A stretch of 64,000 nt of DNA from Eggerthella sp. YY7918. Its GTDB lineage: Bacteria; Actinomycetota; Coriobacteriia; Coriobacteriales; Eggerthellaceae. Where the stretch lies: contig NC_015738.1 of assembly GCF_000270285.1 (NCBI RefSeq), positions 434,001-498,000 of the forward strand, in the 5' to 3' direction. Of the stretch, positions 1 to 64,000 are shown in pieces (within the stretch, counting starts at the first letter, position 1; each line of letters begins with the position of its first letter). A program made the translations under genes and the position numbers. Below the pieces are notes generated by a model. It was given only the letters and a program-made list of their open reading frames with translations, had not been told where the DNA came from and did no database searches.

Positions 1-1
1 C

Positions 2-1468
2 GAGATGCAGACCTACGACGAGTATGACGAGTATGCGTGCGACATGGCATGCTACAACTCAAAGCTGTTTTTGGACAAGGGAACACCTGAAATCGACACC
101 ACCGAGGTGTTCAACGAATACATGCGTCTTTCGCGCGGTCATGCGCATCAGAAGATCGTGCGCGACTACGCCACGCGTTCTGGTGAAATGCTCGACTGGC
201 TGGTGGGGTTCATTCCGGCCGAGTACGTGGAAAAGTACGCCAAAACCTCCAACTACAAGGGCAACGAGAACTTCAGCGGCGAATGCTGCGGTCAGAAATC
301 CTGGCCGGCCATGACCCAGTGGCGCGATGTGGAGACCAACATCAACATGTGGCCGTTTGTCATCCGTTCGATGCATACGGCATTTGAGAATGCGGGTGGG
401 CAGATCAAGTGGGGGTACCAGGGCGTGGTGCTCGTGAAGGATGGCGACGCCGTGACGGGCGCCATCTTCCAGGATGTCGAAGGCGCCTACCATCAGGTGA
501 ACGCGAAAGCGGTCGTGGTGGCTGCGGGCGACTTTGGTGGCAACCCCGACATGCGTCTTGATCTGGCTGACACGATGCGCAATCTTGCCTGGTCGTTCGG
601 CAACGACCGCACCGACGTCAACTCCATTGGCGGCATGGGTCGCGACGGCAGCGGCATCCGCATGTGCCTGTGGGCTGGCGGTACCATGGAGGGCGGTCCC
701 CGCGCCGGCCAGTCGTGCGGCATCAACGGTGTGCCCGGCTTTGCCTTCGGCGGTGCGTGGCCCTGCTTCGGCAACGACGGCAAACGTTTCATGAACGAGA
801 CGATGGTCAAGCATGGTTCCAACGGCTACTTGGACATGCTTCCCGAGGGCCAGCTTTTGGTGAACGTGACGGATGCCAACTGGGAAACCTACCTGTCGCA
901 TCAGGGCTATGGCCATGAGACGATGGACCGCAGTTCCGATTACATGGTGGCCGAGGTGCGCGAAAACATGGCCGCCTACAAAACCGGCAAGGACGGCTTC
1001 GATGTGCGCGCCTTCTCGCGCTTCGGCAAGGAATACTCCACGGTGTATGCAGCCGATACGCTTGACGAGTTAGCCGACATCGTGGGCTACACCGGCGAAG
1101 CGAAGGCAAACTTCCTCGCCGAGATCGAGCACTATAACGAACTGTGCGCGAAGGGCCACGACGATGATTGGGGCTGCGATCCGCAGAACCTGCTCCCCAT
1201 CAAGGATGCGCCGTTCTTTGCCTCGTTCGGTACCACGGGCGGCAATCCTTCTGGCGGTCTGTGCCAGCATGCCGCCGTCTGCACCGACGGACGCTACCAG
1301 GTGCTCACGGGCGCTAAGGAGCCCATTGTCGGTCTGTATGCGGCGGGCAACACCTGCGGTCAGCGCTATGGCATTCAGTATGCTACGCCCACGGCTGGCA
1401 ACAGCTGCGGCTCTGCGCTCACGTCGGGGTACTGTGCCGCCGAAAGTGTCATGGAGGACTTGGCGTAG
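2..1468 (+). CDS. FAD-dependent fumarate-reductase-like flavoprotein, 5' truncated by window edge
   Basis: The frame is open from base 2 and no N-terminal dinucleotide-binding GxGxxG motif is present, so the true start lies left of the window. The visible part matches the substrate and FAD domains of the fumarate reductase/succinate dehydrogenase flavoprotein family: an internal AVVVAAGDFGGN segment, the FGNDGKRFMNE segment, and a C-terminal GLYAAGNTCGQRYGIQY...GNSCGSALTSGYCAAE block typical of family members from gut Eggerthellaceae. Such proteins transfer electrons to organic acceptors through a bound FAD. No CxxCH haem motif is seen in the visible part. The substrate cannot be inferred. 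The family is secure; the missing N-terminus prevents deciding whether it carries a Tat signal. Confidence 0.85.
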   Translation, partial: EMQTYDEYDEYACDMACYNSKLFLDKGTPEIDTTEVFNEYMRLSRGHAHQKIVRDYATRSGEMLDWLVGFIPAEYVEKYAKTSNYKGNENFSGECCGQKSWPAMTQWRDVETNINMWPFVIRSMHTAFENAGGQIKWGYQGVVLVKDGDAVTGAIFQDVEGAYHQVNAKAVVVAAGDFGGNPDMRLDLADTMRNLAWSFGNDRTDVNSIGGMGRDGSGIRMCLWAGGTMEGGPRAGQSCGINGVPGFAFGGAWPCFGNDGKRFMNETMVKHGSNGYLDMLPEGQLLVNVTDANWETYLSHQGYGHETMDRSSDYMVAEVRENMAAYKTGKDGFDVRAFSRFGKEYSTVYAADTLDELADIVGYTGEAKANFLAEIEHYNELCAKGHDDDWGCDPQNLLPIKDAPFFASFGTTGGNPSGGLCQHAAVCTDGRYQVLTGAKEPIVGLYAAGNTCGQRYGIQYATPTAGNSCGSALTSGYCAAESVMEDLA

Positions 1469-1621
1469 AATTGTGACATCACCGGGTTCGGCGGCCGTTA
1501 ACCCCTCCCTTTTTCGGCCTCGCAGAACCATGAGCGCGGCGGTCGTCTGATGACGGCCGCCGTTGCGCCCTGTGGCCAGGCGCGAAGTGCGGGCACAAGG
1601 TCTTGAAAGGAGAGGTTTGTT

Positions 1622-2518
1622 ATGGTGGACAAGCGCGAAGTTATAGTGAAGGTAGAGGTTCCCCTCTGCGTGGACGATCGCGCTTTGCAGCGTCCCGGTT
1701 TGGTGCTGGGTTGGGACAGCGCACGCACGGCTCGCTATGTGGACGCGGTTGTTGCCGAAATTGAGGCAAACGTCGGACAGTTCGACGACTGTCAGGTTGT
1801 GGCGGTGCGGTTTGGCGGCGGGGTCGCGTCGAACGCGGGGGCGGGTATCGCCTCTCTTATGCGAGCGCTGCATCGGGTCTGCGCTTTCTCTGACGATGTG
1901 CAGGTAACCATGCGCTCGTCCATCGCCAACATCAGCGGAGCGACCATGCCGTTTTTTCGCCGAGCGGGCGTTGACAGGTTCGACTTCGAACTGCTTTCGC
2001 TCAACCCGATGGACTTCACCCGTGTAAACCGCGTGGACAACTTGCAGGACCTGCCTATCATCTGCGACAGCTTCCTCCATTCGTATGCGAACGATTCTCT
2101 GGGGCTTGTTTTGGTCTATGGGCATGCAGCGCCGCCCGAGCAGGATGGCGTGCTCAATGTGCGGCGTTCTGCTTTGGCTGCCGCACGCACGAATGCCTCT
2201 CATGTGCAACTGATGCGCTGCGCCGACGCATTAGCGGCTTCAGAGGACGAGAGCGCGCGCCAGCTTTCCGAAATGCGCGACGTGCTTGTAGAGGCCGGGT
2301 TTGCGGAATATGTACCGGGCTTGTTCGCGCGCCCCGGCAAGGAAGACCGCTATGCGCGTTTGCGTGCCGAAGGCGTTGAACAGCTGGGATTCGGACTCGG
2401 AGCCGAAACGCAGCTTGATGGCGTGGTAAGCGTCAATACGAAAGACTTCGAAGAGTACTGCCAAAACTCAGCCGATTTCGCAGCTATCACAAAGGATGTA
2501 CATCCACTCGGAGCGTGA
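1622..2518 (+). CDS. HemW/HemN-like protein lacking the radical-SAM cysteine motif
   Basis: The 298-residue protein follows the HemW/HemN layout from end to end. It has a VEVPLCVDD strand where HemW has IHIPFCxxxC, then an FGGG motif near residue 65, a YRRAGV-like FFRRAGVDRFDFELLS segment, LVYGHA near 160 in place of the DLIYGLP strand, and a C-terminal FARPGKE...LGFGLGAET...DFEEY block. The CxxxCxxC loop that binds the SAM 4Fe-4S cluster is reduced to one cysteine (C16), so it should not cleave SAM. It starts at an ATG after AAAGGAGAGG. The product could be a catalytically dead paralogue with a haem-binding, scaffold or regulatory role; no function is assigned. Confidence 0.7.
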   Translation: MVDKREVIVKVEVPLCVDDRALQRPGLVLGWDSARTARYVDAVVAEIEANVGQFDDCQVVAVRFGGGVASNAGAGIASLMRALHRVCAFSDDVQVTMRSSIANISGATMPFFRRAGVDRFDFELLSLNPMDFTRVNRVDNLQDLPIICDSFLHSYANDSLGLVLVYGHAAPPEQDGVLNVRRSALAAARTNASHVQLMRCADALAASEDESARQLSEMRDVLVEAGFAEYVPGLFARPGKEDRYARLRAEGVEQLGFGLGAETQLDGVVSVNTKDFEEYCQNSADFAAITKDVHPLGA

Positions 2519-2555
2519 GGGATGCAGCAGGCGTCTTCCTGTAGGCGGCAAACAT

Positions 2556-2583
2556 AAGGCCCGCTCCTTGCGAAGCGGGCCTT
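2556..2583. terminator. Bidirectional intrinsic terminator
   Basis: A perfect 10-bp stem (AAGGCCCGCT paired with AGCGGGCCTT) encloses an 8-nt loop between two convergent genes. The T tract is short on the + side. Confidence 0.7.
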
Positions 2584-2635
2584 TGCCGCGCACGGACGGG
2601 ACGCGCGCGGCCAACACGATGCGCGGGAACCTCGC

Positions 2636-3151
2636 CTACGAGTTATACGAGGAGTCGCTCTGCCCGTCATCGGTGTTGTTGCCATTTTTGCTGTCGTACT
2701 CGTCCTGCGTCATGACGTCGACCACATTCACGGTCATCTCAACGACGTTCAAACCGGTCATATCCTTGAGGTCCTTGCCGACAACCTCTTTAATCTGATC
2801 GAACACATCGCTGGCGGACTTGCCGTATTCCAAGATGATGTCGAGTTCGACCTTGGCGTTCTTGTCGTCGACCACGTCGGCGTCGACACCCTTGGTCTTG
2901 TCGCTGCCGCCCAGACCTTCCTGCACGCGGGAAAGCAGGTTGCCGCGCATATCGATGATACCGTCGATCTTCTGAGCGGCCTTCGAGGAGATCTTCTCGA
3001 TCACGCTCTCGTTGATGTTGAGCTTATAGACCGGCTCGGCAGGCACGGTGTCGGCGCTGCTATAGTTGGTGGTCTTGTTGTCGGTCGTATCCATGGACGC
3101 GTAGGGGTTGTACGTGTTGGTTTCCGGTTTGGTCATGGTGCTCTGGGTCAT
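2636..3151 (-). CDS. Asp23/Gls24 family envelope stress protein
   Basis: The 171-residue protein has an unstructured polar N-terminus followed by the Asp23/Gls24 domain (about residues 45-150). That domain contains SVIEKISSKAAQKIDGI, the VELDIILEYG strand and VVGKDLKDMTGLNVVEMTVNV. In Firmicutes, Asp23 is a cytosolic protein tethered to the membrane by AmaP; here AmaP-like and DUF2273 genes lie directly upstream on the same strand, matching that module. The start ATG follows GAAAGGAC. The role is inferred from the family: cell-envelope homeostasis or stress. Confidence 0.9.
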   Translation of the reverse strand: MTQSTMTKPETNTYNPYASMDTTDNKTTNYSSADTVPAEPVYKLNINESVIEKISSKAAQKIDGIIDMRGNLLSRVQEGLGGSDKTKGVDADVVDDKNAKVELDIILEYGKSASDVFDQIKEVVGKDLKDMTGLNVVEMTVNVVDVMTQDEYDSKNGNNTDDGQSDSSYNS

Positions 3152-3247
3152 GATGATGTCCTTTCGTGTGATGTGAAATGAGCGGGCGCCCGCGCGGCAA
3201 GCGAGGAGTTCCCTGCTCCACCGCGTTACGGTCGCGCCCGCAGGTTG

Positions 3248-3616
3248 CTAGTTGAATCGGTCGAGAAATCCCTTCATCCGCTCCCGCGTTTTGCGGTCGC
3301 CGTCGCGGTACTTGCCGATGATGGTGCCGATGGCCGCGAACACGGCCAAAAGCACGGTGGGCCAGAAGCCGACGATAAGGATGAGGGCTGCCGCGATAAA
3401 GCCCAAAACGCCGTAGAGCACCGCATGGCTGTGGTGTTCGACATAGGGCGACATCGCGCGCTTCATGCTGGCGTAGACGCCGCGGTCTTGCTTCGTTTCG
3501 GATGCCGCGTTAGCGATCACGTCCGAAGGCGTTTCAGCCGGTCGAGAGGATGCCTTTTGCTGACCGGAGCGGCCCGCCGTATGCCCGACGTTCATGTTCA
3601 TGGCAGATTGGGTCAT
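3248..3616 (-). CDS. DUF2273 small membrane protein of the Asp23 module
   Basis: The 122-residue protein has a polar N-terminal half and a hydrophobic hairpin (about residues 66-100, VLYGVLGFIAAALILIVGF then a second segment ending AAIGTIIGKYRDGD). This is the DUF2273 pattern. It sits 12 bp downstream of the AmaP-like gene and about 100 bp upstream of the Asp23 gene, the usual order of this envelope cluster. Its N-terminus (MTQSAM) resembles that of the Asp23 neighbour (MTQSTM). The start is preceded by GGAGGTGG. The molecular function of DUF2273 is not established. Confidence 0.85.
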   Translation of the reverse strand: MTQSAMNMNVGHTAGRSGQQKASSRPAETPSDVIANAASETKQDRGVYASMKRAMSPYVEHHSHAVLYGVLGFIAAALILIVGFWPTVLLAVFAAIGTIIGKYRDGDRKTRERMKGFLDRFN

Positions 3617-3628
3617 GGGTCCACCTCC

Positions 3629-4252
3629 TTATTTCGCAGCGTGAGCCATCATGGGCTGAGACGTGTGCTGTCGCTGAGGATCGTTTGCATGCGCCGTCGC
3701 CTGCTGCGTGAACGCGGGCGTTACCACATCGGCGTCGCCGGTGAACGTGATGCGCACCGACTCGACCGGGTAGCCCGTGAACGCATGCAGGGTTGCTGCA
3801 ATTTCGTCCTGCAGTTTCGCACCCAAAATGCCCAGTTCCGCATTACGGCCGGGGTCGATTTTCGCCCGAATGGCCATGTGCGGATCGTGGCCGCTGTTCG
3901 TGATGTCAACTTTGATGTTGTCCGTCACAAGTCCATGATGGCTTTCGATCACGTGCTTCACGGTCGACTGGATAGCACCCTGCGTGATGGCGATGGTGCC
4001 GCCTTCGCCATATTGCTCCAGCTGCGAATTTTTACCCGGTGCGGTGAGTGCGCGGATAAAAATGACCACCAAGCCGACCGCCGTAATGCCCAGCAAAATG
4101 GCTTCGACAACGAAGAACCAAGGCATGCTTACCAGCCACGCAATAGCGGGGAACAGCGGCTCCCACGCAAACCACAGGGCTGCAAGCACGCCGACGCTCA
4201 GCACGGCAGCGATGACGAAAACGATCATGCAGAAACGTTTAAACTTTCCCAT
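3629..4252 (-). CDS. amaP: AmaP-like Asp23 membrane anchor
   Basis: The 207-residue protein begins with two hydrophobic segments (about residues 8-28 and 42-67) followed by a cytosolic Asp23-like domain (SNSGHDPHMAIRAKIDPGRN and similar strands). That is the AmaP architecture, which anchors Asp23 to the cytoplasmic membrane. The start at 4252 was chosen because GGAAGG lies 9 nt before ATGGGAAAG; longer in-frame starts lack a good ribosome site. It is the first gene of the amaP-DUF2273-Asp23 set. The symbol is used by family analogy. Confidence 0.8.
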   Translation of the reverse strand: MGKFKRFCMIVFVIAAVLSVGVLAALWFAWEPLFPAIAWLVSMPWFFVVEAILLGITAVGLVVIFIRALTAPGKNSQLEQYGEGGTIAITQGAIQSTVKHVIESHHGLVTDNIKVDITNSGHDPHMAIRAKIDPGRNAELGILGAKLQDEIAATLHAFTGYPVESVRITFTGDADVVTPAFTQQATAHANDPQRQHTSQPMMAHAAK

Positions 4253-4585
4253 ACATGCCGCCTTCCTTTTGTGCGCGCGTTGCGCAAGGCAATGCGCTGG
4301 TGAATAGAGTGGGATCACTCTAGAAGAAAGGTGTGCGGGTCGAAACGGCCTGTACGGAAGTGCCGCCGGGCTATTGCCGGTCTGTTAGCGAACGATTGTT
4401 TTCGCGGCTCAATTGTATCGTTCGAAAGCTTTTCATACTCTCGGTCTACAAACTGTCTTTGCTGTTCAAACCCTCGGTCGCTGGTTGAAGGGCCAATCGA
4501 CGCGTATTCTTCCCCCTGTTCCTCACATGGAGGAAACGTGAGTGCGGGAAAAGAGTCAGATTGAAATTGACCGAAGGGAGAAGAG
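4253..4585. promoter_or_regulatory. Divergent control region between the envelope module and the hydrogenase block
   Basis: This 333-bp gap separates amaP (-) from the GltD-like gene (+). It holds a short inverted repeat (AGAGTG-GGAT-CACTCT, 4306-4321), an inverted pair CGAACGAT (4389-4396) / ATCGTTCG (4417-4424) with 20 bp between the arms, and a copy of the 19-bp TCATAC motif (listed separately). No convincing -35/-10 pair could be fixed by eye. Confidence 0.5.
4433..4451 (+). promoter_or_regulatory. Recurring 19-bp motif, copy 1
   Basis: The site reads TCATACTCTCGGTCTACAA. It fits the consensus TCATACNNTCGGTYTACAM shared with copies at 10652 and 13143, and lies about 135 bp before the GltD-like start codon in the same orientation. 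It may be an activator or repressor site; the binding factor is unknown. Confidence 0.5.
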
Positions 4586-6424
4586 GTGGGGCGAATTTCA
4601 GTAGCACCCGTCGGGGCTGCAGATAGCCGCGTCGCTGATGTGCTTGAAGTGTTTTCGCGGCGCGTTGAGGCGATGCCGCCGGGTACGTGTCCGATTGCCG
4701 TGCAGGTTTCTTTGCTTGAAACAAGTGTCGGCCAAACATGCGGCAAATGCGTTCCTTGCCGGGATGGCCTTCCTCAGTTGCTGCGACTGGCGCGAAGCGT
4801 GCTGGCGTGCGAGGCTGACGAAGCAACGTTAAAGGAGCTACGCACGGTTGCTCGGTTGGTTCGCGATACCTCGGACTGCGCCATCGGATACGAGGCCGGT
4901 GAATCGGTTCTGCGCGGTTTGGATGCGTTTGTCGACGAATACGAGCATCATGTGAACCAACATACCTGTTGTCCAAGCGTGGAGCAGAGCGTGCCCTGCG
5001 AAACCCTGTGCCCCGCACATGTGAATGTGCCGGCATACATCGCGCTTGCGCAGGAGGGGGATTTTGCGGGGGCTCTCAACATGATCCGCAAAGATAATCC
5101 CTTTCCGACCGCCTGCGCGCTGGTGTGCGAGCATCCGTGTGAACAGCGCTGTCGGCGTACGCTGATCGATGCGCCTGTGAACATTCGTGGCATCAAGAAA
5201 TATGTGGTGGATTCGCTTCCCGCCGATCGGGTGCAAACGCCGAAGCGCCTTGCCGATACCGGCCGCCGCGTTGCGGTGATCGGGGGAGGGCCAAGCGGTA
5301 TGACCTGCGCGTATTTCCTCGCCCTTATGGGACATCGCGTCACGGTGTATGAAATGCGCAAAAAGCTTGGCGGCATGATGCGCTACGGCATTCCCGCCTA
5401 CCGTTTTCCGCGCGAGCGTTTGGACGAGGACAACCGTGCCATCTTGGGCGTGGGTGGCATTTCGGTGGAATACGAGCATGCGGTGGACGCTTGCGAAATG
5501 GCCAGAATCGCCGAGGAGTTCGACGCGGCGTATGTTGCCATCGGCGCGCAGGGCGGAAAGACCCTTGCGATTGAAGGGGCCGAGGCGAAGGGTGTCATGA
5601 GCGCCGTCGAGCTTTTGAGCGCCATAGGCGACGACGACTACCCCGATTTCACCGGTAAGAAGGTTGTGGTCGTCGGTGGGGGCAACGTTGCTATGGACTG
5701 CGCGCGCACGAGCGTCCGTGCCGGAGCATCCGAGGTCACCGTCGCATATCGCCGCAGGTTGGAGGATATGACCGCCCTTCCCGCGGAGGTGGAAAGCGCC
5801 ATGCAAGAAGGTATCGAGATGAGATGTCTTCAAGCCCCGGCGCGCATCGAGGTGGGAGAGGACGGCGCGGCTCAGGCGCTCATCTGTCAGCCGCAGTACA
5901 TCGGTGCGGTAAAGCGCGGACGTCCAGCGCCGGTTGCTGCGGATAAGCCCGAGGTTCGCATTGAGGCCGATGTGATCCTTATCGCAGTTGGCCAGGCAAT
6001 CGAGAGCGCCCCGTTTGAAACGTTCGGCATGAAGGCCGACCGTACCTACTTTATTGCCGACGAATATCTGGCAGCCGAAGGGTACGACAACGTGTTTGTG
6101 GGCGGCGACTGCCAGACCGGTCCAAAGACCGTGATTATGGCTATCGCGGCAGGTAAGGCAGCTGCGCATAACATAGATACCTTCTTGGGATACGACCACC
6201 AGCTTGACTGCGGGGCGAAGGTGCCGCCTGCACGCAGCAACAACCGCACCGCTTACGGGCGCGTGAACATCGCGGAGCGTCCCGCGCGCGAAAGAAAGGG
6301 CGACTTTGCCTATGTCGAGGTGCCCATGAGCGAGGAAGAAGCCGCGCAGGAATGCAGCCGCTGCCTGCGTTGCGATGTGTTCGGTATCGGCGCACTGACG
6401 GCAGGAGGGATAGAGCAATGGTGA
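4586..6424 (+). CDS. GltD-type NAD(P)/FAD oxidoreductase with NuoF-like N-terminal Fe-S domain
   Basis: The 612-residue protein starts with a NuoF C-terminal-like 4Fe-4S domain (CGKCVPCRDG near residue 52, then TSDCAIGYEAG). It continues into a GltD-like region with cysteines CETLCPAHVNVP, CALVCEHPCEQRCRR, a first nucleotide site VIGGGPSGMTCAY (about 230-245) and a second VVGGGNVAMDCART (about 365). It ends with CSRCLRCDVFG. GltD-type subunits pass electrons between NAD(P)H, FAD and Fe-S clusters. It overlaps the hydrogenase gene by 7 bp, so the two are very likely a complex linking H2 to NAD(P)H. The GTG start follows GGGAGAAGAG. No GltA-type synthase lies beside it. Confidence 0.88.
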   Translation: MGRISVAPVGAADSRVADVLEVFSRRVEAMPPGTCPIAVQVSLLETSVGQTCGKCVPCRDGLPQLLRLARSVLACEADEATLKELRTVARLVRDTSDCAIGYEAGESVLRGLDAFVDEYEHHVNQHTCCPSVEQSVPCETLCPAHVNVPAYIALAQEGDFAGALNMIRKDNPFPTACALVCEHPCEQRCRRTLIDAPVNIRGIKKYVVDSLPADRVQTPKRLADTGRRVAVIGGGPSGMTCAYFLALMGHRVTVYEMRKKLGGMMRYGIPAYRFPRERLDEDNRAILGVGGISVEYEHAVDACEMARIAEEFDAAYVAIGAQGGKTLAIEGAEAKGVMSAVELLSAIGDDDYPDFTGKKVVVVGGGNVAMDCARTSVRAGASEVTVAYRRRLEDMTALPAEVESAMQEGIEMRCLQAPARIEVGEDGAAQALICQPQYIGAVKRGRPAPVAADKPEVRIEADVILIAVGQAIESAPFETFGMKADRTYFIADEYLAAEGYDNVFVGGDCQTGPKTVIMAIAAGKAAAHNIDTFLGYDHQLDCGAKVPPARSNNRTAYGRVNIAERPARERKGDFAYVEVPMSEEEAAQECSRCLRCDVFGIGALTAGGIEQW

Positions 6425-8130
6425 ACGTGACAATCAACGGCTGTGCTGTCGAGGCACGCGAGGGCATGTCGCTTCTGTCCGCCTGCGAAGAGGCTGGATT
6501 CGACGTTCCTACCTTGTGCTTTATGAAGAACGTCAACTGCATCGGCAGCTGCCGGGTGTGTTTGGTCGAAGTGGAGGGCCAAGGCATGTGCGCCGCCTGC
6601 AACACGTCGGTGCAGGAGGGCATGGTCGTCCGCACCAATACGCTGGCGGTCACCGCGGCGCGGCGTGCGAACCTCACGGCCATCATGAGCGAGCATCGCA
6701 CCCTGTGCGCAACGTGCGTTCGTCAGGAGACGTGCGCTTTGCGCAAGCTCGCGAGTCAGTTTAGCTTGGCCGACGCGCGCCGTGAACTTCCCCCTAAAGG
6801 CACGTGGGACGAGGAGTTTCCCCTTCAGCGCGATTCGAGCAAATGTATCAAGTGTATGCGTTGCGTGGCGGAATGTGCCAAAGTGCAGCAGTGTGCCGTT
6901 TGGGGATTCACCGGCGCGGGTTCGAATCTGCGCGTGGTCGTGGAGGGCGGCTCAAGCATTGCCGAAAGCGGTTGTGCGCTCTGCGGCCAGTGCATCACGC
7001 ACTGTCCCACGGCGGCGCTTACGGCTCGTGACGACATCGATCTGGTGGTGGACGCCCTCGCCGATCAAGAGGTGGTCACGGTGGTTCAGGTGGCACCTGC
7101 CGTCCGTGCTGCGTGGGGTGAGGGCGTGGGTCTTGCCAGTGAAGAAGCGACTCCGGCGCGTATGGCCGCGGCTCTTCGCCGCCTTGGTTTCGACAAGGTG
7201 TTCGACACCGATTTTGCCGCCGACCTCACGATTATGGAGGAGGCCAACGAGTTTATAGAATGGGTGCAAAAGGACAAGCCGCGCCCGATGTTCACCAGTT
7301 GCTGTCCGGGCTGGGTGCGTTTCGCGAAGCTGCACTATCCCGACTTTGTGTCGCAGCTTTCTTCCAGCAAAAGCCCGCACCAGATGATGGGCGCCGTGGT
7401 GAAGAACAGCATGCGCGAAGAGATAGAAGCGGCAGGCAAGCGCATGTTTGTGGTAAGCATCATGCCGTGCGTGGCCAAGAAATACGAATGCGCGGTACCT
7501 CAGCTTTCCACCGAGGTAGGCCCCGACGTAGATGCTGTGCTTACCGTGCGTGAGTTGGATCGCATGCTGCGCCTTGCGGGTGTGGATTGCACGGCGCTGC
7601 CTGAAGAGCCGTTTGACGATCCGCTGGGCACCAGCACCGGTGCCGCCACCATCTTTGGGCGCACGGGCGGCGTCATGGAGGCGGCGTTGCGTACGGCAGC
7701 GTTTCTTCTGACGGGAGAAAACCCCGCGCTCGATGCCTGCGACACCACCGAGGCCACGCCCGAGAAGCCTTGGGTTGTTAAGGAGCTTTCCGTGGCGGGA
7801 CTCGACCTGCGCATTGCGGTTGCAAGCGGTTTGGGAAATGCGGCCAAGCTGCTTGACGCGTTGCGGAAGGGAGCTGAGAAGCTTGACTTTGTCGAGATCA
7901 TGGCCTGCCCGGGGGGATGCGTCGGCGGGGGCGGACAGCCCATCGAATTTAACAAGGAGCTGGCCTTTGAGCGCGCTCGGGTGCTCAACGCGCTCGACGA
8001 AGACGATACCTTGCGCTTCTCGCATGAAAATCCCGACATCAAAAAGTTCTACGACCGCTGGCTCGAAAAGCCCTTGAGTCCCCTTGCGGAAACGTGGCTT
8101 CACACCGATCAGGCGACGTGGGACATCTGA
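6418..8130 (+). CDS. [FeFe] hydrogenase catalytic subunit, group A2-like
   Basis: The 570-residue protein has an N-terminal NuoG-like 2Fe-2S domain (CFMKNVNCIGSCRVC) and a His-Cys cluster motif (EHRTLCATCVRQETC). A two-cluster ferredoxin domain follows (CIKCMRCVAEC, CALCGQCITHC), then the three H-cluster signatures TSCCPGW (about 293), MPCVAKKYE (about 349) and MACPGGCVGGGGQP (about 494). All cysteines needed for the H-cluster are present. It is the second gene of an overlapping pair with a GltD-like flavoprotein, the arrangement used to define group A2 hydrogenases, whose physiological partner is not established. Maturases HydE, HydF and HydG are not in the window. Confidence 0.93.
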   Translation: MVNVTINGCAVEAREGMSLLSACEEAGFDVPTLCFMKNVNCIGSCRVCLVEVEGQGMCAACNTSVQEGMVVRTNTLAVTAARRANLTAIMSEHRTLCATCVRQETCALRKLASQFSLADARRELPPKGTWDEEFPLQRDSSKCIKCMRCVAECAKVQQCAVWGFTGAGSNLRVVVEGGSSIAESGCALCGQCITHCPTAALTARDDIDLVVDALADQEVVTVVQVAPAVRAAWGEGVGLASEEATPARMAAALRRLGFDKVFDTDFAADLTIMEEANEFIEWVQKDKPRPMFTSCCPGWVRFAKLHYPDFVSQLSSSKSPHQMMGAVVKNSMREEIEAAGKRMFVVSIMPCVAKKYECAVPQLSTEVGPDVDAVLTVRELDRMLRLAGVDCTALPEEPFDDPLGTSTGAATIFGRTGGVMEAALRTAAFLLTGENPALDACDTTEATPEKPWVVKELSVAGLDLRIAVASGLGNAAKLLDALRKGAEKLDFVEIMACPGGCVGGGGQPIEFNKELAFERARVLNALDEDDTLRFSHENPDIKKFYDRWLEKPLSPLAETWLHTDQATWDI

Positions 8131-8159
8131 GGCCTTTGCCGTCAAAGAAAGGTTGGGAA

Positions 8160-9194
8160 ATGAGTTTGCTTAAAACGAGAACAAACCTCTATGCGTTATG
8201 CGCACTGGTGCTGGCGCTGGCAGTGGTCCTTGTCGGATGCGCGGATCAACAGGCCTCTTCGACATCACCCGCGGCATCGTCTGAAGTTGCTGCGTCGGGC
8301 CAGACAGGCGTGTCGCCCGACGAGCTGCGCATCGTATCCATGAAAGGTCCAACCTCAGTCGGTCTTGCTTCCATGATGCAAAAGGAGCAGGGGCAATTCA
8401 CGGTCGTAGCATCTGCCGATGAAGTGACTCCGCTTCTTCTGCAGGACAAGGCCGATATCGCATGCGTTCCCGCAAACGTGGCGGCGTTACTGTACCAAAA
8501 GACAGAGGGTGCTCTGCGCGTTATCGACGTGAACACACTCGGCGTTCTTTACGTGGTAACAGGAGATACCTCGGTCGATTCTCTCGACAAGCTTGTCGGT
8601 CGCAGCGTCTCTATGACAGGCAAGGGTACGGTTCCCGAGTATACGCTGCGAACCCTTTTGTCGGCCGGCGGGCTTTCTCTCGATGAGGTGGACGTGCAGT
8701 TTAAGTCCGAGCCTGCGGAGGTCGCTGCTCTCATCAGCGCCGATGACCAGGCCATAGGTATTTTGCCGCAGCCCTACGCCACGGCTGTTTGTGCGAAAAG
8801 CCCTGCTCTCAATATGAGCGTTGATCTGACGGCCGAATGGAATCGCCTCATGGGGGCGGATGCGGGATTGTTCGTGACGGGCGTGACCGTGGCAAAGGCT
8901 TCGACCATCTCCGAGAACCCCGAGGCGGTCAATTCGTTTCTTGAGCGTCATGCCGCCTCGGCCGGAGTGAGCGTGTCCGACCCTGCGTCGGTCACGCAAA
9001 CAATTGTCGATCTGGGTATCATCGAAAGCGCACCCCTTGCCGAGAAATCGCTTCCGCTGTGCAACGCGGTATGCCTTACGGGTGACGAAATGAAAGATGC
9101 GCTTTCCGGCTACCTTGCAACGCTCTTTGCCCAGGATCCCGCATCGGTGGGCGGCGCACTTCCCGATGACGACTTCTATTACCTGGGGCAGTGA
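8160..9194 (+). CDS. ABC transporter substrate-binding lipoprotein, NitT/TauT-like
   Basis: The 344-residue protein has a short basic start, a hydrophobic segment and a lipobox ending VLVGC (about residue 23), so it should be a lipid-anchored extracytoplasmic protein. The mature part resembles SsuA/NMT1-type periplasmic-binding proteins: LRIVSMKGPTSVGLASMM, then DIACVPANVAALLYQ, then LVGRSVSMTGKGTVPEYTLRTLL. Substrates of that superfamily include nitrate, sulfonates, thiamine precursors and metal-ligand complexes; the ligand is not predictable here. It begins about 30 bp after the hydrogenase stop and overlaps the permease-ATPase fusion, suggesting co-transcription with both. Confidence 0.85.
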   Translation: MSLLKTRTNLYALCALVLALAVVLVGCADQQASSTSPAASSEVAASGQTGVSPDELRIVSMKGPTSVGLASMMQKEQGQFTVVASADEVTPLLLQDKADIACVPANVAALLYQKTEGALRVIDVNTLGVLYVVTGDTSVDSLDKLVGRSVSMTGKGTVPEYTLRTLLSAGGLSLDEVDVQFKSEPAEVAALISADDQAIGILPQPYATAVCAKSPALNMSVDLTAEWNRLMGADAGLFVTGVTVAKASTISENPEAVNSFLERHAASAGVSVSDPASVTQTIVDLGIIESAPLAEKSLPLCNAVCLTGDEMKDALSGYLATLFAQDPASVGGALPDDDFYYLGQ

Positions 9195-10624
9195 TGTCGG
9201 GCAGCGCTGCTCACACTTCGGCTTGGCGCTCCTTGGGTGGGCGCGTTGCGGTCGGCATAGTTTGGGTTGCCGTGTGGTTTGTTGCGGCGAACACTCTCGG
9301 CAATCCTATTCTTCTGGCCGGGCCTGTCGACACCTTGCTTGCATTGGGCCGCTGTTTCGTCGATGCGAAGTTCTGGGCGGCTATCGGGCAGTCGGGGATG
9401 GCATTTGCCTCGGTCGCCGCACTTTCTGCGGCGGTTGGCGTGGCGGCAGGTCTTCTTTCGGCGCGTTGTGCGGTTCTTGACAGTCTTTTTGCGCCCGTTG
9501 TTCACGTGATGAAGAGCGCGCCCGTTGCGTGCGTGGTGGTTATCCTTTTGGTGGTCTTTGGTTCTCAGGGGGCGGTGCGGGCTATTGTGGCCTTCGTTGC
9601 GCTGCCTCCGTTTTACGTTGCCGCGCGAGAGGCTTTTTCGCAGCGACCCCGTGATACCGAGCAGGCATTGAGGTGTTTGGGCGTGTCCGAGGCAGGTGTA
9701 TTTTTGTCTGCCACCTGGCCCGCGTGCCTGCCCTTCTTTCGCACTGCGGCAAAAACCTCTATTGCGCTTTCGTGGCGAGCGGGGGTTACCGGCGAGCTTT
9801 TGAGCGTGCCTTTGGGATCCATCGGCGCTGCGGTGTATGCGAGCAAGCTCACGCTTGATACGCCGAGTTTGCTCGCGTGGACCGGTGCGATCATGGTGTG
9901 CGGATGGGCGTGCGAAAGGATAGCCGTGGCGCTGCTGGACCTGACCGAGGCGAGTCCGCGCTTGGCGCTGCATCTGGCGCGCGACCGGAACAAAACTACT
10001 CAAGCGCTCGCTTCGGTGCCGAACGGTGCCGTTTGCGAGCGTGCCCTCTCGGTCGGACCCCTTATCAGTCTTGAAGGCGTTTCGAAGTCGTACGGCGCTC
10101 AGCGTGTACTCAATGACGCAAGCTTGCGTCTTGATGCGGGAAGTCGCGTATGCCTCATGGCTCCCACAGGGTCGGGAAAGACCACGCTTTTGCGCATTGT
10201 TCTGGGAATCGAACAGCCCGACGGGGGGATTGTCGTGCGCAAGGGATCGTGCGCGCCGGTGCTTCAGCAGGCAACGCTTGTGGAGCAACTTTCGGCACGC
10301 GACAACGTGCTTCTCTGCGCCTCTGCGGCCCATGCCGCGCACTCGGTGGCCGCTGAGCTCGAAGACCTCCTTCCGTACGGCTGCGCCGAGAAGCGCGCGG
10401 AGAAGCTGTCAGGTGGCACACGGCGTTTGGTTGAGATTGCGCGGGCCCTGTATGCGCCGGGGGATATGGTCGTTCTCGACGAGCCATTCGCGGGCCTTGA
10501 TGTGTGCACGCGCGAGCGCGCCTGTGCCTTCATCATGCGCCATCTTGCGGGGCGGGCTCTTGTCGTTGCGACCCACGACGTGAGCGATGCGCGTCTTCTC
10601 AACGCAAGCGTCGTCAATTTCTAG
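9191..10624 (+). CDS. Fused ABC permease and ATPase of a NitT/TauT-type importer
   Basis: The 477-residue protein joins two usually separate subunits. Residues about 15-260 are a multi-pass permease of the SsuC/TauC type (the EAA-like loop reads DTEQALRCLGVSEAGVFL). Residues about 290-477 are an ABC ATPase with Walker A APTGSGKTT (about 323), signature LSGGTRRLVEIARAL (about 405), Walker B MVVLDEPFAGLD (about 426) and a switch histidine in VVATHDV. The GTG start, or an ATG one codon later, overlaps the lipoprotein stop. A homodimer would supply both permease and ATPase halves. The ATPase part is short (about 185 residues). Confidence 0.88.
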   Translation: MMSGSAAHTSAWRSLGGRVAVGIVWVAVWFVAANTLGNPILLAGPVDTLLALGRCFVDAKFWAAIGQSGMAFASVAALSAAVGVAAGLLSARCAVLDSLFAPVVHVMKSAPVACVVVILLVVFGSQGAVRAIVAFVALPPFYVAAREAFSQRPRDTEQALRCLGVSEAGVFLSATWPACLPFFRTAAKTSIALSWRAGVTGELLSVPLGSIGAAVYASKLTLDTPSLLAWTGAIMVCGWACERIAVALLDLTEASPRLALHLARDRNKTTQALASVPNGAVCERALSVGPLISLEGVSKSYGAQRVLNDASLRLDAGSRVCLMAPTGSGKTTLLRIVLGIEQPDGGIVVRKGSCAPVLQQATLVEQLSARDNVLLCASAAHAAHSVAAELEDLLPYGCAEKRAEKLSGGTRRLVEIARALYAPGDMVVLDEPFAGLDVCTRERACAFIMRHLAGRALVVATHDVSDARLLNASVVNF

Positions 10625-10835
10625 GCAGCTTATGCCGCTCATAACCTGCTTTCATACGGTCGGTTTACAAGGAACGGCGCTTTTCAACCCCCAGGTGATA
10701 CCTGCGAGAGCGTGCGATCTCTAAACTTGCGCGTCAAGGAGAGGGGACGATGCGGGTGGATTCTTGCACGTGGTCGTCGCGCACGATTCGCCCGCATCAG
10801 CAGCCCTTCTTAGTATTCGTCAGAAGGAGTAAAAC
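10625..10835. promoter_or_regulatory. Gap ahead of the SDR gene
   Basis: This 211-bp gap contains copy 2 of the 19-bp motif near its left end and an AAGGAG ribosome site just before the SDR start. No other structure was recognised. Confidence 0.4.
10652..10670 (+). promoter_or_regulatory. Recurring 19-bp motif, copy 2
   Basis: The site reads TCATACGGTCGGTTTACAA, same strand as and about 165 bp upstream of the SDR start. It differs from copy 1 at three of 19 positions and from copy 3 at three. Confidence 0.5.
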
Positions 10836-11600
10836 ATGAAGCTTGAAGGTAAGGTCGCAGTTATTCCTGGAGGTACCGCGGGCATCGGTAAAGAGATCGC
10901 GCTTGCGTATGCACGCGAGGGTGCCGATGTGGTGGTTATGAGCCGCAAGCAGGAGCATGTGGACAAGACGGTCGCCCAGCTGAAAGAGGAAGGGTGCGCG
11001 AATCCGTCCGGCTATGCGGTTGATATCTCAAACGAGGCCGCCGTGATCGACGTGTTCAAAGCGGTGCACGATGCCTATGGACATATTGACGTGATGCTCA
11101 ACGCGACGGGCATTTATCCCAACACAGCATTCGTGGAAACTTCTGGCGAAGAGCTTATGGCTGTGCTCACGGTGAATGTGGCGGGTCCTTTCTACTGCGC
11201 CCGCGAAGCGGCAAAGTACATGATTCCGCAGCATGAGGGTCGCATCATCTTCCTGACCTCTGGTCAGGCGCTCAAGGGCGTCGCACTCATGGCGCACTAC
11301 TCGGCTTCGAAGGGCGCGCTCGTGTCCTTGGCGCGCGCTATGGCGGCCGAACTGAGCCCCCTTGGCATTACGGTGAATACCATCGCGTGTGGTCTGACGG
11401 CTACCGACAACGTAACCGACAATATGCCGCCGGCGCTTCTTGAAAACGAACCGAAGAGCTTCCCGGTTCAGCGCATCGCCCGCCCCGAGGAATACAACGG
11501 CGTTGCGGTATTGCTCGCATCCGATGAGGGTTCCTACATTACGGCCGAAACAATTGCCGTTGATGGCGGTACCTCCAACGCAAGCGTGCCGAATCGCTAA
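10836..11600 (+). CDS. SDR family NAD(P)-dependent oxidoreductase
   Basis: This is a 254-residue classical short-chain dehydrogenase/reductase. It has a cofactor loop GGTAGIGKEIA (residues about 12-22, with proline before the first glycine instead of the common threonine), an NATG strand near residue 90, catalytic Ser in FLTSGQA, and YSASK for the Tyr/Lys pair. It ends with the usual AVDGGTSN block. The ATG follows AAGGAG. It lies beside a membrane LuxR regulator and a FAD oxidoreductase, a grouping common around dietary or host metabolite conversion genes in Eggerthellaceae. The substrate (steroid, bile acid or other alcohol/ketone) cannot be read from sequence. Confidence 0.9.
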   Translation: MKLEGKVAVIPGGTAGIGKEIALAYAREGADVVVMSRKQEHVDKTVAQLKEEGCANPSGYAVDISNEAAVIDVFKAVHDAYGHIDVMLNATGIYPNTAFVETSGEELMAVLTVNVAGPFYCAREAAKYMIPQHEGRIIFLTSGQALKGVALMAHYSASKGALVSLARAMAAELSPLGITVNTIACGLTATDNVTDNMPPALLENEPKSFPVQRIARPEEYNGVAVLLASDEGSYITAETIAVDGGTSNASVPNR

Positions 11601-11631
11601 TCGCCCATCGGCAAGGTAAGCGGGGAGGCGC

Positions 11632-13122
11632 TCAGGCGTCTCCCCAAGGAGTTCGATGCGAGCGGCTTCGCTGCTCGACCACATCAAGCAGCTCCTGCAT
11701 GGTGTGTACGCCCATCTTCTGATAGATGCGGTGGGTGTGGCTCTTCGCCGTGCTTTCAGACGTGACGAGTGTCTTGGCAATCCAGCGCGGCGTACGCCCC
11801 GAGGCCAAGTGGATGAACACTTCGGTTTCGCGGGGTGAAAGCTCGTACGTGCGCGCAAGATCGGTAACGATCGCCTCAAAGTTCTCCCGCATGTTCGCGG
11901 GAGTTTGCCCCGTTTCTCCGGCGCTTGCGAGGGTATCTTTTAGCGGCAGGTACGCCTCCTCGCGCTTTTCCCGGCCCGCACCTGCATCGCTTGTGAGTGC
12001 AAGGCCTATCACCAACACCACCACGCACGCACACGTTACGACCAGGTTTGCTCCGTATCCCATAATGGTTATGTGCGTGCTGATGCCTCCGACGACCCAT
12101 CCCAGCGGTATGCCCAGCTCGCAGGGTATTCTTCCCAACAAAAAGGTGCTCAGGCGCGGCAGATCGTGTTCGCGCACAATTTCAAGCAGCGTAATGAAGG
12201 TTGCGATGTCGAACATGCCAAAGGTAATGGTGATGATGGCGACGCAAAGGAACAGGCTGGCATCCTGAGCAAAAAGCGTCGGGGCAAGTCCGGCGATGGC
12301 AAGGGCGAGCAGAAGGCGGCGCATCGATTCGAAGTCGATGCGGATGTGCGTGCGCGTAAGGACCAGTAACAATACGAGTCCTGGTATGCAGGTGATCATG
12401 TTCACGAAGGTGGGCATACGCATGCCGAAGTCAGAAGAATGATCGGCGGCGGCCGCTACGACGAATCCGAACACAAAGCTGTAGAAAAACATCCACAGCA
12501 AAAGTCCCCGACGCTCTCCCATGGCGCGCAGAGCGCTGTGGCGTTCGCGGGCGCCTTCGACGGGCAGGGTGCACTTCGCACCCTGAAGGAGCACCAAAGC
12601 AACAGGAAGAAGGCAGGCCGTCGTGATAAGGGAAGCGGGAAAGGTGAGCTGGCCGATCAGTACCGTCAGCACACCCCCGATTGCGCTGGAGATGCAAAGA
12701 TCTGCCGCAGAGCGCTTGCGGGTGAGCAACGAAAGCTCCGAGCCCAGCGATCCGAGCACATAGGCGGCCGACAGGCCTGAACACAACATAAGCAAAGGCA
12801 GGGCTATGCTCGGCGCAATGAAGGCGGGCTTGAAGAAAGTATAAAAGCACAACACGATTGGTGCGGCACCGCCAAGTGTACAGGCCAGCCAGCGCGGCAT
12901 ACGCTTCAAAAGCGGCAGGGCGGCAAACCACACGGCAAGCCCCACGCACACGCCGAAGGCACCCGCTGCTTTGGAGTACTGGGCAAGAGTAAGGTCAAAC
13001 GTGCCTACAACAGCATCTCCCACGTAGACAGAAAACATCCACGCCCAGTACAAAGAGCAGGCCATGATGACCAGAAGCTCATTTCCCGATCGTTCAGTGG
13101 CAGTCGTTCGTGTCTCGTCCAT
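11632..13122 (-). CDS. LuxR-family regulator with N-terminal 12-TM-like membrane domain
   Basis: The 496-residue protein has many hydrophobic segments over residues about 15-400, arranged like an MFS fold. A C-terminal LuxR/NarL helix-turn-helix follows (LSPRETEVFIHLASGRTPRWI, then STAKSHTHRIYQKMGVHTMQEL). Such fused membrane-sensor regulators are abundant in Eggerthellaceae and sit next to the reductases they control. The start at 13122 was chosen because GAGGGGTG precedes it; an ATG 24 bp upstream lacks this. It is convergent with the SDR gene and divergent from the FAD oxidoreductase. Copy 3 of the 19-bp motif lies 21 bp before its start, consistent with autoregulation. Confidence 0.88.
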   Translation of the reverse strand: MDETRTTATERSGNELLVIMACSLYWAWMFSVYVGDAVVGTFDLTLAQYSKAAGAFGVCVGLAVWFAALPLLKRMPRWLACTLGGAAPIVLCFYTFFKPAFIAPSIALPLLMLCSGLSAAYVLGSLGSELSLLTRKRSAADLCISSAIGGVLTVLIGQLTFPASLITTACLLPVALVLLQGAKCTLPVEGARERHSALRAMGERRGLLLWMFFYSFVFGFVVAAAADHSSDFGMRMPTFVNMITCIPGLVLLLVLTRTHIRIDFESMRRLLLALAIAGLAPTLFAQDASLFLCVAIITITFGMFDIATFITLLEIVREHDLPRLSTFLLGRIPCELGIPLGWVVGGISTHITIMGYGANLVVTCACVVVLVIGLALTSDAGAGREKREEAYLPLKDTLASAGETGQTPANMRENFEAIVTDLARTYELSPRETEVFIHLASGRTPRWIAKTLVTSESTAKSHTHRIYQKMGVHTMQELLDVVEQRSRSHRTPWGDA

Positions 13123-13142
13123 GTCACCCCTCATCAGCGGAA

Positions 13143-13161
13143 TCATACGCTCGGTTTACAC
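13143..13161 (+). promoter_or_regulatory. Recurring 19-bp motif, copy 3
   Basis: The site reads TCATACGCTCGGTTTACAC in the LuxR/FAD-oxidoreductase divergent gap. It is oriented toward the FAD oxidoreductase, about 170 bp from its start, and abuts the LuxR 5' end. Confidence 0.5.
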
Positions 13162-13332
13162 GAGTTTTCGACTTTCAATCTCACGGCTGATACCGCCGCA
13201 TCTCCCTGCGGCGCATACTGCTTCGTGTCGTGTAGGTACCACGACAACAGAGGGTCGTGCTTGCCACGTGTGACGGATGTGTGGCAAGTGAAATCTTAGC
13301 GGACACAGCGGAAAAAAGACAGGAGAAACATC

Positions 13333-14910
13333 ATGGCAGAAACGTACGATGTTGTCATCGCGGGGGCGGGCCACAACGGCTTGACGGTGGGATCATATCT
13401 CACCAAGGCAGGGCTTAATGTATGTCTGTGCGAACGCAACGATATGGTTGGTGGCGGTGTTATATCCCGCGAGCTGGCAGCTCCTGGGTTTATAGGCGAT
13501 CCCTGCGCAACCATTCACCATCTTGCGCAGTACAGCCCCACCATTCTCAACGACGAGCTCGGCCTCAAGGCCAAGTATGGTCTTGAGTACCTGTATCCCG
13601 AGGTGCAGATGTGCATCCACTTTACCGACGGCACCACGCTTGGTATCTATCGTTCCATGGAAGCCACCTGTAACTCCATCGCAAAGTATTCTCAGCGCGA
13701 TGCCGAGCGCTACCGTGAATTCACGTCCATGGCGCAGCAGGGTGTAACCACCATCGTGCAGGGATTCTATTCGCCGGCACCGGGCTTTGGCATGTTTGCT
13801 TCCATGATGGACTCCGCCGACGAGAGCCGCGAACTTCTGCGCACCATGATGGTGAGCGTCCAGGATGTTGTTGACGAATGGTTCGAGCATCCCAAGGTAC
13901 GCATCGCTTTGACGCGTTGGGTGTCCGAGATCATGGTCAACCCTTCCACGAAGGGTACGGGCGTTATGCTGTTCGTCATGCTGGGACTTGCGCACATGCA
14001 GCCCGGTGGCGGCATGCCGGTGGGCGGCTCGGGTCGCTTGAGCCAGTGCATGGAATCCTACATCAAAGACAACGGCGGCACGGTCAAGCTTAACTCCGAG
14101 GTAGTGGAATTCATCGTCCAAAACGGCGAGTGCAAAGGCGTGCGTCTGGCCAGCGGCGAAGAGATCATGGGAACGAAGATGGTCATCGGCGACCTCAACA
14201 TTCAAAACGTGTTCCCGGGTATGGTGGGCGATACTGAACTTCCGCCGATGTTCACCCAAAGGGTGCAGCGCCTCAAGCATTCCTTCTCGGCCTTCAACCA
14301 GAGCCTTGCCCTTAACGAGGCGCCGCAGTGGAAGTGTGACGATCCCGACTTGGGCCAGGCCTTCCTCGCCGAGTTCGCACCGTGCGACTACGAGGAGTAC
14401 CAGCGCTACTTCTTCGATCTGGAGCATGGCGTGCCCGCACACTTCCCGCTCGTGTCGGTGCAGTCGGTGCATGATCCTAGCCGTGCGCCCGAAGGCAAGC
14501 ATGTCATGTACTTCTACGAGTACGCTCCCTACAACCTGGCCGACGGCGGTGCGGCTCACTGGGACGACATTCGTGAAGAGTACGCGCAGAGCATGATCGA
14601 CTTCGTGAAGCCCTACATCACGAATTTGGACGAGTCGAACATCATCGGTCAGTACATTCAGAGCCCGCTTGACCTTGAGCGCCTGAATCCGCAGTTCGTG
14701 CAAGGCGACTTCGGTGGCCTGGGCAGCTTCCTCGACCAGTTCATGGGCAACCGCCCGCTGCCGGGATACAACTACGTTACGCCTATCGACAACCTCATGC
14801 TGTGCGGGCCCAGCCAACATCCGGGTTCCGGCTGCTCGTGCGGCGGTCGTGCGGCGGCAGTGGCCGTGCTCGAGAAGCTGGGCATCGGCATCGATTCGGT
14901 CGTACGCTAG
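13333..14910 (+). CDS. Phytoene-desaturase-superfamily FAD/NAD(P) oxidoreductase
   Basis: The 525-residue protein opens with a Rossmann FAD motif (VVIAGAGHNGLTVGSYL) and the downstream NDMVGGGVISREL segment. It closes with the LMLCGPSQHPGSGCSCGGRAAA block, the COG1233/phytoene-dehydrogenase-like layout. No signal peptide is seen, so it should act in the cytoplasm. It is distinct from the CrtN-like desaturase at 26065 and is unlikely to be a carotenoid enzyme given its LuxR/SDR context; a redox conversion of a small hydrophobic substrate is more plausible but unproven. The start follows AGGAG at good spacing. Confidence 0.85.
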   Translation: MAETYDVVIAGAGHNGLTVGSYLTKAGLNVCLCERNDMVGGGVISRELAAPGFIGDPCATIHHLAQYSPTILNDELGLKAKYGLEYLYPEVQMCIHFTDGTTLGIYRSMEATCNSIAKYSQRDAERYREFTSMAQQGVTTIVQGFYSPAPGFGMFASMMDSADESRELLRTMMVSVQDVVDEWFEHPKVRIALTRWVSEIMVNPSTKGTGVMLFVMLGLAHMQPGGGMPVGGSGRLSQCMESYIKDNGGTVKLNSEVVEFIVQNGECKGVRLASGEEIMGTKMVIGDLNIQNVFPGMVGDTELPPMFTQRVQRLKHSFSAFNQSLALNEAPQWKCDDPDLGQAFLAEFAPCDYEEYQRYFFDLEHGVPAHFPLVSVQSVHDPSRAPEGKHVMYFYEYAPYNLADGGAAHWDDIREEYAQSMIDFVKPYITNLDESNIIGQYIQSPLDLERLNPQFVQGDFGGLGSFLDQFMGNRPLPGYNYVTPIDNLMLCGPSQHPGSGCSCGGRAAAVAVLEKLGIGIDSVVR

Positions 14911-15090
14911 CACAAGACGCAGGGTCTGGCGGACGAGCTGTGCGCCAGACCGAGCGTGCGTGAGATGCGGGTGCGGGCGCGACCGCTCGCACCCGCTTCC
15001 TTGGGTGTCTTGTGTGCCGGAAAAGACGGCTGCACAGGCGCCCGGTGAAGCTCAAACAAAGAATGCACAACGCAACAACAGGAGGACACT

Positions 15091-15339
15091 ATGAAACTCT
15101 TTTCTAAGGATGGCCAGGCGCTTGTCAACGTGACATCGCTCGACATCGAAGGCGACGATTTGGTCATGCAGGCCAAGCTCATGAACGCCTACACTACCAC
15201 CATCTACTTGACGCCCTACGAGCTGCGCAGCGCGACCAAGCTCTTGAAGAAGGGCATGATTTCCCACGTTCTGAAGATGTTTCGCATGGGCAAGAACGCG
15301 CAGCCCAAAGAAGAGAACAAGCCCACGTTTACCGCCTAG
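15091..15339 (+). CDS. Conserved-looking 82-residue protein of unknown function
   Basis: This small acidic/basic protein (starts MKLFSKDGQALVNVTSLDIE) has no membrane segment and no motif that I recognise. A central ELRSATKLLKKGMISHVLKMF helix is evident. It has a strong GGAGGA ribosome site and lies about 180 bp downstream of the FAD oxidoreductase on the same strand, so it may be a partner or accessory of that enzyme. Codon use matches its neighbours. Confidence 0.6.
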   Translation: MKLFSKDGQALVNVTSLDIEGDDLVMQAKLMNAYTTTIYLTPYELRSATKLLKKGMISHVLKMFRMGKNAQPKEENKPTFTA

Positions 15340-15435
15340 GTTTCTCCTGTATACGCGTTTTTGCTTTGTTGGGCGACGCACCATCTGTGCTTAAAACTCT
15401 CTCTGATCACCCTTAGTTTTGCTTGATGTGGAATC

Positions 15436-15466
15436 GTAAAGGCGTCGCTTTAGGCGGCGCCTTTAC
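15436..15466. terminator. Probable intrinsic terminator
   Basis: A stem with arms TAAAGGCG and CGCCTTTA, continued by imperfect pairs, follows the small 82-residue gene. Confidence 0.5.
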
Positions 15467-15567
15467 TTCGTGCGCCTTTTGCCAGACCCCTTCTCTTCGT
15501 CCTTCCGTCTGCCGTGTTAATTCTGCGCGTGGGCTTTTGGCTGGTGCGATGCCGAGGGTGCTCCGGG

Positions 15568-15573
15568 TATAAT
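15568..15573 (+). promoter_or_regulatory. Candidate -10 element
   Basis: A consensus TATAAT lies about 50 bp before the HEAT-like gene. No good -35 is seen at 16-18 bp upstream. Confidence 0.35.
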
Positions 15574-15623
15574 AGTGTTGATACACGTGCGCATTTTCCC
15601 ATGTAAGATGGAGGTTTGAACGA

Positions 15624-16232
15624 GTGAGCGAACGAACGCAGGATGCGGCAAAGGCCGCTGAAGAAGCTTTTGCAGACAAGAAGGCACTCAATCAGTTGGT
15701 GGAAACGCTGTCGGGATCTTCGCGCAGAGAGCGTCAAAACGCCGCCGCCGCACTTGCGGTTTTGGCAAAAGATCATGCAGAGGTGTTGGTCGATCACGTA
15801 GGCGCCCTTGTCGATGCGCTCAATCGTCCTGAAGCTCAGACGCGTTGGGAATGTCTCGATATTTTAACGGTGCTTGTCGAATATGACTCGCGTGGGTGCG
15901 ACAAGGCGGTTCCCGATGCCGAGACCGCACTGTTTGACGAGGAGAGCGGCCCGGTGCGTCTTGCTGCCATGCGCTTTCTGTGCAAGCTGGGCGCCACGAC
16001 GGAGAATCGCTCCGAAAAGGTATGGCCCCTCATCGACGAAGGCATTCAGTGCTACCACGGCGATCTTGAGTTTCAGGACATGCTGGTTGCGGTCATCGAT
16101 TTCTCGGCGGGCAAGTTGTCCCCTCGTGTGAAGGGAGAACTGGCGGCGCGCATGGCTTTTGATGCCAGCAACGGCAAGGGTACGCTCAAGCGTCGCGCGC
16201 AGCAGATTCTCGACAACGTGCAAGCGAAGTAA
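15624..16232 (+). CDS. HEAT/ARM-repeat-like protein
   Basis: The 202-residue, wholly alpha-helical protein has repeated amphipathic helices of the HEAT type (RQNAAAALAVLAKDHAEVLVDHVGALVDAL, split by eye, then TRWECLDILTVLVEY and VRLAAMRFLCKLGA). There is no signal peptide or catalytic motif. The GTG start follows GGAGG. Such proteins usually mediate protein contacts. It stands alone ahead of aconitase; the function is unknown. Confidence 0.65.
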   Translation: MSERTQDAAKAAEEAFADKKALNQLVETLSGSSRRERQNAAAALAVLAKDHAEVLVDHVGALVDALNRPEAQTRWECLDILTVLVEYDSRGCDKAVPDAETALFDEESGPVRLAAMRFLCKLGATTENRSEKVWPLIDEGIQCYHGDLEFQDMLVAVIDFSAGKLSPRVKGELAARMAFDASNGKGTLKRRAQQILDNVQAK

Positions 16233-16343
16233 CGCGCGCCATACTCGTGCATTCGGTCCGTTTGTGACCGCCTTTTGACGGTCTGCGTCGCGCACGCCGT
16301 CGATCAGTTGTAATAACCGTATACATTTCAGGGGGTTTCGCAC

Positions 16344-19019
<2,676 letters not shown>

Positions 19020-19078
19020 CGGGAAAGAAAAGGAACCTGGTTGATAAGCGGACCTGTCAGGTTTGTAAAGAGACGGTA

Positions 19079-19119
19079 ACGAAAGCGGGCGATCACAAGG
19101 GAGGGACGCCCGCTTTCGT
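19079..19119 (+). terminator. Intrinsic terminator-like hairpin
   Basis: A 13-bp perfect stem (ACGAAAGCGGGCG with CGCCCGCTTTCGT) follows aconitase. It is directly followed by TATAGT, a likely -10 for the next gene. Confidence 0.65.
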
Positions 19120-19163
19120 GTATAGTAGATACTTTCAGTATACGGGGAATAGAAAGGGATGCC

Positions 19164-21062
19164 GTGAAACAGACATCCGGCTTCGAAGCGCTTCTTGAAG
19201 CGCTCAAACAATCGGGCGTGAACGTCGATGGACGTTTTGACGCCGATCCTGACGCACCCGGCGCGGGAAACGCCGGCGGCGGGGGAGGTGACGGGGCAAC
19301 GCCGCATGTGGATGTGCAGATGCCTTTTGGGGATCGTATGGCTGCATGGGGTAAGAAAGCCCTCATCATCGCCGCTATCGTCATCATCATTGTCGGCCTG
19401 ATCGCCTATTGGTGGTTCCATCCGCCTATCAACATCCACAGCTCTGACACCTGGATGTTTGTGGGCGTGTTCATTCTGCTGCCGCTCTTTTTGGTGCTGT
19501 GGAGCAAGTCGCACGCCTACAAGGAAGGCACGAGCAAGGTCGAGCCGAGCGAAAGTAAAGCCAAGGTATACAAGTGGGCTTCGTATGTGCCCGTGCTTGT
19601 GGCAGTGCTGGGTGTAGTGGGCGCGCTTATGTCGCTGTCCATTTTCCCGGGTAACGCCGAGAAGTACGCAAACGTGCTGCAGACCACCGAGGACAACTTC
19701 GCGCAGGACATTAAAGAGGTTAACTATTCAGAGATTCCCGTTATCGACCGCGACTCGGCCGTGCTGCTGGGCAACCGCGAGATGGGCTCCATTCCTGAGT
19801 ACGTAAGCCAGTTTGAAATTTCGCCTCTGTACAGTCAGATCAATTACCAGAGCGCGCCGGTGCGTGTGAGCCCGCTTGGGTATGCGGACCTGTTCAAGTG
19901 GTTCACGAACCGCGAGGCGGGTATTCCGGCGTATGCACTTGTGAACATGACGACGCAGGATGCGGAAATCGTACGTCTTGACGACAATCCCATCCATTAC
20001 TCCGAGTCCGAGCCGCTCGTGCGCAACATCGACCGCCACGTGCAGCTGAGCTATCCGTTCTACATGTTTGATCAGAAGTCGTTCGAAATCGACGACGAGG
20101 GTCATCCGTGGTGGATCTGCCCGGTGCAGTCGCGTACCATCGGTCTGTTCGGCGGTACGACCATCGAGCGTGTGGTCATGGTGGACGCCACGACGGGCGA
20201 GACGCAGGATTTGGCTATCGCGGACGTTCCTCAATGGGTTGACCATGCGTATCCGACCGACCTTCTGCTTGAGCAGTACAACTGGTCTGGAAAGTATAAG
20301 GACGGCTGGCTGAACTCCGTATTCGGGCAGCAGGGCGTTGTGCAGACCACGCCGGGCACCGACGGCAACTTGGGGTACAACTACATTGCCAAGGACGATG
20401 ACGTGTGGGTGTACACGGGCGTGACCTCGGCAACGGCCGACAACTCCATCGTGGGCTTCGTGCTGATCAATCAGCGTACGGCCGAGTCGCACTTCTACTC
20501 GGTGGCCGGTGCGACCGAAGAGTCGGCCATGCAGTCGGCCGAGGGCCAGGTGCAGAACCTGCGCTACCAGGCAACGTTCCCGCTGCTCATCAATGTGTCC
20601 GGACAGCCGACGTACTTTATGGCCTTGAAGGATAACGCCGGTTTGGTGAAGCAGTTCGCCATGCTGGACATTCAGCGCTACCAGAATGTGGCCGTGGGCA
20701 ACACGGTGGCCGAGTGCCAGAAGGCTTACCAGGCACTTCTTGCTACAAACGGTGTGCTCGCCGAAGAGGGCGTAGAGACAGGTTCCGAGGAGAAGCAGGG
20801 CACCATCGTCCACATTGCGCAAGCGGTGGTAGAGGGCAACTCGCACTTCTATGTGAAGCTTGATGACGGCAGCGCCATCTACGACTTTGCGCTCCCGGGC
20901 CTCATTGAAATTGTGGGCTACAAAGAGGGCGATCCCATCAAGTTCACGTATGTCGAGGCTGAACCGACGAACCCCGTGCAGGAGATCGTGGGTTCCGGCG
21001 GTGTTGAAGCGACGGAGAAAGAAGCCGACGCAACGGCCGACGCCTCCGGCAACGCAGCTTAG
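19164..21062 (+). CDS. Large membrane-anchored protein of unknown function
   Basis: The 632-residue protein has a Gly-rich N-terminal cytosolic stretch, three hydrophobic segments (about residues 64-84, 92-113 and 133-153) and a long soluble C-terminal region. It ends with a small beta-rich domain (GTIVHIAQAVV...YVKLDDGSAIYDF) and an Ala/Glu/Asp tail. No catalytic motif is recognised. The GTG start follows GAAAGGGA and a TATAGT -10. It is not in an obvious operon: a terminator precedes it and the L10 promoter follows. Confidence is high that it is a gene, none for function. Confidence 0.7.
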   Translation: MKQTSGFEALLEALKQSGVNVDGRFDADPDAPGAGNAGGGGGDGATPHVDVQMPFGDRMAAWGKKALIIAAIVIIIVGLIAYWWFHPPINIHSSDTWMFVGVFILLPLFLVLWSKSHAYKEGTSKVEPSESKAKVYKWASYVPVLVAVLGVVGALMSLSIFPGNAEKYANVLQTTEDNFAQDIKEVNYSEIPVIDRDSAVLLGNREMGSIPEYVSQFEISPLYSQINYQSAPVRVSPLGYADLFKWFTNREAGIPAYALVNMTTQDAEIVRLDDNPIHYSESEPLVRNIDRHVQLSYPFYMFDQKSFEIDDEGHPWWICPVQSRTIGLFGGTTIERVVMVDATTGETQDLAIADVPQWVDHAYPTDLLLEQYNWSGKYKDGWLNSVFGQQGVVQTTPGTDGNLGYNYIAKDDDVWVYTGVTSATADNSIVGFVLINQRTAESHFYSVAGATEESAMQSAEGQVQNLRYQATFPLLINVSGQPTYFMALKDNAGLVKQFAMLDIQRYQNVAVGNTVAECQKAYQALLATNGVLAEEGVETGSEEKQGTIVHIAQAVVEGNSHFYVKLDDGSAIYDFALPGLIEIVGYKEGDPIKFTYVEAEPTNPVQEIVGSGGVEATEKEADATADASGNAA

Positions 21063-21149
21063 TCGAAGGAGGTACGGCCCGGATTTCATCGGCGGCGTCT
21101 GCCTCCGGTGGGGTCCGGGCCGCGTTTCGTGGTTTTATGCGCGGAGTGG

Positions 21150-21177
21150 TTGACAGAAGCTTGACGGCGCATAAAAT
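21150..21177 (+). promoter_or_regulatory. Strong promoter for rplJ-rplL
   Basis: TTGACA (21150-21155) and TAAAAT (21172-21177) are separated by 16 bp upstream of the L10 leader. Confidence 0.75.
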
Positions 21178-21184
21178 ATAAGGG

Positions 21185-21290
21185 CTGCTCGCACGAGTGG
21201 CTGAAAGTAACATAGTTCCGCTGCCCAAGACAGCAGGTACCGACAAGGTTTAATCGCAGCAATGCGGCCCGCCGAGGTGGTTCTGATAAG
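21185..21290 (+). ncRNA. Ribosomal protein L10 leader
   Basis: The untranslated leader contains the conserved L10-leader core (CTGCCCAAGACAGCAGGTAC at 21221-21240), where the L10-L12 complex binds to autoregulate its operon. It is flanked by complementary segments and followed by a terminator. Confidence 0.75.
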
Positions 21291-21303
21291 TTTCGCGCTT
21301 TGA

Positions 21304-21343
21304 CGACCCCTGCGTCTTTGGACGGCAGGGGTCGTTTCTTTTT
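21304..21343 (+). terminator. Attenuator terminator in the L10 leader
   Basis: A 10-bp perfect stem (CGACCCCTGC with GCAGGGGTCG) is followed by TTTCTTTTT, about 60 bp before rplJ. It probably lowers read-through when L10 is in excess. Confidence 0.75.
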
Positions 21344-21405
21344 CTCAAGCGACGATCCCACCCGCGAGGGGCGGAACCCGAGTTTGAGAAGAAGGAGGTG
21401 TACAT

Positions 21406-21927
21406 ATGCCCAACGTTCAGAACCAAGAAACGCTTGTCAAGATCAAGGAAGACTTGCAGGACGTAACGGCGGTGTGGGTTGTGGATTACCGCGGCCTTAC
21501 CGTTAAGGAAATCCAGACCCTGCGTAGCAACATCCGCGAAGCCGACGCGCTCATGAAGGTGTACAAGAACACGCTCATGCACATTGCGGTTGAGGAGATG
21601 GAGCTGCCCAACTTGGACTCCGTGTTGGAAGGTCCTTCCGCGTTTGTGTTTGCCGGAGCCGATCCCGTGGCTTCCGCAAAGGCGCTCAAGGATTTCGCCA
21701 AGACGAACAAGAACCTGGTGATCAAGGGTGGCATGATGGACGGTCAGTTCGTCGATGCGGCACAGGTGGAAGCCATCGCTTCTCTGCCGTCGCGCGAAGA
21801 GCTCATTGCCAAGCTGCTCGGTACGATTTCCAACCCGCTGGTCAAGACCGTGCGTGTGCTCAACGGCCCGATGGAGGCGTTCGCGCGCTGCGTGTCCGCT
21901 ATTGCCGACCAGAAAAACGCTGCGTAA
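21406..21927 (+). CDS. rplJ: 50S ribosomal protein L10
   Basis: The 173-residue protein has the L10 landmarks VWVVDYRGLTVKEIQTLR, VYKNTLMHIAVEE and the C-terminal helix that carries L7/L12 dimers. It is the base of the ribosomal stalk. The ATG follows AAGGAGG. It precedes rplL by about 100 bp in the usual order, and its leader and attenuator lie directly upstream. Confidence 0.96.
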   Translation: MPNVQNQETLVKIKEDLQDVTAVWVVDYRGLTVKEIQTLRSNIREADALMKVYKNTLMHIAVEEMELPNLDSVLEGPSAFVFAGADPVASAKALKDFAKTNKNLVIKGGMMDGQFVDAAQVEAIASLPSREELIAKLLGTISNPLVKTVRVLNGPMEAFARCVSAIADQKNAA

Positions 21928-22023
21928 ATGCAGCATAACTGCGCCGCCCGATGCGGCGCGTTATAGGACAGAAATAAGGCGGAGCGCACAGCGAGCCGCG
22001 TAAACAAGAAAGTGAGAACAACC

Positions 22024-22398
22024 ATGGCTGTTACTCGTGAAGAGATTATCGAAGCTTTGAAGGAAATGCCCGCGCTTGAGCTCTCCGAGCTCGTTAAGGA
22101 ACTTGAGGACGTCTTTGGCGTGTCTGCCGCCGCCCCTGTGGCTGTGGCTGCTGCCGCCCCGGCTGAGGCTGCTGCCGCCGAGGAAAAGACCGACTTCGAC
22201 GTTGTGCTCGAGGGCTTCGGCGACAACAAGATCGCCGTTATCAAGGTCGTCCGCGAGATCACGGGCCTGGGCCTGAAGGAGGCCAAGGAGGCCGTCGAAA
22301 GCGCTCCGAAGGCTATCCAGGAAGGCGTTGCCAAGGACAAGGCCGAGGAAATCAAGGCCAAGCTCGAGGAAGCCGGCGCTGCTGTTACCTTGAAGTAA
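22024..22398 (+). CDS. rplL: 50S ribosomal protein L7/L12
   Basis: The 124-residue protein has an N-terminal dimerisation helix, an Ala/Pro/Glu hinge and the C-terminal domain [21 protein letters not shown]...[12 protein letters not shown]. It recruits translation factors to the ribosome. The start at 22024 (MAVTREE) was preferred over an upstream GTG because GAAAGTGAG sits at correct spacing. Confidence 0.97.
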
Positions 22399-22432
22399 AT
22401 TGGTTGCGGCGGCTTACATGCTGCCGCATTTT

Positions 22433-22465
22433 AGTCCCGCTGGCTTTCTGGCTAGCGGGACTGTT
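22433..22465 (+). terminator. rplJL operon terminator
   Basis: A 9-bp stem (AGTCCCGCT with AGCGGGACT) with a 12-nt loop is followed by a short T stretch. The 290 bp after it to the next gene show nothing further that I recognise. Confidence 0.65.
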
Positions 22466-22757
22466 TGACTGCGGAGCCCCCTCGTACCGACTCTCACCTT
22501 TTGCTCGCCTGTGCGTACGCTGAACGCCTCGCCGCAAAACGGGTTGATTGTCGACGCGAGGGGGCTTCTCGTTGTCTTGCGAGCGTTAACCTGGGCACGG
22601 AGTGGTTCTGTGTTCGCCAACTGAGCATTTCATTCGCCCGGCCTGTCTGAGCGTGTGACAAAACTTCATAACGCTGACAGATTAGCAACGAAATCCGCAC
22701 GAAACAGGGTTGACCTCTATAGTGGGAGCACGATACAAGAAAACGAAAGGGCGACCA

Positions 22758-23645
22758 ATGCAAACCGGTTATTTTAATGCTGCGTGGCAAGACATAAAGA
22801 ATTCTCCGGGATGGATTGGCAAGGTGATCGTACTCTCACTTGTCATGCTCATTCCCATCTTCGGATGGATTGTGGTGTACGGTTATCTCTATGGATGGGC
22901 GCGTGATATTGCCTGGAACGTTCATTCCCCTCTGCCTGCGCGAATCTTCGGCAATGAGGATGGCAAGCTGTACAGTCGCGGGTTCTTCGCATTGGTTATT
23001 GCGTTTGTTTGTGCGCTTGTCCCCGGCATTCTGAGCGGTTTGAGCAACATGATGATGGGAGTGGGTTTCTACGGACTTGCCGCTTCCGACTATTCGCCGG
23101 CAGTTTTTGGCCCCACTTCGGGCATGTTCGGTCTTCTTCTCTCGCTCGTCTCGATTGCGCTGTCGTTTTTCCTCGTGTTCTTCGAGTGGACCGCCACTAT
23201 GCGTATGAGTATTTATGGCAGGCTGTCGGCAGGGTTTCAAATAGGCCGACTTTGGTCGATGATCCGTCATGATTTCGGTGGCTTGCTTCGCATTTTGGGC
23301 ATGGCGATACTTCTTGCCCTTGGTTTGGGAATTTTACTCTCGCTCTTCCTTTTCTTTGTCGTGAGTATAGGTGTGCTGGGTGGCGTTGCCGCTACGGCTG
23401 GTAGCGGACATCACCCCAGTGTGGCCGGTTTGGGTGCAACGGCCATCCTTATCATTGCAATTCTGTCGATCGTGTTTGGTCTTGTGTCGATGGTAGTGAG
23501 CACGTTCATCTCCATGATGATTGCACGCGCGTTGGGATATTGGACGCGTCAGTTTGACGTCCCTGCCTGGCGTGGCCAAGATGACCCCATGCCGTTTGAA
23601 ATTGCACGCAACACCTACACCGGGGGACAGCCACCCGTGGGCTAA
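22758..23645 (+). CDS. DUF4013-like polytopic membrane protein
   Basis: The 295-residue protein has about six hydrophobic segments and an N-terminal YFNAAWQDIKNSPGWIGKV stretch before the first one, plus a GYLYGWARDI motif. This is the usual look of DUF4013 membrane proteins. The start at 22758 follows GAAAGGGCG; an in-frame upstream start has no ribosome site. No catalytic residues are evident. It is a single gene bounded by terminators. The function is unknown. Confidence 0.7.
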   Translation: MQTGYFNAAWQDIKNSPGWIGKVIVLSLVMLIPIFGWIVVYGYLYGWARDIAWNVHSPLPARIFGNEDGKLYSRGFFALVIAFVCALVPGILSGLSNMMMGVGFYGLAASDYSPAVFGPTSGMFGLLLSLVSIALSFFLVFFEWTATMRMSIYGRLSAGFQIGRLWSMIRHDFGGLLRILGMAILLALGLGILLSLFLFFVVSIGVLGGVAATAGSGHHPSVAGLGATAILIIAILSIVFGLVSMVVSTFISMMIARALGYWTRQFDVPAWRGQDDPMPFEIARNTYTGGQPPVG

Positions 23646-23708
23646 ACTCACTTCGGGCAGTGCTGCAATTCGTACGAAGCATTCCTCGTCAGACACGTTG
23701 CCTTGTTC

Positions 23709-23743
23709 AAGACGCGCTACCCGCTAAAACGGTAGCGCGTCTT
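23709..23743. terminator. Bidirectional terminator overlapping a stop codon
   Basis: A perfect 13-bp stem (AAGACGCGCTACC with GGTAGCGCGTCTT) lies between convergent genes. The stop codon of the DUF1848 gene falls in its loop. Confidence 0.75.
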
Positions 23744-24662
23744 GTCGTCCATGGAGGATAAGAGATTCGGCTTTTGCTTCTTTAACCTCGTCGTCGGGCC
23801 TAATGGTGCCCACAAGCAAAGGCGAATTCGGATCATGATCGCGATAATTGCGCCGGGCATCTTCGGGACTGTCGATAGCAAAGCAGTAGCGGCATCCGTT
23901 CGGGCAGGTGTTGTACATGCCGATATCGCGATTGTCGTAGCAGCGGCATTTCGGCTTCGTTCCCTGATGCTTGAGCAATCGGAACTGACAGTTATTGGCC
24001 TGACCAAGGGTGGGCAGCATGACGCATCCGTCTTGCTTGATGCCGAACGCCTCATAGTTGCCCGATTCGCAGCATGTTTGCAAAACAATACCCTCTCTTG
24101 AAGCGATGGCTCCCAGTTCGCGCGCCAGGTCTGTCTTGCGCTCGCGGGTGAGCGTGGTCAGATCGGGTATGGCCTTGCTTATCTTGGTGCGCTGTTCGAC
24201 AAACCCAAACACGCAGCGATCGATAGCTCCGCGAAGACGCTGTGCAATATGTGAAAACGTTTCAATATGCACGTCGAGCGTGTAGGTGGCGTTCAACAGC
24301 ACCGGGTCATAGCGCCACGCGACGCGGTTGGGGCCGACAGCGCGAGAAAGCGCAAGGAGCGTTTCGATGCTCTCATCCACGTCCGGCACATTCGGCTCAA
24401 GATCGGTGCCGTAGGCGGTGATGGTGTAGAAGCAGTACACGCCGTAGCGATTGGTAATCGAATCGATGTGGGGCAGAAGCGGCGCGTAGTCTTTCGAGCC
24501 AAACACGATACAGTCAACGACGGAAGGGTCGAGCCGATAGCGCGACACCTTATGGGGGAACAGAGGATTGCGCACGCAGGCGTAACCTTCCTCAAGACGA
24601 TTCAGCAGCCAATCCGTGTAGTGAGTGACGACATCTGTTCTTCCTCCGACATTGACAATCAT
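23724..24662 (-). CDS. DUF1848 family protein with C-terminal cysteine motif
   Basis: The 312-residue protein shows the DUF1848 pattern: GGRTDVVTHYTDWLLNRLEEGY near the N-terminus (quoted in part), VDCIVFGSKDYAPLL, YTITAYGTDLEPNVP, and a C-terminal CRCYDNRDIGMYNTCPNGCRYCFA. The clustered cysteines (CxC, CxxxCxxC) resemble Fe-S ligation and DUF1848 is thought to be radical-SAM-like. No biochemical role is established. It is divergent from cysK with a perfect palindrome between the two. Confidence 0.85.
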   Translation of the reverse strand: MIVNVGGRTDVVTHYTDWLLNRLEEGYACVRNPLFPHKVSRYRLDPSVVDCIVFGSKDYAPLLPHIDSITNRYGVYCFYTITAYGTDLEPNVPDVDESIETLLALSRAVGPNRVAWRYDPVLLNATYTLDVHIETFSHIAQRLRGAIDRCVFGFVEQRTKISKAIPDLTTLTRERKTDLARELGAIASREGIVLQTCCESGNYEAFGIKQDGCVMLPTLGQANNCQFRLLKHQGTKPKCRCYDNRDIGMYNTCPNGCRYCFAIDSPEDARRNYRDHDPNSPLLVGTIRPDDEVKEAKAESLILHGRQDALPF

Positions 24663-24758
24663 GGTCGCATATCCCCCTTAACGTCATCTACGCAGAGCTG
24701 TCCGCGGAAGGTGTGCGTAGATGTTGATGAGCTGTTCGTGAGTGAACTCTTTTGAATG

Positions 24759-24780
24759 GCTGTCAAGTATACTTGACAGC
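24759..24780. promoter_or_regulatory. Perfect 22-bp palindrome, probable operator
   Basis: GCTGTCAAGTA is followed immediately by its exact reverse complement. It lies about 100 bp upstream of the DUF1848 start and 150 bp upstream of cysK, and each arm contains TTGACA on one strand. Confidence 0.65.
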
Positions 24781-24929
24781 AACACCTTCACGTATCAGAG
24801 CAGAAACATTCTTACGAGTTTGGATCTTATTTTCTTACCTTGACAAAGATTCGGTAGAATAGGATTACCCCATTCGCATACACGTAGTACGTACCGCTTC
24901 TCTGGGAAGCGGGCAAGGAACGAGGCATC

Positions 24930-25862
24930 ATGAATATCGCAAAAGGCATTGCAGAGCTGATTGGGTCGACGCCGCTTGTTGAACTGACCAACTACGAACA
25001 GCGCCATAACCTTGAGGCAACCCTTGTTGGCAAGGTGGAACTATTCAATCCGGCCGGATCCATCAAGGATCGCATTGCGCAAGCCATGCTTGACGATGCC
25101 GAAGCGCAGGGGATTATCACCCGCGATACGGTTCTTATCGAGCCTACGTCCGGCAATACGGGTATCGGTCTTGCGGCATTAGCGGCGGCGCGTGGCATGA
25201 GGCTGATCATTACCATGCCTGAAACAATGTCGGTGGAGCGTCGCAACCTCATGAAGGCTTACGGTGCCGAACTGGTTCTTACCGAAGGTTCGCGGGGGAT
25301 GACCGGTGCTATCGAACGCGCCAATGAGCTTGCACAAGAAATTCCCCAGGCGTTTATTCCCGGCCAGTTTGTCAATCCGGCGAATCCGGCCGTTCATGAG
25401 GCTACGACGGGCCCGGAAATTTGGGAAGCGACCGAAGGCAAGGTGGATATTCTGGTGGCCGGCGTGGGCACCGGTGGAACCATAAGCGGCACGGGTGCAT
25501 ACTTGAAGCGCATGAATCCGCAGATTCGTGTTGTGGCCGTGGAGCCTGCGACATCGCCGGTGCTTTCCGAAGGTCGTGCGGGCGCTCACAAAATTCAGGG
25601 CATCGGTGCGGGGTTTGTGCCGGATACGTTGAACACAGAAGTATATGACGAAGTGATTGCCGTTACCGATGAGGAGGCGTTTGCGGCCGGTCGTGAGCTG
25701 GCTGCAGGCGAAGGCTTGCTCGTGGGCATATCGTCCGGCGCCGCCGTGGCGGCAGCAACGCAGTTGGCGCGCCGCTCCGAGAACAAGGGAGCCCTGATAG
25801 TTGTCATCCTTCCCGATACAGGAGAGCGTTACCTGACTACGGAAATGTTCGATTTCTCGTAA
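24930..25862 (+). CDS. cysK: Cysteine synthase A (O-acetylserine sulfhydrylase)
   Basis: This 310-residue PLP enzyme has the lysine motif [11 protein letters not shown] (about residues 35-46), substrate loop [10 protein letters not shown] (about 72), phosphate cradle [12 protein letters not shown] and SSGAAV near the C-terminus. It makes cysteine from O-acetylserine and sulfide. It has a single promoter region upstream that includes TTGACA at 24840 but no certain -10. A probable cystine importer gene lies far away at 36214; the two are not linked. Confidence 0.95.
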
Positions 25863-26064
25863 AGGTGCCGCGGCATTCCGCTTTTAAAGATACGGTGAGT
25901 CACTCAGTCACCGAGTTGTCGAGTCGGCAAATGCCACGTATGCGTTCTAACGCCCTTCTGACATGCGCACAACGACTCGCTTACGGTAAAAGCTCAGGCG
26001 ATTGAGCCGATTTTTGGATCATACAATGACCGGATAACATAGTGTGTCCAGTTGAAGGAGATCC

Positions 26065-27576
26065 ATGGAACGGGTAGTTGTGGTGGGTGCCGGAATCGGT
26101 GGCCTTGCGGCGGCAATTCGCCTGCAACAGGCCGGGTATCAGGTTGAGCTCTTTGAGAAAGAACCCCAGGTCGGCGGTAAAATGAATCGCATCACCGAGG
26201 AGGGTTTCACCTTCGATGTCGGCCCCACCATCGTCATGATGCCAAAGCTGTATCGCGAAGTGTTCGAGCTTGCCGGGCGCAATCCCGACGACTACATTCC
26301 CATGACGCCCGTTGAACCGCTCATGGATATAAGCTTTTCGTCGGACGAACGCGTGCAGCTTTCAAATAACCTCGCCGAAATTGTTTCCACCCTTGAAGCG
26401 GTCGGCGAAAAGGACGCCCAAGGTTATCTGGAATACCTCGCGCTGCTCTACAAACGCTATCTTATTGCGAAGGACAACTTTCTCCAGCGCTCGTTTCGAG
26501 GTCCTGGCGATTTCTACAATCCCAAAAGTCTGCTTGCGGGCATTCGGTTGCATACGTTGGGCGATGCGTACTCGTCGGTGGCGAAGCATGTGCAAGATGA
26601 CCGGCTGCGGAAATCGCTTGCATTCCAGACGTTCTACATTGGTATTTCGCCCTATGAGGGCCCTTCGCTCTACATGATCATTCCCATGATCGAGTTGTTG
26701 TACGGCGTGTGGTACATGCCGGGTGGCATGTATGCCTTCGCCGATGGTATGAGGCGCCTGTTTGAAGAGAGAGGCGGGCAGGTACACACGTCGACGCCCG
26801 TCGAGCGTATCGCCATCGAAAACGGTCGGGCGACAGGGGTGGTTGTTGACGGCACGCTGCATGCCGCCGATGCGGTTGTGTGCGGTGCCGACTTTCCTTA
26901 TGCGATGAAACACCTGGTGAGCGACGAGCGAGCACGTGGCTCCTACACCGATAAAGCGATCGATGCGATGAAGTATTCATGCTCGTGTTTCATCTTGTAC
27001 TTGGGGCTGGACAAGCGCTACCCGACCGAGGCGATACATAGCATCAGGTTCGCCTCCGATTTTGAGAAGAATATTGCGGACATCTTCGAGGCTGAGCGTT
27101 TCCCCGAAGATCCGTCGTTTTACCTGTACGCCCCCTCATCAGTCGATCCCGATTTGGCACCCGAGGGGATGCAAACGCTCTACGTGTTGGTGCCCGTTCC
27201 CGCGTTGCCTGCGGAAGATGAAATGTCCGATGCGTGCAGATGGCACGATGAGGATGTGGCTGCATACCGTGAACGGGTGCTTGACCTGGTGGAGCGTGAG
27301 ACGGCCTATAGCGACGTGCGCGATCACATTGTGTTTGAGAAGGCCTACACGCCCCTCGACTTTGCCGAGCGTTTCAACGCGTACCGCGGTGCAACGTTTG
27401 GTCTGCGACCGACCTTGTTTCAAAGCAATTACTGGCGTCCGCACAATAAGGCGAAGCAGTGCGAAGGGCTGTACTTCTGCGGCAGCAGCGTGCATCCCGG
27501 AGCCGGTGTGCCTATCGTGCTTTTGAGCGCACGGTTGGCTGTCGAGGAGTTGATGGCCGATGACCATGCTTCGTGA
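26065..27576 (+). CDS. crtN: CrtN-like diapophytoene/phytoene desaturase
   Basis: The 503-residue protein begins with VVVVGAGIGGLAAAIRL for FAD. It matches staphylococcal CrtN in several places recalled by eye: GFTFDVGPTIVMMP, LAFQTFYIGISPYEGPSLYM, IPMIELLYGVWYMPGGMY, and the C-terminal LYFCGSSVHPGAGVPIVL. It would introduce double bonds into a C30 (or C40) carotene. It overlaps the synthase gene by 17 bp, so the two are translationally coupled. The C30 assignment is an inference from likeness to CrtN; the desaturation number is unknown. Confidence 0.88.
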   Translation: MERVVVVGAGIGGLAAAIRLQQAGYQVELFEKEPQVGGKMNRITEEGFTFDVGPTIVMMPKLYREVFELAGRNPDDYIPMTPVEPLMDISFSSDERVQLSNNLAEIVSTLEAVGEKDAQGYLEYLALLYKRYLIAKDNFLQRSFRGPGDFYNPKSLLAGIRLHTLGDAYSSVAKHVQDDRLRKSLAFQTFYIGISPYEGPSLYMIIPMIELLYGVWYMPGGMYAFADGMRRLFEERGGQVHTSTPVERIAIENGRATGVVVDGTLHAADAVVCGADFPYAMKHLVSDERARGSYTDKAIDAMKYSCSCFILYLGLDKRYPTEAIHSIRFASDFEKNIADIFEAERFPEDPSFYLYAPSSVDPDLAPEGMQTLYVLVPVPALPAEDEMSDACRWHDEDVAAYRERVLDLVERETAYSDVRDHIVFEKAYTPLDFAERFNAYRGATFGLRPTLFQSNYWRPHNKAKQCEGLYFCGSSVHPGAGVPIVLLSARLAVEELMADDHAS

Positions 27577-28441
27577 TCGCTTTGAAGAGCGCGAACAGGA
27601 CTTCGCGTGGTGCGAACGCGTCATCAAGCGCAATTCCCCAAGCTTTTATCGGGCGTTTTCCCAGCTTCCCGACGAGAAACGGCGAAGCGTCTATGCGATT
27701 TACGCGTTTTGCCGACTTGCCGACGACAGCGTCGATAGAGAGGCGAATCGCGCGATGCTCGATGGCCTCCAGGATGAGCTGGAGCAGTTTTTAGCGGGCT
27801 GTACGCCCGACAAGCCTTTGTGGCGCGCGCTCGATGTTGTGTTCGGGCGCTTTGATATGGAGGCGCGCCCGTTTTTTGACATGGTGGAAGGCCAGCGGCG
27901 TGACCTGGACTTTCATCAGCCGCGCACCATGGAAGAGCTTGAGGAGTACAGCTACTACGTGGCTGGATCGGTAGGATTGATGCTTCTGCCGCTTCTGCAT
28001 ACGTCGTCTCGCGCAGATGAATCGCTGCGGGCGAGCGGCATTGCGCTTGGCGTGGCGATGCAGCTGACCAACATTTTGCGCGATGTGGGCGAAGACCTGG
28101 ACACGGGGCGGGTGTACGTGCCGGCTTCTGTGCTTGAAGCGGTGGGCTGTTCGCGTGCGCATGTGCGGGCGCGCAGAGCGGATGAGGCATTTATCGCCGC
28201 TTGGGAAGCGGTTGCGCATCGTGCAGAGGAGCTGTACCAACCCATGCAGCGAAGCATTTCAGCACTTGACGAGGACAGTCGACTGGCGGTGCTGTCGTCG
28301 CTGTTTTTGTACCGAGGAATCCTTGATCAGGTACGTCGTGAGGGATATGGATGCTTTACGCACCGCGCGGTTGTCCCGGCAGAGCGCGCAATGGCTCTTG
28401 TCGCTGAGGCCCAGGCTGCCCTGCAAGAAGGGAGGGGCTAG
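27560..28441 (+). CDS. crtM: CrtM/CrtB-like squalene/phytoene synthase
   Basis: The 293-residue protein has both aspartate-rich motifs of head-to-head prenyl synthases: DDSVD (about residue 52) and NILRDVGED (about 172). It also has the N-terminal KRNSPSFYRAFSQLPDEKR segment (quoted in part) typical of phytoene and dehydrosqualene synthases. It condenses two FPP (or GGPP) molecules. It overlaps the desaturase and ends 3 bp before the kinase fusion. C30 specificity is inferred from its CrtN-like partner. Confidence 0.88.
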   Translation: MTMLRDRFEEREQDFAWCERVIKRNSPSFYRAFSQLPDEKRRSVYAIYAFCRLADDSVDREANRAMLDGLQDELEQFLAGCTPDKPLWRALDVVFGRFDMEARPFFDMVEGQRRDLDFHQPRTMEELEEYSYYVAGSVGLMLLPLLHTSSRADESLRASGIALGVAMQLTNILRDVGEDLDTGRVYVPASVLEAVGCSRAHVRARRADEAFIAAWEAVAHRAEELYQPMQRSISALDEDSRLAVLSSLFLYRGILDQVRREGYGCFTHRAVVPAERAMALVAEAQAALQEGRG

Positions 28442-28444
28442 ACG

Positions 28445-29995
28445 ATGGCAAACGTCGCGGGACTGGGGCTGTCGCTTGTCTATGTGCTTGCAGTATTGGT
28501 GGTTTCAAGCGTGCTTGCGCGGCGCGGCGCTTCAAACGAAGTGTCTCGCAAGGTGGTCCATATCGCACTGGGCGGTTGGTGGATCATCGCATCGCTTGTT
28601 TTCACGTCTGCCCTGTGGGCTGCGCTGCTGCCTGCCGTTTTCATTGTCGTGAACATCGTTGTGTACCGCACACAAGCGCTATCGTTTATGGCACGTGCGC
28701 AAAACGACGATACGCCGGGCACGGTTTACTACGCCGTTTCTCTGACGGTGTTGGCGTTGTTCTCGTTTGGCATCGGTGCGCCGTACGTGGGTGCACTCGG
28801 CTTCTTTTGCATGGCGTTTGGTGATGGATTCGCGGCGGTACTGGGAAAACGTTACGGACGGCGCACGTTTGCAGCGGCAGGAAAAACGCTGGCGGGCAGC
28901 GCGGTTATGTTTGCTGTCAGCTTTGTGTCGTGCGTAGTTGTCCTGCTGATACCGCCACCGGTGGGAGCGGGGTTGGCGGGTTCGGCAGTGCAAACGTTTG
29001 CGGGGATGCCGCCTGTAGGGGCAGCAGTGCTTGCTGCGGCCGTGCTTGCCGTGGCGGCAACGGTGCTTGAAGTCCTTTCGGTGCGAGGGCTTGACAACCT
29101 GAGCGTTCCTTTGGGGGTAACCGCGCTGTTTGTCGTGCTGTCTGTGCCGGAGGCAGGGTATACGTCCGTTCTCGTCGGCTTGTTGTTGTCCGGCGTGGTG
29201 ACGCTTGCATCGCTGCGCGCTCAGCTGCTTACCGCGCGCGGAGCGCTGAGCGCTCTTGCGGTGGGCACCCTTTCGTTCGTGACGGGAGGTTGGCCGCTGT
29301 GGTTGTTGCTCATGTGGTTCTTCGGCAGTTCGAATCTTGCATCGAAGGCGATGGCGCATGTGAAAGGAGGGCGCACGAACAAGACGGCGCGCGACGACAA
29401 CGCGACGCGGAAATCGAAACCCCGCCGAGCGCGTCAAGTGCTGGCGAACAGCGTGCCCTTCCTTGTTTGTTCGAGCGCCTATGCTCTTTCGGGTGAGTCG
29501 TGGCTGCTCGTGGTGGCAGCCGGTGCGCTTGCGGCAAGTACGGCCGACACGTGGGCTTCTGAAATCGGTGTGTACAGCACCCGTCCGCCGGTCAATATTC
29601 TTACGTTCAAACCCATGCAGCGCGGCCTTTCCGGCGGCGTGAGTCCGCTTGGGTTGGGCGCCACGATTGTGGGTGCTGTGACTTCGGCCTTTCTTGCCAT
29701 GCTGCTGTTTCATGCCTTTGGGTTTGCTGTTCCTACCGGGCCGACCGATTTTCTGTTCATCGTCGCCTGCGGAGTGGCAGGGTCGCTTGTAGACAGTGTG
29801 CTGGGAGCGTTTATGCAGGCCAAGTATCGTAGTACATACGATCGCAATGAGGGTGAAGGGCTGCTTGTGGAAACCGTGCCTCGCCATGATGCGTTGAACT
29901 ATGTTCTGGTGTCGGGGTATGCCTGGGTTACCAATGATGCCGTTAACTTCCTGAGCGGTGTTGCGGTTGTGATGCTGGGTTTGCTTGTCGTGTAG
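28445..29995 (+). CDS. Fusion of VTE5-like prenol kinase and VTE6/DUF92 prenyl-phosphate kinase
   Basis: The 516-residue polytopic protein has two halves. Residues about 1-230 resemble dolichol/phytol kinases (SRKVVHIALGGWW near 35, GDGFAAVLGKRYGRR near 126 and GLDNLSVPLG near 215). Residues about 235-516 resemble DUF92/TMEM19, the family of plant VTE6 (ADTWASEIG near 367, RGLSGGVSPLGLG, SLVDSVLGAFMQ and WVTNDAVN near the end). VTE5 and VTE6 phosphorylate phytol and phytyl phosphate in turn, so a single chain could turn an isoprenoid alcohol into a diphosphate. It follows crtM by 3 bp. Substrate identity is inferred. Confidence 0.8.
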   Translation: MANVAGLGLSLVYVLAVLVVSSVLARRGASNEVSRKVVHIALGGWWIIASLVFTSALWAALLPAVFIVVNIVVYRTQALSFMARAQNDDTPGTVYYAVSLTVLALFSFGIGAPYVGALGFFCMAFGDGFAAVLGKRYGRRTFAAAGKTLAGSAVMFAVSFVSCVVVLLIPPPVGAGLAGSAVQTFAGMPPVGAAVLAAAVLAVAATVLEVLSVRGLDNLSVPLGVTALFVVLSVPEAGYTSVLVGLLLSGVVTLASLRAQLLTARGALSALAVGTLSFVTGGWPLWLLLMWFFGSSNLASKAMAHVKGGRTNKTARDDNATRKSKPRRARQVLANSVPFLVCSSAYALSGESWLLVVAAGALAASTADTWASEIGVYSTRPPVNILTFKPMQRGLSGGVSPLGLGATIVGAVTSAFLAMLLFHAFGFAVPTGPTDFLFIVACGVAGSLVDSVLGAFMQAKYRSTYDRNEGEGLLVETVPRHDALNYVLVSGYAWVTNDAVNFLSGVAVVMLGLLVV

Positions 29996-30137
29996 CGTGG
30001 AGCCTTGGATCGCTATGTCGTTGCGAGAGTTTCGTGAGTTGATGGTAACGGTTGTATGAACTTCGTCGTGGTTTCACATCGTTTCGTTATGTTCATTCTG
30101 AAGGCGAAGGTGTACGAACGAAGGTAGGCATAGAGAC

Positions 30138-31118
30138 ATGGGAAAGAGCGCAGAAAACCACGAGAAAAAGGGTGGACTGTTCGAAGATCTGTCGATTGCC
30201 CAAATTGCCGCGGGCGCTCTTGCGGCGGTAACTTCAATGTTGCTAGCTTCGCGCATTGGCATCTATGGATCCGTTATCGGGGTGGCGGTGGGCTCTATTG
30301 TGTCGGCAGTGGCTTCGCAGTTGTACAAGAAGTTTCTGACGGCATCGGCCGAGAAGCTTCGTGAACTCAAGCCGGGCGATACGGGCTACCTTGCGAAAGC
30401 GCCTGCCGAAACCGACAGCGCGAATGCTCAAGATATAACTAAAGAAACTCCTGGCGTACAAGAGGGGGCTGCCGATAAGACGGCTGTGCTGCAGCCAACG
30501 AGCATGCGGCAGTCGCGCACGCCGCGCATCGACGACGAGGGACTGAAGGGCGATGCGACGATTAAGCGAGCACGAGCGCAACGCGAGCGAAAGAAGAAGC
30601 TTCAGCGCAGGATCATCGCTGTTTCGGTGGCATCTGCTGTGGTTGCGGTAGCTGTGTCTGCGGTGGCGGTCGACCTGTTCACGCAGGGCGAGGGGTTAGG
30701 TACGCGTCCGGAACCGATCATTGCGCCATCAGCGCAGGATCAAGCGCAGGTGAAGGACGGAGCAAGCGTGAAAACTACCCCGTCCGACGACGATGCAAAA
30801 GCAAACGACAGCGCAAACAAATCGGGTGATCAGCAGGGATCTTCCGATACTCCGAAGCCCGGTACAACCGACACAGATTCCAACGCAGGGACCGATTCAG
30901 GTTCAGGTTCGTCGGGTTCTGATGCCGGAACCTCTTCGGGTTCTGGGAACGAGTCTGGTACAGGCGACACTTCTGAAGGAGGTTCCGGGTCGTCCGGCTC
31001 TGGCGGATCGGATGCGACGGGAGGGGGCAACACCTCGGGTTCCGGTTCGGCCGATTCCAACGCCGGTTCGTCAGGAAATACCGGAACATCCTCAGGTTCG
31101 CCCACGGCCGGCCGCTAA
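30138..31118 (+). CDS. Membrane protein with long Ser/Gly/Thr-rich outer tail
   Basis: The 326-residue protein has two hydrophobic N-terminal segments (about residues 20-62) and a cytosolic basic stretch (RARAQRERKKKLQRR). A third hydrophobic segment follows (about 156-176), then about 130 residues of low-complexity Ser, Gly, Asp and Thr. No sorting signal or catalytic motif is present. The tail is probably outside the membrane or in the wall. The function is unknown. Confidence 0.65.
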   Translation: MGKSAENHEKKGGLFEDLSIAQIAAGALAAVTSMLLASRIGIYGSVIGVAVGSIVSAVASQLYKKFLTASAEKLRELKPGDTGYLAKAPAETDSANAQDITKETPGVQEGAADKTAVLQPTSMRQSRTPRIDDEGLKGDATIKRARAQRERKKKLQRRIIAVSVASAVVAVAVSAVAVDLFTQGEGLGTRPEPIIAPSAQDQAQVKDGASVKTTPSDDDAKANDSANKSGDQQGSSDTPKPGTTDTDSNAGTDSGSGSSGSDAGTSSGSGNESGTGDTSEGGSGSSGSGGSDATGGGNTSGSGSADSNAGSSGNTGTSSGSPTAGR

Positions 31119-31201
31119 GCAGGGCGCCTCATCGCACTGCCAAAGGAACATGTGCGCAACCTATTCGGCAAGGCTTGAGGTGTGCGGCTTGAGCGGCTCG
31201 T

Positions 31202-31262
31202 GCTACTTCCACGTGCGGTTTTGGTGGAGCGAGGCGCGTCGGGTTGCAGAGGCGCCTCGTTG
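31202..31262. repeat. Dispersed 61-bp repeat, copy 1
   Basis: Starts GCTACTTCCACGTGCGG and ends with an inverted repeat (CGAGGCGC ... GCGCCTCG) flanking GTCGGGTTGCAGA. It is nearly identical to the segment at 34714-34775 (one indel, one substitution). It brackets the hipBA/tcdA/tatD stretch on the left. Confidence 0.8.
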
Positions 31263-31272
31263 GCGTTTTGTC

Positions 31273-31316
31273 ATCCCGAGCGCAGCGCCGCAGGCGCGGA
31301 GTCGAGGGATCCCGTG
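31273..31316. repeat. Intergenic repeat of the TCATCCCGAGCG type
   Basis: The segment from TCATCCCGAGCGCAGCG to GAGTCGAGGGATCCC looks like a widespread short intergenic palindromic repeat found in many bacterial genomes. There is only one copy in this window. Confidence 0.5.
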
Positions 31317-31376
31317 TGGTGTCAACCGTGCGACTTCCTGCGAGGCGGTGCGCCCCTGTGCTTCCCGAGCTGCTTG

Positions 31377-32657
31377 CTATAACGTGCGTCGAGCTATTGA
31401 ATCATGCTCTACAAAATGGGCTATCTCGTGCACGTGGGCGAATCCCTTTGCAGCGATTTCCTGCTCAGCAATGGGAAGAGCTGCTTCGAATTCCTCACAT
31501 AAGGATACGTACTGCTGCCACCCGAGCTTCTCGGCGATACCAATTTCTTTTGCGGCTCGACGGATGTCTTCGGCTGTCACATCATCGATGCGGCGGCTCG
31601 GACAAAGCGACACGCCCATTTCGCGATCGAGGCTTGGATACAGCGTTGTGCACGTTATGTCGTACAGGGGCGAAAGCATTCGCGAGGACCAAGTTTCATT
31701 CCAAAGAAGCGAATGATTTTTGAGGTGGTTGTCGCAGTTTCCAATCAAATAGTCAAAAAGAACGCGATTGAAGAACATCATCTTGTCGCCAAAAGGGTCC
31801 GACGAAGTTCTGCTGATGATGCGTGCGCCGAGCGAGAGGTAATGCCCGTCGGTCGGTTCGTATTTGAAGCGCGAAGAGAGACCCGCCGCTTGGCATAAAT
31901 CTTCCTGATGAAGTCGCAGGGGAGCGGGCTGGTTGTCGACTGTGACCGTAGTGCTGCGTGCGATGCGATCGAAGCGTGAAACAATAAGCAGCGGTTCGTA
32001 ATTTGGAATAGGAAACAACTCTGTTTCGGCTACATCGAATCCGCAGTGACGAGCAACGGCAAGGCAAAACGCCTCATTTACCGTTTGTAAGGGGTACGCC
32101 CCATTGGAGGCTTTCACTATAGTATTTGACGGAGCCGAACCTTCAGGAATAAACCAGCCTGCATCGAGGTCGTTTCCTTGATGGAAAAGCCCAATTTTCG
32201 ATTGCGCTCCAGCAAGCGAAAGTCGCGACGAAGTACCGAACTCGACTGCGGTAACTAGCGGATGGCTTGCGAACTCAATCAAATTCTCTTGCTCAAGCGG
32301 TTGGTACGACCAAGTGTCTCGTGAGATGTTTTCGACTGTGCTGAACACGAGGCCGCCGATTGATTCATCGTTCAGCTTTTGGAGGAGGCCGGCAGGAAAA
32401 CTGCCGTCAACATGAAGGGCATGCGCCATTGCGGTTCGGAGGGATCCTTCGGGAAGCAAGCCCTCAAAAAAGGGAGGGAGGTCTTGGTTGGTAAATGCTT
32501 CTGCTTGGAGCGGCAAGGAAAAGGAGATTGGTTGGGCAAAATCGCTCGACAGATACGCTTCATCATAGAAGAAGGAAGTATCTGCAAGGGTTGTTTGGAG
32601 GGTTCCGACGCGTTCGAAACGATCAGCCCATTCACGAAAAACATGCAGATCGGCCAT
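31377..32657 (-). CDS. hipA: HipA-like serine/threonine kinase toxin
   Basis: The 426-residue protein follows HipA order: an N-terminal lobe with PPFFEGLLPEG, the activation segment SLAGAQSKIGLF (about 146), RFDR, and the catalytic loop LIGNCDNHLKNHSLL (about 304-318). That loop holds the expected Asp and Asn. HipA of E. coli phosphorylates glutamyl-tRNA synthetase. It overlaps hipB by one base (TAATG). The gene is visibly more AT-rich than its neighbours and lies between repeats, consistent with acquisition. The target is unknown. Confidence 0.9.
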   Translation of the reverse strand: MADLHVFREWADRFERVGTLQTTLADTSFFYDEAYLSSDFAQPISFSLPLQAEAFTNQDLPPFFEGLLPEGSLRTAMAHALHVDGSFPAGLLQKLNDESIGGLVFSTVENISRDTWSYQPLEQENLIEFASHPLVTAVEFGTSSRLSLAGAQSKIGLFHQGNDLDAGWFIPEGSAPSNTIVKASNGAYPLQTVNEAFCLAVARHCGFDVAETELFPIPNYEPLLIVSRFDRIARSTTVTVDNQPAPLRLHQEDLCQAAGLSSRFKYEPTDGHYLSLGARIISRTSSDPFGDKMMFFNRVLFDYLIGNCDNHLKNHSLLWNETWSSRMLSPLYDITCTTLYPSLDREMGVSLCPSRRIDDVTAEDIRRAAKEIGIAEKLGWQQYVSLCEEFEAALPIAEQEIAAKGFAHVHEIAHFVEHDSIARRTL

Positions 32658-32902
32658 TATGCACCCCGCACGGTAAGAGTGATATCAATACCGAGATTGG
32701 TGGCAAGATCGAGAACGCGTTGGATGCCAACCGTTGTGCGGCCGCGCTCGATTTCACCGATGAGGCGCGGGCTGCAATTCGACATCGCAGCAATGGCCTC
32801 CTGCGTGTAGCCGAGTTCTTTGCGACGCCGACGGATGACCTGGCCGAATTCGGCGGCGTCAAATATCTGCATTTTGGAAGGCGTCGATAGATGATTGCTC
32901 AC
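32657..32902 (-). CDS. hipB: HipB-like antitoxin, XRE-type helix-turn-helix
   Basis: This is a small DNA-binding protein of about 81 residues with FGQVIRRRRKELGYTQEAIAAMS and RLIGEIERGRTT, a canonical XRE/HipB fold. It should bind HipA and repress the operon. The GTG start at 32902 was preferred because GAGGAG precedes it by 4 nt; a TTG at 32914 or an ATG at 32872 are alternatives. Three repeated operators lie just upstream. Confidence 0.85.
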   Translation of the reverse strand: MSNHLSTPSKMQIFDAAEFGQVIRRRRKELGYTQEAIAAMSNCSPRLIGEIERGRTTVGIQRVLDLATNLGIDITLTVRGA

Positions 32903-32913
32903 AATGCTCCTCA

Positions 32914-32934
32914 AATCTTCCCAATATGTAAGAT
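32914..32934. promoter_or_regulatory. hipBA operator 1
   Basis: AATCTTCC-N6-GTAAGAT, next to the hipB start. It shares arms with operators 2 and 3 at 39-bp steps. Confidence 0.75.
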
Positions 32935-32952
32935 GGGGTTAAGTTTAGCATG

Positions 32953-32974
32953 AATCTTCCCTATACGTAAGATT
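32953..32974. promoter_or_regulatory. hipBA operator 2
   Basis: AATCTTCC-N6-GTAAGATT, 39 bp from operator 1 in the same orientation. Confidence 0.75.
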
Positions 32975-32991
32975 TGACCAGAGGTTGTAAA

Positions 32992-33013
32992 AATCTTACG
33001 TATCAGGAAGATT
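32992..33013. promoter_or_regulatory. hipBA operator 3
   Basis: AATCTTAC-N6-GGAAGATT, the same element in reverse orientation, 39 bp from operator 2. Confidence 0.75.
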
Positions 33014-33039
33014 CTGTGGACTGCGCCAGGATGCTGTAT

Positions 33040-33150
33040 TCATTTGTCGATCGCGGTTACGTGCTCGCGCGCATTGGCGAGGAATTGTACGTGGCAGATT
33101 CCACCATGAAAACCCACTCGCGACACATGCGGCTTGAGCAGCTCGTGCTA
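33040..33150 (+). pseudogene. Remnant of a LuxR-type helix-turn-helix
   Basis: The + strand reads FVDRGYVLARIGEELYVADS followed by TMKTHSRHMRLEQL. This closely follows the recognition region of LuxR/NarL regulators (RGY..ARIAEEL.VSESTVKTHxxHIY.KLGV). No full domain surrounds it and the hipBA operators cut into its 5' side, so it is a decayed end left after rearrangement. Confidence 0.55.
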
Positions 33151-33176
33151 CCATGGTCGCCGACGAAAGGATCGGT

Positions 33177-33923
33177 ATGACTGCGGCATCACCTGAAGAA
33201 CATGCCACTTCCAAGCTCGAGCTTATCATGGGGAGCGAAGGGCTTGCGCGTCTTGCTGCATCCACGGTGATGGTGCTGGGCGTGGGCGGCGTAGGATCGA
33301 ACTGCGTCGAAGCGCTTGCGCGCGGCGGGGTGGGACGGCTTATCGTTGTCGACCACGACGTGGTGCAGGAAAGCAATATCAATCGCCAGGCCATCGCTTA
33401 TCGCAGCACCATCGGACGCAAAAAGATTGAAGTGGCGCGTGCGATGATTGCCGACATCAACCCTTCGGCGCAGGTGGAAGCGGTGGATCGGTTCGTGCTG
33501 GCCGAAGATGTGCCTGCGTTTTTGGGTGCATATGCCGACCATGTGGATTACTTCGTGGATGCCATCGATACCATTTCGGCGAAGCTTGCCATCGCCCAGT
33601 TCGCCGATGCGCAGAATCTGCGCCTGATCAGCAGCATGGGAGCGGCGAACAAACTGTTCCCGGAGTGTTTTCGCGTGGCGGATGTGTACGACACAGTGAA
33701 TTGCCCCCTGTGTCGCATCATGCGCAAGGAGGGTCGCAAGCGCGGGATTCGCCATTTGCGCGTGCTGTATTCGTGCGAGCAGCCCGTAGACGTGCCGGTG
33801 CGCGAAGGTGCCGCTCGTCGTGAGCGGTCGAACTTGGGCACGGCTTCCTATGTGCCGCCCATCATGGGCCAGATGATCGCTGGCGAAGTCATCCGGGAAC
33901 TGGCGGGCATAGGAGGTGTGTGA
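33177..33923 (+). CDS. tcdA: tRNA threonylcarbamoyladenosine dehydratase (TcdA/CsdL)
   Basis: This 248-residue ThiF/MoeB-fold protein has the ATP loop VLGVGGVGSNCVEALARGG (about 32-50), DHDVVQESNINRQ, a DAIDTISAKLA segment and a CPLCRIMRKEGRKRG motif typical of TcdA. It cyclises t6A37 of tRNAs in an ATP-dependent reaction. The start at 33177 was chosen for AAAGGA at 6 nt. It is coupled to tatD, whose ATG overlaps its stop. Confidence 0.92.
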   Translation: MTAASPEEHATSKLELIMGSEGLARLAASTVMVLGVGGVGSNCVEALARGGVGRLIVVDHDVVQESNINRQAIAYRSTIGRKKIEVARAMIADINPSAQVEAVDRFVLAEDVPAFLGAYADHVDYFVDAIDTISAKLAIAQFADAQNLRLISSMGAANKLFPECFRVADVYDTVNCPLCRIMRKEGRKRGIRHLRVLYSCEQPVDVPVREGAARRERSNLGTASYVPPIMGQMIAGEVIRELAGIGGV

Positions 33924-34708
33924 TGGAGGTGCCTACGTCGTCGGCGCCGCTTGAGGATGTGCCTTTCATCGACATGCATTGTCACTTGGATTTCGCGCCT
34001 AATGCCGCGTCTGCGGCGGCCGAGCTGGCCGCGTGCGGAGCGGGAGCATTCGCAGTAACGGTAACTCCGGCGGGCTTTGAGCGCGCATCGAAAGACCTCG
34101 CGGACAACGCGGCCATACGGGTGGGTCTGGGGATGCATCCGTGGTGGGTGGCGGACGGGCGTGTGGACGAGTGCGATGTCGAGCGCTTTGAAGCGCTCGC
34201 GAACACCACGCGCTTCATCGGCGAGGTCGGACTCGATTTCGGCCCCAAACATGATACATCGCGCGACGCGCAGCTTGCGGCGTTCGAGCGTGTGGCTGGC
34301 GCGTGTGCGGGCGGTGGCAAGTTGCTTTCTCTTCATGCGGTGAAAGCTGCTAATGCGGTACTGGATGTTCTTGACCGATGCGGCGCCCTCGCCAACAACA
34401 AGTGCATCTTCCACTGGTTTTCCGGTTCGTCCGACGAACTGCAGCGTGTCTTGCATGCCGGTTGCTTCATTTCGATCAATCCGCGCATGCTCGCGACGAA
34501 GCGCGGCCGCGAATACGCGCGGATCATTCCTGTTGATCGGCTTCTTCTTGAAACCGACGCACCACCCGAGGGCGCACCATACGAGGTTGCTGCCGAGCAG
34601 GTAACACTCAAGCGGCTTCTTGAGGAAATGGCTGCCCTTCGCCACGTCCGCCCTCAAGAGCTGGTTGCGCCCATTGCCGAAACGAGTGCTCGCCTGCTCG
34701 GTTGGTAA
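33923..34708 (+). CDS. TatD family metal-dependent hydrolase
   Basis: The 261-residue TIM-barrel hydrolase begins with the metal motif FIDMHCHLDF, followed by GMHPWW, GEVGLDFGP, SLHAVKAA, HWFSGS and LLETDAPPEG. These carry the usual His, Glu and Asp ligands. TatD proteins are 3'-5' DNases or related phosphoesterases. The ATG at 33923 overlaps the tcdA stop and follows AGGAGG. A dispersed repeat begins 6 bp past its stop. Confidence 0.9.
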   Translation: MEVPTSSAPLEDVPFIDMHCHLDFAPNAASAAAELAACGAGAFAVTVTPAGFERASKDLADNAAIRVGLGMHPWWVADGRVDECDVERFEALANTTRFIGEVGLDFGPKHDTSRDAQLAAFERVAGACAGGGKLLSLHAVKAANAVLDVLDRCGALANNKCIFHWFSGSSDELQRVLHAGCFISINPRMLATKRGREYARIIPVDRLLLETDAPPEGAPYEVAAEQVTLKRLLEEMAALRHVRPQELVAPIAETSARLLGW

Positions 34709-34713
34709 GCCTG

Positions 34714-34775
34714 GCTACTTCCACGTGCGGTTTGTGGTGGAGCGAGGCGCGTCAGGTTGCAGAGGCGCCTCGTTG
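34714..34775. repeat. Dispersed repeat, copy 2, forming the 3' end of a gene
   Basis: Matches the repeat at 31202 with one extra base and one substitution. Its left part supplies the stop codon and last codons of the minus-strand XRE/membrane gene. Confidence 0.8.
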
Positions 34776-35911
34776 TCGACATCGGTATTCGTGCGCGCCC
34801 AGGGGTCGTTGGTTGCTTCGTCGCTCTGAGCGTATTTCAACCAGGCATCCTCCTGACGCGCTTCGGCAATCCAGTCCTCCTTGGATTTTGCAAATACGCT
34901 GCCAATCAGGTATACCACGCCACACAGGATGCCGCCCACCACAAAGGAAATCCAGCTGACGGCGAAGCCGCCTTGGCCCGAACGGACGGCGTCACGGATG
35001 GCATCCTTGTACGCGTGTTTGTCCATGCCGTCCCAGCCAATCTGGTCGAACATCGGCGAAAAGCCCCATACCAAAAAGACGATGGTGGCCAGCAGCATGA
35101 TGCAGCCGCAGATGACGCCCATGATGCGCTCGGCACGCACGCGCTCGGGCGACTTGACCGCTACGGTCGAGGGCAGGTTGACCCCGAGGTCGCGGCGATG
35201 CGCGATGTAGGTGAGTTCGCTCAGGTCGTACTTCGACTTCTGCATGCCGGCCCAGATGAGCAGTCCTACCGCTGCGGCCATTATCAGCATAAATGGTGTC
35301 ATCAGCAGCTCTTCCACATTAATGCCGCGCACGAAGTCGAGAGAACTGTCGTCGGGCGACAGCGCCACCAAGAAGATCACATCTATAAGGATAAGCCCCA
35401 CACCTATAGCAATCATCACCGGGAAACGACGACCGAAGTGCTCCAGCGTCTCGGCACCATAGCGCGGTTCGATGGTGGGATTGCGGCGCTTGAACTCGGC
35501 ATGACTAAGGCCGCCCACAATAAATAGCATGACACCCACCACCACGAAGGCTAGAAATGCCGCGCTTTCCAAGTTTTCTGGCATACCTAGTCCTTGAAAT
35601 AGGCTGGAGACAGCAACTCCTATCAAGATGATGGCTACGCCGCATGCAAGGGACAAATCGTAGCGATTCATATGACGGTCGTAGCGTTCGGTGTCGCCTT
35701 CCTTTGCCACGCTTACGGCGCCGCGCATGAGATCGTCCATACTTACATGGAACAAGTCGCACAGTATCAGCAGCTTTTCCATCTCGGGGTAGTTCGTTCC
35801 CGCTTCCCACTTGCTCACGGTCTGACGCGATACGCCTACCTGTTCAGCAAGACCTTCCTGGGTGACGCCATAGTGTTGGCGTAGGTAAACGAGGTTTTCG
35901 GCGAAACTCAT
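34715..35911 (-). CDS. XRE-family regulator with C-terminal membrane domain
   Basis: The 398-residue protein starts with an XRE helix-turn-helix (FAENLVYLRQHYGVTQEGLA, then SRQTVSKWEAGTNYPEM). About five hydrophobic segments follow between residues 95 and 345. This regulator-plus-membrane layout is common in Gram-positives; the ligand or partner is unknown. Its C-terminus lies inside a dispersed repeat, so the final residues may differ from relatives. It is convergent with tatD. Confidence 0.85.
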   Translation of the reverse strand: MSFAENLVYLRQHYGVTQEGLAEQVGVSRQTVSKWEAGTNYPEMEKLLILCDLFHVSMDDLMRGAVSVAKEGDTERYDRHMNRYDLSLACGVAIILIGVAVSSLFQGLGMPENLESAAFLAFVVVGVMLFIVGGLSHAEFKRRNPTIEPRYGAETLEHFGRRFPVMIAIGVGLILIDVIFLVALSPDDSSLDFVRGINVEELLMTPFMLIMAAAVGLLIWAGMQKSKYDLSELTYIAHRRDLGVNLPSTVAVKSPERVRAERIMGVICGCIMLLATIVFLVWGFSPMFDQIGWDGMDKHAYKDAIRDAVRSGQGGFAVSWISFVVGGILCGVVYLIGSVFAKSKEDWIAEARQEDAWLKYAQSDEATNDPWARTNTDVDNEAPLQPDAPRSTTNRTWK

Positions 35912-35949
35912 GGATTGGCTCCTTCTCTGTTGTCATTCATCATACCCGA

Positions 35950-35974
35950 AGCGCCGACCGGCCGAAGCGGCGCT
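35950..35974. other. Hairpin upstream of the XRE gene
   Basis: Arms AGCGCCG and CGGCGCT enclose an 11-nt loop. No T-run of note follows. It may be a weak terminator or part of the 5' leader of the minus-strand gene. Confidence 0.4.
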
Positions 35975-35989
35975 CTTGGTGCTTTTCAT

Positions 35990-36031
35990 GATGGGCGCGC
36001 AAGGCCGCCCGCTCTACCAACTTGGACGCGC
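35990..36031 (-). other. tRNA-like fragment
   Basis: The minus strand reads GCGCGTCC followed by AAGTTGGTAGAGCGGGCGG. It includes the D-loop hallmark AGTTGGTAGAGC at the right distance from an acceptor-like 5' end. No T-arm (GTTCGA) follows, so this is at best a degraded tRNA 5' half. The rest of the 300-bp gap from 35912 to 36213 shows no gene. Confidence 0.35.
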
Positions 36032-36213
36032 ATTTTAGGATTTTTTGCGCACGTTCAGGTTGCGAGGGCTGTGATCAGGCGATTTGCCAGAGCCGACGTT
36101 TTGTCGCGGAAAGGAAGGAGACGTTCGCGATGCGTTGTTGAAGCGGTGACGGACGAAGAGTGGTTCGTCGCTTTGAAGAGTGGGATGGTGTTTCTGAGAG
36201 GCGGACTGATGGC

Positions 36214-37629
36214 CTACAGCTTCTCGTGACCTTCGCCCGTGACGCGAGCGGCGGGGTCGTTGAATACGATGCGGTCGAGGGTGCCGGAGGCGTTTGAGGC
36301 GGTGATGCCGGCCACCATGGAATCGCTCACGTTGAGGGCGGTGCGTCCCATATCGATGAGCGGTTCGACCGACGCGAGGATGCCCACGATTTCGATGGGC
36401 AGCCCCATGGTGCCCAGCACGATGAGCGAGGCGAATGTGGCGCCGCCGCCCACGCCCGCCACGCCGAACGAGCTGATGGCCACCACGGCCACGACCCCTG
36501 CCACGAATGCGGGTGAGAATACGTCGATGCCTACGGTGGGTGCGATGATGGTGGCCAACATGGCGGGGTAGATGCCGGCGCACCCGTTCTGTCCGATGGA
36601 CATGCCGAAGCTAGCCGAGAGGTTGGCGGCGGCCTCGTCCACGCCGAAGGCGTTTTCCTGCGTCTCGATGTTGAGCGGCAGTGCACCGGCGCTTGAGCGC
36701 GCGACAAACGCGAAGCTGAGCACAGGAAACGCCTTCTTGAAGTAACGCAGCGGGTTCGTGCGGTTGGCCAGCAGCACGATTGCGTGCACCAGGAACATGA
36801 AGGCGATGGCCGCATACGACACCGCCACAAATTTTCCCAGGTCAAGGATGGCAGTGTAGTCGCTCGTGGCCATGACGTGCGCAATGAGCGCAAGCACGCC
36901 ATAGGGCGCGAGTCCCACCACCATGGTCACGATGCGCATAACGATGCCGTACAGGCTGTCGATGAGTTGCTGGAAGAACGCAGCTTGAGCGGAGTCGCGG
37001 TCGCGCAGGCGCAGGTAGGCCACGCCTACGATGGCGGAGAATATGACCACGGCGATGGTGGACGTGGGGCGGCTGCCGGCCAGGTCGGCGAACACATTGG
37101 TGGGAATGAACGAGAGAATTTCCTGGGGTAGCGTGAGGTTTTCCACCTGCTGCTGGCTGCTCTGGAGCGCGGTGGCCGCGCTGGGGTCGGGGGCGGTGTC
37201 GGCGGTGAACGAGGCGCCTGCGAGTCCCGTGAACGCCGCGGCTGCCCAGCCGGTGAGCGCTGCCACGGCCACGGTGCCCAACAGCACCGCCAGCACGACG
37301 GCGCTGATGCGACCGATTCGTTCGGTTATCTTCGTGCGGGTGAATGCGCCCACGATGGCTACGAAAATGAGCGGCATCACGAGCATCTTCAAAAGTGCGA
37401 TGTAGCCTTGGCCCACGACAGCGATCCAGTCAAGCGTACTGGTCGCAGTTTCGCTGCCGCGCCCGAGCGCCAGCTGGATGCCCACACCCAGCGCGATACC
37501 CAGCCCCAGCGCCGTGAACACCCGCGGCGTGAAACCGACCCCGCGTTGCTTCATAACCTTGAGCACGCCAAGCAGCACCGCAAATACGGCAAGCGTAACG
37601 ATAGTGGGTGCAATGGTTTCTACGGGCAC
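36214..37629 (-). CDS. TcyP-like sodium-coupled cystine/dicarboxylate symporter
   Basis: The 471-residue protein has the fold of the sodium:dicarboxylate (SLC1) family. It has eight or more hydrophobic segments, the MLVMPLIFVAIVGAF region and the re-entrant SSAGALPLNIETQE motif. It also has AGVGGGATFASLIVLGTMGLP, and its length is near the 463 residues of Bacillus TcyP. It likely imports L-cystine with sodium or protons. The GTG at 37629 follows AAGGAAG; the frame continues further upstream without a credible start. Confidence 0.85.
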   Translation of the reverse strand: MPVETIAPTIVTLAVFAVLLGVLKVMKQRGVGFTPRVFTALGLGIALGVGIQLALGRGSETATSTLDWIAVVGQGYIALLKMLVMPLIFVAIVGAFTRTKITERIGRISAVVLAVLLGTVAVAALTGWAAAAFTGLAGASFTADTAPDPSAATALQSSQQQVENLTLPQEILSFIPTNVFADLAGSRPTSTIAVVIFSAIVGVAYLRLRDRDSAQAAFFQQLIDSLYGIVMRIVTMVVGLAPYGVLALIAHVMATSDYTAILDLGKFVAVSYAAIAFMFLVHAIVLLANRTNPLRYFKKAFPVLSFAFVARSSAGALPLNIETQENAFGVDEAAANLSASFGMSIGQNGCAGIYPAMLATIIAPTVGIDVFSPAFVAGVVAVVAISSFGVAGVGGGATFASLIVLGTMGLPIEIVGILASVEPLIDMGRTALNVSDSMVAGITASNASGTLDRIVFNDPAARVTGEGHEKL

Positions 37630-37806
37630 GGCTGTTTGGCTTCCTTGCTGGTCGGCGCTTGGATTGAGTTTTGGCGAAACCAGTATGCGACTCCCTGAAT
37701 AGGCTAGGGTGATTGGAGGCAAAACGTCTCTTGCCTGTTGCCCGCTGCTCAGGCGGGGGAAACCTACGGCGGCAAGCAGCGAGAGAGTAAAGCAGGGGAC
37801 ATGAGG

Positions 37807-37835
37807 TTGACGCTTCGTGTTTCGCGCGGTATGCT
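37807..37835 (+). promoter_or_regulatory. Promoter for the MATE leader transcript
   Basis: TTGACG and TATGCT are separated by exactly 17 bp, directing transcription rightward into the leader-peptide/terminator region before the MATE gene. Confidence 0.6.
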
Positions 37836-37869
37836 GCCGGGCGTTGTATTCACCACTCGGGAGGACCTC

Positions 37870-37971
37870 ATGATTCTCTGTAGAGCAGCCGCTCCGCGCG
37901 CGTTCGCCGATGAAGCATCGCACGGAGCAGGGACGGACAGACTCATCGGCATCGGGAGGCGCATCGCGTAA
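37870..37971 (+). CDS. Putative 33-residue leader peptide of the MATE gene
   Basis: An ATG sits 5 nt after GGGAGG and opens a 33-codon frame (begins MILCRAAAPR, ends GRRIA). It is Arg/Ala-rich and has no membrane segment. It lies between a good promoter and an intrinsic terminator upstream of an exporter gene, the layout of translation-dependent attenuation seen with many antibiotic-resistance genes. Expression of the peptide is inferred only. Confidence 0.5.
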   Translation: MILCRAAAPRAFADEASHGAGTDRLIGIGRRIA

Positions 37972-38011
37972 GGCTGCGTTTCGTCGTCGATGTCGGAATA
38001 CCGGAATCCTC

Positions 38012-38046
38012 AAGCGCCGCGGATGTTTTCATCTGCGGCGCTTTTC
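38012..38046 (+). terminator. Intrinsic terminator 37 bp upstream of the MATE start
   Basis: Stem AAGCGCCGC + GATG with CATC + GCGGCGCTT closes a TTTT loop (one G/T mismatch), followed by TTCT. No plus-strand gene ends upstream for more than 3 kb, so it must act on the MATE leader itself. Confidence 0.7.
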
Positions 38047-38082
38047 TGTGTCTGGTTCCGTTTTCCGAGATCAACGAGGTGT

Positions 38083-39534
38083 ATGGTGTCGAATTCTTCT
38101 GCTTCTTTTACTGAAGGGCCGCTGCTTCGGCAGCTCATCGTGTTTGCGCTGCCGTTAATGGCGCTCAATCTGTTGCAATATGTGTATCAGACGGTGGACA
38201 TGATCGTTGTTGGCCAGGTGGTGGGCGACGTGGGGCTGGTTGCCATCTCGAATGCCACGAATGCGGCCTACCTGGTCAGCGCGTTTGTGATGGGATTGAC
38301 TGCAGGCGGCGGCGTGGTGGTGGCACGTGCGGTGGGCGCGGGCGATGTGGCTGGTCAGCGGCGTGCGTACGCGGCAACGCTCATCGTGGCAGTGGTGGCT
38401 GCGGCGCTTTTGGCTGGGGCGGGTGCGGCGTTGGCGCGACCGGGGTTCATTGCGAACGCGGTGCCAGCTGTGGCGCTCGACGCAGCGGTGGCGTACACGC
38501 AGGTGGTGTGCGCGGGGTGCATCGGTCCGTTTCTGTTGAACGCAGCTGCGGCGTTTCTGAAGGCGCATGGCGACGCGCACACGCCGCTTCAGCTGGTGGG
38601 GGTGTCGGCGTTTGTGAACGTGGTGCTTGACCTGGTGCTAGTGGGACCAGTGGGGTTGGGTGTAGTGGGTGCTGCGTATGCCACGGTTGTCGCGCAGGGC
38701 GTGGCGGCTATGGGCGCGTTGGTGGCGGTGTGGCGGCGCTATCCGGGCGGACGGTTTGGTGTTCGCGAAGGGGCGGGAGCGACCTTGTGGTTTGCTGGCG
38801 CACGCGGGCGTGTTGCTACGAAAGCGAACAGGGCCGGACGCGAAATGCGTCTCGGGACAAGCGTTGCTGCCGTGCTGCGTGTGGGCGTGCCTTCCGCTGT
38901 GCAGATGGCCGTGGTGAACCTGTCTTACGCGCTGGTCACAGGGTTGCTCAACCGCTACGGCACCGACGTGGCGGCCGCAGCGGGTGTTGGTTTGCAGATC
39001 AGCACCGTGGCGGGGCTGCCGTGTTGGGCCATCGGTCAGGCCATCACCACGGCCGCCGCGCAGAATGCGGGCGCCGTACTGCCTGGGCGCGCCCGCGAGG
39101 TCGTGCGTCTCGGTGTGCGATTCAACGTGGGCGTGACCATGGGTATTCAAATGCTCATTCAACTGCTCGCGCCTGTCATCGTGGCAGCATACGGTCTGGT
39201 GGATGGCACTGCGGCGCACGATATCGCCGTGCTGTACCTGCGCATCACGTGCAGTGTGAACGGCCTGTTTTATGCCGCCATGTTCAGCTTTGATTCGTTC
39301 GCACTTGGTGCGGGTTCGCCCCGGCTTGTACTGGCAAACTCGCTCATTGATGCGTTCGCCATTCGCTTCGGCCTGGCATTCGTGTTGAGCGGCGTACTGG
39401 GCTTTGGCTACGTAGGCATTTTCGTCGCGCAAGCCGCCTCACCGGTCATCCCCGCAATCATCGGCGGTCTCTACGTCCACCACTGGTCGCGAACGCGCAT
39501 GGCAGGTGTTACGACGCGAACGGCAACCTCGTAA
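38083..39534 (+). CDS. MATE family efflux transporter
   Basis: The 483-residue protein has about 12 hydrophobic segments with the MatE pattern (LPLMALNLLQYVYQTVDMIV, then VGLVAISNATNAAYLVSAF and GAGSPRLVLANSLIDAFAIR). It exports drugs or cationic metabolites in exchange for sodium or protons. The ATG follows GAGGTG. The upstream leader peptide and terminator suggest induced expression. Substrates are unknown. Confidence 0.9.
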   Translation: MVSNSSASFTEGPLLRQLIVFALPLMALNLLQYVYQTVDMIVVGQVVGDVGLVAISNATNAAYLVSAFVMGLTAGGGVVVARAVGAGDVAGQRRAYAATLIVAVVAAALLAGAGAALARPGFIANAVPAVALDAAVAYTQVVCAGCIGPFLLNAAAAFLKAHGDAHTPLQLVGVSAFVNVVLDLVLVGPVGLGVVGAAYATVVAQGVAAMGALVAVWRRYPGGRFGVREGAGATLWFAGARGRVATKANRAGREMRLGTSVAAVLRVGVPSAVQMAVVNLSYALVTGLLNRYGTDVAAAAGVGLQISTVAGLPCWAIGQAITTAAAQNAGAVLPGRAREVVRLGVRFNVGVTMGIQMLIQLLAPVIVAAYGLVDGTAAHDIAVLYLRITCSVNGLFYAAMFSFDSFALGAGSPRLVLANSLIDAFAIRFGLAFVLSGVLGFGYVGIFVAQAASPVIPAIIGGLYVHHWSRTRMAGVTTRTATS

Positions 39535-39541
39535 TGCATGA

Positions 39542-39670
39542 CATCGTCGCAACAGCGCAAGCAAAATCAAGCGGCGGGGTGCCGAGTTCGACTTCGAGGG
39601 CACCGACTACTGCTTCGACGAAACCCCTGGTCGCGTGCTGTACTTCTACTTCAACCACGCGCTGCTTTAA
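39542..39670 (+). pseudogene. C-terminal gene remnant
   Basis: An open stretch without a start ends GAEFDFEGTDYCFDETPGRV + LYFYFNHALL and a stop. It looks protein-like but is preceded by a stop eight bases after the MATE gene. I do not recognise the family; it may be the tail of a deleted gene. Confidence 0.3.
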
Positions 39671-39844
39671 GTACGTTCGCCCTGTTCGCCGCACCGAGGG
39701 GTAGGAGACGCGTGGCACGCCGCGGCAGCTTTCTGGGAGGATGGTCGGGGATATAGGTTTCCTTTTGGGTGCTTCACCCCGTTCGCTGTATCAAGGGATA
39801 GGACGTGCGCGGCAGGGGGTGGTCGAACGTGTAGGCTGCCCTCT

Positions 39845-39885
39845 GAGTATCTTCGCCATAGCCTCGTACTTTGGCGAAGATACTC
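39845..39885. promoter_or_regulatory. Perfect 14-bp inverted repeat
   Basis: GAGTATCTTCGCCA and its exact complement TGGCGAAGATACTC enclose a 13-nt loop; GATACTC recurs a few bases later. It is a hairpin or operator about 90 bp before the response regulator. The rest of the 440-bp gap from 39535 holds only the remnant above. Confidence 0.55.
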
Positions 39886-39973
39886 CTTTGCGTGGCTTGG
39901 ATACTCAGAAAAGAGGTAACGTTTTCGCTATACTGGCCGTTGAGAGTGAGGGTCGACGGCGTGGGAGGAACGA

Positions 39974-40693
39974 GTGGATCAGACGAGCGTGCTCATTGTG
40001 GAAGACGATGCGGACATCAGCGGCATTGTGGCCGAGCATCTGGGGCGTGCGGGGTATGCGTGCACGCAGGCGTTTTCGGGCACAGAGGCGCGGCTGGTGC
40101 TGGAGGGTGCGGCTGCGCGCGGCGAGCGCTTCGATGTGGTGGTGTGCGACCTCATGCTGCCGGGGCTGTCGGGCGAGGAAATTGTGCGCCTCATCCGCGC
40201 GACCGATGCCGCCACGCCTATCATCGTGACCTCGGCGCGCACGGCAGCCTCGGACAAGATCGACCTCCTCAAGCTTGGTGCCGACGACTACCTCGCCAAG
40301 CCCTTTGACCTGGATGAACTGCTTGCACGCATCGAGGTGCAGCTGCGCCATCGCGGCCGCCCGCCCGCGCCGCAACCTGGCGGCGACGTGTTGCGTATCG
40401 GTGCCTGGACCCTCGATCGCTCCGCGCGCACCCTCGTCGCGAACGGAGCCGAAATTCCCCTTACGCGCACCGAGTTCAACATCGTAGAACTGCTGGCCGC
40501 GCACCCGCGCAAGGTGTACACGAAGCAGGAGCTGTTCGAGCTGGCGTGGGGCGAGCCTTTCGCCGTCGACGACAGCACCGTGAGCGTGCACGTGTCCAAC
40601 ATCCGCGCGAAGCTCAAGCCCACCGGCACGGACGGCTACATCCAAACCGTGTGGGGTCTCGGCTTCAAACTGGCCGCCGACGTGGTGCGATGA
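39974..40693 (+). CDS. OmpR/PhoB-family response regulator
   Basis: The 239-residue protein has a receiver domain (VEDDADI acidic pocket, phosphoacceptor D59 in VVVCDLMLPG, LAKPFD lysine loop). A winged-helix effector domain follows (LTRTEFNIVELLAAHPRKV, then VSVHVSNIRAKL). The GTG start follows GGAGGAA. It leads a group of ABC ATPase, permease and histidine kinase, so it most likely controls that exporter in response to an envelope-active compound. Confidence 0.93.
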   Translation: MDQTSVLIVEDDADISGIVAEHLGRAGYACTQAFSGTEARLVLEGAAARGERFDVVVCDLMLPGLSGEEIVRLIRATDAATPIIVTSARTAASDKIDLLKLGADDYLAKPFDLDELLARIEVQLRHRGRPPAPQPGGDVLRIGAWTLDRSARTLVANGAEIPLTRTEFNIVELLAAHPRKVYTKQELFELAWGEPFAVDDSTVSVHVSNIRAKLKPTGTDGYIQTVWGLGFKLAADVVR

Positions 40694-40747
40694 AGCATCC
40701 GCCCACCCGCGCCGCGCGCCCTGCCATCCCTTCTTCAAACTTTCTTA

Positions 40748-40764
40748 AAGGTTGGTTAAACCTT
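40748..40764. promoter_or_regulatory. Candidate response-regulator site
   Basis: AAGGTT-GGTTA-AACCTT lies between the response regulator and the ABC ATPase and overlaps near-direct TTAAAGG/TTAAACC repeats, a common layout for OmpR-type binding sites. Confidence 0.4.
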
Positions 40765-40826
40765 CCTGAAATTCCGCCCCGTATCGTGGATGCTGTCAGA
40801 GAAATATCCATGAGAAAGGGGCGTTT

Positions 40827-41783
40827 ATGAACGTTGTTGAAGCGCGGGGCCTGACAAAGGCGTTCCGCGGCAAACGTGCGGTCGACCGGCTCGACATGCA
40901 CGTGGCACAGGGCGACATTTACGGGTTCGTCGGGAAAAACGGCGCGGGCAAATCCACCGTCATGAAGATGATCTGCGGGCTAGTCACGCCTACCGAGGGC
41001 GAGATTGCGCTGTTCGGCGGCGCGCGCCCGGATGGCGAGGGCAGCCTGCGCATCGGCGCGCTCATCGAGGACCCGGGCCTGCTGCCCAACCTTACCGCCT
41101 ACGAGAACCTCATGGCGAAGGCGCTGGCCTCGGGCATCGTGAACGCGCCCGACCGCTGCGTCGAAACGCTCACGCTCGTGGGCTTGGGTGAGGTAGGGAA
41201 GAAGAAGGTGCGCGGGTTTTCGCTCGGCATGAAGCAGCGGCTGGGTTTGGCGCTCGCGCTCATCGGCTCGCCTGACCTGCTGCTTCTTGATGAGCCGCTG
41301 AACGGCCTCGACCCCGAGGCCACGCGCGCCATGCGCAACCTGATCGTGCGGCTGAACCAGTCGTTTGGTGTGACCATCATCATCAGCTCGCACGTGCTCG
41401 ACCAGCTCGATCGCATGGCCACCCGCTTCGGCGTTATCGCGAACGGTTGCATGGTACGCGAAATGACCGCCGACCAAGTGCAAGCCGAATGCGGTGACAG
41501 CCTGCGCGTACGTACCACCGACCCCGCCCGTACGCTGGCGCTGTTGGAAGAAGCGCTGTCGGGCGCCACCTTCCGCGCGGAGCCGGATGGGGCGCTTTCG
41601 GTGTCGGGCGGGGTCGACACAGCGGTTATCGCGCAGGTGCTGCATGCATCCGACCAGACCGTGCTCGAGCTCAGCCAGGTGAAGCGCGACATTGAGGACT
41701 ACTTCGTTGAACTCATGGAGGGCGGCGTGCGCGGCAAAGCGGAAGCGGCGGCGTTCGAGAAAGGCGGTGTACACCATGTTTAA
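40827..41783 (+). CDS. ABC transporter ATP-binding protein, antibiotic-exporter type
   Basis: The 318-residue ATPase has Walker A GKNGAGKST (about 36-44), signature FSLGMKQRLGLALAL (about 132), Walker B LLLLDEPLNGLD (about 152) and a switch histidine in IISSHVLDQL. It has the C-terminal extension typical of lantibiotic/bacitracin exporters (BcrA-like). It overlaps the permease by 8 bp. The start follows GAGAAAGGGGC. With the flanking two-component system it forms a self-defence or peptide-sensing module; the substrate is unknown. Confidence 0.9.
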   Translation: MNVVEARGLTKAFRGKRAVDRLDMHVAQGDIYGFVGKNGAGKSTVMKMICGLVTPTEGEIALFGGARPDGEGSLRIGALIEDPGLLPNLTAYENLMAKALASGIVNAPDRCVETLTLVGLGEVGKKKVRGFSLGMKQRLGLALALIGSPDLLLLDEPLNGLDPEATRAMRNLIVRLNQSFGVTIIISSHVLDQLDRMATRFGVIANGCMVREMTADQVQAECGDSLRVRTTDPARTLALLEEALSGATFRAEPDGALSVSGGVDTAVIAQVLHASDQTVLELSQVKRDIEDYFVELMEGGVRGKAEAAAFEKGGVHHV

Positions 41784-42699
41784 TCTGCTGAAATCAGATA
41801 TCTACCGCCTTGTGCATGGGCGGATGCTCTGGGTGGGCCTTGCACTGCTCGCCGCGTTCGTGGCGTTTACTGTCGGTCTGGTATGGTTCGCCACCACGCC
41901 GGTGTTCGCGCAGATGGTAAACGAGCAAGCCGAAGCGAACATGTCCGAAACGCCATCGGGTGGGGTCGTGAAAATCACCAATGGCAATAGTGCTGAGCTT
42001 ACTCACGAAGAGGCGGAAGCTCTCAATGAGAAAGTTCTGCCATCGCGTACGAACGCTTACGCGCAAACGCTCATTTCAGGAGGCGTCCTTGCGCTGTTTG
42101 TTTCGCTGACAATCGCACTTTTTCTTGTGAGCGATTTCGAGACGGGGTTTGCGAAGAACGTGTTTGCTGGACGGCGCCGCCGCGCGGCGTACTACCTTGA
42201 GAAACTGATGCTCTGCGGGGTGCTCACGTCCGTGTTTTTGCTGGCGGGCATGGTGCTCACAGATGGCGGCTTTATGCTCGCCGGGTTTGAATACCGCTTC
42301 GTGGAGACGGTCGGTAAGTATTGGAGCTGGGTTGCGCTTGCGTGGTTGGCGGTTGTGACGTATGTGGTGGCGACCAGCGTGGTGGTGCTGCTCACGCGCA
42401 GCAAAGCGGCCGGCATTGCATTTGCTATCATCATTGCCACAGGGATGCTGGCGAGCCTTGTCATGACGGTGGCGTCGGCGCTTGCTCCGGCCTTCCCGGT
42501 GCTGGCCGACGCGGTGAAGTGGCTTCCCACGTTTAGCGTGAAGTTGCTTGGATCCGGCGGGATCGGCCTGCTCTCTTCCACGGAAGGAACCGCGCTTGTG
42601 GGGATGACGGTTCTGACGCAAATTGCCCTAGTGGCAGGCATGGTGATTGCTGCGTGCACCGCGCTGGCGCTAGCCATTTGTCCGCGAAAGGACGTGTAG
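41776..42699 (+). CDS. ABC-2 type permease of the exporter
   Basis: The 307-residue protein has six hydrophobic segments, starting LLKSDIYRLVHGRMLWVGLA (quoted in part), and a long outer loop after the first segment (about residues 45-95). It matches BcrB/LanF-type permeases. The ATG lies within the ATPase 3' end (8-bp overlap), so the two are coupled. It is followed 5 bp later by the histidine kinase. Confidence 0.85.
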   Translation: MFNLLKSDIYRLVHGRMLWVGLALLAAFVAFTVGLVWFATTPVFAQMVNEQAEANMSETPSGGVVKITNGNSAELTHEEAEALNEKVLPSRTNAYAQTLISGGVLALFVSLTIALFLVSDFETGFAKNVFAGRRRRAAYYLEKLMLCGVLTSVFLLAGMVLTDGGFMLAGFEYRFVETVGKYWSWVALAWLAVVTYVVATSVVVLLTRSKAAGIAFAIIIATGMLASLVMTVASALAPAFPVLADAVKWLPTFSVKLLGSGGIGLLSSTEGTALVGMTVLTQIALVAGMVIAACTALALAICPRKDV

Positions 42700-42704
42700 G
42701 GAAC

Positions 42705-43640
42705 ATGATGGTCGTGCTCGTGGGGTTGGCGTGCGGTGCGGTGGGCGTCGGGGTTGCCGTGCTCGTGTACGAGCGACAGCTTCGTCGCATGGCGCGCGAC
42801 CTGCGCGAGCGCGACGCGCACAGCAACACGCGCCTCACGGTGGAGGCGCCAGGCCGCGGGTTCGCCGAACTTGCGGCTGCGGTGAACGGGCAGTTGGATG
42901 CCGCGCGGGAGGAACGTCTGGAGGGCCGACGTCGCCAACAAGAATTCCAGCGCGACCTAGCCAGCCTCTCGCACGACATCCGTACCCCGCTCATGGGCGC
43001 AAAAGGCTACCTGCGGCTTGCGCAAGATGAGGATGCGCGAAACGAGGACGGGCGCGGAGGCGGAAGCACAAGTGCAGACGCACTCGGAGGCGGGCGGGAG
43101 GACGACCGAGCCCGTCGCCTGCGTGCTGCTGAGGCGCGGCTTGATGACATGGGTTCGCTGTTGGACCAGCTGTTCGCGTACGCGCAGGCGAGCGACCCGG
43201 ACCTCGCGCTTGACCTGCGCCCCGTGCGCGTGCTGCCCTTGCTAGCAGATGTGCTGGTGGGGCAGTACCCCGCCTTCGAGCGCCACGGCTGGGAGCCGCA
43301 GGTGGATTTCGCGGACGAGGGCCTACTGGCCGAGGCCGACCCCGAGGCCCTCACGCGCATCTTTGAGAACTTGGTGGGCAACGCGCTGCGCCACGGCGCG
43401 TCCGCACCTATCATCACGCAGCGCGGCAACGTCGTGACCTTCGCAAACGAGGTAGCCGACCCCGCCGCGCTCGACGTGGAACGTCTCTTCGAGCGCTTTT
43501 ACCGCGCCGATGCCTCTCGCACCCGCTCCGGCAGCGGCCTCGGCCTTGCCGTAGCCGCAAGCCTCGCCGCCGCCATGAACATGCACCTTACCGCCCGTCT
43601 CGAAGGTCATATTCTCTATATTGACCTCACGTTTTCGTAA
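42705..43640 (+). CDS. Sensor histidine kinase of the exporter module
   Basis: The 311-residue protein has one N-terminal hydrophobic segment, an H-box LSHDIRTPLMGAKGYL with His about 90, an N-box NLVGNALRHG (about 225) and a G-box GSGLGLAVA. There is almost no outer domain, typical of intramembrane-sensing kinases that rely on an ABC partner. An unusual Gly/Asp/Glu/Arg-rich insertion of about 30 residues (about 105-135) lies between the two helices of the dimerisation hairpin. Its partner regulator is the gene at 39974. Confidence 0.85.
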   Translation: MMVVLVGLACGAVGVGVAVLVYERQLRRMARDLRERDAHSNTRLTVEAPGRGFAELAAAVNGQLDAAREERLEGRRRQQEFQRDLASLSHDIRTPLMGAKGYLRLAQDEDARNEDGRGGGSTSADALGGGREDDRARRLRAAEARLDDMGSLLDQLFAYAQASDPDLALDLRPVRVLPLLADVLVGQYPAFERHGWEPQVDFADEGLLAEADPEALTRIFENLVGNALRHGASAPIITQRGNVVTFANEVADPAALDVERLFERFYRADASRTRSGSGLGLAVAASLAAAMNMHLTARLEGHILYIDLTFS

Positions 43641-43836
43641 ACCCGTTTGCGCAGTTGCCATAACCGCTAGGGTGCATGTTTCCGTAGACCTTGGGTAAAC
43701 TTTGCCAAGAATCATTTCATGGGTTGCAAGCAAAGCGGTGGGCACATTCGTAATCCGAGAAAACCCTTCGCCACCTTCTTCGGTCTCCTTGTCGCTTCAC
43801 TCGCAACTTTCAAAACTCCGGCGGCCTCCATCGAAA

Positions 43837-43852
43837 TGTTTCACGTGAAACA
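43837..43852. other. parS site 1
   Basis: Perfect 16-bp TGTTTCACGTGAAACA, the ParB-binding consensus. It lies in the 290-bp gap 43641-43929, which has no gene. Confidence 0.9.
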
Positions 43853-43929
43853 TGTACACGCCACATTGCATTGCATGAGAGGGAAAGGGTCCACACCGCC
43901 TTGCGTAGTTTCGTGCAGTTTAGGTGAAA

Positions 43930-44310
43930 CTAGGCTTCGAGGATTTCGCGCTGGAGCTTTTTTGTCAGTTTGGCGAAGACGAGGTTGTAGGAGTGATCGC
44001 ACAGCTCGCGTAGCAGATCCTCGGGTACGTCGCCATTAAGATCGATGGAAATCCAATTCCGCTTATCGGAGTAGAAGCCGGGCAGAATATCCGGATGCGT
44101 GGCGCGTAACTGCTCCGACCACACGGGGTCGCACTTGAGCGACACGAGATTGCGCCCGGCATACTCATGGTGCTCCGGCCCGGGTTGCATGGTGGCTGCG
44201 AACAGCTTACCGCCCACCTGATAGCGCCACCATTCCCACTCCGCTTTATAGTCCTTCGTCGCGCCAGGCTTTGCCAGCAGGTATTCGTCCAGCCAGTCAT
44301 GTGCGGTCAT
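43930..44310 (-). CDS. MmcQ/YjbR-like protein
   Basis: The 126-residue protein has the YjbR fold pattern: DYLLAKPGATKDYKAEWEWW-like N-terminus (reads DEYLLAKPGATKDYKAEW), GGKLFAA, VSLKCDP, and a C-terminal WISIDLNGDVPEDLLRELCD with SYNLV. These are small, possibly DNA-binding proteins of uncertain role. The start at 44310 follows AAGGAG. It is a single gene. Confidence 0.85.
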   Translation of the reverse strand: MTAHDWLDEYLLAKPGATKDYKAEWEWWRYQVGGKLFAATMQPGPEHHEYAGRNLVSLKCDPVWSEQLRATHPDILPGFYSDKRNWISIDLNGDVPEDLLRELCDHSYNLVFAKLTKKLQREILEA

Positions 44311-44351
44311 GCGATCTCCTTTTCGAGGATGTTGAGGGCGTTGACGGAGTT

Positions 44352-45599
44352 TCAGGTGTGGGAGGCGTTGAAGCTCGTGTCTTTGTCTATTGTAGCGCAC
44401 GCTTGTGCTTGCTGCGTCGCGGCGACCTTGTCTACCTGGGCCATAAGTTCGCGTTCGCTTGCGATGTCAGCGGGGTAGGGATAGCGTGCTGCCGCGCGGT
44501 CGAACTTCTCGCGTAACGCGCGGGCCTCTTCAGGATTGTGGTCGGCAAGCAGCGCGGTTGCGTAGTGCGCTCGCAGAAGTGCAGGGTTTGTGCGCATAGC
44601 TTTTGCGATCTGCTGCGTTTCTTTGTCGAAGGGTTCGGGGTTTGCGGGGCGCGTACCCTCCATTAGTTCGCAGAATGCAAGGTCGATTTGCAGAAGTGCC
44701 CGGTGGATGCCGAGCATACCCGTTTCGGCCTCCAAGAGTGCACGGATGGATTGCGCCGCCTCGGTGATGTTGCCCTGGTCAAGCAGCCGCTGGGACGCGA
44801 TGACCGCAACTGATGCAATGACCGGGTTTTTTAGTGCGTCCAGCGAAGAAGGCGGCGCAAACCATGATGCGGGCATGTCTTTAGCTCGGATGCCACGCGC
44901 TTGCTGTTCACTCACTTTTACGATGATCCAAAAGGCTCGCAGTGCTTCGGGACTTTTGCTGGCCGATACGATGTTGCGGCCGTCGTTATCTACGCCGCCA
45001 ATCGAGAGCGGGATGCCATTCATTAAGGCTAGCGCCAGGCCAATGGCGGCGGCAAGCGTGCAGAACAGCGCGACCACACCGGCCGGCGTGATCCAAAGTG
45101 GCGCGCTGTTGCCCACCTGGGTAAGCGCTTCGCTGCGAAGCACAACGGCCGCGATGCCGCAGAGGATAGCCAAAGCAAGGTTCGCCAGCACGCCGCCCAG
45201 GTTGTAGAGCACGTACGGCACGCGTCCATCCACGAGATCGGGCGGGCCAAGCAAGCACTGACCGCCCGTTCCCGCAAGGGAAAAGCGGCGCAGGCGCAAA
45301 CGCCCTTCATCTTTTAACAGCATAAAACTGCCGATGCGAAACGATACGAACCGATATCCTGTTGCCAGGCCCATCACCAGGTGCCCTGCCTCATGCGCGA
45401 TGATTTGCAGCAGGTAGGCAAACGCGATGGCGACGATGAATAACCCAACGAGCAGCACCGTTTCTAGCATGTCGGTCGATCCAATCTTGTTGGCCATGCG
45501 AGCTGCTTGGTAGCCAATGAACGCGCCGATCAGGGCGAACAGGAGAATGACGAGCGCTTTTGTAAGTTTGCTCGATTTAGTCGTATTCGTCTTAGTCAT
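44352..45599 (-). CDS. M50-like membrane metalloprotease with soluble C-terminal region
   Basis: The 415-residue protein has hydrophobic segments at about 13-33 and 45-65 and a zinc motif HEAGH (69-73) within the second membrane region. Two or three further hydrophobic segments lie at about 130-200, and residues about 220-400 are helical and soluble. The second metal-binding element (NxxPxxxxDG in S2P proteases) is only weakly matched by MNGIPLSIGGVDNDG. A TetR-type operator lies about 85 bp upstream, matching one before the MFS gene. The substrate is unknown. Confidence 0.7.
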   Translation of the reverse strand: MTKTNTTKSSKLTKALVILLFALIGAFIGYQAARMANKIGSTDMLETVLLVGLFIVAIAFAYLLQIIAHEAGHLVMGLATGYRFVSFRIGSFMLLKDEGRLRLRRFSLAGTGGQCLLGPPDLVDGRVPYVLYNLGGVLANLALAILCGIAAVVLRSEALTQVGNSAPLWITPAGVVALFCTLAAAIGLALALMNGIPLSIGGVDNDGRNIVSASKSPEALRAFWIIVKVSEQQARGIRAKDMPASWFAPPSSLDALKNPVIASVAVIASQRLLDQGNITEAAQSIRALLEAETGMLGIHRALLQIDLAFCELMEGTRPANPEPFDKETQQIAKAMRTNPALLRAHYATALLADHNPEEARALREKFDRAAARYPYPADIASERELMAQVDKVAATQQAQACATIDKDTSFNASHT

Positions 45600-45682
45600 G
45601 GACGGATCCTTCGGGTGGGAAAGAGGGGGTCGCTTTCATTATGTCATATTCCTCTTGCCAGGTCTGCCGAGTCGCGCTAAGA

Positions 45683-45701
45683 TACATACCGTTGGTATGT
45701 A
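45683..45701. promoter_or_regulatory. TetR-type operator A
   Basis: Arms TACATACC and GGTATGTA flank GTT, upstream of the M50-like gene. The same arm recurs at 47095 before the MFS gene. Confidence 0.65.
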
Positions 45702-45744
45702 ATAGCACGGAGTCCGCAAGCAAACCTGAGCAAAACCTGCTCGA

Positions 45745-45940
45745 TAGGCGCACAGCGCGCACTGCGCACACGCGGCTTGTGTACGGCATACGCGTGCACA
45801 CGCCGCGCACGCACGGTATGCACTGCGCACGTGCAGACGCACGGCACATATTGCGCACGCACTGCAGGCGTGCTGCGCGTACAGTGTGCACACATGGCAA
45901 GCGCAATGCTCACGTGTTGCATACTCGCGACAGGCGCAGT
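45745..45940. other. Alternating purine-pyrimidine GC/AC-rich tract
   Basis: About 200 bp is dominated by TGCGCAC, ACGCGTG, GCACGC and similar steps with almost no longer purine or pyrimidine runs. It is non-coding by appearance (both strands give Cys/Ala/His-rich frames) and ends at parS site 2. Such sequence favours left-handed DNA. The remaining part of the 555-bp gap 45600-46154 holds operator A and parS sites 2 and 3. Confidence 0.6.
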
Positions 45941-45955
45941 GTTTCACGTGAAACA
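45940..45955. other. parS site 2
   Basis: Perfect TGTTTCACGTGAAACA directly after the alternating tract. Confidence 0.9.
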
Positions 45956-46079
45956 TTCGTTCGATGACGTTGGGTTTGCGAAACAGGATGTAAAACGGGT
46001 GATCGCAAGGGGAGCAGGCTTTTGCGAGATCTTGCCATAAAAGCAAGTGCGAGACTTTTGCAAAATGTGGGTTCTTCGC

Positions 46080-46095
46080 TGTTTCACGTGAAACA
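46080..46095. other. parS site 3
   Basis: Perfect TGTTTCACGTGAAACA, 140 bp from site 2 and 60 bp before the TetR start. Confidence 0.9.
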
Positions 46096-46154
46096 TTTGT
46101 TCGTTCATCAACGAGATGGCGACGGAAGACGATAAGGCGAGAAAGAGGGTCGGA

Positions 46155-46847
46155 ATGGCGCGCAACAAGCATCCCGAGGAAACGGTTAACCGCATCCTTG
46201 ACGTGGCGCTCAAGCTCTTCTTCGAGAAGGGCTACGACAACACGAGCATCCAAGACATCATCGACGGTCTGGGCGGCCTCACAAAGGGAGCGGTCTACCA
46301 CCATTTCAAATCGAAAGAAGACATTCTGTCCGCCGCGATGGATCGTGAGAACGCCGGACTGTATCAGGAGATGGAGCGCGTTCGCGATGATCCCTCAATG
46401 ACTGGCCTTGAGAAGCTCCAGGCCTTGTACGAGGTATCTATCGATGGTCCGCAGTTGCCTATGAGCGCCGAAATGGCCATTGATCCGGACCCGGTGAAGA
46501 ATGCGCGCCTTTTGGGCATGCAGTTCCAGTCTGTTACCGAAGAAGCGGTGCCGTTGTATGTCGAACCCATCATCCGGCAGGGCATGGAGGACGGCACGAT
46601 TCACACCGAGCACCCGCAGGAGATGGCCGAGGTTATCGTGCTGCTGGCGAACCTCTGGGTGAGTCCGATGTTCCGCATGACCGACGCCGAGCACCTGCTT
46701 CGTCGCCTCGACTACTACGTGAACTTGCTGCACCTGCTGGGTGCCGACGTGCAGCCTGGACGCATCACCGGCGTACTTGAGGATTTCCGGAGCGGCTACG
46801 AGCGGAATCTGCAGGTCGTACAAGGCGAGGGGGAGGAGGAAGCGTGA
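46155..46847 (+). CDS. TetR/AcrR family regulator
   Basis: The 230-residue protein has an N-terminal TetR helix-turn-helix (ILDVALKLFFEKGYDNTSIQ, then GLTKGAVYHHFKSKEDIL) and a variable helical ligand domain. The start at 46155 was preferred for GAGGGTCGGA; an ATG 39 bp upstream is possible. It lies between operators A and B and immediately before the MFS gene, so it most likely represses that exporter and perhaps the M50-like gene. The ligand is unknown. Confidence 0.92.
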   Translation: MARNKHPEETVNRILDVALKLFFEKGYDNTSIQDIIDGLGGLTKGAVYHHFKSKEDILSAAMDRENAGLYQEMERVRDDPSMTGLEKLQALYEVSIDGPQLPMSAEMAIDPDPVKNARLLGMQFQSVTEEAVPLYVEPIIRQGMEDGTIHTEHPQEMAEVIVLLANLWVSPMFRMTDAEHLLRRLDYYVNLLHLLGADVQPGRITGVLEDFRSGYERNLQVVQGEGEEEA

Positions 46848-46959
46848 GCGTCGAAGCATGAGCGTGGAACATGCGGCGATGAGGAAGAGTGATGCCAATC
46901 GGACATTTCGTTAGGCCCCTCGTCGGCTTGTAGTGTTGGTCCCCACTGTTGGTCCCCGT

Positions 46960-46975
46960 TGTTTCACGTGAAACA
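46960..46975. other. parS site 4
   Basis: Perfect TGTTTCACGTGAAACA in the 287-bp gap between the TetR and MFS genes. Confidence 0.9.
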
Positions 46976-47094
46976 TTTGTACGCTATTGTGACAATCTTC
47001 GCATGACTCATTTTTACTGCCCTGAGTGGTGTGTATTGCTGGGAGCGCGCCCCCGGCTTGCCTCGCCCCCTGCGGGCATCTTTTTTAACCTAGA

Positions 47095-47118
47095 TACATA
47101 CCAACCGAAGGTATGATA
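47095..47118. promoter_or_regulatory. TetR-type operator B
   Basis: Arms TACATACC and GGTATGATA lie 7 nt apart, 17 bp before the MFS start codon. The half-site is that of operator A with a wider spacer. Confidence 0.6.
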
Positions 47119-47134
47119 AAAGAAAGGAAGCATC

Positions 47135-48421
47135 ATGGCATCATTGCTCAATCGCTCGTTTATCTCGGTGGTCATCGTGCAGATTGCGTCGCTGTTCGGC
47201 GATGCGGTGCTGCGGTTTGCACTGCCGCTGTACGTGCTGAACCTCACAGGGTCGGCCGCGCTTATGGGCGCGGTGGCGGCCGCGGCGTGGGTTCCCTACA
47301 TCGTGCTCACGCCCATTGGCGGGGTAGCGGCCGACCGCGTGAACAAGAAACGCATCATGGCCTCGCTCGACGTGCTGCTAGCCCTGACTTGCGCCGCGTA
47401 CCTGGTGTTCGAAGGCGTTATCGACATCATTGGCCTCTCCATCTTTGCGCTTATCATTCTGTATGCTGCGCAGAGCGTGTATCAGCCCACGGTGCAAGCG
47501 GCGGTGCCGTTCATCGTGCCGCGCGAGAGCATCGTGCGCGCTACGGCCATTGTGAGCCAGATCAGCGCGCTGTCGGGACTCATCGGGCCGGTCATTGGTG
47601 GGCTTGTGTTCGGCCTCTTCGGTATCGAGCCGGTGGTCGTGGTGTCAGGTGTGGCGTTTGCGCTATCAGCCACGCTCATCGTGCTGTTCGTGCGTATCCC
47701 ACGCGACGCCATTGAGCGCAGCGACGTGGGCGTCGTCCGCACCGTGGTGCGCGACATCGCCGAGAGCTTCGCCTTCTTGCGCCATGACCGGCCCGTCATT
47801 CTCAAGGTCATCTTGCTGGTGGCCGGCATCAACCTTACGCTGACGGCGTTCATCCTCATCGGCGCACCCGTTACCGTCACCCAGATCCTTGGGCTGCCGA
47901 ACCAGTTCATGGGCTTTGCCGAAGGTGCGATGGCGCTCGGAGGTTTGGTCGGCGGCATCACAGTGGGCGTGCTAGCGAAGCGTCTCAAGCTCGAACGCGC
48001 TGGAGTGTTGTTGCTGCTGGCGGCTGCGGCGCTGCTGCCGATGGCCATAGTGCTGGGCGTGCCGATGGATCCGATGCTCGGCTACGGCATCTTCGTGGCC
48101 AGCCTGTTCGTGTGCATGGCGTGCGCCACCATGTTCAGCATCCAGTGCATTTCGTTCGTGCAGCTGGAAACGCCGGGGCACCTGGTGGGGAAGGTGATCG
48201 CGCTGGCCATGTCACTCGCAAACTGCGCGCAGCCCGTAGGCCAGCTCGTGTACGGTGGTCTGTTCGACGCCCTGCGCGGCGATCTGGTGCTGGTGGCGCT
48301 GGGCACTGCTGCTGTGTCGTTCATCATCGGGCTAATCACCTGGCGCGTCCTCACCCGCGGCCTGCGCGAGATTGCGGAAGCATCTACGGAATCTCAAATG
48401 GAAAACTCGATAGCCCACTAA
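47135..48421 (+). CDS. MFS transporter, macrolide-efflux-like
   Basis: The 428-residue protein has about 12 hydrophobic segments. It begins LNRSFISVVIVQIASLFGDA, with FALPLYVLNLTGSAALMG and GGVAADRVNKKRIM for the loop 2-3 motif, the pattern of MFS_3/MefA-like exporters. The ATG follows AAGGAAG. Regulation by the adjacent TetR is likely because a TACATACC/GGTATG operator overlaps its promoter region. Substrates are unknown. Confidence 0.9.
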   Translation: MASLLNRSFISVVIVQIASLFGDAVLRFALPLYVLNLTGSAALMGAVAAAAWVPYIVLTPIGGVAADRVNKKRIMASLDVLLALTCAAYLVFEGVIDIIGLSIFALIILYAAQSVYQPTVQAAVPFIVPRESIVRATAIVSQISALSGLIGPVIGGLVFGLFGIEPVVVVSGVAFALSATLIVLFVRIPRDAIERSDVGVVRTVVRDIAESFAFLRHDRPVILKVILLVAGINLTLTAFILIGAPVTVTQILGLPNQFMGFAEGAMALGGLVGGITVGVLAKRLKLERAGVLLLLAAAALLPMAIVLGVPMDPMLGYGIFVASLFVCMACATMFSIQCISFVQLETPGHLVGKVIALAMSLANCAQPVGQLVYGGLFDALRGDLVLVALGTAAVSFIIGLITWRVLTRGLREIAEASTESQMENSIAH

Positions 48422-48431
48422 GTCCTCTGAA

Positions 48432-48447
48432 TGTTTCACGTGAAACA
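48432..48447. other. parS site 5
   Basis: Perfect TGTTTCACGTGAAACA, 11 bp after the MFS stop codon. Confidence 0.9.
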
Positions 48448-48487
48448 TTCAGTGAAAACGACACTTAGGATAGCCTGGTCACATATC

Positions 48488-48517
48488 TTGTTCATGATAC
48501 CTTCCCTGTCGTATAAT
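48488..48517 (+). promoter_or_regulatory. Promoter of a putative antisense RNA
   Basis: TTGTTC (48488) and consensus TATAAT (48512) are separated by 18 bp, pointing at the 3' end of the small hydrophobic gene on the opposite strand. Confidence 0.5.
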
Positions 48518-48523
48518 GCAGGC

Positions 48524-48620
48524 GAGCCGCAGGGAGCGCTAACTCCCCACGGCTCTCGGACTTGCTTCAGCGGTTCGGATTTTCTTATTTATGCCTCGGT
48601 TCGTCCCCTTGAGACGACCG
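48524..48620 (+). ncRNA. Putative antisense RNA to the small hydrophobic gene
   Basis: Downstream of the TATAAT lies a hairpin (GAGCCG...GGAG / CTCC...CGGCTC, about 48523-48556) and then sequence ending in TTTTCTTATTT. A transcript running past about 48585 would be complementary to the end of the convergent small gene. Its existence is inferred from promoter position only. Confidence 0.35.
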
Positions 48621-48842
48621 GGGCGAATCTTTTAGCAGCGCTTGAAGAACCAACGCCGCTACCCCAATCATGAGGCCGCCACATGCGACCATCAAACTGA
48701 GAACCTGCAAGATCACTCCGATAAAGGCAAGCGTAGAATCATCCATTGAGGACACTGACCAGCCGGCTCTTGAACCTTCCGGCAAGGCGCACCATACGAC
48801 CTGACGTGCGCTCGCGCGTGTCAAAACAGTGCTAAACAGCAT
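48585..48842 (-). CDS. Small hydrophobic peptide, holin-like/type I toxin-like
   Basis: The C-terminal 53 residues begin MDDSTLAFIGVILQVL (start at 48746). They hold one hydrophobic helix (LSLMVACGGLMIGVAALVL) followed by a charged tail (KDSPRSSQGDEPRHK). That is the shape of TxpA/BsrG-type and holin-like toxins (…LxLMxxFGxxxxxLxxLV…). The frame extends to an ATG at 48842 that lies in a perfect palindrome after AAAGGAG, so the true start is uncertain. A convergent promoter on the other strand could make an antisense RNA. No relatives could be checked. Confidence 0.45.
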   Translation of the reverse strand: MLFSTVLTRASARQVVWCALPEGSRAGWSVSSMDDSTLAFIGVILQVLSLMVACGGLMIGVAALVLQALLKDSPRSSQGDEPRHK

Positions 48843-48854
48843 ATATGCTGTTTA
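48833..48854. promoter_or_regulatory. Perfect 22-bp palindrome at the small-gene start
   Basis: TAAACAGCATA is followed by its exact complement TATGCTGTTTA. It overlaps the upstream candidate ATG of the hydrophobic gene, so it could be an operator or an RNA hairpin that hides the start. From 48855 to 49263 nothing else is recognised. Confidence 0.6.
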
Positions 48855-49263
48855 CTCCTTTATCTAGAATAGGAATCGGGTTGAAAAGGGGTGCGTTCCT
48901 CTCCGTTTGGACAAGTCCTACCCTCATGGTAGTGCTCTCTTCCAGCGGATATATGGCGTGCAACACTGTCATTTGCCAACAAAATCTCACGCAGCTCTAG
49001 CCTAAAGCTTCCACAAATCCAGCCGGATCCTCATACGTTTCCAACGTAAATCAAGCGAAAACCCAGCACGCCTGGTGAAAGAGTTACATACCTCTGCTTT
49101 AACAGACGAAAAATTGTTGTCAGGATTCGTTGGGAAGCGGAAGTTGCATGCAGTATAAAGCGGGACGGATTCTCGCTCTTCTTTTACCAGCTGCCTTGTA
49201 TTGCTTGGGTTTTGCTGTCGAGTGGGCTGGTCCATGGTATTATCGCGCCGGGAGGGTGATTGC

Positions 49264-50727
49264 GTGGAGGCAGGAAAGCAAACAGAAGCAACGGCTCGTC
49301 CGCGAAAGGCAGAGGGTCTCTTCCTTATTGCGGGCATTGCCTATTGGAGCTATGTCAACCTGCTCTTCTCCTCTTCAAGCATTCATCCTGTTAACGTTAT
49401 AGCCGAGCCTGATGCCGTTTGGTTCTTCTCTCTTTTCGGCAATCTATTTGCGCTGCTTTTGGTGGCGTTGCGGCCGCGACGCGCCGGAGGAATTGTTGCC
49501 AATTCCGGATGGGTAGTAGTGTCGTGCTCGTTCGTCGTCGTAGGCGCGCTTATGCTGTTCGCAATTGCACAGAACATGCTTGATGCGCGACTGTTGCCGC
49601 TTGCAGGTGCACTTGCGGGCTTCGGAACAGGCTTCACCTTCGTATTCTTTGCAGAACTGTTTGCAGGCATGAAATTGCAGATGGTGTTGCTTTACTCGGG
49701 GGCGCAACAGTTGTTCGGCGTGCTGCTTTATCTTGCAATAGCCACGTTGATGCCTCTTGCGGTGCTCGTGCTTATAGTGGCCCTTGTCGTATGTCAAAGC
49801 GTACTTTTTGCAAAAATAGGTGCACGTACTGCCAACTATGAATCGCGCACCGTTCTTTCATCTTGGTCGTCAGGAACTTCGGCGCTCGCCTTCTTCGTTG
49901 CAGCGGCGCTGCTGGTTGGTGGATGCTACGGATTTGTTCGTGCACTGACACTCGATTTCGCCTTGCAGGTGGCACCCGCTCCCATCGATACGCTGGGCGG
50001 TCTGGGCGGCGGTGCGCTGCTCATACTGAGCGCGCTGCTGTTTATCAAGAAGAATCCGCTGGACTACTTGTATCAAATCGCCGTTCCCGTGCTTGCGCTG
50101 GGGCTGCTCGCCGTGCCGTTGCTTGCTTCAGGCATCGCGGCAGCCTTGCCCATTTTGCTGACCTGTTCGTCGTACTTTTATGGTCTACTCTGGTTCTTTA
50201 TCGTTGTTGCTAGCATTGGATCGGATACGCCCCTTACCAGATTTGCTGCCATAGCCTTTTTCTGTTTCCAGCTTGGCCAGCTGGGGGGCGACGCATTGGG
50301 TTTTGTTGTACCGAACGTGCCGACAGGCGCCTATGCCATCAGTATGGTTGCCCTGTTCTCCATCGTCATCATTCTGGTGCTTGCGCTCTCGCGGCAGAAA
50401 AAAGCCGAGATGAGCATGCTTCAGAAGGCGGAAGAAGAACAGTTTGAACTTGGCTGCGAGCGCGTGGCTGTTCGGCATGATCTTACGCAGCGCGAAAGCG
50501 AGGTATTCCGTTTGCTCGCTCTTGGCGTGAATGCGAAGCAGATTGCGAAACGGCTCGTGCTCTCGGAGAATACGGTCAAAACGCATGTCCGGCATGTATA
50601 TCAGAAACTCGGCATCCATTCGCGCGAGGAAATCGACAATTTACTGGCAAGCGAAGTGTCCGATATCGCGCGCGACGAAGCGCCGCTTCCCCTTCCATTT
50701 CACGATAAGAAGCCTTTGAACAGGTGA
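49264..50727 (+). CDS. LuxR-family regulator with N-terminal membrane domain
   Basis: The 487-residue protein has about 12 hydrophobic segments (residues about 25-385) and a C-terminal LuxR helix-turn-helix (LTQRESEVFRLLALGVNAKQ, then SENTVKTHVRHVYQKLGIHS). The GTG start follows GGGAGGG; longer in-frame starts lack a ribosome site. It stands about 160 bp before a Tat-exported flavoprotein reductase on the same strand and probably controls it. It has the same architecture as the regulator at 11632 but a different neighbour set. Confidence 0.88.
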   Translation: MEAGKQTEATARPRKAEGLFLIAGIAYWSYVNLLFSSSSIHPVNVIAEPDAVWFFSLFGNLFALLLVALRPRRAGGIVANSGWVVVSCSFVVVGALMLFAIAQNMLDARLLPLAGALAGFGTGFTFVFFAELFAGMKLQMVLLYSGAQQLFGVLLYLAIATLMPLAVLVLIVALVVCQSVLFAKIGARTANYESRTVLSSWSSGTSALAFFVAAALLVGGCYGFVRALTLDFALQVAPAPIDTLGGLGGGALLILSALLFIKKNPLDYLYQIAVPVLALGLLAVPLLASGIAAALPILLTCSSYFYGLLWFFIVVASIGSDTPLTRFAAIAFFCFQLGQLGGDALGFVVPNVPTGAYAISMVALFSIVIILVLALSRQKKAEMSMLQKAEEEQFELGCERVAVRHDLTQRESEVFRLLALGVNAKQIAKRLVLSENTVKTHVRHVYQKLGIHSREEIDNLLASEVSDIARDEAPLPLPFHDKKPLNR

Positions 50728-50734
50728 TTTAAAA

Positions 50735-50766
50735 CTCACCCTCCGATGGTGAGCGATCTTTTTCTC
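50735..50766 (+). terminator. Weak intrinsic terminator
   Basis: CTCACC and GGTGAG form a 6-bp stem followed by a T-rich tail (TCTTTTTCTC) after the LuxR stop. Confidence 0.5.
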
Positions 50767-50889
50767 AAATCATCAGCCCTGCGCGAGTGACGCGAGCATG
50801 CACCTGAGCCATGATTTCCCTCGACGACGCACGGTCGTCAGGCATGTCGGATGACGCGCTGAATGTAAATGTTTGAGAGGGAGAAAAGT

Positions 50890-52647
50890 ATGCAGCGAGA
50901 AAACATCAACACGCAAAACAATCCAGCACCACGAGGCGGCATTGATCGTCGCAGTTTTTTGAAGGGTACGGCAGCGCTGGGCGCGGTTGCGGCGCTTGGG
51001 ACGCTTGCCGGATGCGCATCGAAGAGCGCCGACGAAACGGCTCCCACTAAAACGGCTGGCGAAGGTGGAGCCACAGACGGCACCATGACGGCGCAGGCGG
51101 CTCAACAGAAGTGGTCGTTCGAGATTCCCCCTGAGTCTATCGCGGACGATCAAATTGCCGAAACGATCGAAGACGATGTGATTGTCGTCGGTGCGGGCGT
51201 TTCGGGTCTTGTTACCGCCCTGTCAGCCGCCGAAGCCGGAGCCTCTGTCACCCTTATCTGCGCAGGTACTGCTCCCGTTGCCCGCGGCGGTACCTTCCAC
51301 GCTTTCAAAAGCACTCTTCTTCAGGAAGTTGGCTTGGGTAGCCCGTATGACGGTATCATCGGCGAATTCTTCAAAAAGGAGATGATGGCGGCAAACTGGA
51401 ATATCGACCAGCGCAAATGGTACAAGTTCTATCACAACAGCGAAGAAGCCATGAACTGGCTGCTTGAGAAAATGAAGTCAGCAGGTCACACCTGCGTAAT
51501 CGAAAACTTTGTTCCCGATGGCAATGCCGGAGTGAACACGAGCGTGGTTGGTGGGCACAGCTTTATGGGCGGCGAGATTGTCTCGACGGGCATGGGCGGC
51601 CCTCTTGTTACTAGCACGCTTGTAGCTGAAGGTGAAAAGGCGGGTGTGACCTACCTTTATTCGACAACGGCACGCCAACTTGTCCGGGATGATGACGGTG
51701 CGGGCCGCGTAAGTGCTGTCATTGCCGAGCGATCCGACGGGACATTCGCCAAGTTTGTTGCCAGTAAAGGTATCGTGCTTGCAACGGGCGACTTTTCTGG
51801 CGATAAGGAAATGGTGGCAAAATACTGCCCGAGCGTTCTGCCGTTTTTGCTGGAAAACAAAGACACCTACGATGCGCAGTTTCAGTTTGGCGGTCTGATG
51901 CCGGGCGACGGGCAGAAGATGGGGCTTTGGATTGGTGCCGCATGGCAGCACGCCGAACAGTGCACGCCCATGGTGTTCACGGGTGGGCCGACCGCAACGG
52001 CATCGCCTCAGACGGGCTTGCTCATGGACGCGCATGGTGAGAGGTTTGGCAACGAGGATATGACCAACAGTTTCTTGGCGAATGCGCTTTTGCAATTGCC
52101 GGATCAAGCAGCCTATGGCATCTGGGACGCATCGGCCGCTTCGCAGTTCAAATGGCCAGCAGCTGGGCCGTACGGATCGGGGACGATGGAGCCTGCCGAT
52201 GCGATTGCGGCATGGGAAGCTGCGTGCGAACAGAAAAACGCAGTTCTGGTGAAAGGCGACACGGTCGAAGACGTTGCGCAGAAGTTGGGACTTCCCGTTG
52301 AAGCGACGAAGGCCACTGTCGATCGGTACACCCAGCTTGCCGAGGCGGGTGCCGATGAAGACTTCTTTAAGCGCTCCGAACTTCTGAATCCCATCAAGGA
52401 AGCGCCGTTCTACGGCATGAAGTACAAAGGCGAAGACATGCTTACCATCATGGGCGGTCTGCGTACGAATGCCAACATGCAGGTATGCGACGAAAACGAC
52501 GAACCCATCGAGGGCCTGTACAACGTCGGCACCATGGTGGGCGATATGTACAGCAACCTCTACACCTTGCTTGTGCCCGGCTTTAATTTGGGCGGAACGT
52601 GTTTGACATTCGGCTATCTTACCGGTCGCGCACTTGCCCAAAAGTAA
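50890..52647 (+). CDS. Tat-exported FAD-dependent fumarate-reductase-like flavoprotein
   Basis: The 585-residue protein has a twin-arginine signal (DRRSFLKGTAALGAVAALG) ending at a lipobox-like LAGC, so it is exported folded and may be lipid-anchored. The FAD motif VIVVGAGVSGLVTALSAAEAG is at about 97-117, followed by the fumarate reductase substrate and cap domains and a C-terminal GLYNVGTMVGDMYS. There is no CxxCH haem-binding motif, unlike flavocytochrome c, so a separate electron donor is needed. The start follows GGGAGAAAAG. The acceptor is unknown. Confidence 0.9.
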   Translation: MQRENINTQNNPAPRGGIDRRSFLKGTAALGAVAALGTLAGCASKSADETAPTKTAGEGGATDGTMTAQAAQQKWSFEIPPESIADDQIAETIEDDVIVVGAGVSGLVTALSAAEAGASVTLICAGTAPVARGGTFHAFKSTLLQEVGLGSPYDGIIGEFFKKEMMAANWNIDQRKWYKFYHNSEEAMNWLLEKMKSAGHTCVIENFVPDGNAGVNTSVVGGHSFMGGEIVSTGMGGPLVTSTLVAEGEKAGVTYLYSTTARQLVRDDDGAGRVSAVIAERSDGTFAKFVASKGIVLATGDFSGDKEMVAKYCPSVLPFLLENKDTYDAQFQFGGLMPGDGQKMGLWIGAAWQHAEQCTPMVFTGGPTATASPQTGLLMDAHGERFGNEDMTNSFLANALLQLPDQAAYGIWDASAASQFKWPAAGPYGSGTMEPADAIAAWEAACEQKNAVLVKGDTVEDVAQKLGLPVEATKATVDRYTQLAEAGADEDFFKRSELLNPIKEAPFYGMKYKGEDMLTIMGGLRTNANMQVCDENDEPIEGLYNVGTMVGDMYSNLYTLLVPGFNLGGTCLTFGYLTGRALAQK

Positions 52648-52661
52648 AAAACTTTGCTAAA

Positions 52662-52697
52662 ACGAGGCGCACCGCACTCCCAAGCGGTGCGCCTCGT
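52662..52697. terminator. Bidirectional terminator
   Basis: A 14-bp perfect stem (core GAGGCGCACCGC with GCGGTGCGCCTC) lies between convergent genes; a T6 run follows on the minus-strand side. Confidence 0.75.
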
Positions 52698-52715
52698 GTG
52701 TTCTCAAAAGGTCCG

Positions 52716-53930
52716 TTATCGTTTATTGAACGGCACGATGGTGGCGGGGAGGCCGCCTTTCATCACGAGTTTGGGCTCGCCTTCGATAAGCGGCCTGAAA
52801 TAAGCGAGCGCTTCCTCGGAAATACCCTGATAGTTCGGCAAAATCCATTCGGTGGGGAAGTGCTTGACAAAGTTCGCGAACTCGCTGGCGGGGCCGGCGA
52901 ATATCTCGGAGGCGTAGCGGCCTTCGGCGGCAGCGGCCTCGTTGCGCAAAACGCCGACCACCTGGCCCGTAAACGCCGTGTCGCCGCTGCGCATATGCGC
53001 GCTCATGCCCAGGTCGTAGGCCTCGGTCACGTCAACCAGACTCTGTGCAAAGTTGCTTGAACGCGCCGCGCGCGACAGATCCTGCACCACGCCGCGCGGC
53101 ACGATGCCTGCATCAATGATCATCTGCTTGAGAGTGAGCGCCGCACCGCCCAGCACTGCGTGGGCAAACCCGTCGTTGGCCGCGTCGCCGGCGGACAGGT
53201 ACCGACCATCGGCGTAGTGGGCGCCTTCGGAAACCACGATGTAGCATTCGCCCTTTTCGTCAAACTTCTTCTGTACTTCGGCCAAGAAAGCGTCGCGGTC
53301 AAAATCCACCTCGGGAAGCACGAGCAAATCGACATCGCCGGTCACGCAGCAGCTGGCGGCGAGCCACCCTGCGTCGCGTCCCATCGTTTCCAGCACAAAC
53401 ACCTCGGGGCGCGTGTAGGCGGCGTAGTCCAGATACGTGGCGTGCGTCACCTGGCAGGCAAGCTTTGCAGCGCTGGGGAAGCCGGGGCAGTGATCTACCG
53501 GAACCAGGTCGTTGTCGACCGTCTTGGGAATACCGATGAAGCGCTTCTGCGGAGCATTCGCGACGGCCCACTCGGCCAGCGCATCCACCGTGTCCATAGA
53601 ATCGTTGCCGCCGATGTAGAACATCACATCGATGTCGTGCGCATCCATTACCTCCACCAATCGGCGGTAGTCGGCATCGTTGCCGCGCTTAAGTTTGTAG
53701 CGACACGTTCCCAGTGCTGACGATGGCGTCTGCTTCAGCAGTTCGATTTCGTGCTCGGTTAGGTCGGTTAGGTCGTACAGCTTGTCGTCGAGCACGCCCT
53801 CAATGCCGTGCAGTCCCCCGAACACCCGATCATAAAGGGGGTTCAGCTGGTTGGCGCGAATGACGCCCGCCAAACTGGCGTTGATGACAGCGGTGGGGCC
53901 GCCGGATTGTGCAACAAGGCAATTTCCCAT
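52716..53930 (-). CDS. Phosphofructokinase, probably PPi-dependent
   Basis: The 404-residue protein has the PFK fold: AQSGGPTAVINASLAG at the N-terminus, GGNDSMDT (about 107) where ATP enzymes carry GGDGS, and PKTVDND (about 135) with the lysine linked to PPi use. METMGRDAGWLA-like LETMGRDAGWLA completes it. An aspartate at the third motif position blocks ATP binding in characterised enzymes, so pyrophosphate is the likely phosphoryl donor. The start at 53930 was chosen over an ATG 54 bp upstream because the family begins at MGNCLVAQSGG. Confidence 0.9.
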   Translation of the reverse strand: MGNCLVAQSGGPTAVINASLAGVIRANQLNPLYDRVFGGLHGIEGVLDDKLYDLTDLTEHEIELLKQTPSSALGTCRYKLKRGNDADYRRLVEVMDAHDIDVMFYIGGNDSMDTVDALAEWAVANAPQKRFIGIPKTVDNDLVPVDHCPGFPSAAKLACQVTHATYLDYAAYTRPEVFVLETMGRDAGWLAASCCVTGDVDLLVLPEVDFDRDAFLAEVQKKFDEKGECYIVVSEGAHYADGRYLSAGDAANDGFAHAVLGGAALTLKQMIIDAGIVPRGVVQDLSRAARSSNFAQSLVDVTEAYDLGMSAHMRSGDTAFTGQVVGVLRNEAAAAEGRYASEIFAGPASEFANFVKHFPTEWILPNYQGISEEALAYFRPLIEGEPKLVMKGGLPATIVPFNKR

Positions 53931-54092
53931 GAAGCATACTTCCAATCTCTTCAAAATTTGAAGCCTCCAGTATGAAGCTCGCATGTCAAAGGGGCAAACG
54001 ATTCGTCACGTTTTTCATAGCAGTTTCGCAATGCGCACGTAGGCTCACAGGATCGGCGTGTGGAAAACGATCAAAGACACCGGTTCGCTGCC

Positions 54093-55349
54093 CTAGCGTA
54101 ATCGCTCAAGCTTCGTTTTCACGATGCGCGTGACCGATTCATCAATCCGCGCTTCAGAAATCTCGCCGCTTGCCACCGCATCCAAAACCCCTTGGTAGGC
54201 CGCTTGGAAATCAGCAGGCATCAGCACGATATCAACGCCGGTCTGAATGGCAAGCACGCCCGCTCGATCAGGCGTGCATCGGTCGGTCACCGCGCCCATA
54301 GCCATGGAATCGGTGATGATGAGCCCTTCGTAGCTCAGCTCATTGCGTAGCAAATTGGTGACAGCCTCCGGGTTGATCGACGCGGGGGTATCGTCGCCAA
54401 ACGCATTCGGTGCGCTCAGATGGCCTACCATAATAAAGGGAGTGCTCGCCTCAATGGCTGCCTTGAACGGAACAAGCTCGAAAGCGCGCAGCTCATCGAG
54501 CGTCTTCGCCGTGGTGATCGAACCGTCGTGACTGTCTCCTGCAACGCCGCCGATGCCGGGGAAGTGCTTGACGCAGCACAGCACACCTGCCTCGGTGAAG
54601 CCTTTAACCTGGGCAGATACCATACCGGCAACAAGGGTCGGGTCGGTGCCAAACGACCGCAAAGCCATCACATCGGTGGCAGGGTCGCCGCAAATATCGG
54701 AATCGGGCGCAAAGTTAAGGTTGAATCCCAAATCGCTCAGGTAGCCACCGATAGTGCTGGCAACAGTCTCTGCCTGCGCGGTATTTCCCGTCGCCCCAAC
54801 CTCGGCCATGTTGTCCGCGTTCGCAATTCCAAAACCAGGGTTGCCGCCAATGCGCGAGACGGTGCCGCCCTCTTCGTCCACGCCGATGAAGAGCGGAAGG
54901 CCGCACGCATCTTGGGCGAAAGCCTGCGAGTTTGCGATCAGCGCACGTGTCTGGTCGGGGTCGATAAGGTTCTTCTGGAAGTATGCAATACCGCCCACGG
55001 GATAGGTATGCAGGGCGTTTTCGGTCGTCTCGCCTGCGAGCGTTGCCGTATCGACACCCGTGATGGCTTCGGGCGTCACTATGAACATCTGCGCGACTTT
55101 TTGCTCAAGTGTCAAAGAGGCCACCTTTTCGGAGACCTTCGGATCGGCGTTCTGCCCACCCGAAGGTTGGGGTGATTTCTGGTCGCCGGCGCTGTTCGCG
55201 CTCGGCTCGGCGATGTCGCTTGCGTTGGGGAATTCGGTTGAGGGGCTTTCGGTTGAAACCTGCGCGCGTGACGAGCAGCCTAGAAAGCAGCAAGTCGCAA
55301 ACAGTAGTAGGGTGCAGCAAACCAAAAGAGTGCGAATGCGCAAAGTCAT
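54093..55349 (-). CDS. GH3 beta-N-acetylhexosaminidase-like lipoprotein
   Basis: The 418-residue protein has a signal peptide ending in lipobox CFLGC, a Ser/Pro/Gln-rich linker, and a GH3 barrel of the NagZ type. Motifs include FIGVDEEGGTVSRIG, NFAPDSDI, KHFPGIGGVAGDSHDG (catalytic His/Asp loop) and IITDSMAMGAV with the nucleophile Asp. It would remove N-acetylglucosamine from muropeptides or glycans outside the cell. The start follows GGAGAG. A 232-bp gap to nrdG shows only an imperfect 25-bp tandem repeat (from 55477). Confidence 0.88.
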   Translation of the reverse strand: MTLRIRTLLVCCTLLLFATCCFLGCSSRAQVSTESPSTEFPNASDIAEPSANSAGDQKSPQPSGGQNADPKVSEKVASLTLEQKVAQMFIVTPEAITGVDTATLAGETTENALHTYPVGGIAYFQKNLIDPDQTRALIANSQAFAQDACGLPLFIGVDEEGGTVSRIGGNPGFGIANADNMAEVGATGNTAQAETVASTIGGYLSDLGFNLNFAPDSDICGDPATDVMALRSFGTDPTLVAGMVSAQVKGFTEAGVLCCVKHFPGIGGVAGDSHDGSITTAKTLDELRAFELVPFKAAIEASTPFIMVGHLSAPNAFGDDTPASINPEAVTNLLRNELSYEGLIITDSMAMGAVTDRCTPDRAGVLAIQTGVDIVLMPADFQAAYQGVLDAVASGEISEARIDESVTRIVKTKLERLR

Positions 55350-55580
55350 GATTGCTCTCCAGTTCAGGGTGCGTTTCATCTGCATTTCGATGCGCAAAGT
55401 ATAAAGCGCACGACGCCTTAGAGTGGGGGAGCGTTTCTACCTTGAAACGTTAGTTGAAGGGCACGTCCGTGGCGTGGTGTTCACAGGTTGCTCGTGGTGC
55501 AGTGTTCACGGGTTGCGCGTTGCGTGTGAAACCGCGGAATTTGCGGAATGTGCGGACCAGCCCGCCGAAGCGCCCGGCGG

Positions 55581-56291
55581 TTACTCGTCGATGCCGCGCA
55601 GGTGCGTGTGGGGAACAAGCGCCCGCAAGGTTGGCAAAAGTGCTCTCAGCTCTTCGGGATTCCAGGCGTGAAGATGCTCAGGGCCTGCCAGCACATTCTC
55701 CGCATCAAGATAGCTCTGCAAGAACCACGCGGGTTTGCTCGTTATCCAGCGAGCGAGTTCTTCCAGGTCGTCGGCGGCATGAAACTCCTGGACAACCGTT
55801 GTACGAAATTCAAACGGAACCGTCCCCTCCAGCAGTAGTTCGATCGATTCCCGCACCGGGGCAAGGTCGAAGTTCGCAACGCCGACGGTTTCTGCGTACC
55901 GCGACGGCGCATTCTTCACGTCCATCGCCACATAGTCCACGAGTCCCTTATCCATCAGAGCGTGCAGGTGGTCGGGAAAGCTGCCGTTGGTGTCAAGCTT
56001 TACCGCAAACCCTCGCTCGCGCACACGCGCGCAAAAGTCGGCCAGCCCCGGCTGCAGCAGGGGCTCGCCTCCTGTAATGCACACCCCGTCAAGCAGGCCA
56101 TGGCGCTTTTCGAGGAAGGCGAACACCTCGTCGGCCTCAATTTCGCCCGGTCGAACGCCTTCAGAGGGCACGACCAAATCCGCATTGTGGCAAAACGGAC
56201 AGCGGAAGTTGCATCCCGGCGTAAACACGGTCGCCGCGGTGTGTCCGGGAAAGTCGAGCAGGGTAAGTTTTTGAAGTCCCGCAATGCGCAT
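55581..56291 (-). CDS. nrdG: Anaerobic ribonucleotide reductase activating protein
   Basis: This 236-residue radical-SAM enzyme begins QKLTLLDFPGHTAATVFTPG (quoted in part), with the cluster motif CNFRCPFC (C27, C31, C34) and GGEPLLQPGL. It generates the glycyl radical on NrdD. It is divergent from nrdD with two NrdR boxes in the 388-bp gap. Confidence 0.9.
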   Translation of the reverse strand: MRIAGLQKLTLLDFPGHTAATVFTPGCNFRCPFCHNADLVVPSEGVRPGEIEADEVFAFLEKRHGLLDGVCITGGEPLLQPGLADFCARVRERGFAVKLDTNGSFPDHLHALMDKGLVDYVAMDVKNAPSRYAETVGVANFDLAPVRESIELLLEGTVPFEFRTTVVQEFHAADDLEELARWITSKPAWFLQSYLDAENVLAGPEHLHAWNPEELRALLPTLRALVPHTHLRGIDE

Positions 56292-56495
56292 GTCGTGTTC
56301 CTCGAATACCTTTGGGCGGCTAATTTTTGCCGATCATACTTCTTTCTTTCAAGGAAATCCACCGATACGTACGGACTCTTTCGGCCAGTTTTGTCGCCCT
56401 TTTCTTCTTTCGCGTGATCCCTATTTCCCATTCCCGCAGGTCGCTTTTCATAGAAGTTCGATCGTGCTGCCAAAGTAAGTTATTTAACAAAAACC

Positions 56496-56510
56496 ACAAC
56501 ATATAGTTGT
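56496..56510. promoter_or_regulatory. NrdR box 1
   Basis: ACAACATATAGTTGT is a perfect palindrome close to the NrdR consensus, in the nrdG/nrdD gap. Confidence 0.75.
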
Positions 56511-56527
56511 TCAAAATGTGATCATCT

Positions 56528-56542
56528 TCAACATCTAGATAA
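56528..56542. promoter_or_regulatory. NrdR box 2
   Basis: TCAACATCTAGATAA is a weaker copy exactly 32 bp from box 1, the usual three-turn spacing of paired NrdR sites. Confidence 0.65.
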
Positions 56543-56679
56543 CGCCATTGACTCCGCCGTCCGACGCTGATAGGGTGGAACCCGTCGCCACAACGCGAGG
56601 ACAAGGCGCGTCGTGGATTTTTGAGCGTTTTCGCATGTGCGGGCGCGGGTGATACAGAAACACAGCAAAAGGAGCAAGC

Positions 56680-59139
56680 ATGTACCAGGTTCAGAAGCGT
56701 GACGGCAAAGTCGCGGAGTTCGATATCGCAAAAATTTCGAACGCTATTTCGAAGGCGTTCGATGCATGCGAAAAACAGTACCATCCTTCTACCATCGACC
56801 TTCTGGCCCTGAATGTAACCGCTCACTTCGAGCCGAAAATCAAAGACGGCATTATTAGCGTCGAAGATGTGCAGGACAGCGTCGAGGAAGTGCTTTCCAC
56901 CGCAGGCTACGCCGATGTGGCGAAGGCCTACATCCTCTACCGCCGTCAGCGCGAGAAGGTGCGCAACGCGAAGGCGACGCTGCTTGATTACAAAGACCTG
57001 GTTGACAGCTACGTCAAGGTGGAAGACTGGCGCGTGAAGGAAAATTCCACGGTCACGTACTCCGTCGGCGGCCTCATCCTGTCCAACTCGGGCGCCATCA
57101 CGGCGAACTACTGGCTCTCCGAAATCTACGACGACGAGGTGGCAAACGCCCATCGCAGCGCCGACATCCACCTGCACGACCTGTCCATGCTCACGGGGTA
57201 CTGCGCAGGCTGGTCGCTCAAGCAGCTCATTCAGGAGGGCCTTGGCGGCGTGCCCGGCAAGATCACGTCGAAGCCGGCCAGCCACCTGTCCAGCCTCTGC
57301 AACCAGATGGTGAACTTCCTCGGCATCATGCAGAACGAATGGGCCGGCGCCCAGGCGTTTTCCAGCTTCGACACGTACCTTGCACCCTTCGTGAAGGTGG
57401 ACGGCCTCACCTACGAAGAGACGAAGCAGTGCATCGAGTCGTTCGTGTTCGGCGTGAACACTCCCAGCCGCTGGGGTACGCAGGCTCCGTTCAGTAACAT
57501 CACGCTTGACTGGGTATGCCCGCCCGACTTGCGCGATCAGCCGGCCATCGTGGGTGGCAAGGAGATGGACTTCACCTACGGCGAGTGCAAGCGTGAAATG
57601 GATATGGTGAACAAGGCGTTCATTGAGATCATGATCGAGGGCGACGCGAATGGCCGTGGCTTCCAGTATCCCATTCCCACCTATTCCATCACGAGCGATT
57701 TTGACTGGTCAGAAACGGAGAACAACCAGCTGCTCTTCGAGATGACCAGCAAGTACGGCACGCCCTACTTCAGCAACTACATCAACTCCGACATGGAGCC
57801 CTCCGACGTGCGCTCCATGTGTTGCCGTCTGCGCCTCGACCTGCGCGAGCTGCGCAAGAAGTCAGGCGGCTTCTTTGGCAGCGGCGAGTCCACGGGTTCC
57901 ATCGGTGTCGTCACCATCAACATGCCGCGTTTGGCCTACCAGTCTGCCGACGAAGCTGACTTCTACAAGCGCCTCGACCACCTCATGGACGTGTCCGCGC
58001 GCTCGCTGCATACGAAGCGCGAGGTCATCACGAAGCTTTTGGACGCGGGCCTGTATCCGTACACAAAGCGCTACCTGGGAACGTTCGAGAACCACTTCTC
58101 GACGATTGGCCTGGTGGGCATGAACGAGGCGTGCCTGAACGCGAAGTGGCTGCGTGCCGACATGACGCAGGAGCCGGCGCAGAAGTTCACCCAGGCCGTG
58201 CTCAATCATATGCGCGATCGTCTGGCCGACTATCAGGAGGAATACGGCGACCTGTACAATCTCGAGGCCACGCCGGCCGAGAGTACCACATACCGCTTCG
58301 CCAAGCACGACAAGGAGCAGTTCCCCGACATCATCACGGCCAACGAGCAGGGCAAACCGTACTATACGAATTCCTCACACCTGCCGGTCAGCTACACCGA
58401 TGACATCTTCAGCGCGCTCGATGTGCAGGACGAGCTGCAGACGCTCTACACGTCCGGTACCGTATTCCACGCGTTCCTCGGCGAGAAGCTGCCCGACTGG
58501 CAGAGCACGGCCACGCTGGTGCGCAAGATTGCCGAGAACTACAAGCTGCCGTATTACACCATGTCGCCGACGTATTCTGTATGCAAGAACCATGGTTATA
58601 TCGCCGGCGAGGTGTACGAATGCCCCTGCTGCCACGAGGAGACGGAAGTCTACAGCCGCATCACTGGCTACTATCGTCCGGTGAAGAACTGGAACGACGG
58701 CAAGAGCCAGGAGTTCGCCGACCGCGTAGAGTACGATCTGGCGCACTCGCATCTCACGCGTCAGGGAAGCGTGCAGGTGACGGCTGCCGCCGAGCAGGCC
58801 GGCCAAGCGGGATCGCACGTGACGGTGCCCGGCGCTGAAGCTCCAACGGTACCTGAGACATCCGAGGCCGCTGACCACAGCACCCTGCCTGCGGGCCTCT
58901 ATCTTGTCGCCACGCGCACGTGCCCGAACTGCAAGTTTGCTGCTGCAGAAATGGACAAGGCTGGCATTGCCTACGAAGAGCTGCTTGCGGAAGAGAACGT
59001 GGAGATGGCCCAGCGATATCGCATCATGCAGGCACCGACGTTGCTTGAGGTCGCTTCTGACGGGGCGGTATCGATCATCGCAGGTGCAGCTCCAGTCTTC
59101 CAGAAAATTAACGAGATGAAAGCGCAGGTAGTTGCCTAA
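56680..59139 (+). CDS. nrdD: Anaerobic ribonucleoside-triphosphate reductase with C-terminal glutaredoxin-like domain
   Basis: The 819-residue protein starts with an ATP-cone (VQKRDGKVAEFDIAKISNAI) and continues into the class III reductase barrel. It has the zinc-type cysteines CPCCHEE and the glycyl-radical site RITGYY (about 660). After a Gln/Ala/Thr linker (about 695-735) it carries about 80 residues with the thioredoxin-fold CPNC motif (about 747-750) and a cis-proline QAPTLL, resembling NrdH/glutaredoxin. The tail could supply reducing equivalents. The ATG follows AAGGAG. Confidence 0.92.
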   Translation: MYQVQKRDGKVAEFDIAKISNAISKAFDACEKQYHPSTIDLLALNVTAHFEPKIKDGIISVEDVQDSVEEVLSTAGYADVAKAYILYRRQREKVRNAKATLLDYKDLVDSYVKVEDWRVKENSTVTYSVGGLILSNSGAITANYWLSEIYDDEVANAHRSADIHLHDLSMLTGYCAGWSLKQLIQEGLGGVPGKITSKPASHLSSLCNQMVNFLGIMQNEWAGAQAFSSFDTYLAPFVKVDGLTYEETKQCIESFVFGVNTPSRWGTQAPFSNITLDWVCPPDLRDQPAIVGGKEMDFTYGECKREMDMVNKAFIEIMIEGDANGRGFQYPIPTYSITSDFDWSETENNQLLFEMTSKYGTPYFSNYINSDMEPSDVRSMCCRLRLDLRELRKKSGGFFGSGESTGSIGVVTINMPRLAYQSADEADFYKRLDHLMDVSARSLHTKREVITKLLDAGLYPYTKRYLGTFENHFSTIGLVGMNEACLNAKWLRADMTQEPAQKFTQAVLNHMRDRLADYQEEYGDLYNLEATPAESTTYRFAKHDKEQFPDIITANEQGKPYYTNSSHLPVSYTDDIFSALDVQDELQTLYTSGTVFHAFLGEKLPDWQSTATLVRKIAENYKLPYYTMSPTYSVCKNHGYIAGEVYECPCCHEETEVYSRITGYYRPVKNWNDGKSQEFADRVEYDLAHSHLTRQGSVQVTAAAEQAGQAGSHVTVPGAEAPTVPETSEAADHSTLPAGLYLVATRTCPNCKFAAAEMDKAGIAYEELLAEENVEMAQRYRIMQAPTLLEVASDGAVSIIAGAAPVFQKINEMKAQVVA

Positions 59140-59237
59140 CGCCCGGAACTTAGGTTCCGTTATAAGACGAGAGGGCGTACAACTGGCATACTCGCAACCT
59201 GTACTCTCATACATACAGCAAGCGCCCAGCCACTATT

Positions 59238-59265
59238 CGGAGCCGGATCGAAAGATCCGGCTCCG
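59238..59265. terminator. nrdD terminator hairpin
   Basis: A perfect 12-bp stem (CGGAGCCGGATC with GATCCGGCTCCG) closes a GAAA tetraloop; the T tract is short. Confidence 0.6.
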
Positions 59266-59474
59266 CTGTTAGATGGTCTTTCGGGGGAGGTGGGCTGCCG
59301 CAAGGCTCTTTCGGAAAATTTTTCTTTCACGACAAGGGCAGAGAGAAAAGCAGTCCTAATCCTTTTGCAAGATACCTTTATGACCAGGTAAGATAGATGC
59401 TCCTCAGTCATATGTTCTATAGGGTGTCGAAAAAGCTCATGACTTTTTGTTGGGGAAAATGGCATGATTCAACC

Positions 59475-59504
59475 TTGAGTTTAGGCTGGGGGGGGGGCTA
59501 TCAT
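59475..59504 (+). promoter_or_regulatory. Promoter with a G10 tract in the spacer
   Basis: TTGAGT (59475-59480) and TATCAT (59499-59504) are separated by 18 bp that contain ten consecutive G (59488-59497). Length change in the G run would alter the -35/-10 distance. It drives the riboswitch and surface-protein gene. Confidence 0.6.
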
Positions 59505-59585
59505 ATTCTCAAGGCAAACCCGCCGTAAGGCGGCGACGCAAAGCTACAGGGGCCATATCGGTTCGATGGGTCAGCCAGCTGCGGT
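59505..59585 (+). ncRNA. Cyclic di-GMP-I (GEMM) riboswitch
   Basis: The core elements appear in order: AAGGCAAACC, a stem CCGCC-GTAA-GGCGG with GNRA tetraloop, GACGCAAAGC, then GGGGCC with a second hairpin (ATCGGTTCGATGGGT) and AGCCAGCTG. This is the canonical class I c-di-GMP aptamer. The surface-protein start lies about 75 nt downstream; the following CTGCG...CGCAG pairing may be part of the expression platform. Confidence 0.85.
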
Positions 59586-59660
59586 CTTTCTTTTCGCGCA
59601 GTATCCTACCAAGTAGGGGCCATTCCGTCGAAGCATAGGTCCAGCGTGGAAGGCACCCAA

Positions 59661-62600
59661 ATGCACACTAAACGTTCGAGTAAAGCTCACTCTCTCCTTG
59701 CCATTATGCTCAGTGTTTTGCTGGCAACTACTCTTATGGTTCCACCTTTGGCTTGGGCCGAGAGCGAAAGCGAGACAAGCCAGCCCACCGAAGGCCAGTC
59801 GAAAGACCAGCCGAACGGCGACGACACGCAATCATTCCAGCCTAGTGAGAGCGAACAGGCGGGCACGGAGAACCCCGACGAGAATACCTCTCACGCAAAC
59901 AACGAGCAACAGAGCGCGTCTGATCAAGATCAGAACGGCCTCCAAAGTAACGGGGTTGCCACCTTCGCTCTGCCAAACTCTGCGAAAACTGCTGAGAATG
60001 TCGCGCAAGTGGATACTACGAGCTATACCTCTCTTGCTGATGCCATCGCGGCAGCCGAGGCTGGTGACACAGTGACGCTGCTGGCCGATGCAACAATCAG
60101 CGAGAAACTCGTTATCAACAAGCGGCTCACCCTCGACGGCGCGGGTAAAACCATTACCGCAACGGGCTTGAATCCGGTTATCGAACTGAATACCACAGAT
60201 GAAGTTACCATCTCCAAGCTTACTGTTACTGGAGCTAAGCGAGGACTTGCGCTCTGCCCTGGGGTCCACGTGACCTTGATCGGATGTACGCTCAATGTAT
60301 CTGAAAGGGGTATTGACTCGCAAAAAGATATTCCGTACGAGAACATGAGTATCATCTTGGATAACACCGTCATAAATAACAGCGGCGTGAGCAACTACGA
60401 AACCCAAACCACCTACCACACGGATTCCCGGGGTATATCCCTTTATAACAGTAAGAACTCCGTTGTGAAGGTCCAAAATGAAAGCTCTATTAATGGGTTT
60501 GCCTACTGCGTAAACGTGTCTGGCAGGGAAAACTCTAACGGAGTGCGTGATACCGAGGGCTTGAAAGTCGAAGTGGTCGATTCAGTGTTGCGCGGTTGGG
60601 CGGGCTTCAATGTATGGGGTTCTTTAGCTGAATATTCCATCATCAGCTCTACCGTTAAGGGCATTAACACGCAGAACGAGGGTGCGAATAGCTTTGCTGC
60701 TATCGTGTTCAATGATGACATTTACGATCAATTCGCTCAAACCCATGCCGAGAATAACATACTCAATATTACCGACTCCACTATTACGAACTACCAAGGT
60801 GGTTCCTGCATTGAAGATCTGCTCCGTATCGATTGTGGGATAACGGCGCTGAATCTTTCGGGTGTGGTGAACTTCGTCGATACGACCGGGAATGTAGAAG
60901 GGGCTCTAGATCTTGAAGAGATGAGTGACCCCTTTGCATTCCTGCAGAAGCAGGTTCATCGTGCCGGTGGAACGACGGTCAATTGCACGACCGTTGACGG
61001 TGCATCTCTCGCATTCGCGCCGGATTACCTCGCGTATTACTATCGCGATGATGGTAAGGGTGGGTTCAAAGGAACAAGTCGCACTGATTTTGCGGACATA
61101 GTAACGGGCAATGGCTACACATTCCGTGCGGGTGAATATATCGATTTGCTGGCCGATGTTAACCTAGCTGAAAACATCACGGTCAATCTGGAAGAGGGCA
61201 CCGGCACCTTTACTCTTAATCGTAAAGGCCATGCCATAACGGGCGGCACCATAACATTGCCTCAGGGGGTTTCCGTAAAAACCGATGCGCCGAATGAAGG
61301 CTTGTTCGCTGCCGCTGCAGGATGCGTGTTGTTGGAAGGGGTCGTTGGCGATGTGTACACCTACAGCGCACAGCCGGAGGGCGTTGCTGCAGTAACCAGA
61401 TCAGATGGCTCGGCCAAGACATACCCGACACTGGAAGCTGCCTTCGCAGCTGTACAAAATGGCGACAAGGTGACGCTGTTGAAAGATGCTACACTCACTG
61501 CAACAATCGCGTTAGAAGTCGCTGATCAAAATGTGACCTTAGACCTTGATGGGCATACAGTTAACTTCGGATCTAAGTATATAACCACGAAGAAGGGTGA
61601 GTTGAACATTATTAATAGCAATCCTTCGAGCGAGGGTAAACTTGTCTGCCCCCAACAGCCCCTCAGGGTAATGGGGAACACCAACGCCAGTACATGGTCG
61701 GAGCCAAGGAATGCGAAACTGTCCATTGGCTCCAATGTAGTGGTTGAGGGTAGCAACGGACCAGGCATTTACCTTGCAGGTAACGGAGCGGTTCTCGATG
61801 TATATGGCACCGTGCGCACCTCGGCGAACGCCGGAGGTATTCAAGGCGACGGCAATGTTAATGCAACGAAGAATTGCGGTGGGACAATTGCTAACGTGTA
61901 TGAAGGCGCTGTGGTCGAGGGTACCTATGGTGTGTACTGGCCGCAGTCCGGTACGCTGAATATCAAAGGTGGCACGATAACAGGCAAATCGACGGGCATC
62001 GAGATGCGTGCGGGTACGCTGAACATGTCAGGTGGCACTGTAGTCGGAAACGGCTCTGAAGTCATAGTTAATCCCAACGCTAGTGGCGGCACAATAGAGG
62101 GCGTGGGTATTGCGGTGGCCCAGCATACCACTAAGCTTGCCATGAATATCAACATCACAGGAGGCGAGATCTCGGGTTATTCGGCGCTCTACGAGAGCAA
62201 CCCGCAGAATAACGCTCCAGGTGAAATAGATCAGGTAAACCTCGCTCTATCGGGCGGCGTATTCAAGACTATCAACGAGGGCAGTGTTGCGCTGTATAGC
62301 CAGAATAAGACCGGTTTCATCGCCGGCGGTACGTATTCGAGCACGCTGGATACGAACTATATTGCAAAGGGTTACTATCAGCATGCGACCACGGGTACGG
62401 TGCAGCAGCTTCCCGAGACAGCAGAATACACCGTCGAGCACTACTGGCAGAACGTCGATAACGACGAGTATTCAACCACGCCGCATGAAACCGAAACGCT
62501 CAGCGGTAAGCCTTACGAAGACACCGAAGCTGCAGCGAAGTCCTATGAGGGGCTCACGGTGTCCACCGATCCCATCGTGCAAAAGGAAATTGCTCCCGAG

Positions 62601-63794
62601 GGCACCACCGTAGTGAAGGTGTACTACGACCGGAACACCTACAAGGTAACGTGGAATCCTGCGGGGGGCACCTTGAGCGGCGCTACTCAAACGCAAGTTC
62701 GCTTCGGCGCACCCATCCCACAGGCTAGCGCCACAAAAGATGGTTTCCTGCTTGCCGGCTGGTCGGATATGCCCGAAGCCATGCCTGCGGATAATATCGA
62801 GCTTACCGCGCGTTGGGCTCCCGTGGTCAAGCCCACGGATCCCAGTGTTAATCCCGATTTGGATATCGCAGTCGACATTCCTGCTATCAATCCGGACCCG
62901 ACCGTGCCCAGTGCTACGATCACTGAAGAAGCAAAGCAGACTGCGGTTAGCACAGCTTCTCAAGTGCTTGATGCTGTGTCGCAAGGCATTGTTCCTCCGG
63001 GCGTGACACCGGAAGAAGCGGCTCGCATTAACGAGGTTGTCGGAAAGGACCCCTCTCATAAGATAACTGCGGTGGTGTCAGTCTCTGTCGAACAGAAAAC
63101 GCCCGATGATATCGCAGAGGATGCCTCTCGTGTTGATGGCGCACTCAATCAAGACCAAGAGGTTGCTGTCTACTTCGACATCAAGGTGAATCTTATAGTC
63201 CGAAACGAGACCACAGGAAAATCGACCAACGCTACTCTGACCAATTTAGAAGAGCCGCTCGTGTTTGAAGTGCATGTTTCACCTGATCTTATTGCCGGAA
63301 AAGCGGTACGCATTGCATGCGTACATGAGGGAAATCTGCGCTGGATTGACCCTATCTCGGTAGACTACGAAACCGGCGTCATCTTGCTTAGTGCGGATGC
63401 TTTCTCTACCTATGCGGTGGTTACGTCGTCAACAGTGGAGGTGGCTTTCGAATCCAATGGTGGCTCGGCAGTGCCCACGCAAACGGTAGCCTTCAGAGGC
63501 AAGGTGACCAAGCCTGCTGATCCCACGCGGAGCGGCTATGCGTTTGCCGGTTGGTATGCCGACGCGGCGCTCACGCAACCCTGGGACTTCGATACCACGG
63601 TGAGCTCGTACATGACGCTCTATGCGAAATGGACCGCCGTCTCCGGTGGAGAAACGCCCAAGGCTCCCGGAGCGCTCGGAAAAACAGGTGACAGCCTAGG
63701 CGGTGCTGCTACGCTTCTTGTGCTGGGTATGGCAATCGCCGCAGGAGCAGTGATGCTGTCCGCCCGTCTGGTCGCCGCTCGCCGCAAGCGCTAA
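59661..63794 (+). CDS. Large secreted beta-helix surface protein with sorting-signal-like C-terminus
   Basis: The protein is about 1377 residues. A signal peptide ends near AWAES; a Glu/Ser/Gln-rich linker follows. Two right-handed beta-helix regions each open with a DAI/AAF...GDTVTLL repeat (about 120-440 and 590-890). Next come a MucBP-like domain (about 915-985), an InlB_B/Flg_new-type repeat ending ELTARW and another ending TLYAKW. The C-terminus has LGKTGDS, a hydrophobic helix and RRKR, like a sortase signal with Pro replaced by Gly. The start at 59661 follows GGAAGG. It is AT-richer than its neighbours. A c-di-GMP riboswitch precedes it. The likely role is adhesion. Confidence 0.85.
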   Translation: MHTKRSSKAHSLLAIMLSVLLATTLMVPPLAWAESESETSQPTEGQSKDQPNGDDTQSFQPSESEQAGTENPDENTSHANNEQQSASDQDQNGLQSNGVATFALPNSAKTAENVAQVDTTSYTSLADAIAAAEAGDTVTLLADATISEKLVINKRLTLDGAGKTITATGLNPVIELNTTDEVTISKLTVTGAKRGLALCPGVHVTLIGCTLNVSERGIDSQKDIPYENMSIILDNTVINNSGVSNYETQTTYHTDSRGISLYNSKNSVVKVQNESSINGFAYCVNVSGRENSNGVRDTEGLKVEVVDSVLRGWAGFNVWGSLAEYSIISSTVKGINTQNEGANSFAAIVFNDDIYDQFAQTHAENNILNITDSTITNYQGGSCIEDLLRIDCGITALNLSGVVNFVDTTGNVEGALDLEEMSDPFAFLQKQVHRAGGTTVNCTTVDGASLAFAPDYLAYYYRDDGKGGFKGTSRTDFADIVTGNGYTFRAGEYIDLLADVNLAENITVNLEEGTGTFTLNRKGHAITGGTITLPQGVSVKTDAPNEGLFAAAAGCVLLEGVVGDVYTYSAQPEGVAAVTRSDGSAKTYPTLEAAFAAVQNGDKVTLLKDATLTATIALEVADQNVTLDLDGHTVNFGSKYITTKKGELNIINSNPSSEGKLVCPQQPLRVMGNTNASTWSEPRNAKLSIGSNVVVEGSNGPGIYLAGNGAVLDVYGTVRTSANAGGIQGDGNVNATKNCGGTIANVYEGAVVEGTYGVYWPQSGTLNIKGGTITGKSTGIEMRAGTLNMSGGTVVGNGSEVIVNPNASGGTIEGVGIAVAQHTTKLAMNINITGGEISGYSALYESNPQNNAPGEIDQVNLALSGGVFKTINEGSVALYSQNKTGFIAGGTYSSTLDTNYIAKGYYQHATTGTVQQLPETAEYTVEHYWQNVDNDEYSTTPHETETLSGKPYEDTEAAAKSYEGLTVSTDPIVQKEIAPEGTTVVKVYYDRNTYKVTWNPAGGTLSGATQTQVRFGAPIPQASATKDGFLLAGWSDMPEAMPADNIELTARWAPVVKPTDPSVNPDLDIAVDIPAINPDPTVPSATITEEAKQTAVSTASQVLDAVSQGIVPPGVTPEEAARINEVVGKDPSHKITAVVSVSVEQKTPDDIAEDASRVDGALNQDQEVAVYFDIKVNLIVRNETTGKSTNATLTNLEEPLVFEVHVSPDLIAGKAVRIACVHEGNLRWIDPISVDYETGVILLSADAFSTYAVVTSSTVEVAFESNGGSAVPTQTVAFRGKVTKPADPTRSGYAFAGWYADAALTQPWDFDTTVSSYMTLYAKWTAVSGGETPKAPGALGKTGDSLGGAATLLVLGMAIAAGAVMLSARLVAARRKR

Positions 63795-63842
63795 GGCATC
63801 GCAGGTGCACCTGACAACGAGCAGCCTGAACCATAACCAAAC

Positions 63843-63880
63843 AACCGGGGTCGAATCGAAAAGGTTCGGCCCCGGTTTCC
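63843..63880 (+). terminator. Terminator of the surface-protein gene
   Basis: AACCGGGGTCGAA pairs with TTCGGCCCCGGTT (one G-T pair), followed by TCCTT. Confidence 0.7.
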
Positions 63881-63951
63881 TTATTCGGGCAAAGACGAGA
63901 ACGGCTGATGCGCCCCTGAGCCTCGCTACTCAGTGCCGAGTCCCCCGACGT

Positions 63952-64000
63952 TCATTCATCATGCTGGATCGTTTCAACGGCCTGTATAAGCTCTTCCCGC
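63952..64000 (-). CDS. C-terminal end of a probable LuxR-type regulator, cut by window edge
   Basis: The minus strand is open from base 63999 to a stop at 63952 and reads REELIQAVETIQHDE. This resembles the end of a LuxR/NarL helix-turn-helix (HSREELIDxVE). Only 15 residues are visible, so the family is a guess. Confidence 0.35.
   Translation of the reverse strand, partial: REELIQAVETIQHDE

Follow-up and report, generated by a model that had tools for sequence, protein, structure and literature searches.

Does a single surface-protein gene of Eggerthella sp. YY7918 combine a random switch in its promoter with a second-messenger switch in its RNA? The original prediction, made from a 64,000-nt stretch of DNA (hereafter the window), was that a promoter with a G run in its spacer is followed directly by a cyclic di-GMP (c-di-GMP) riboswitch and a gene for a large surface protein. 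We re-examined this arrangement at the locus, elsewhere in the same genome, and in other genomes. A relative from the same family carries the Rfam L31-Coriobacteria leader, in line with placement in Coriobacteriia.

Promoter, aptamer, and surface protein at the window locus

The locus contains the following features.

59475-59480, + strand: -35 hexamer TTGAGT (sequence, sigma-70 scan)
59488-59497, + strand: G10 homopolymer within the 18-nt promoter spacer
59499-59504, + strand: -10 hexamer TATCAT (sequence, sigma-70 scan)
59503-59586, + strand: c-di-GMP-I (GEMM-I) riboswitch aptamer, RF01051 (cmscan)
59590-59599, + strand: CTTTTCGCGC, predicted to pair with 59644-59653 and to mask the Shine-Dalgarno (SD) sequence once the aptamer forms (constrained fold, weak)
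59648-59653, + strand: SD sequence GGAAGG, 7 nt upstream of the ATG at 59661 (sequence)
59661-63794, + strand: ORF for the 1377-aa surface protein
63441-63629, + strand: Flg_new (PF09479) repeat, residues 1261-1323 (E 2.6e-23)
63675-63692, + strand: LGKTGD, ahead of a hydrophobic stretch and a basic tail (sequence)

The predicted TTGAGT-N18-TATCAT with ten G in its spacer was confirmed at 59475-59504. The promoter was assigned by consensus match. It is the only sigma-70-type site in 59130-59720, with 9/12 matching positions (shuffle mean of 0.4), and its exact string occurs once in the window (shuffle mean of 0.01). TTGAGT is a poor -35, which counts against the explanation we prefer below. 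Transcription would start near 59511, downstream of TATCAT. The G10, whose count may be off by one base as in any assembled homopolymer, is the only one in the 64 kb. By itself it is unremarkable, since 6/100 dinucleotide shuffles contain one somewhere; what is remarkable is its position.

The aptamer was identified by a covariance-model scan using Rfam cmscan, which aligned it to model positions 1-87 of 87 with 56 bits (gathering score of 35, E 3e-8). It lies in the 5' leader, on the same strand as the gene, with 74 nt between the end of the model and the ATG at 59661. Constrained folding of this leader predicted that the SD bases are 0.06-0.96 unpaired when free and 0.03-0.25 unpaired when the aptamer is forced, so that ligand binding looks like it masks the SD sequence, i.e. 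an OFF switch. The terminator scan found no overlapping terminator at the window locus. At related c-di-GMP-I loci, the same scan gave a match in 19/34 (8/20 and 11/14), several of them weak; in some cases the 3' strand of the aptamer would re-pair into a terminator-like hairpin, which suggests antitermination (ON). The predicted fold in the window and some of the related loci point to opposite signs for the riboswitch.

The encoded protein has a signal peptide, a Flg_new/InlB-type repeat, and an LxxTGD-TM-RRKR tail, i.e. it is of a secreted, wall-anchored type. We take LGKTGD to be an LPxTG-like sorting motif. The expectation of a large beta-helix surface protein was borne out for size and type, and the beta-helix part is weakly suggested by modeling. 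Pfam beta-helix families gave no match to the 1377-aa protein even at E 5. An AlphaFold2 model of residues 576-921 (pLDDT 63.9, pTM 0.71) had 241 PDB matches at E ≤10, none at ≤0.001 (best 7.7e-3), with low TM-scores. These were mostly pectate lyases, tailspikes, and AlgG, which are beta-helix proteins.

Candidate mechanism and further runs in the same genome

We consider it probable that slipped-strand phase variation of promoter strength acts in series with the c-di-GMP riboswitch on one transcript. The G10 fills most of the spacer in the only promoter-like site found upstream of the gene, and slipped-strand mispairing, by gain or loss of a G, would shift the -35/-10 distance around its 17-18-nt optimum. 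Spacer length would in turn set promoter strength, in a way that is heritable yet reversible in each cell. Because each transcript would open with a c-di-GMP-I aptamer, the level of c-di-GMP would decide whether the surface protein is synthesized. We infer from this arrangement a gate in which the stochastic state of the promoter determines which cells can express the gene, and c-di-GMP, with either sign of response, determines when. Populations would then be mixed and would also respond to c-di-GMP, as was originally proposed.

The genome encodes four c-di-GMP-I aptamers, each upstream of a large signal-peptide protein, and there is a G/C run of at least 9 at 4/4 of these loci. Two runs are in 18-nt promoter spacers (the window locus and L004), and two are in coding sequence (L001, and L003 where the run is ∼1.5 kb into the gene). 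Three of the loci have homologous promoters, all with an 18-nt spacer, two containing a run (G10 and G9) and one, at L003, without. By eye, we found three clear promoter runs in the genome, two with a riboswitch and one (at 1460193) without. Flg_new scored above the cut-off in five genes, all of which carry a run, with 0.16 runs expected in their DNA (P 8e-7, using approximate gene lengths). This count excludes three weaker rows. One falls in the L003 gene already counted, and the others in two additional genes: 2212294, whose first codons contain a C9 run, and 2908098, which has no run. The reading frame is broken at several of the coding runs.

Comparative evidence favors the G run as a contingency element: paralogous promoters occur with and without the run at a constant 18-nt spacing, all five above-cut-off Flg_new genes carry a run, frames are broken at several coding runs, and two promoters from the same genus have 9 and 10 G.

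The supply side of the signal may also be variable. The genome has 23 GGDEF matches, and one gene for a c-di-GMP enzyme (GGDEF-EAL-PAS-GGDEF) has a G9 at genome position 390075, across which the frame from the SD-preceded ATG disagrees with the GGDEF frame. In a wider and distinctly tentative picture, which we would not expect to hold in full, poly-G runs would affect both the supply of c-di-GMP, at this enzyme gene, and its targets, at the four riboswitch-controlled surface genes. Each cell would differ at random in its surface genes and its signal level, and the promoter-aptamer design would have arisen independently in Actinomycetota, Bacillota, and Omnitrophota.

G runs and c-di-GMP-I riboswitches in other genomes

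The stacking of a poly-G promoter on a c-di-GMP aptamer is real and recurrent, since it is found not only twice in this genome but also in Lachnospiraceae (L041 and L044) and Omnitrophota (L042). These three loci display TTGACA-N17/18 with G8-G11 upstream of an Rfam-confirmed c-di-GMP-I-type aptamer. In their genomes, TTGNCA-G8-TANNNT matches nowhere but at the pairing, and the reversed control gave 0 matches. The scan of genome contigs had returned 10 stretches, four with an Rfam-confirmed c-di-GMP-I-type aptamer; the other six were dropped as chance. An actinobacterial MAG (L035) with a real aptamer was left uncounted because its promoter is unclear.

We tested the association between riboswitches and runs within the order. 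A run lies between -150 and +900 at 11/34 c-di-GMP-I loci from 23 genomes, compared with 0/28 TPP and 0/12 cobalamin loci of those genomes. TPP controls had been added because cobalamin gave few (12 rows, six above cut-off, compared with 28 and 15 for TPP), and one c-di-GMP-I row below cut-off (G817:C232) was excluded. The Fisher test gave 6.8e-5 for 11/34 against all 40 control rows (0/40) and 3.9e-3 using just the 21 above cut-off. Contig ends truncate six control loci and five of the 27 other-class loci that have long flanks. Outside the order, 0/65 c-di-GMP-I loci of the class have a run. A far-upstream control in the family to which Eggerthella belongs has runs at 2/20 loci, which counts against the preferred explanation. 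In the order, the association holds in one direction: riboswitch genes carry runs.

We rejected a general association of poly-G promoters with c-di-GMP riboswitches, since most of the promoters scanned have none, a scarcity that also counts against the preferred explanation. A riboswitch accompanies 2/14 in Lachnospiraceae, both of them seed loci, and 1/30 in the order (39 rows representing 37 distinct places, of which 30 with loci were scanned and seven left out). Signal-like N termini are frequent behind poly-G promoters (12/14 and 17/27, with three more lacking an ORF, versus 6/28 TPP controls), and occur at 21/33 c-di-GMP-I loci of the order. Together with the riboswitch-free promoter run at 1460193, these counts speak for a general programme of surface-protein phase variation in which the adjacent riboswitch is incidental, c-di-GMP being another regulator of surface proteins. 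We regard this as a serious contender, at somewhat less than an even chance. It fits less well with runs at all four riboswitch loci of the genome, with a riboswitch at two of its three promoter runs, or with the pairing in Lachnospiraceae and Omnitrophota. This alternative concerns the origin of the pairing and is compatible with promoter slippage in series with the riboswitch at the window locus, so that the probabilities of the two overlap.

It is unlikely that the G run is instead static, reducing basal promoter strength as a stiff G-rich spacer or helping an activator, and that c-di-GMP is the sole regulator. Such a role would explain why an 18-nt spacer is kept in three paralogous promoters, and why two loci from one genus (L244 and L245) both have G10 while their upstream sequence diverges. 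However, the paralogous L003 promoter has no run at equal spacing, and a role in the spacer is impossible for the runs in the coding sequence of related genes. Moreover, tracts at promoter-like sites range from 8 to 20 G. Counting against slippage, as does the shared G10 of L244 and L245, another same-genus pair (L247 and L248) has G10 and G11 with an equal spacer; these comparisons are between species of the same genus, with one genome per species. The nominal spacer is 15 or 19 nt, rather than 17-18, in 18/30 of the poly-G promoters scanned in the order, which likewise counts against the preferred explanation.

A run arising by chance from the high GC content of the genome (58% in the window), to which the shuffles containing a G10 and the 30 distinct runs of at least 9 genome-wide might point, was rejected as highly improbable on the matched riboswitch controls (0/40 versus 11/34), the more so as an 18-nt spacer ahead of an aptamer holds a run twice in one genome and Lachnospiraceae and Omnitrophota share the arrangement.

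Relation to known switches

The component parts are of known kinds, whereas their pairing, a riboswitch fed by a simple-repeat promoter, seems to be new, as does its recurrence. Among the literature matches listed for Coriobacteriia and Lachnospiraceae, we found no simple-repeat phase variation of this kind. The arrangement would join bet-hedging by a hypermutable repeat to a graded second-messenger response on one transcript, two logics that are usually studied separately. Promoter and aptamer together span ∼110 bp, and no recombinase element was seen at the locus. One input is encoded in the promoter DNA and the other is sensed by the RNA, so tract-length alleles and changes in c-di-GMP level should allow them to be separated cleanly. 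Both Coriobacteriia and Lachnospiraceae are gut-associated, and the finding points to phase-variable surface proteomes in these groups.

The closest parallels, as described in the available excerpts of the papers, are in Clostridioides difficile, where cmrRST has a c-di-GMP-II riboswitch and the invertible cmr switch, and flgB has the c-di-GMP-I riboswitch Cd1 and the flagellar switch (PMC8844915, PMC5386303). As at the window locus, where the phase-variable element is a candidate one, such an element and a c-di-GMP riboswitch jointly control one transcription unit. In C. difficile, however, the phase-variable element lies downstream of the riboswitch and is switched by site-specific DNA inversion, in cmrRST independently of the riboswitch, whereas our candidate is a homopolymer in the promoter of the aptamer itself. 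Invertible DNA was not found here, there being no pairs of inverted repeats of at least 14 bp in 58900-59900. In Neisseria meningitidis porA, 9-11 G lie between -35 and -10 (PMC3639595), just as the G10 lies in the 18-nt spacer of our surface-protein gene. The porA length variants are proven, while our tract is a candidate, and the excerpt mentions no riboswitch. Helicobacter pylori sabA is likewise an adhesin under both random tract variation and signal-responsive control; its tracts are a promoter poly-T and a coding CT repeat, and its signal input is the two-component system ArsRS rather than RNA (PMC2715451). In Gardnerella, ∼70% of G/C tracts are upstream of ORFs, tract length differed between colonies, and the associated proteins include InlB-repeat and LPXTG types; no c-di-GMP riboswitch is mentioned in the excerpt (PMC11287997). 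Within the genus Eggerthella, large inversions have been described for Eggerthella lenta in a preprint (PMC13174815).

Promoter, aptamer and gene at the window locus

A promoter with a poly-G spacer, a c-di-GMP-I aptamer and a large surface protein gene had been proposed to follow one another at this locus, and sequence, a sigma-70-type scan and the RF01051 match agree on promoter, run, aptamer and gene at the positions claimed. The proposed covariance-model check of the aptamer returned a full-length match. The features, all on the + strand, are as follows.

59475-59480, +, -35 element TTGAGT (sequence)
59488-59497, +, run of ten G (G10) in the spacer (sequence)
59499-59504, +, -10 element TATCAT (sequence)
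59503-59586, +, c-di-GMP-I aptamer (RF01051, 56 bits, full-length model match)
59661-63794, +, surface protein gene, 1377 aa (signal peptide judged by eye)

The TTGAGT and TATCAT elements are 18 nt apart and form the only sigma-70-type site in 59130-59720. Transcription would be expected to start near 59511, ∼7 nt past the -10, right at the aptamer. The 1377-aa protein contains a single Flg_new repeat (Listeria-Bacteroides/InlB-type) at residues 1261-1323, and its C-terminal tail reads LxxTGD-hydrophobic-RRKR. By itself, a G10 somewhere in 64 kb is not rare, occurring in 6 of 100 shuffles. Elsewhere in the window, a ribosomal protein L10 leader (RF00557, 50.3 bits) lies at 21206-21349.

Runs across the genome

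The genome is a single contig of 3.12 Mb with 30 distinct G/C runs of at least 9 (reduced from 49 overlapping matches). It contains four c-di-GMP-I aptamers above cut-off, each ahead of a large signal-peptide protein, and a run of at least 9 is present at all four loci. The three loci other than that in the window are listed here.

L004, G9 in the 18-nt spacer of TTGCGT-N18-TACTAT
L001, C9 in the 5' coding part
L003, G9 within the coding sequence, ∼1.5 kb away from its aptamer

Homologous promoters, each with an 18-nt spacer, precede the window locus, L004 and L003; the spacer holds a run in the first two and none in L003.

Runs also accompany the Flg_new repeat. All five genes with an above-cut-off Flg_new have one, either in the promoter spacer (window, L004 and genome position 1460193) or in the coding sequence or at its start (L003 and 1996609), against 0.16 runs expected in equal DNA (P ∼8e-7, a Poisson estimate using approximate gene lengths and ignoring shared ancestry). 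The promoter at 1460193, the third of the poly-G type in this genome, is TTGACA-N18-GATACT with a G9, has no riboswitch and precedes a 478-aa Flg_new surface protein. At 1996609 and 1120603, G10 and G11 lie in or after the signal-peptide codons of surface proteins, and the reading frame is broken at both runs in this assembly. Two further genes, at 2212294 and 2908098, have below-cut-off Flg_new matches only. The former has a C9 in its first codons, as does its 648-aa neighbor; these runs (2213985 and 2216225) lie in two adjacent paralogous minus-strand genes encoding >3000 and 648 aa. No run was found within the 8.5 kb examined for 2908098.

Among 23 GGDEF matches in this genome, one, in a GGDEF-EAL-PAS-GGDEF protein, is directly preceded by a G9 (genome 390075; ∼1076 in locus L079). 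The frame from an SD-preceded ATG stops soon past the G9 and the GGDEF lies in another frame, so this c-di-GMP enzyme gene is possibly phase-variable.

Relatives, other phyla and poly-G promoters at large

c-di-GMP-I aptamers occur in 14 of 138 Eggerthellaceae genomes (20 loci) and in 80 of 396 genomes drawn from the class. We examined 99 above-cut-off loci (20 from the family, 14 from elsewhere in the order and 65 from elsewhere in the class), leaving out one below-cut-off row. A run of at least 9 between -150 and +900 of the aptamer start was found at 6/20, 5/14 and 0/65 loci, respectively, and at none of the control riboswitch loci from the same 23 genomes (TPP, 0/28; cobalamin, 0/12). For loci that share ancestry and are thus not independent, the difference between 11/34 in the order and 0/40 controls gives a Fisher P of 6.8e-5, or 3.9e-3 with controls limited to the 21 above their cut-offs. 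A far-upstream control in the family had a run at 2/20 loci. In one genome (G099), G11 and G10 lie far upstream of the c-di-GMP-I loci L049 and L059, at ∼-1250 and ∼-1140.

Two loci from another genus of the family have a G9 between promoter elements ∼50 nt ahead of the aptamer (L060, TTGACA-N18-CATTAT; L055, TTGACA-N15-TATCCT). Order-level relatives have their runs, of G9-G11, on the downstream side of the aptamer. The clearest examples fall within signal-peptide codons, where the frame stays open in L146 and L183 and is broken in L186.

A scan of ∼85,000 species genomes for G8 closely before c-di-GMP-I core motifs, which permitted ≤35 nt from run to core and would let layouts like L060 and L055 escape, returned 10 stretches. 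Rfam confirmed an aptamer in four, three of which have the run inside the spacer of a near-consensus promoter.

L041, Lachnospiraceae, TTGACA-N17-TATAAT, G8 in the spacer
L044, Lachnospiraceae, N18 spacer, G8
L042, Omnitrophota, TTGACA-N18-TATATT, G11 in the spacer, aptamer class c-di-GMP-I-GGC

In these three genomes, TTGNCA-G8-TANNNT matched the riboswitch locus only and the reversed pattern matched nothing.

Poly-G promoters are more widespread than this pairing. TTGACA-G8-TATAAT was found at 14 places in 13 of 397 Lachnospiraceae genomes (reversed control, 0), with spacers of 14 (n = 1), 17 (2), 18 (5), 19 (3) and 20 nt (3). Only two have an aptamer, both seed loci; the other 12 (L087-L098) lie mostly ahead of lipoprotein- or signal-peptide-like genes. 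Across the order, 27 of 297 genomes match TTGACA-G8-TANNNT, with 39 rows at 37 distinct places (the reversed control matched once); 1 of the 30 loci scanned has an aptamer. The nominal spacer is 15 or 19 nt in 18 of these 30. Such lengths depart from the classical optimum and may stem from a mixture of states, use of a different -10 or miscalling. As assessed by a crude test, a hydrophobic, signal-like gene start follows 12/14 poly-G promoters in Lachnospiraceae and 17/27 in the order (three more have no ORF), compared with 6/28 TPP riboswitches; among c-di-GMP-I loci of the order, 21/33 have one. Considering that aptamers are rare and signal-like starts frequent at these promoters, they are a wide surface-protein theme of which the c-di-GMP stack is a subset.

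Between same-genus promoters, the run has 9 G in L240 and 10 in L241, does not differ between L244 and L245, and differs between L247 and L248 with an equal spacer. Promoter-like runs of 12-20 G were seen in one family of the order (L256, L260 and genomes G839, G750 and G806), G806 and G839 each having several similar copies, between which the run varies by a single G or by a few.

Proposed action of the two switches

In the simplest account, slipped-strand changes in spacer length would set how strong the promoter is, and the riboswitch would act as a second control in series. This stacked-switch interpretation of the window locus, whose key step of slippage is inferred, appears well supported by comparison. 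Related arrangements are described in published work: c-di-GMP riboswitches joined with invertible DNA at C. difficile cmrRST and flgB (PMC8844915, PMC5386303), a poly-G between -35 and -10 of the porA promoter (PMC3639595), tract variation stacked upon a two-component system at H. pylori sabA (PMC2715451), and variable homopolymer tracts in Gardnerella, where G/C tracts are mostly upstream of ORFs and associated genes include InlB-repeat and LPXTG proteins (PMC11287997). Among the matches listed from the open-licence literature, those for riboswitches with homopolymer phase variation were the C. difficile work and papers whose titles indicate other subjects, and none concerned such tracts in Coriobacteriia.

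At some related loci, a GCAGCTGGCTGCC-like arm that lies downstream, ahead of a T-run, is predicted to be an alternative pairing partner for the 3' strand of the aptamer, and c-di-GMP binding should therefore prevent termination there. Scanning revealed no terminator of this type at the window locus. When the aptamer is forced in folds of the window leader, CTTTTCGCGC is freed to mask the SD, whose bases are unpaired at 0.03-0.25 versus 0.06-0.96 otherwise; the modeled folds therefore predict less translation upon binding.
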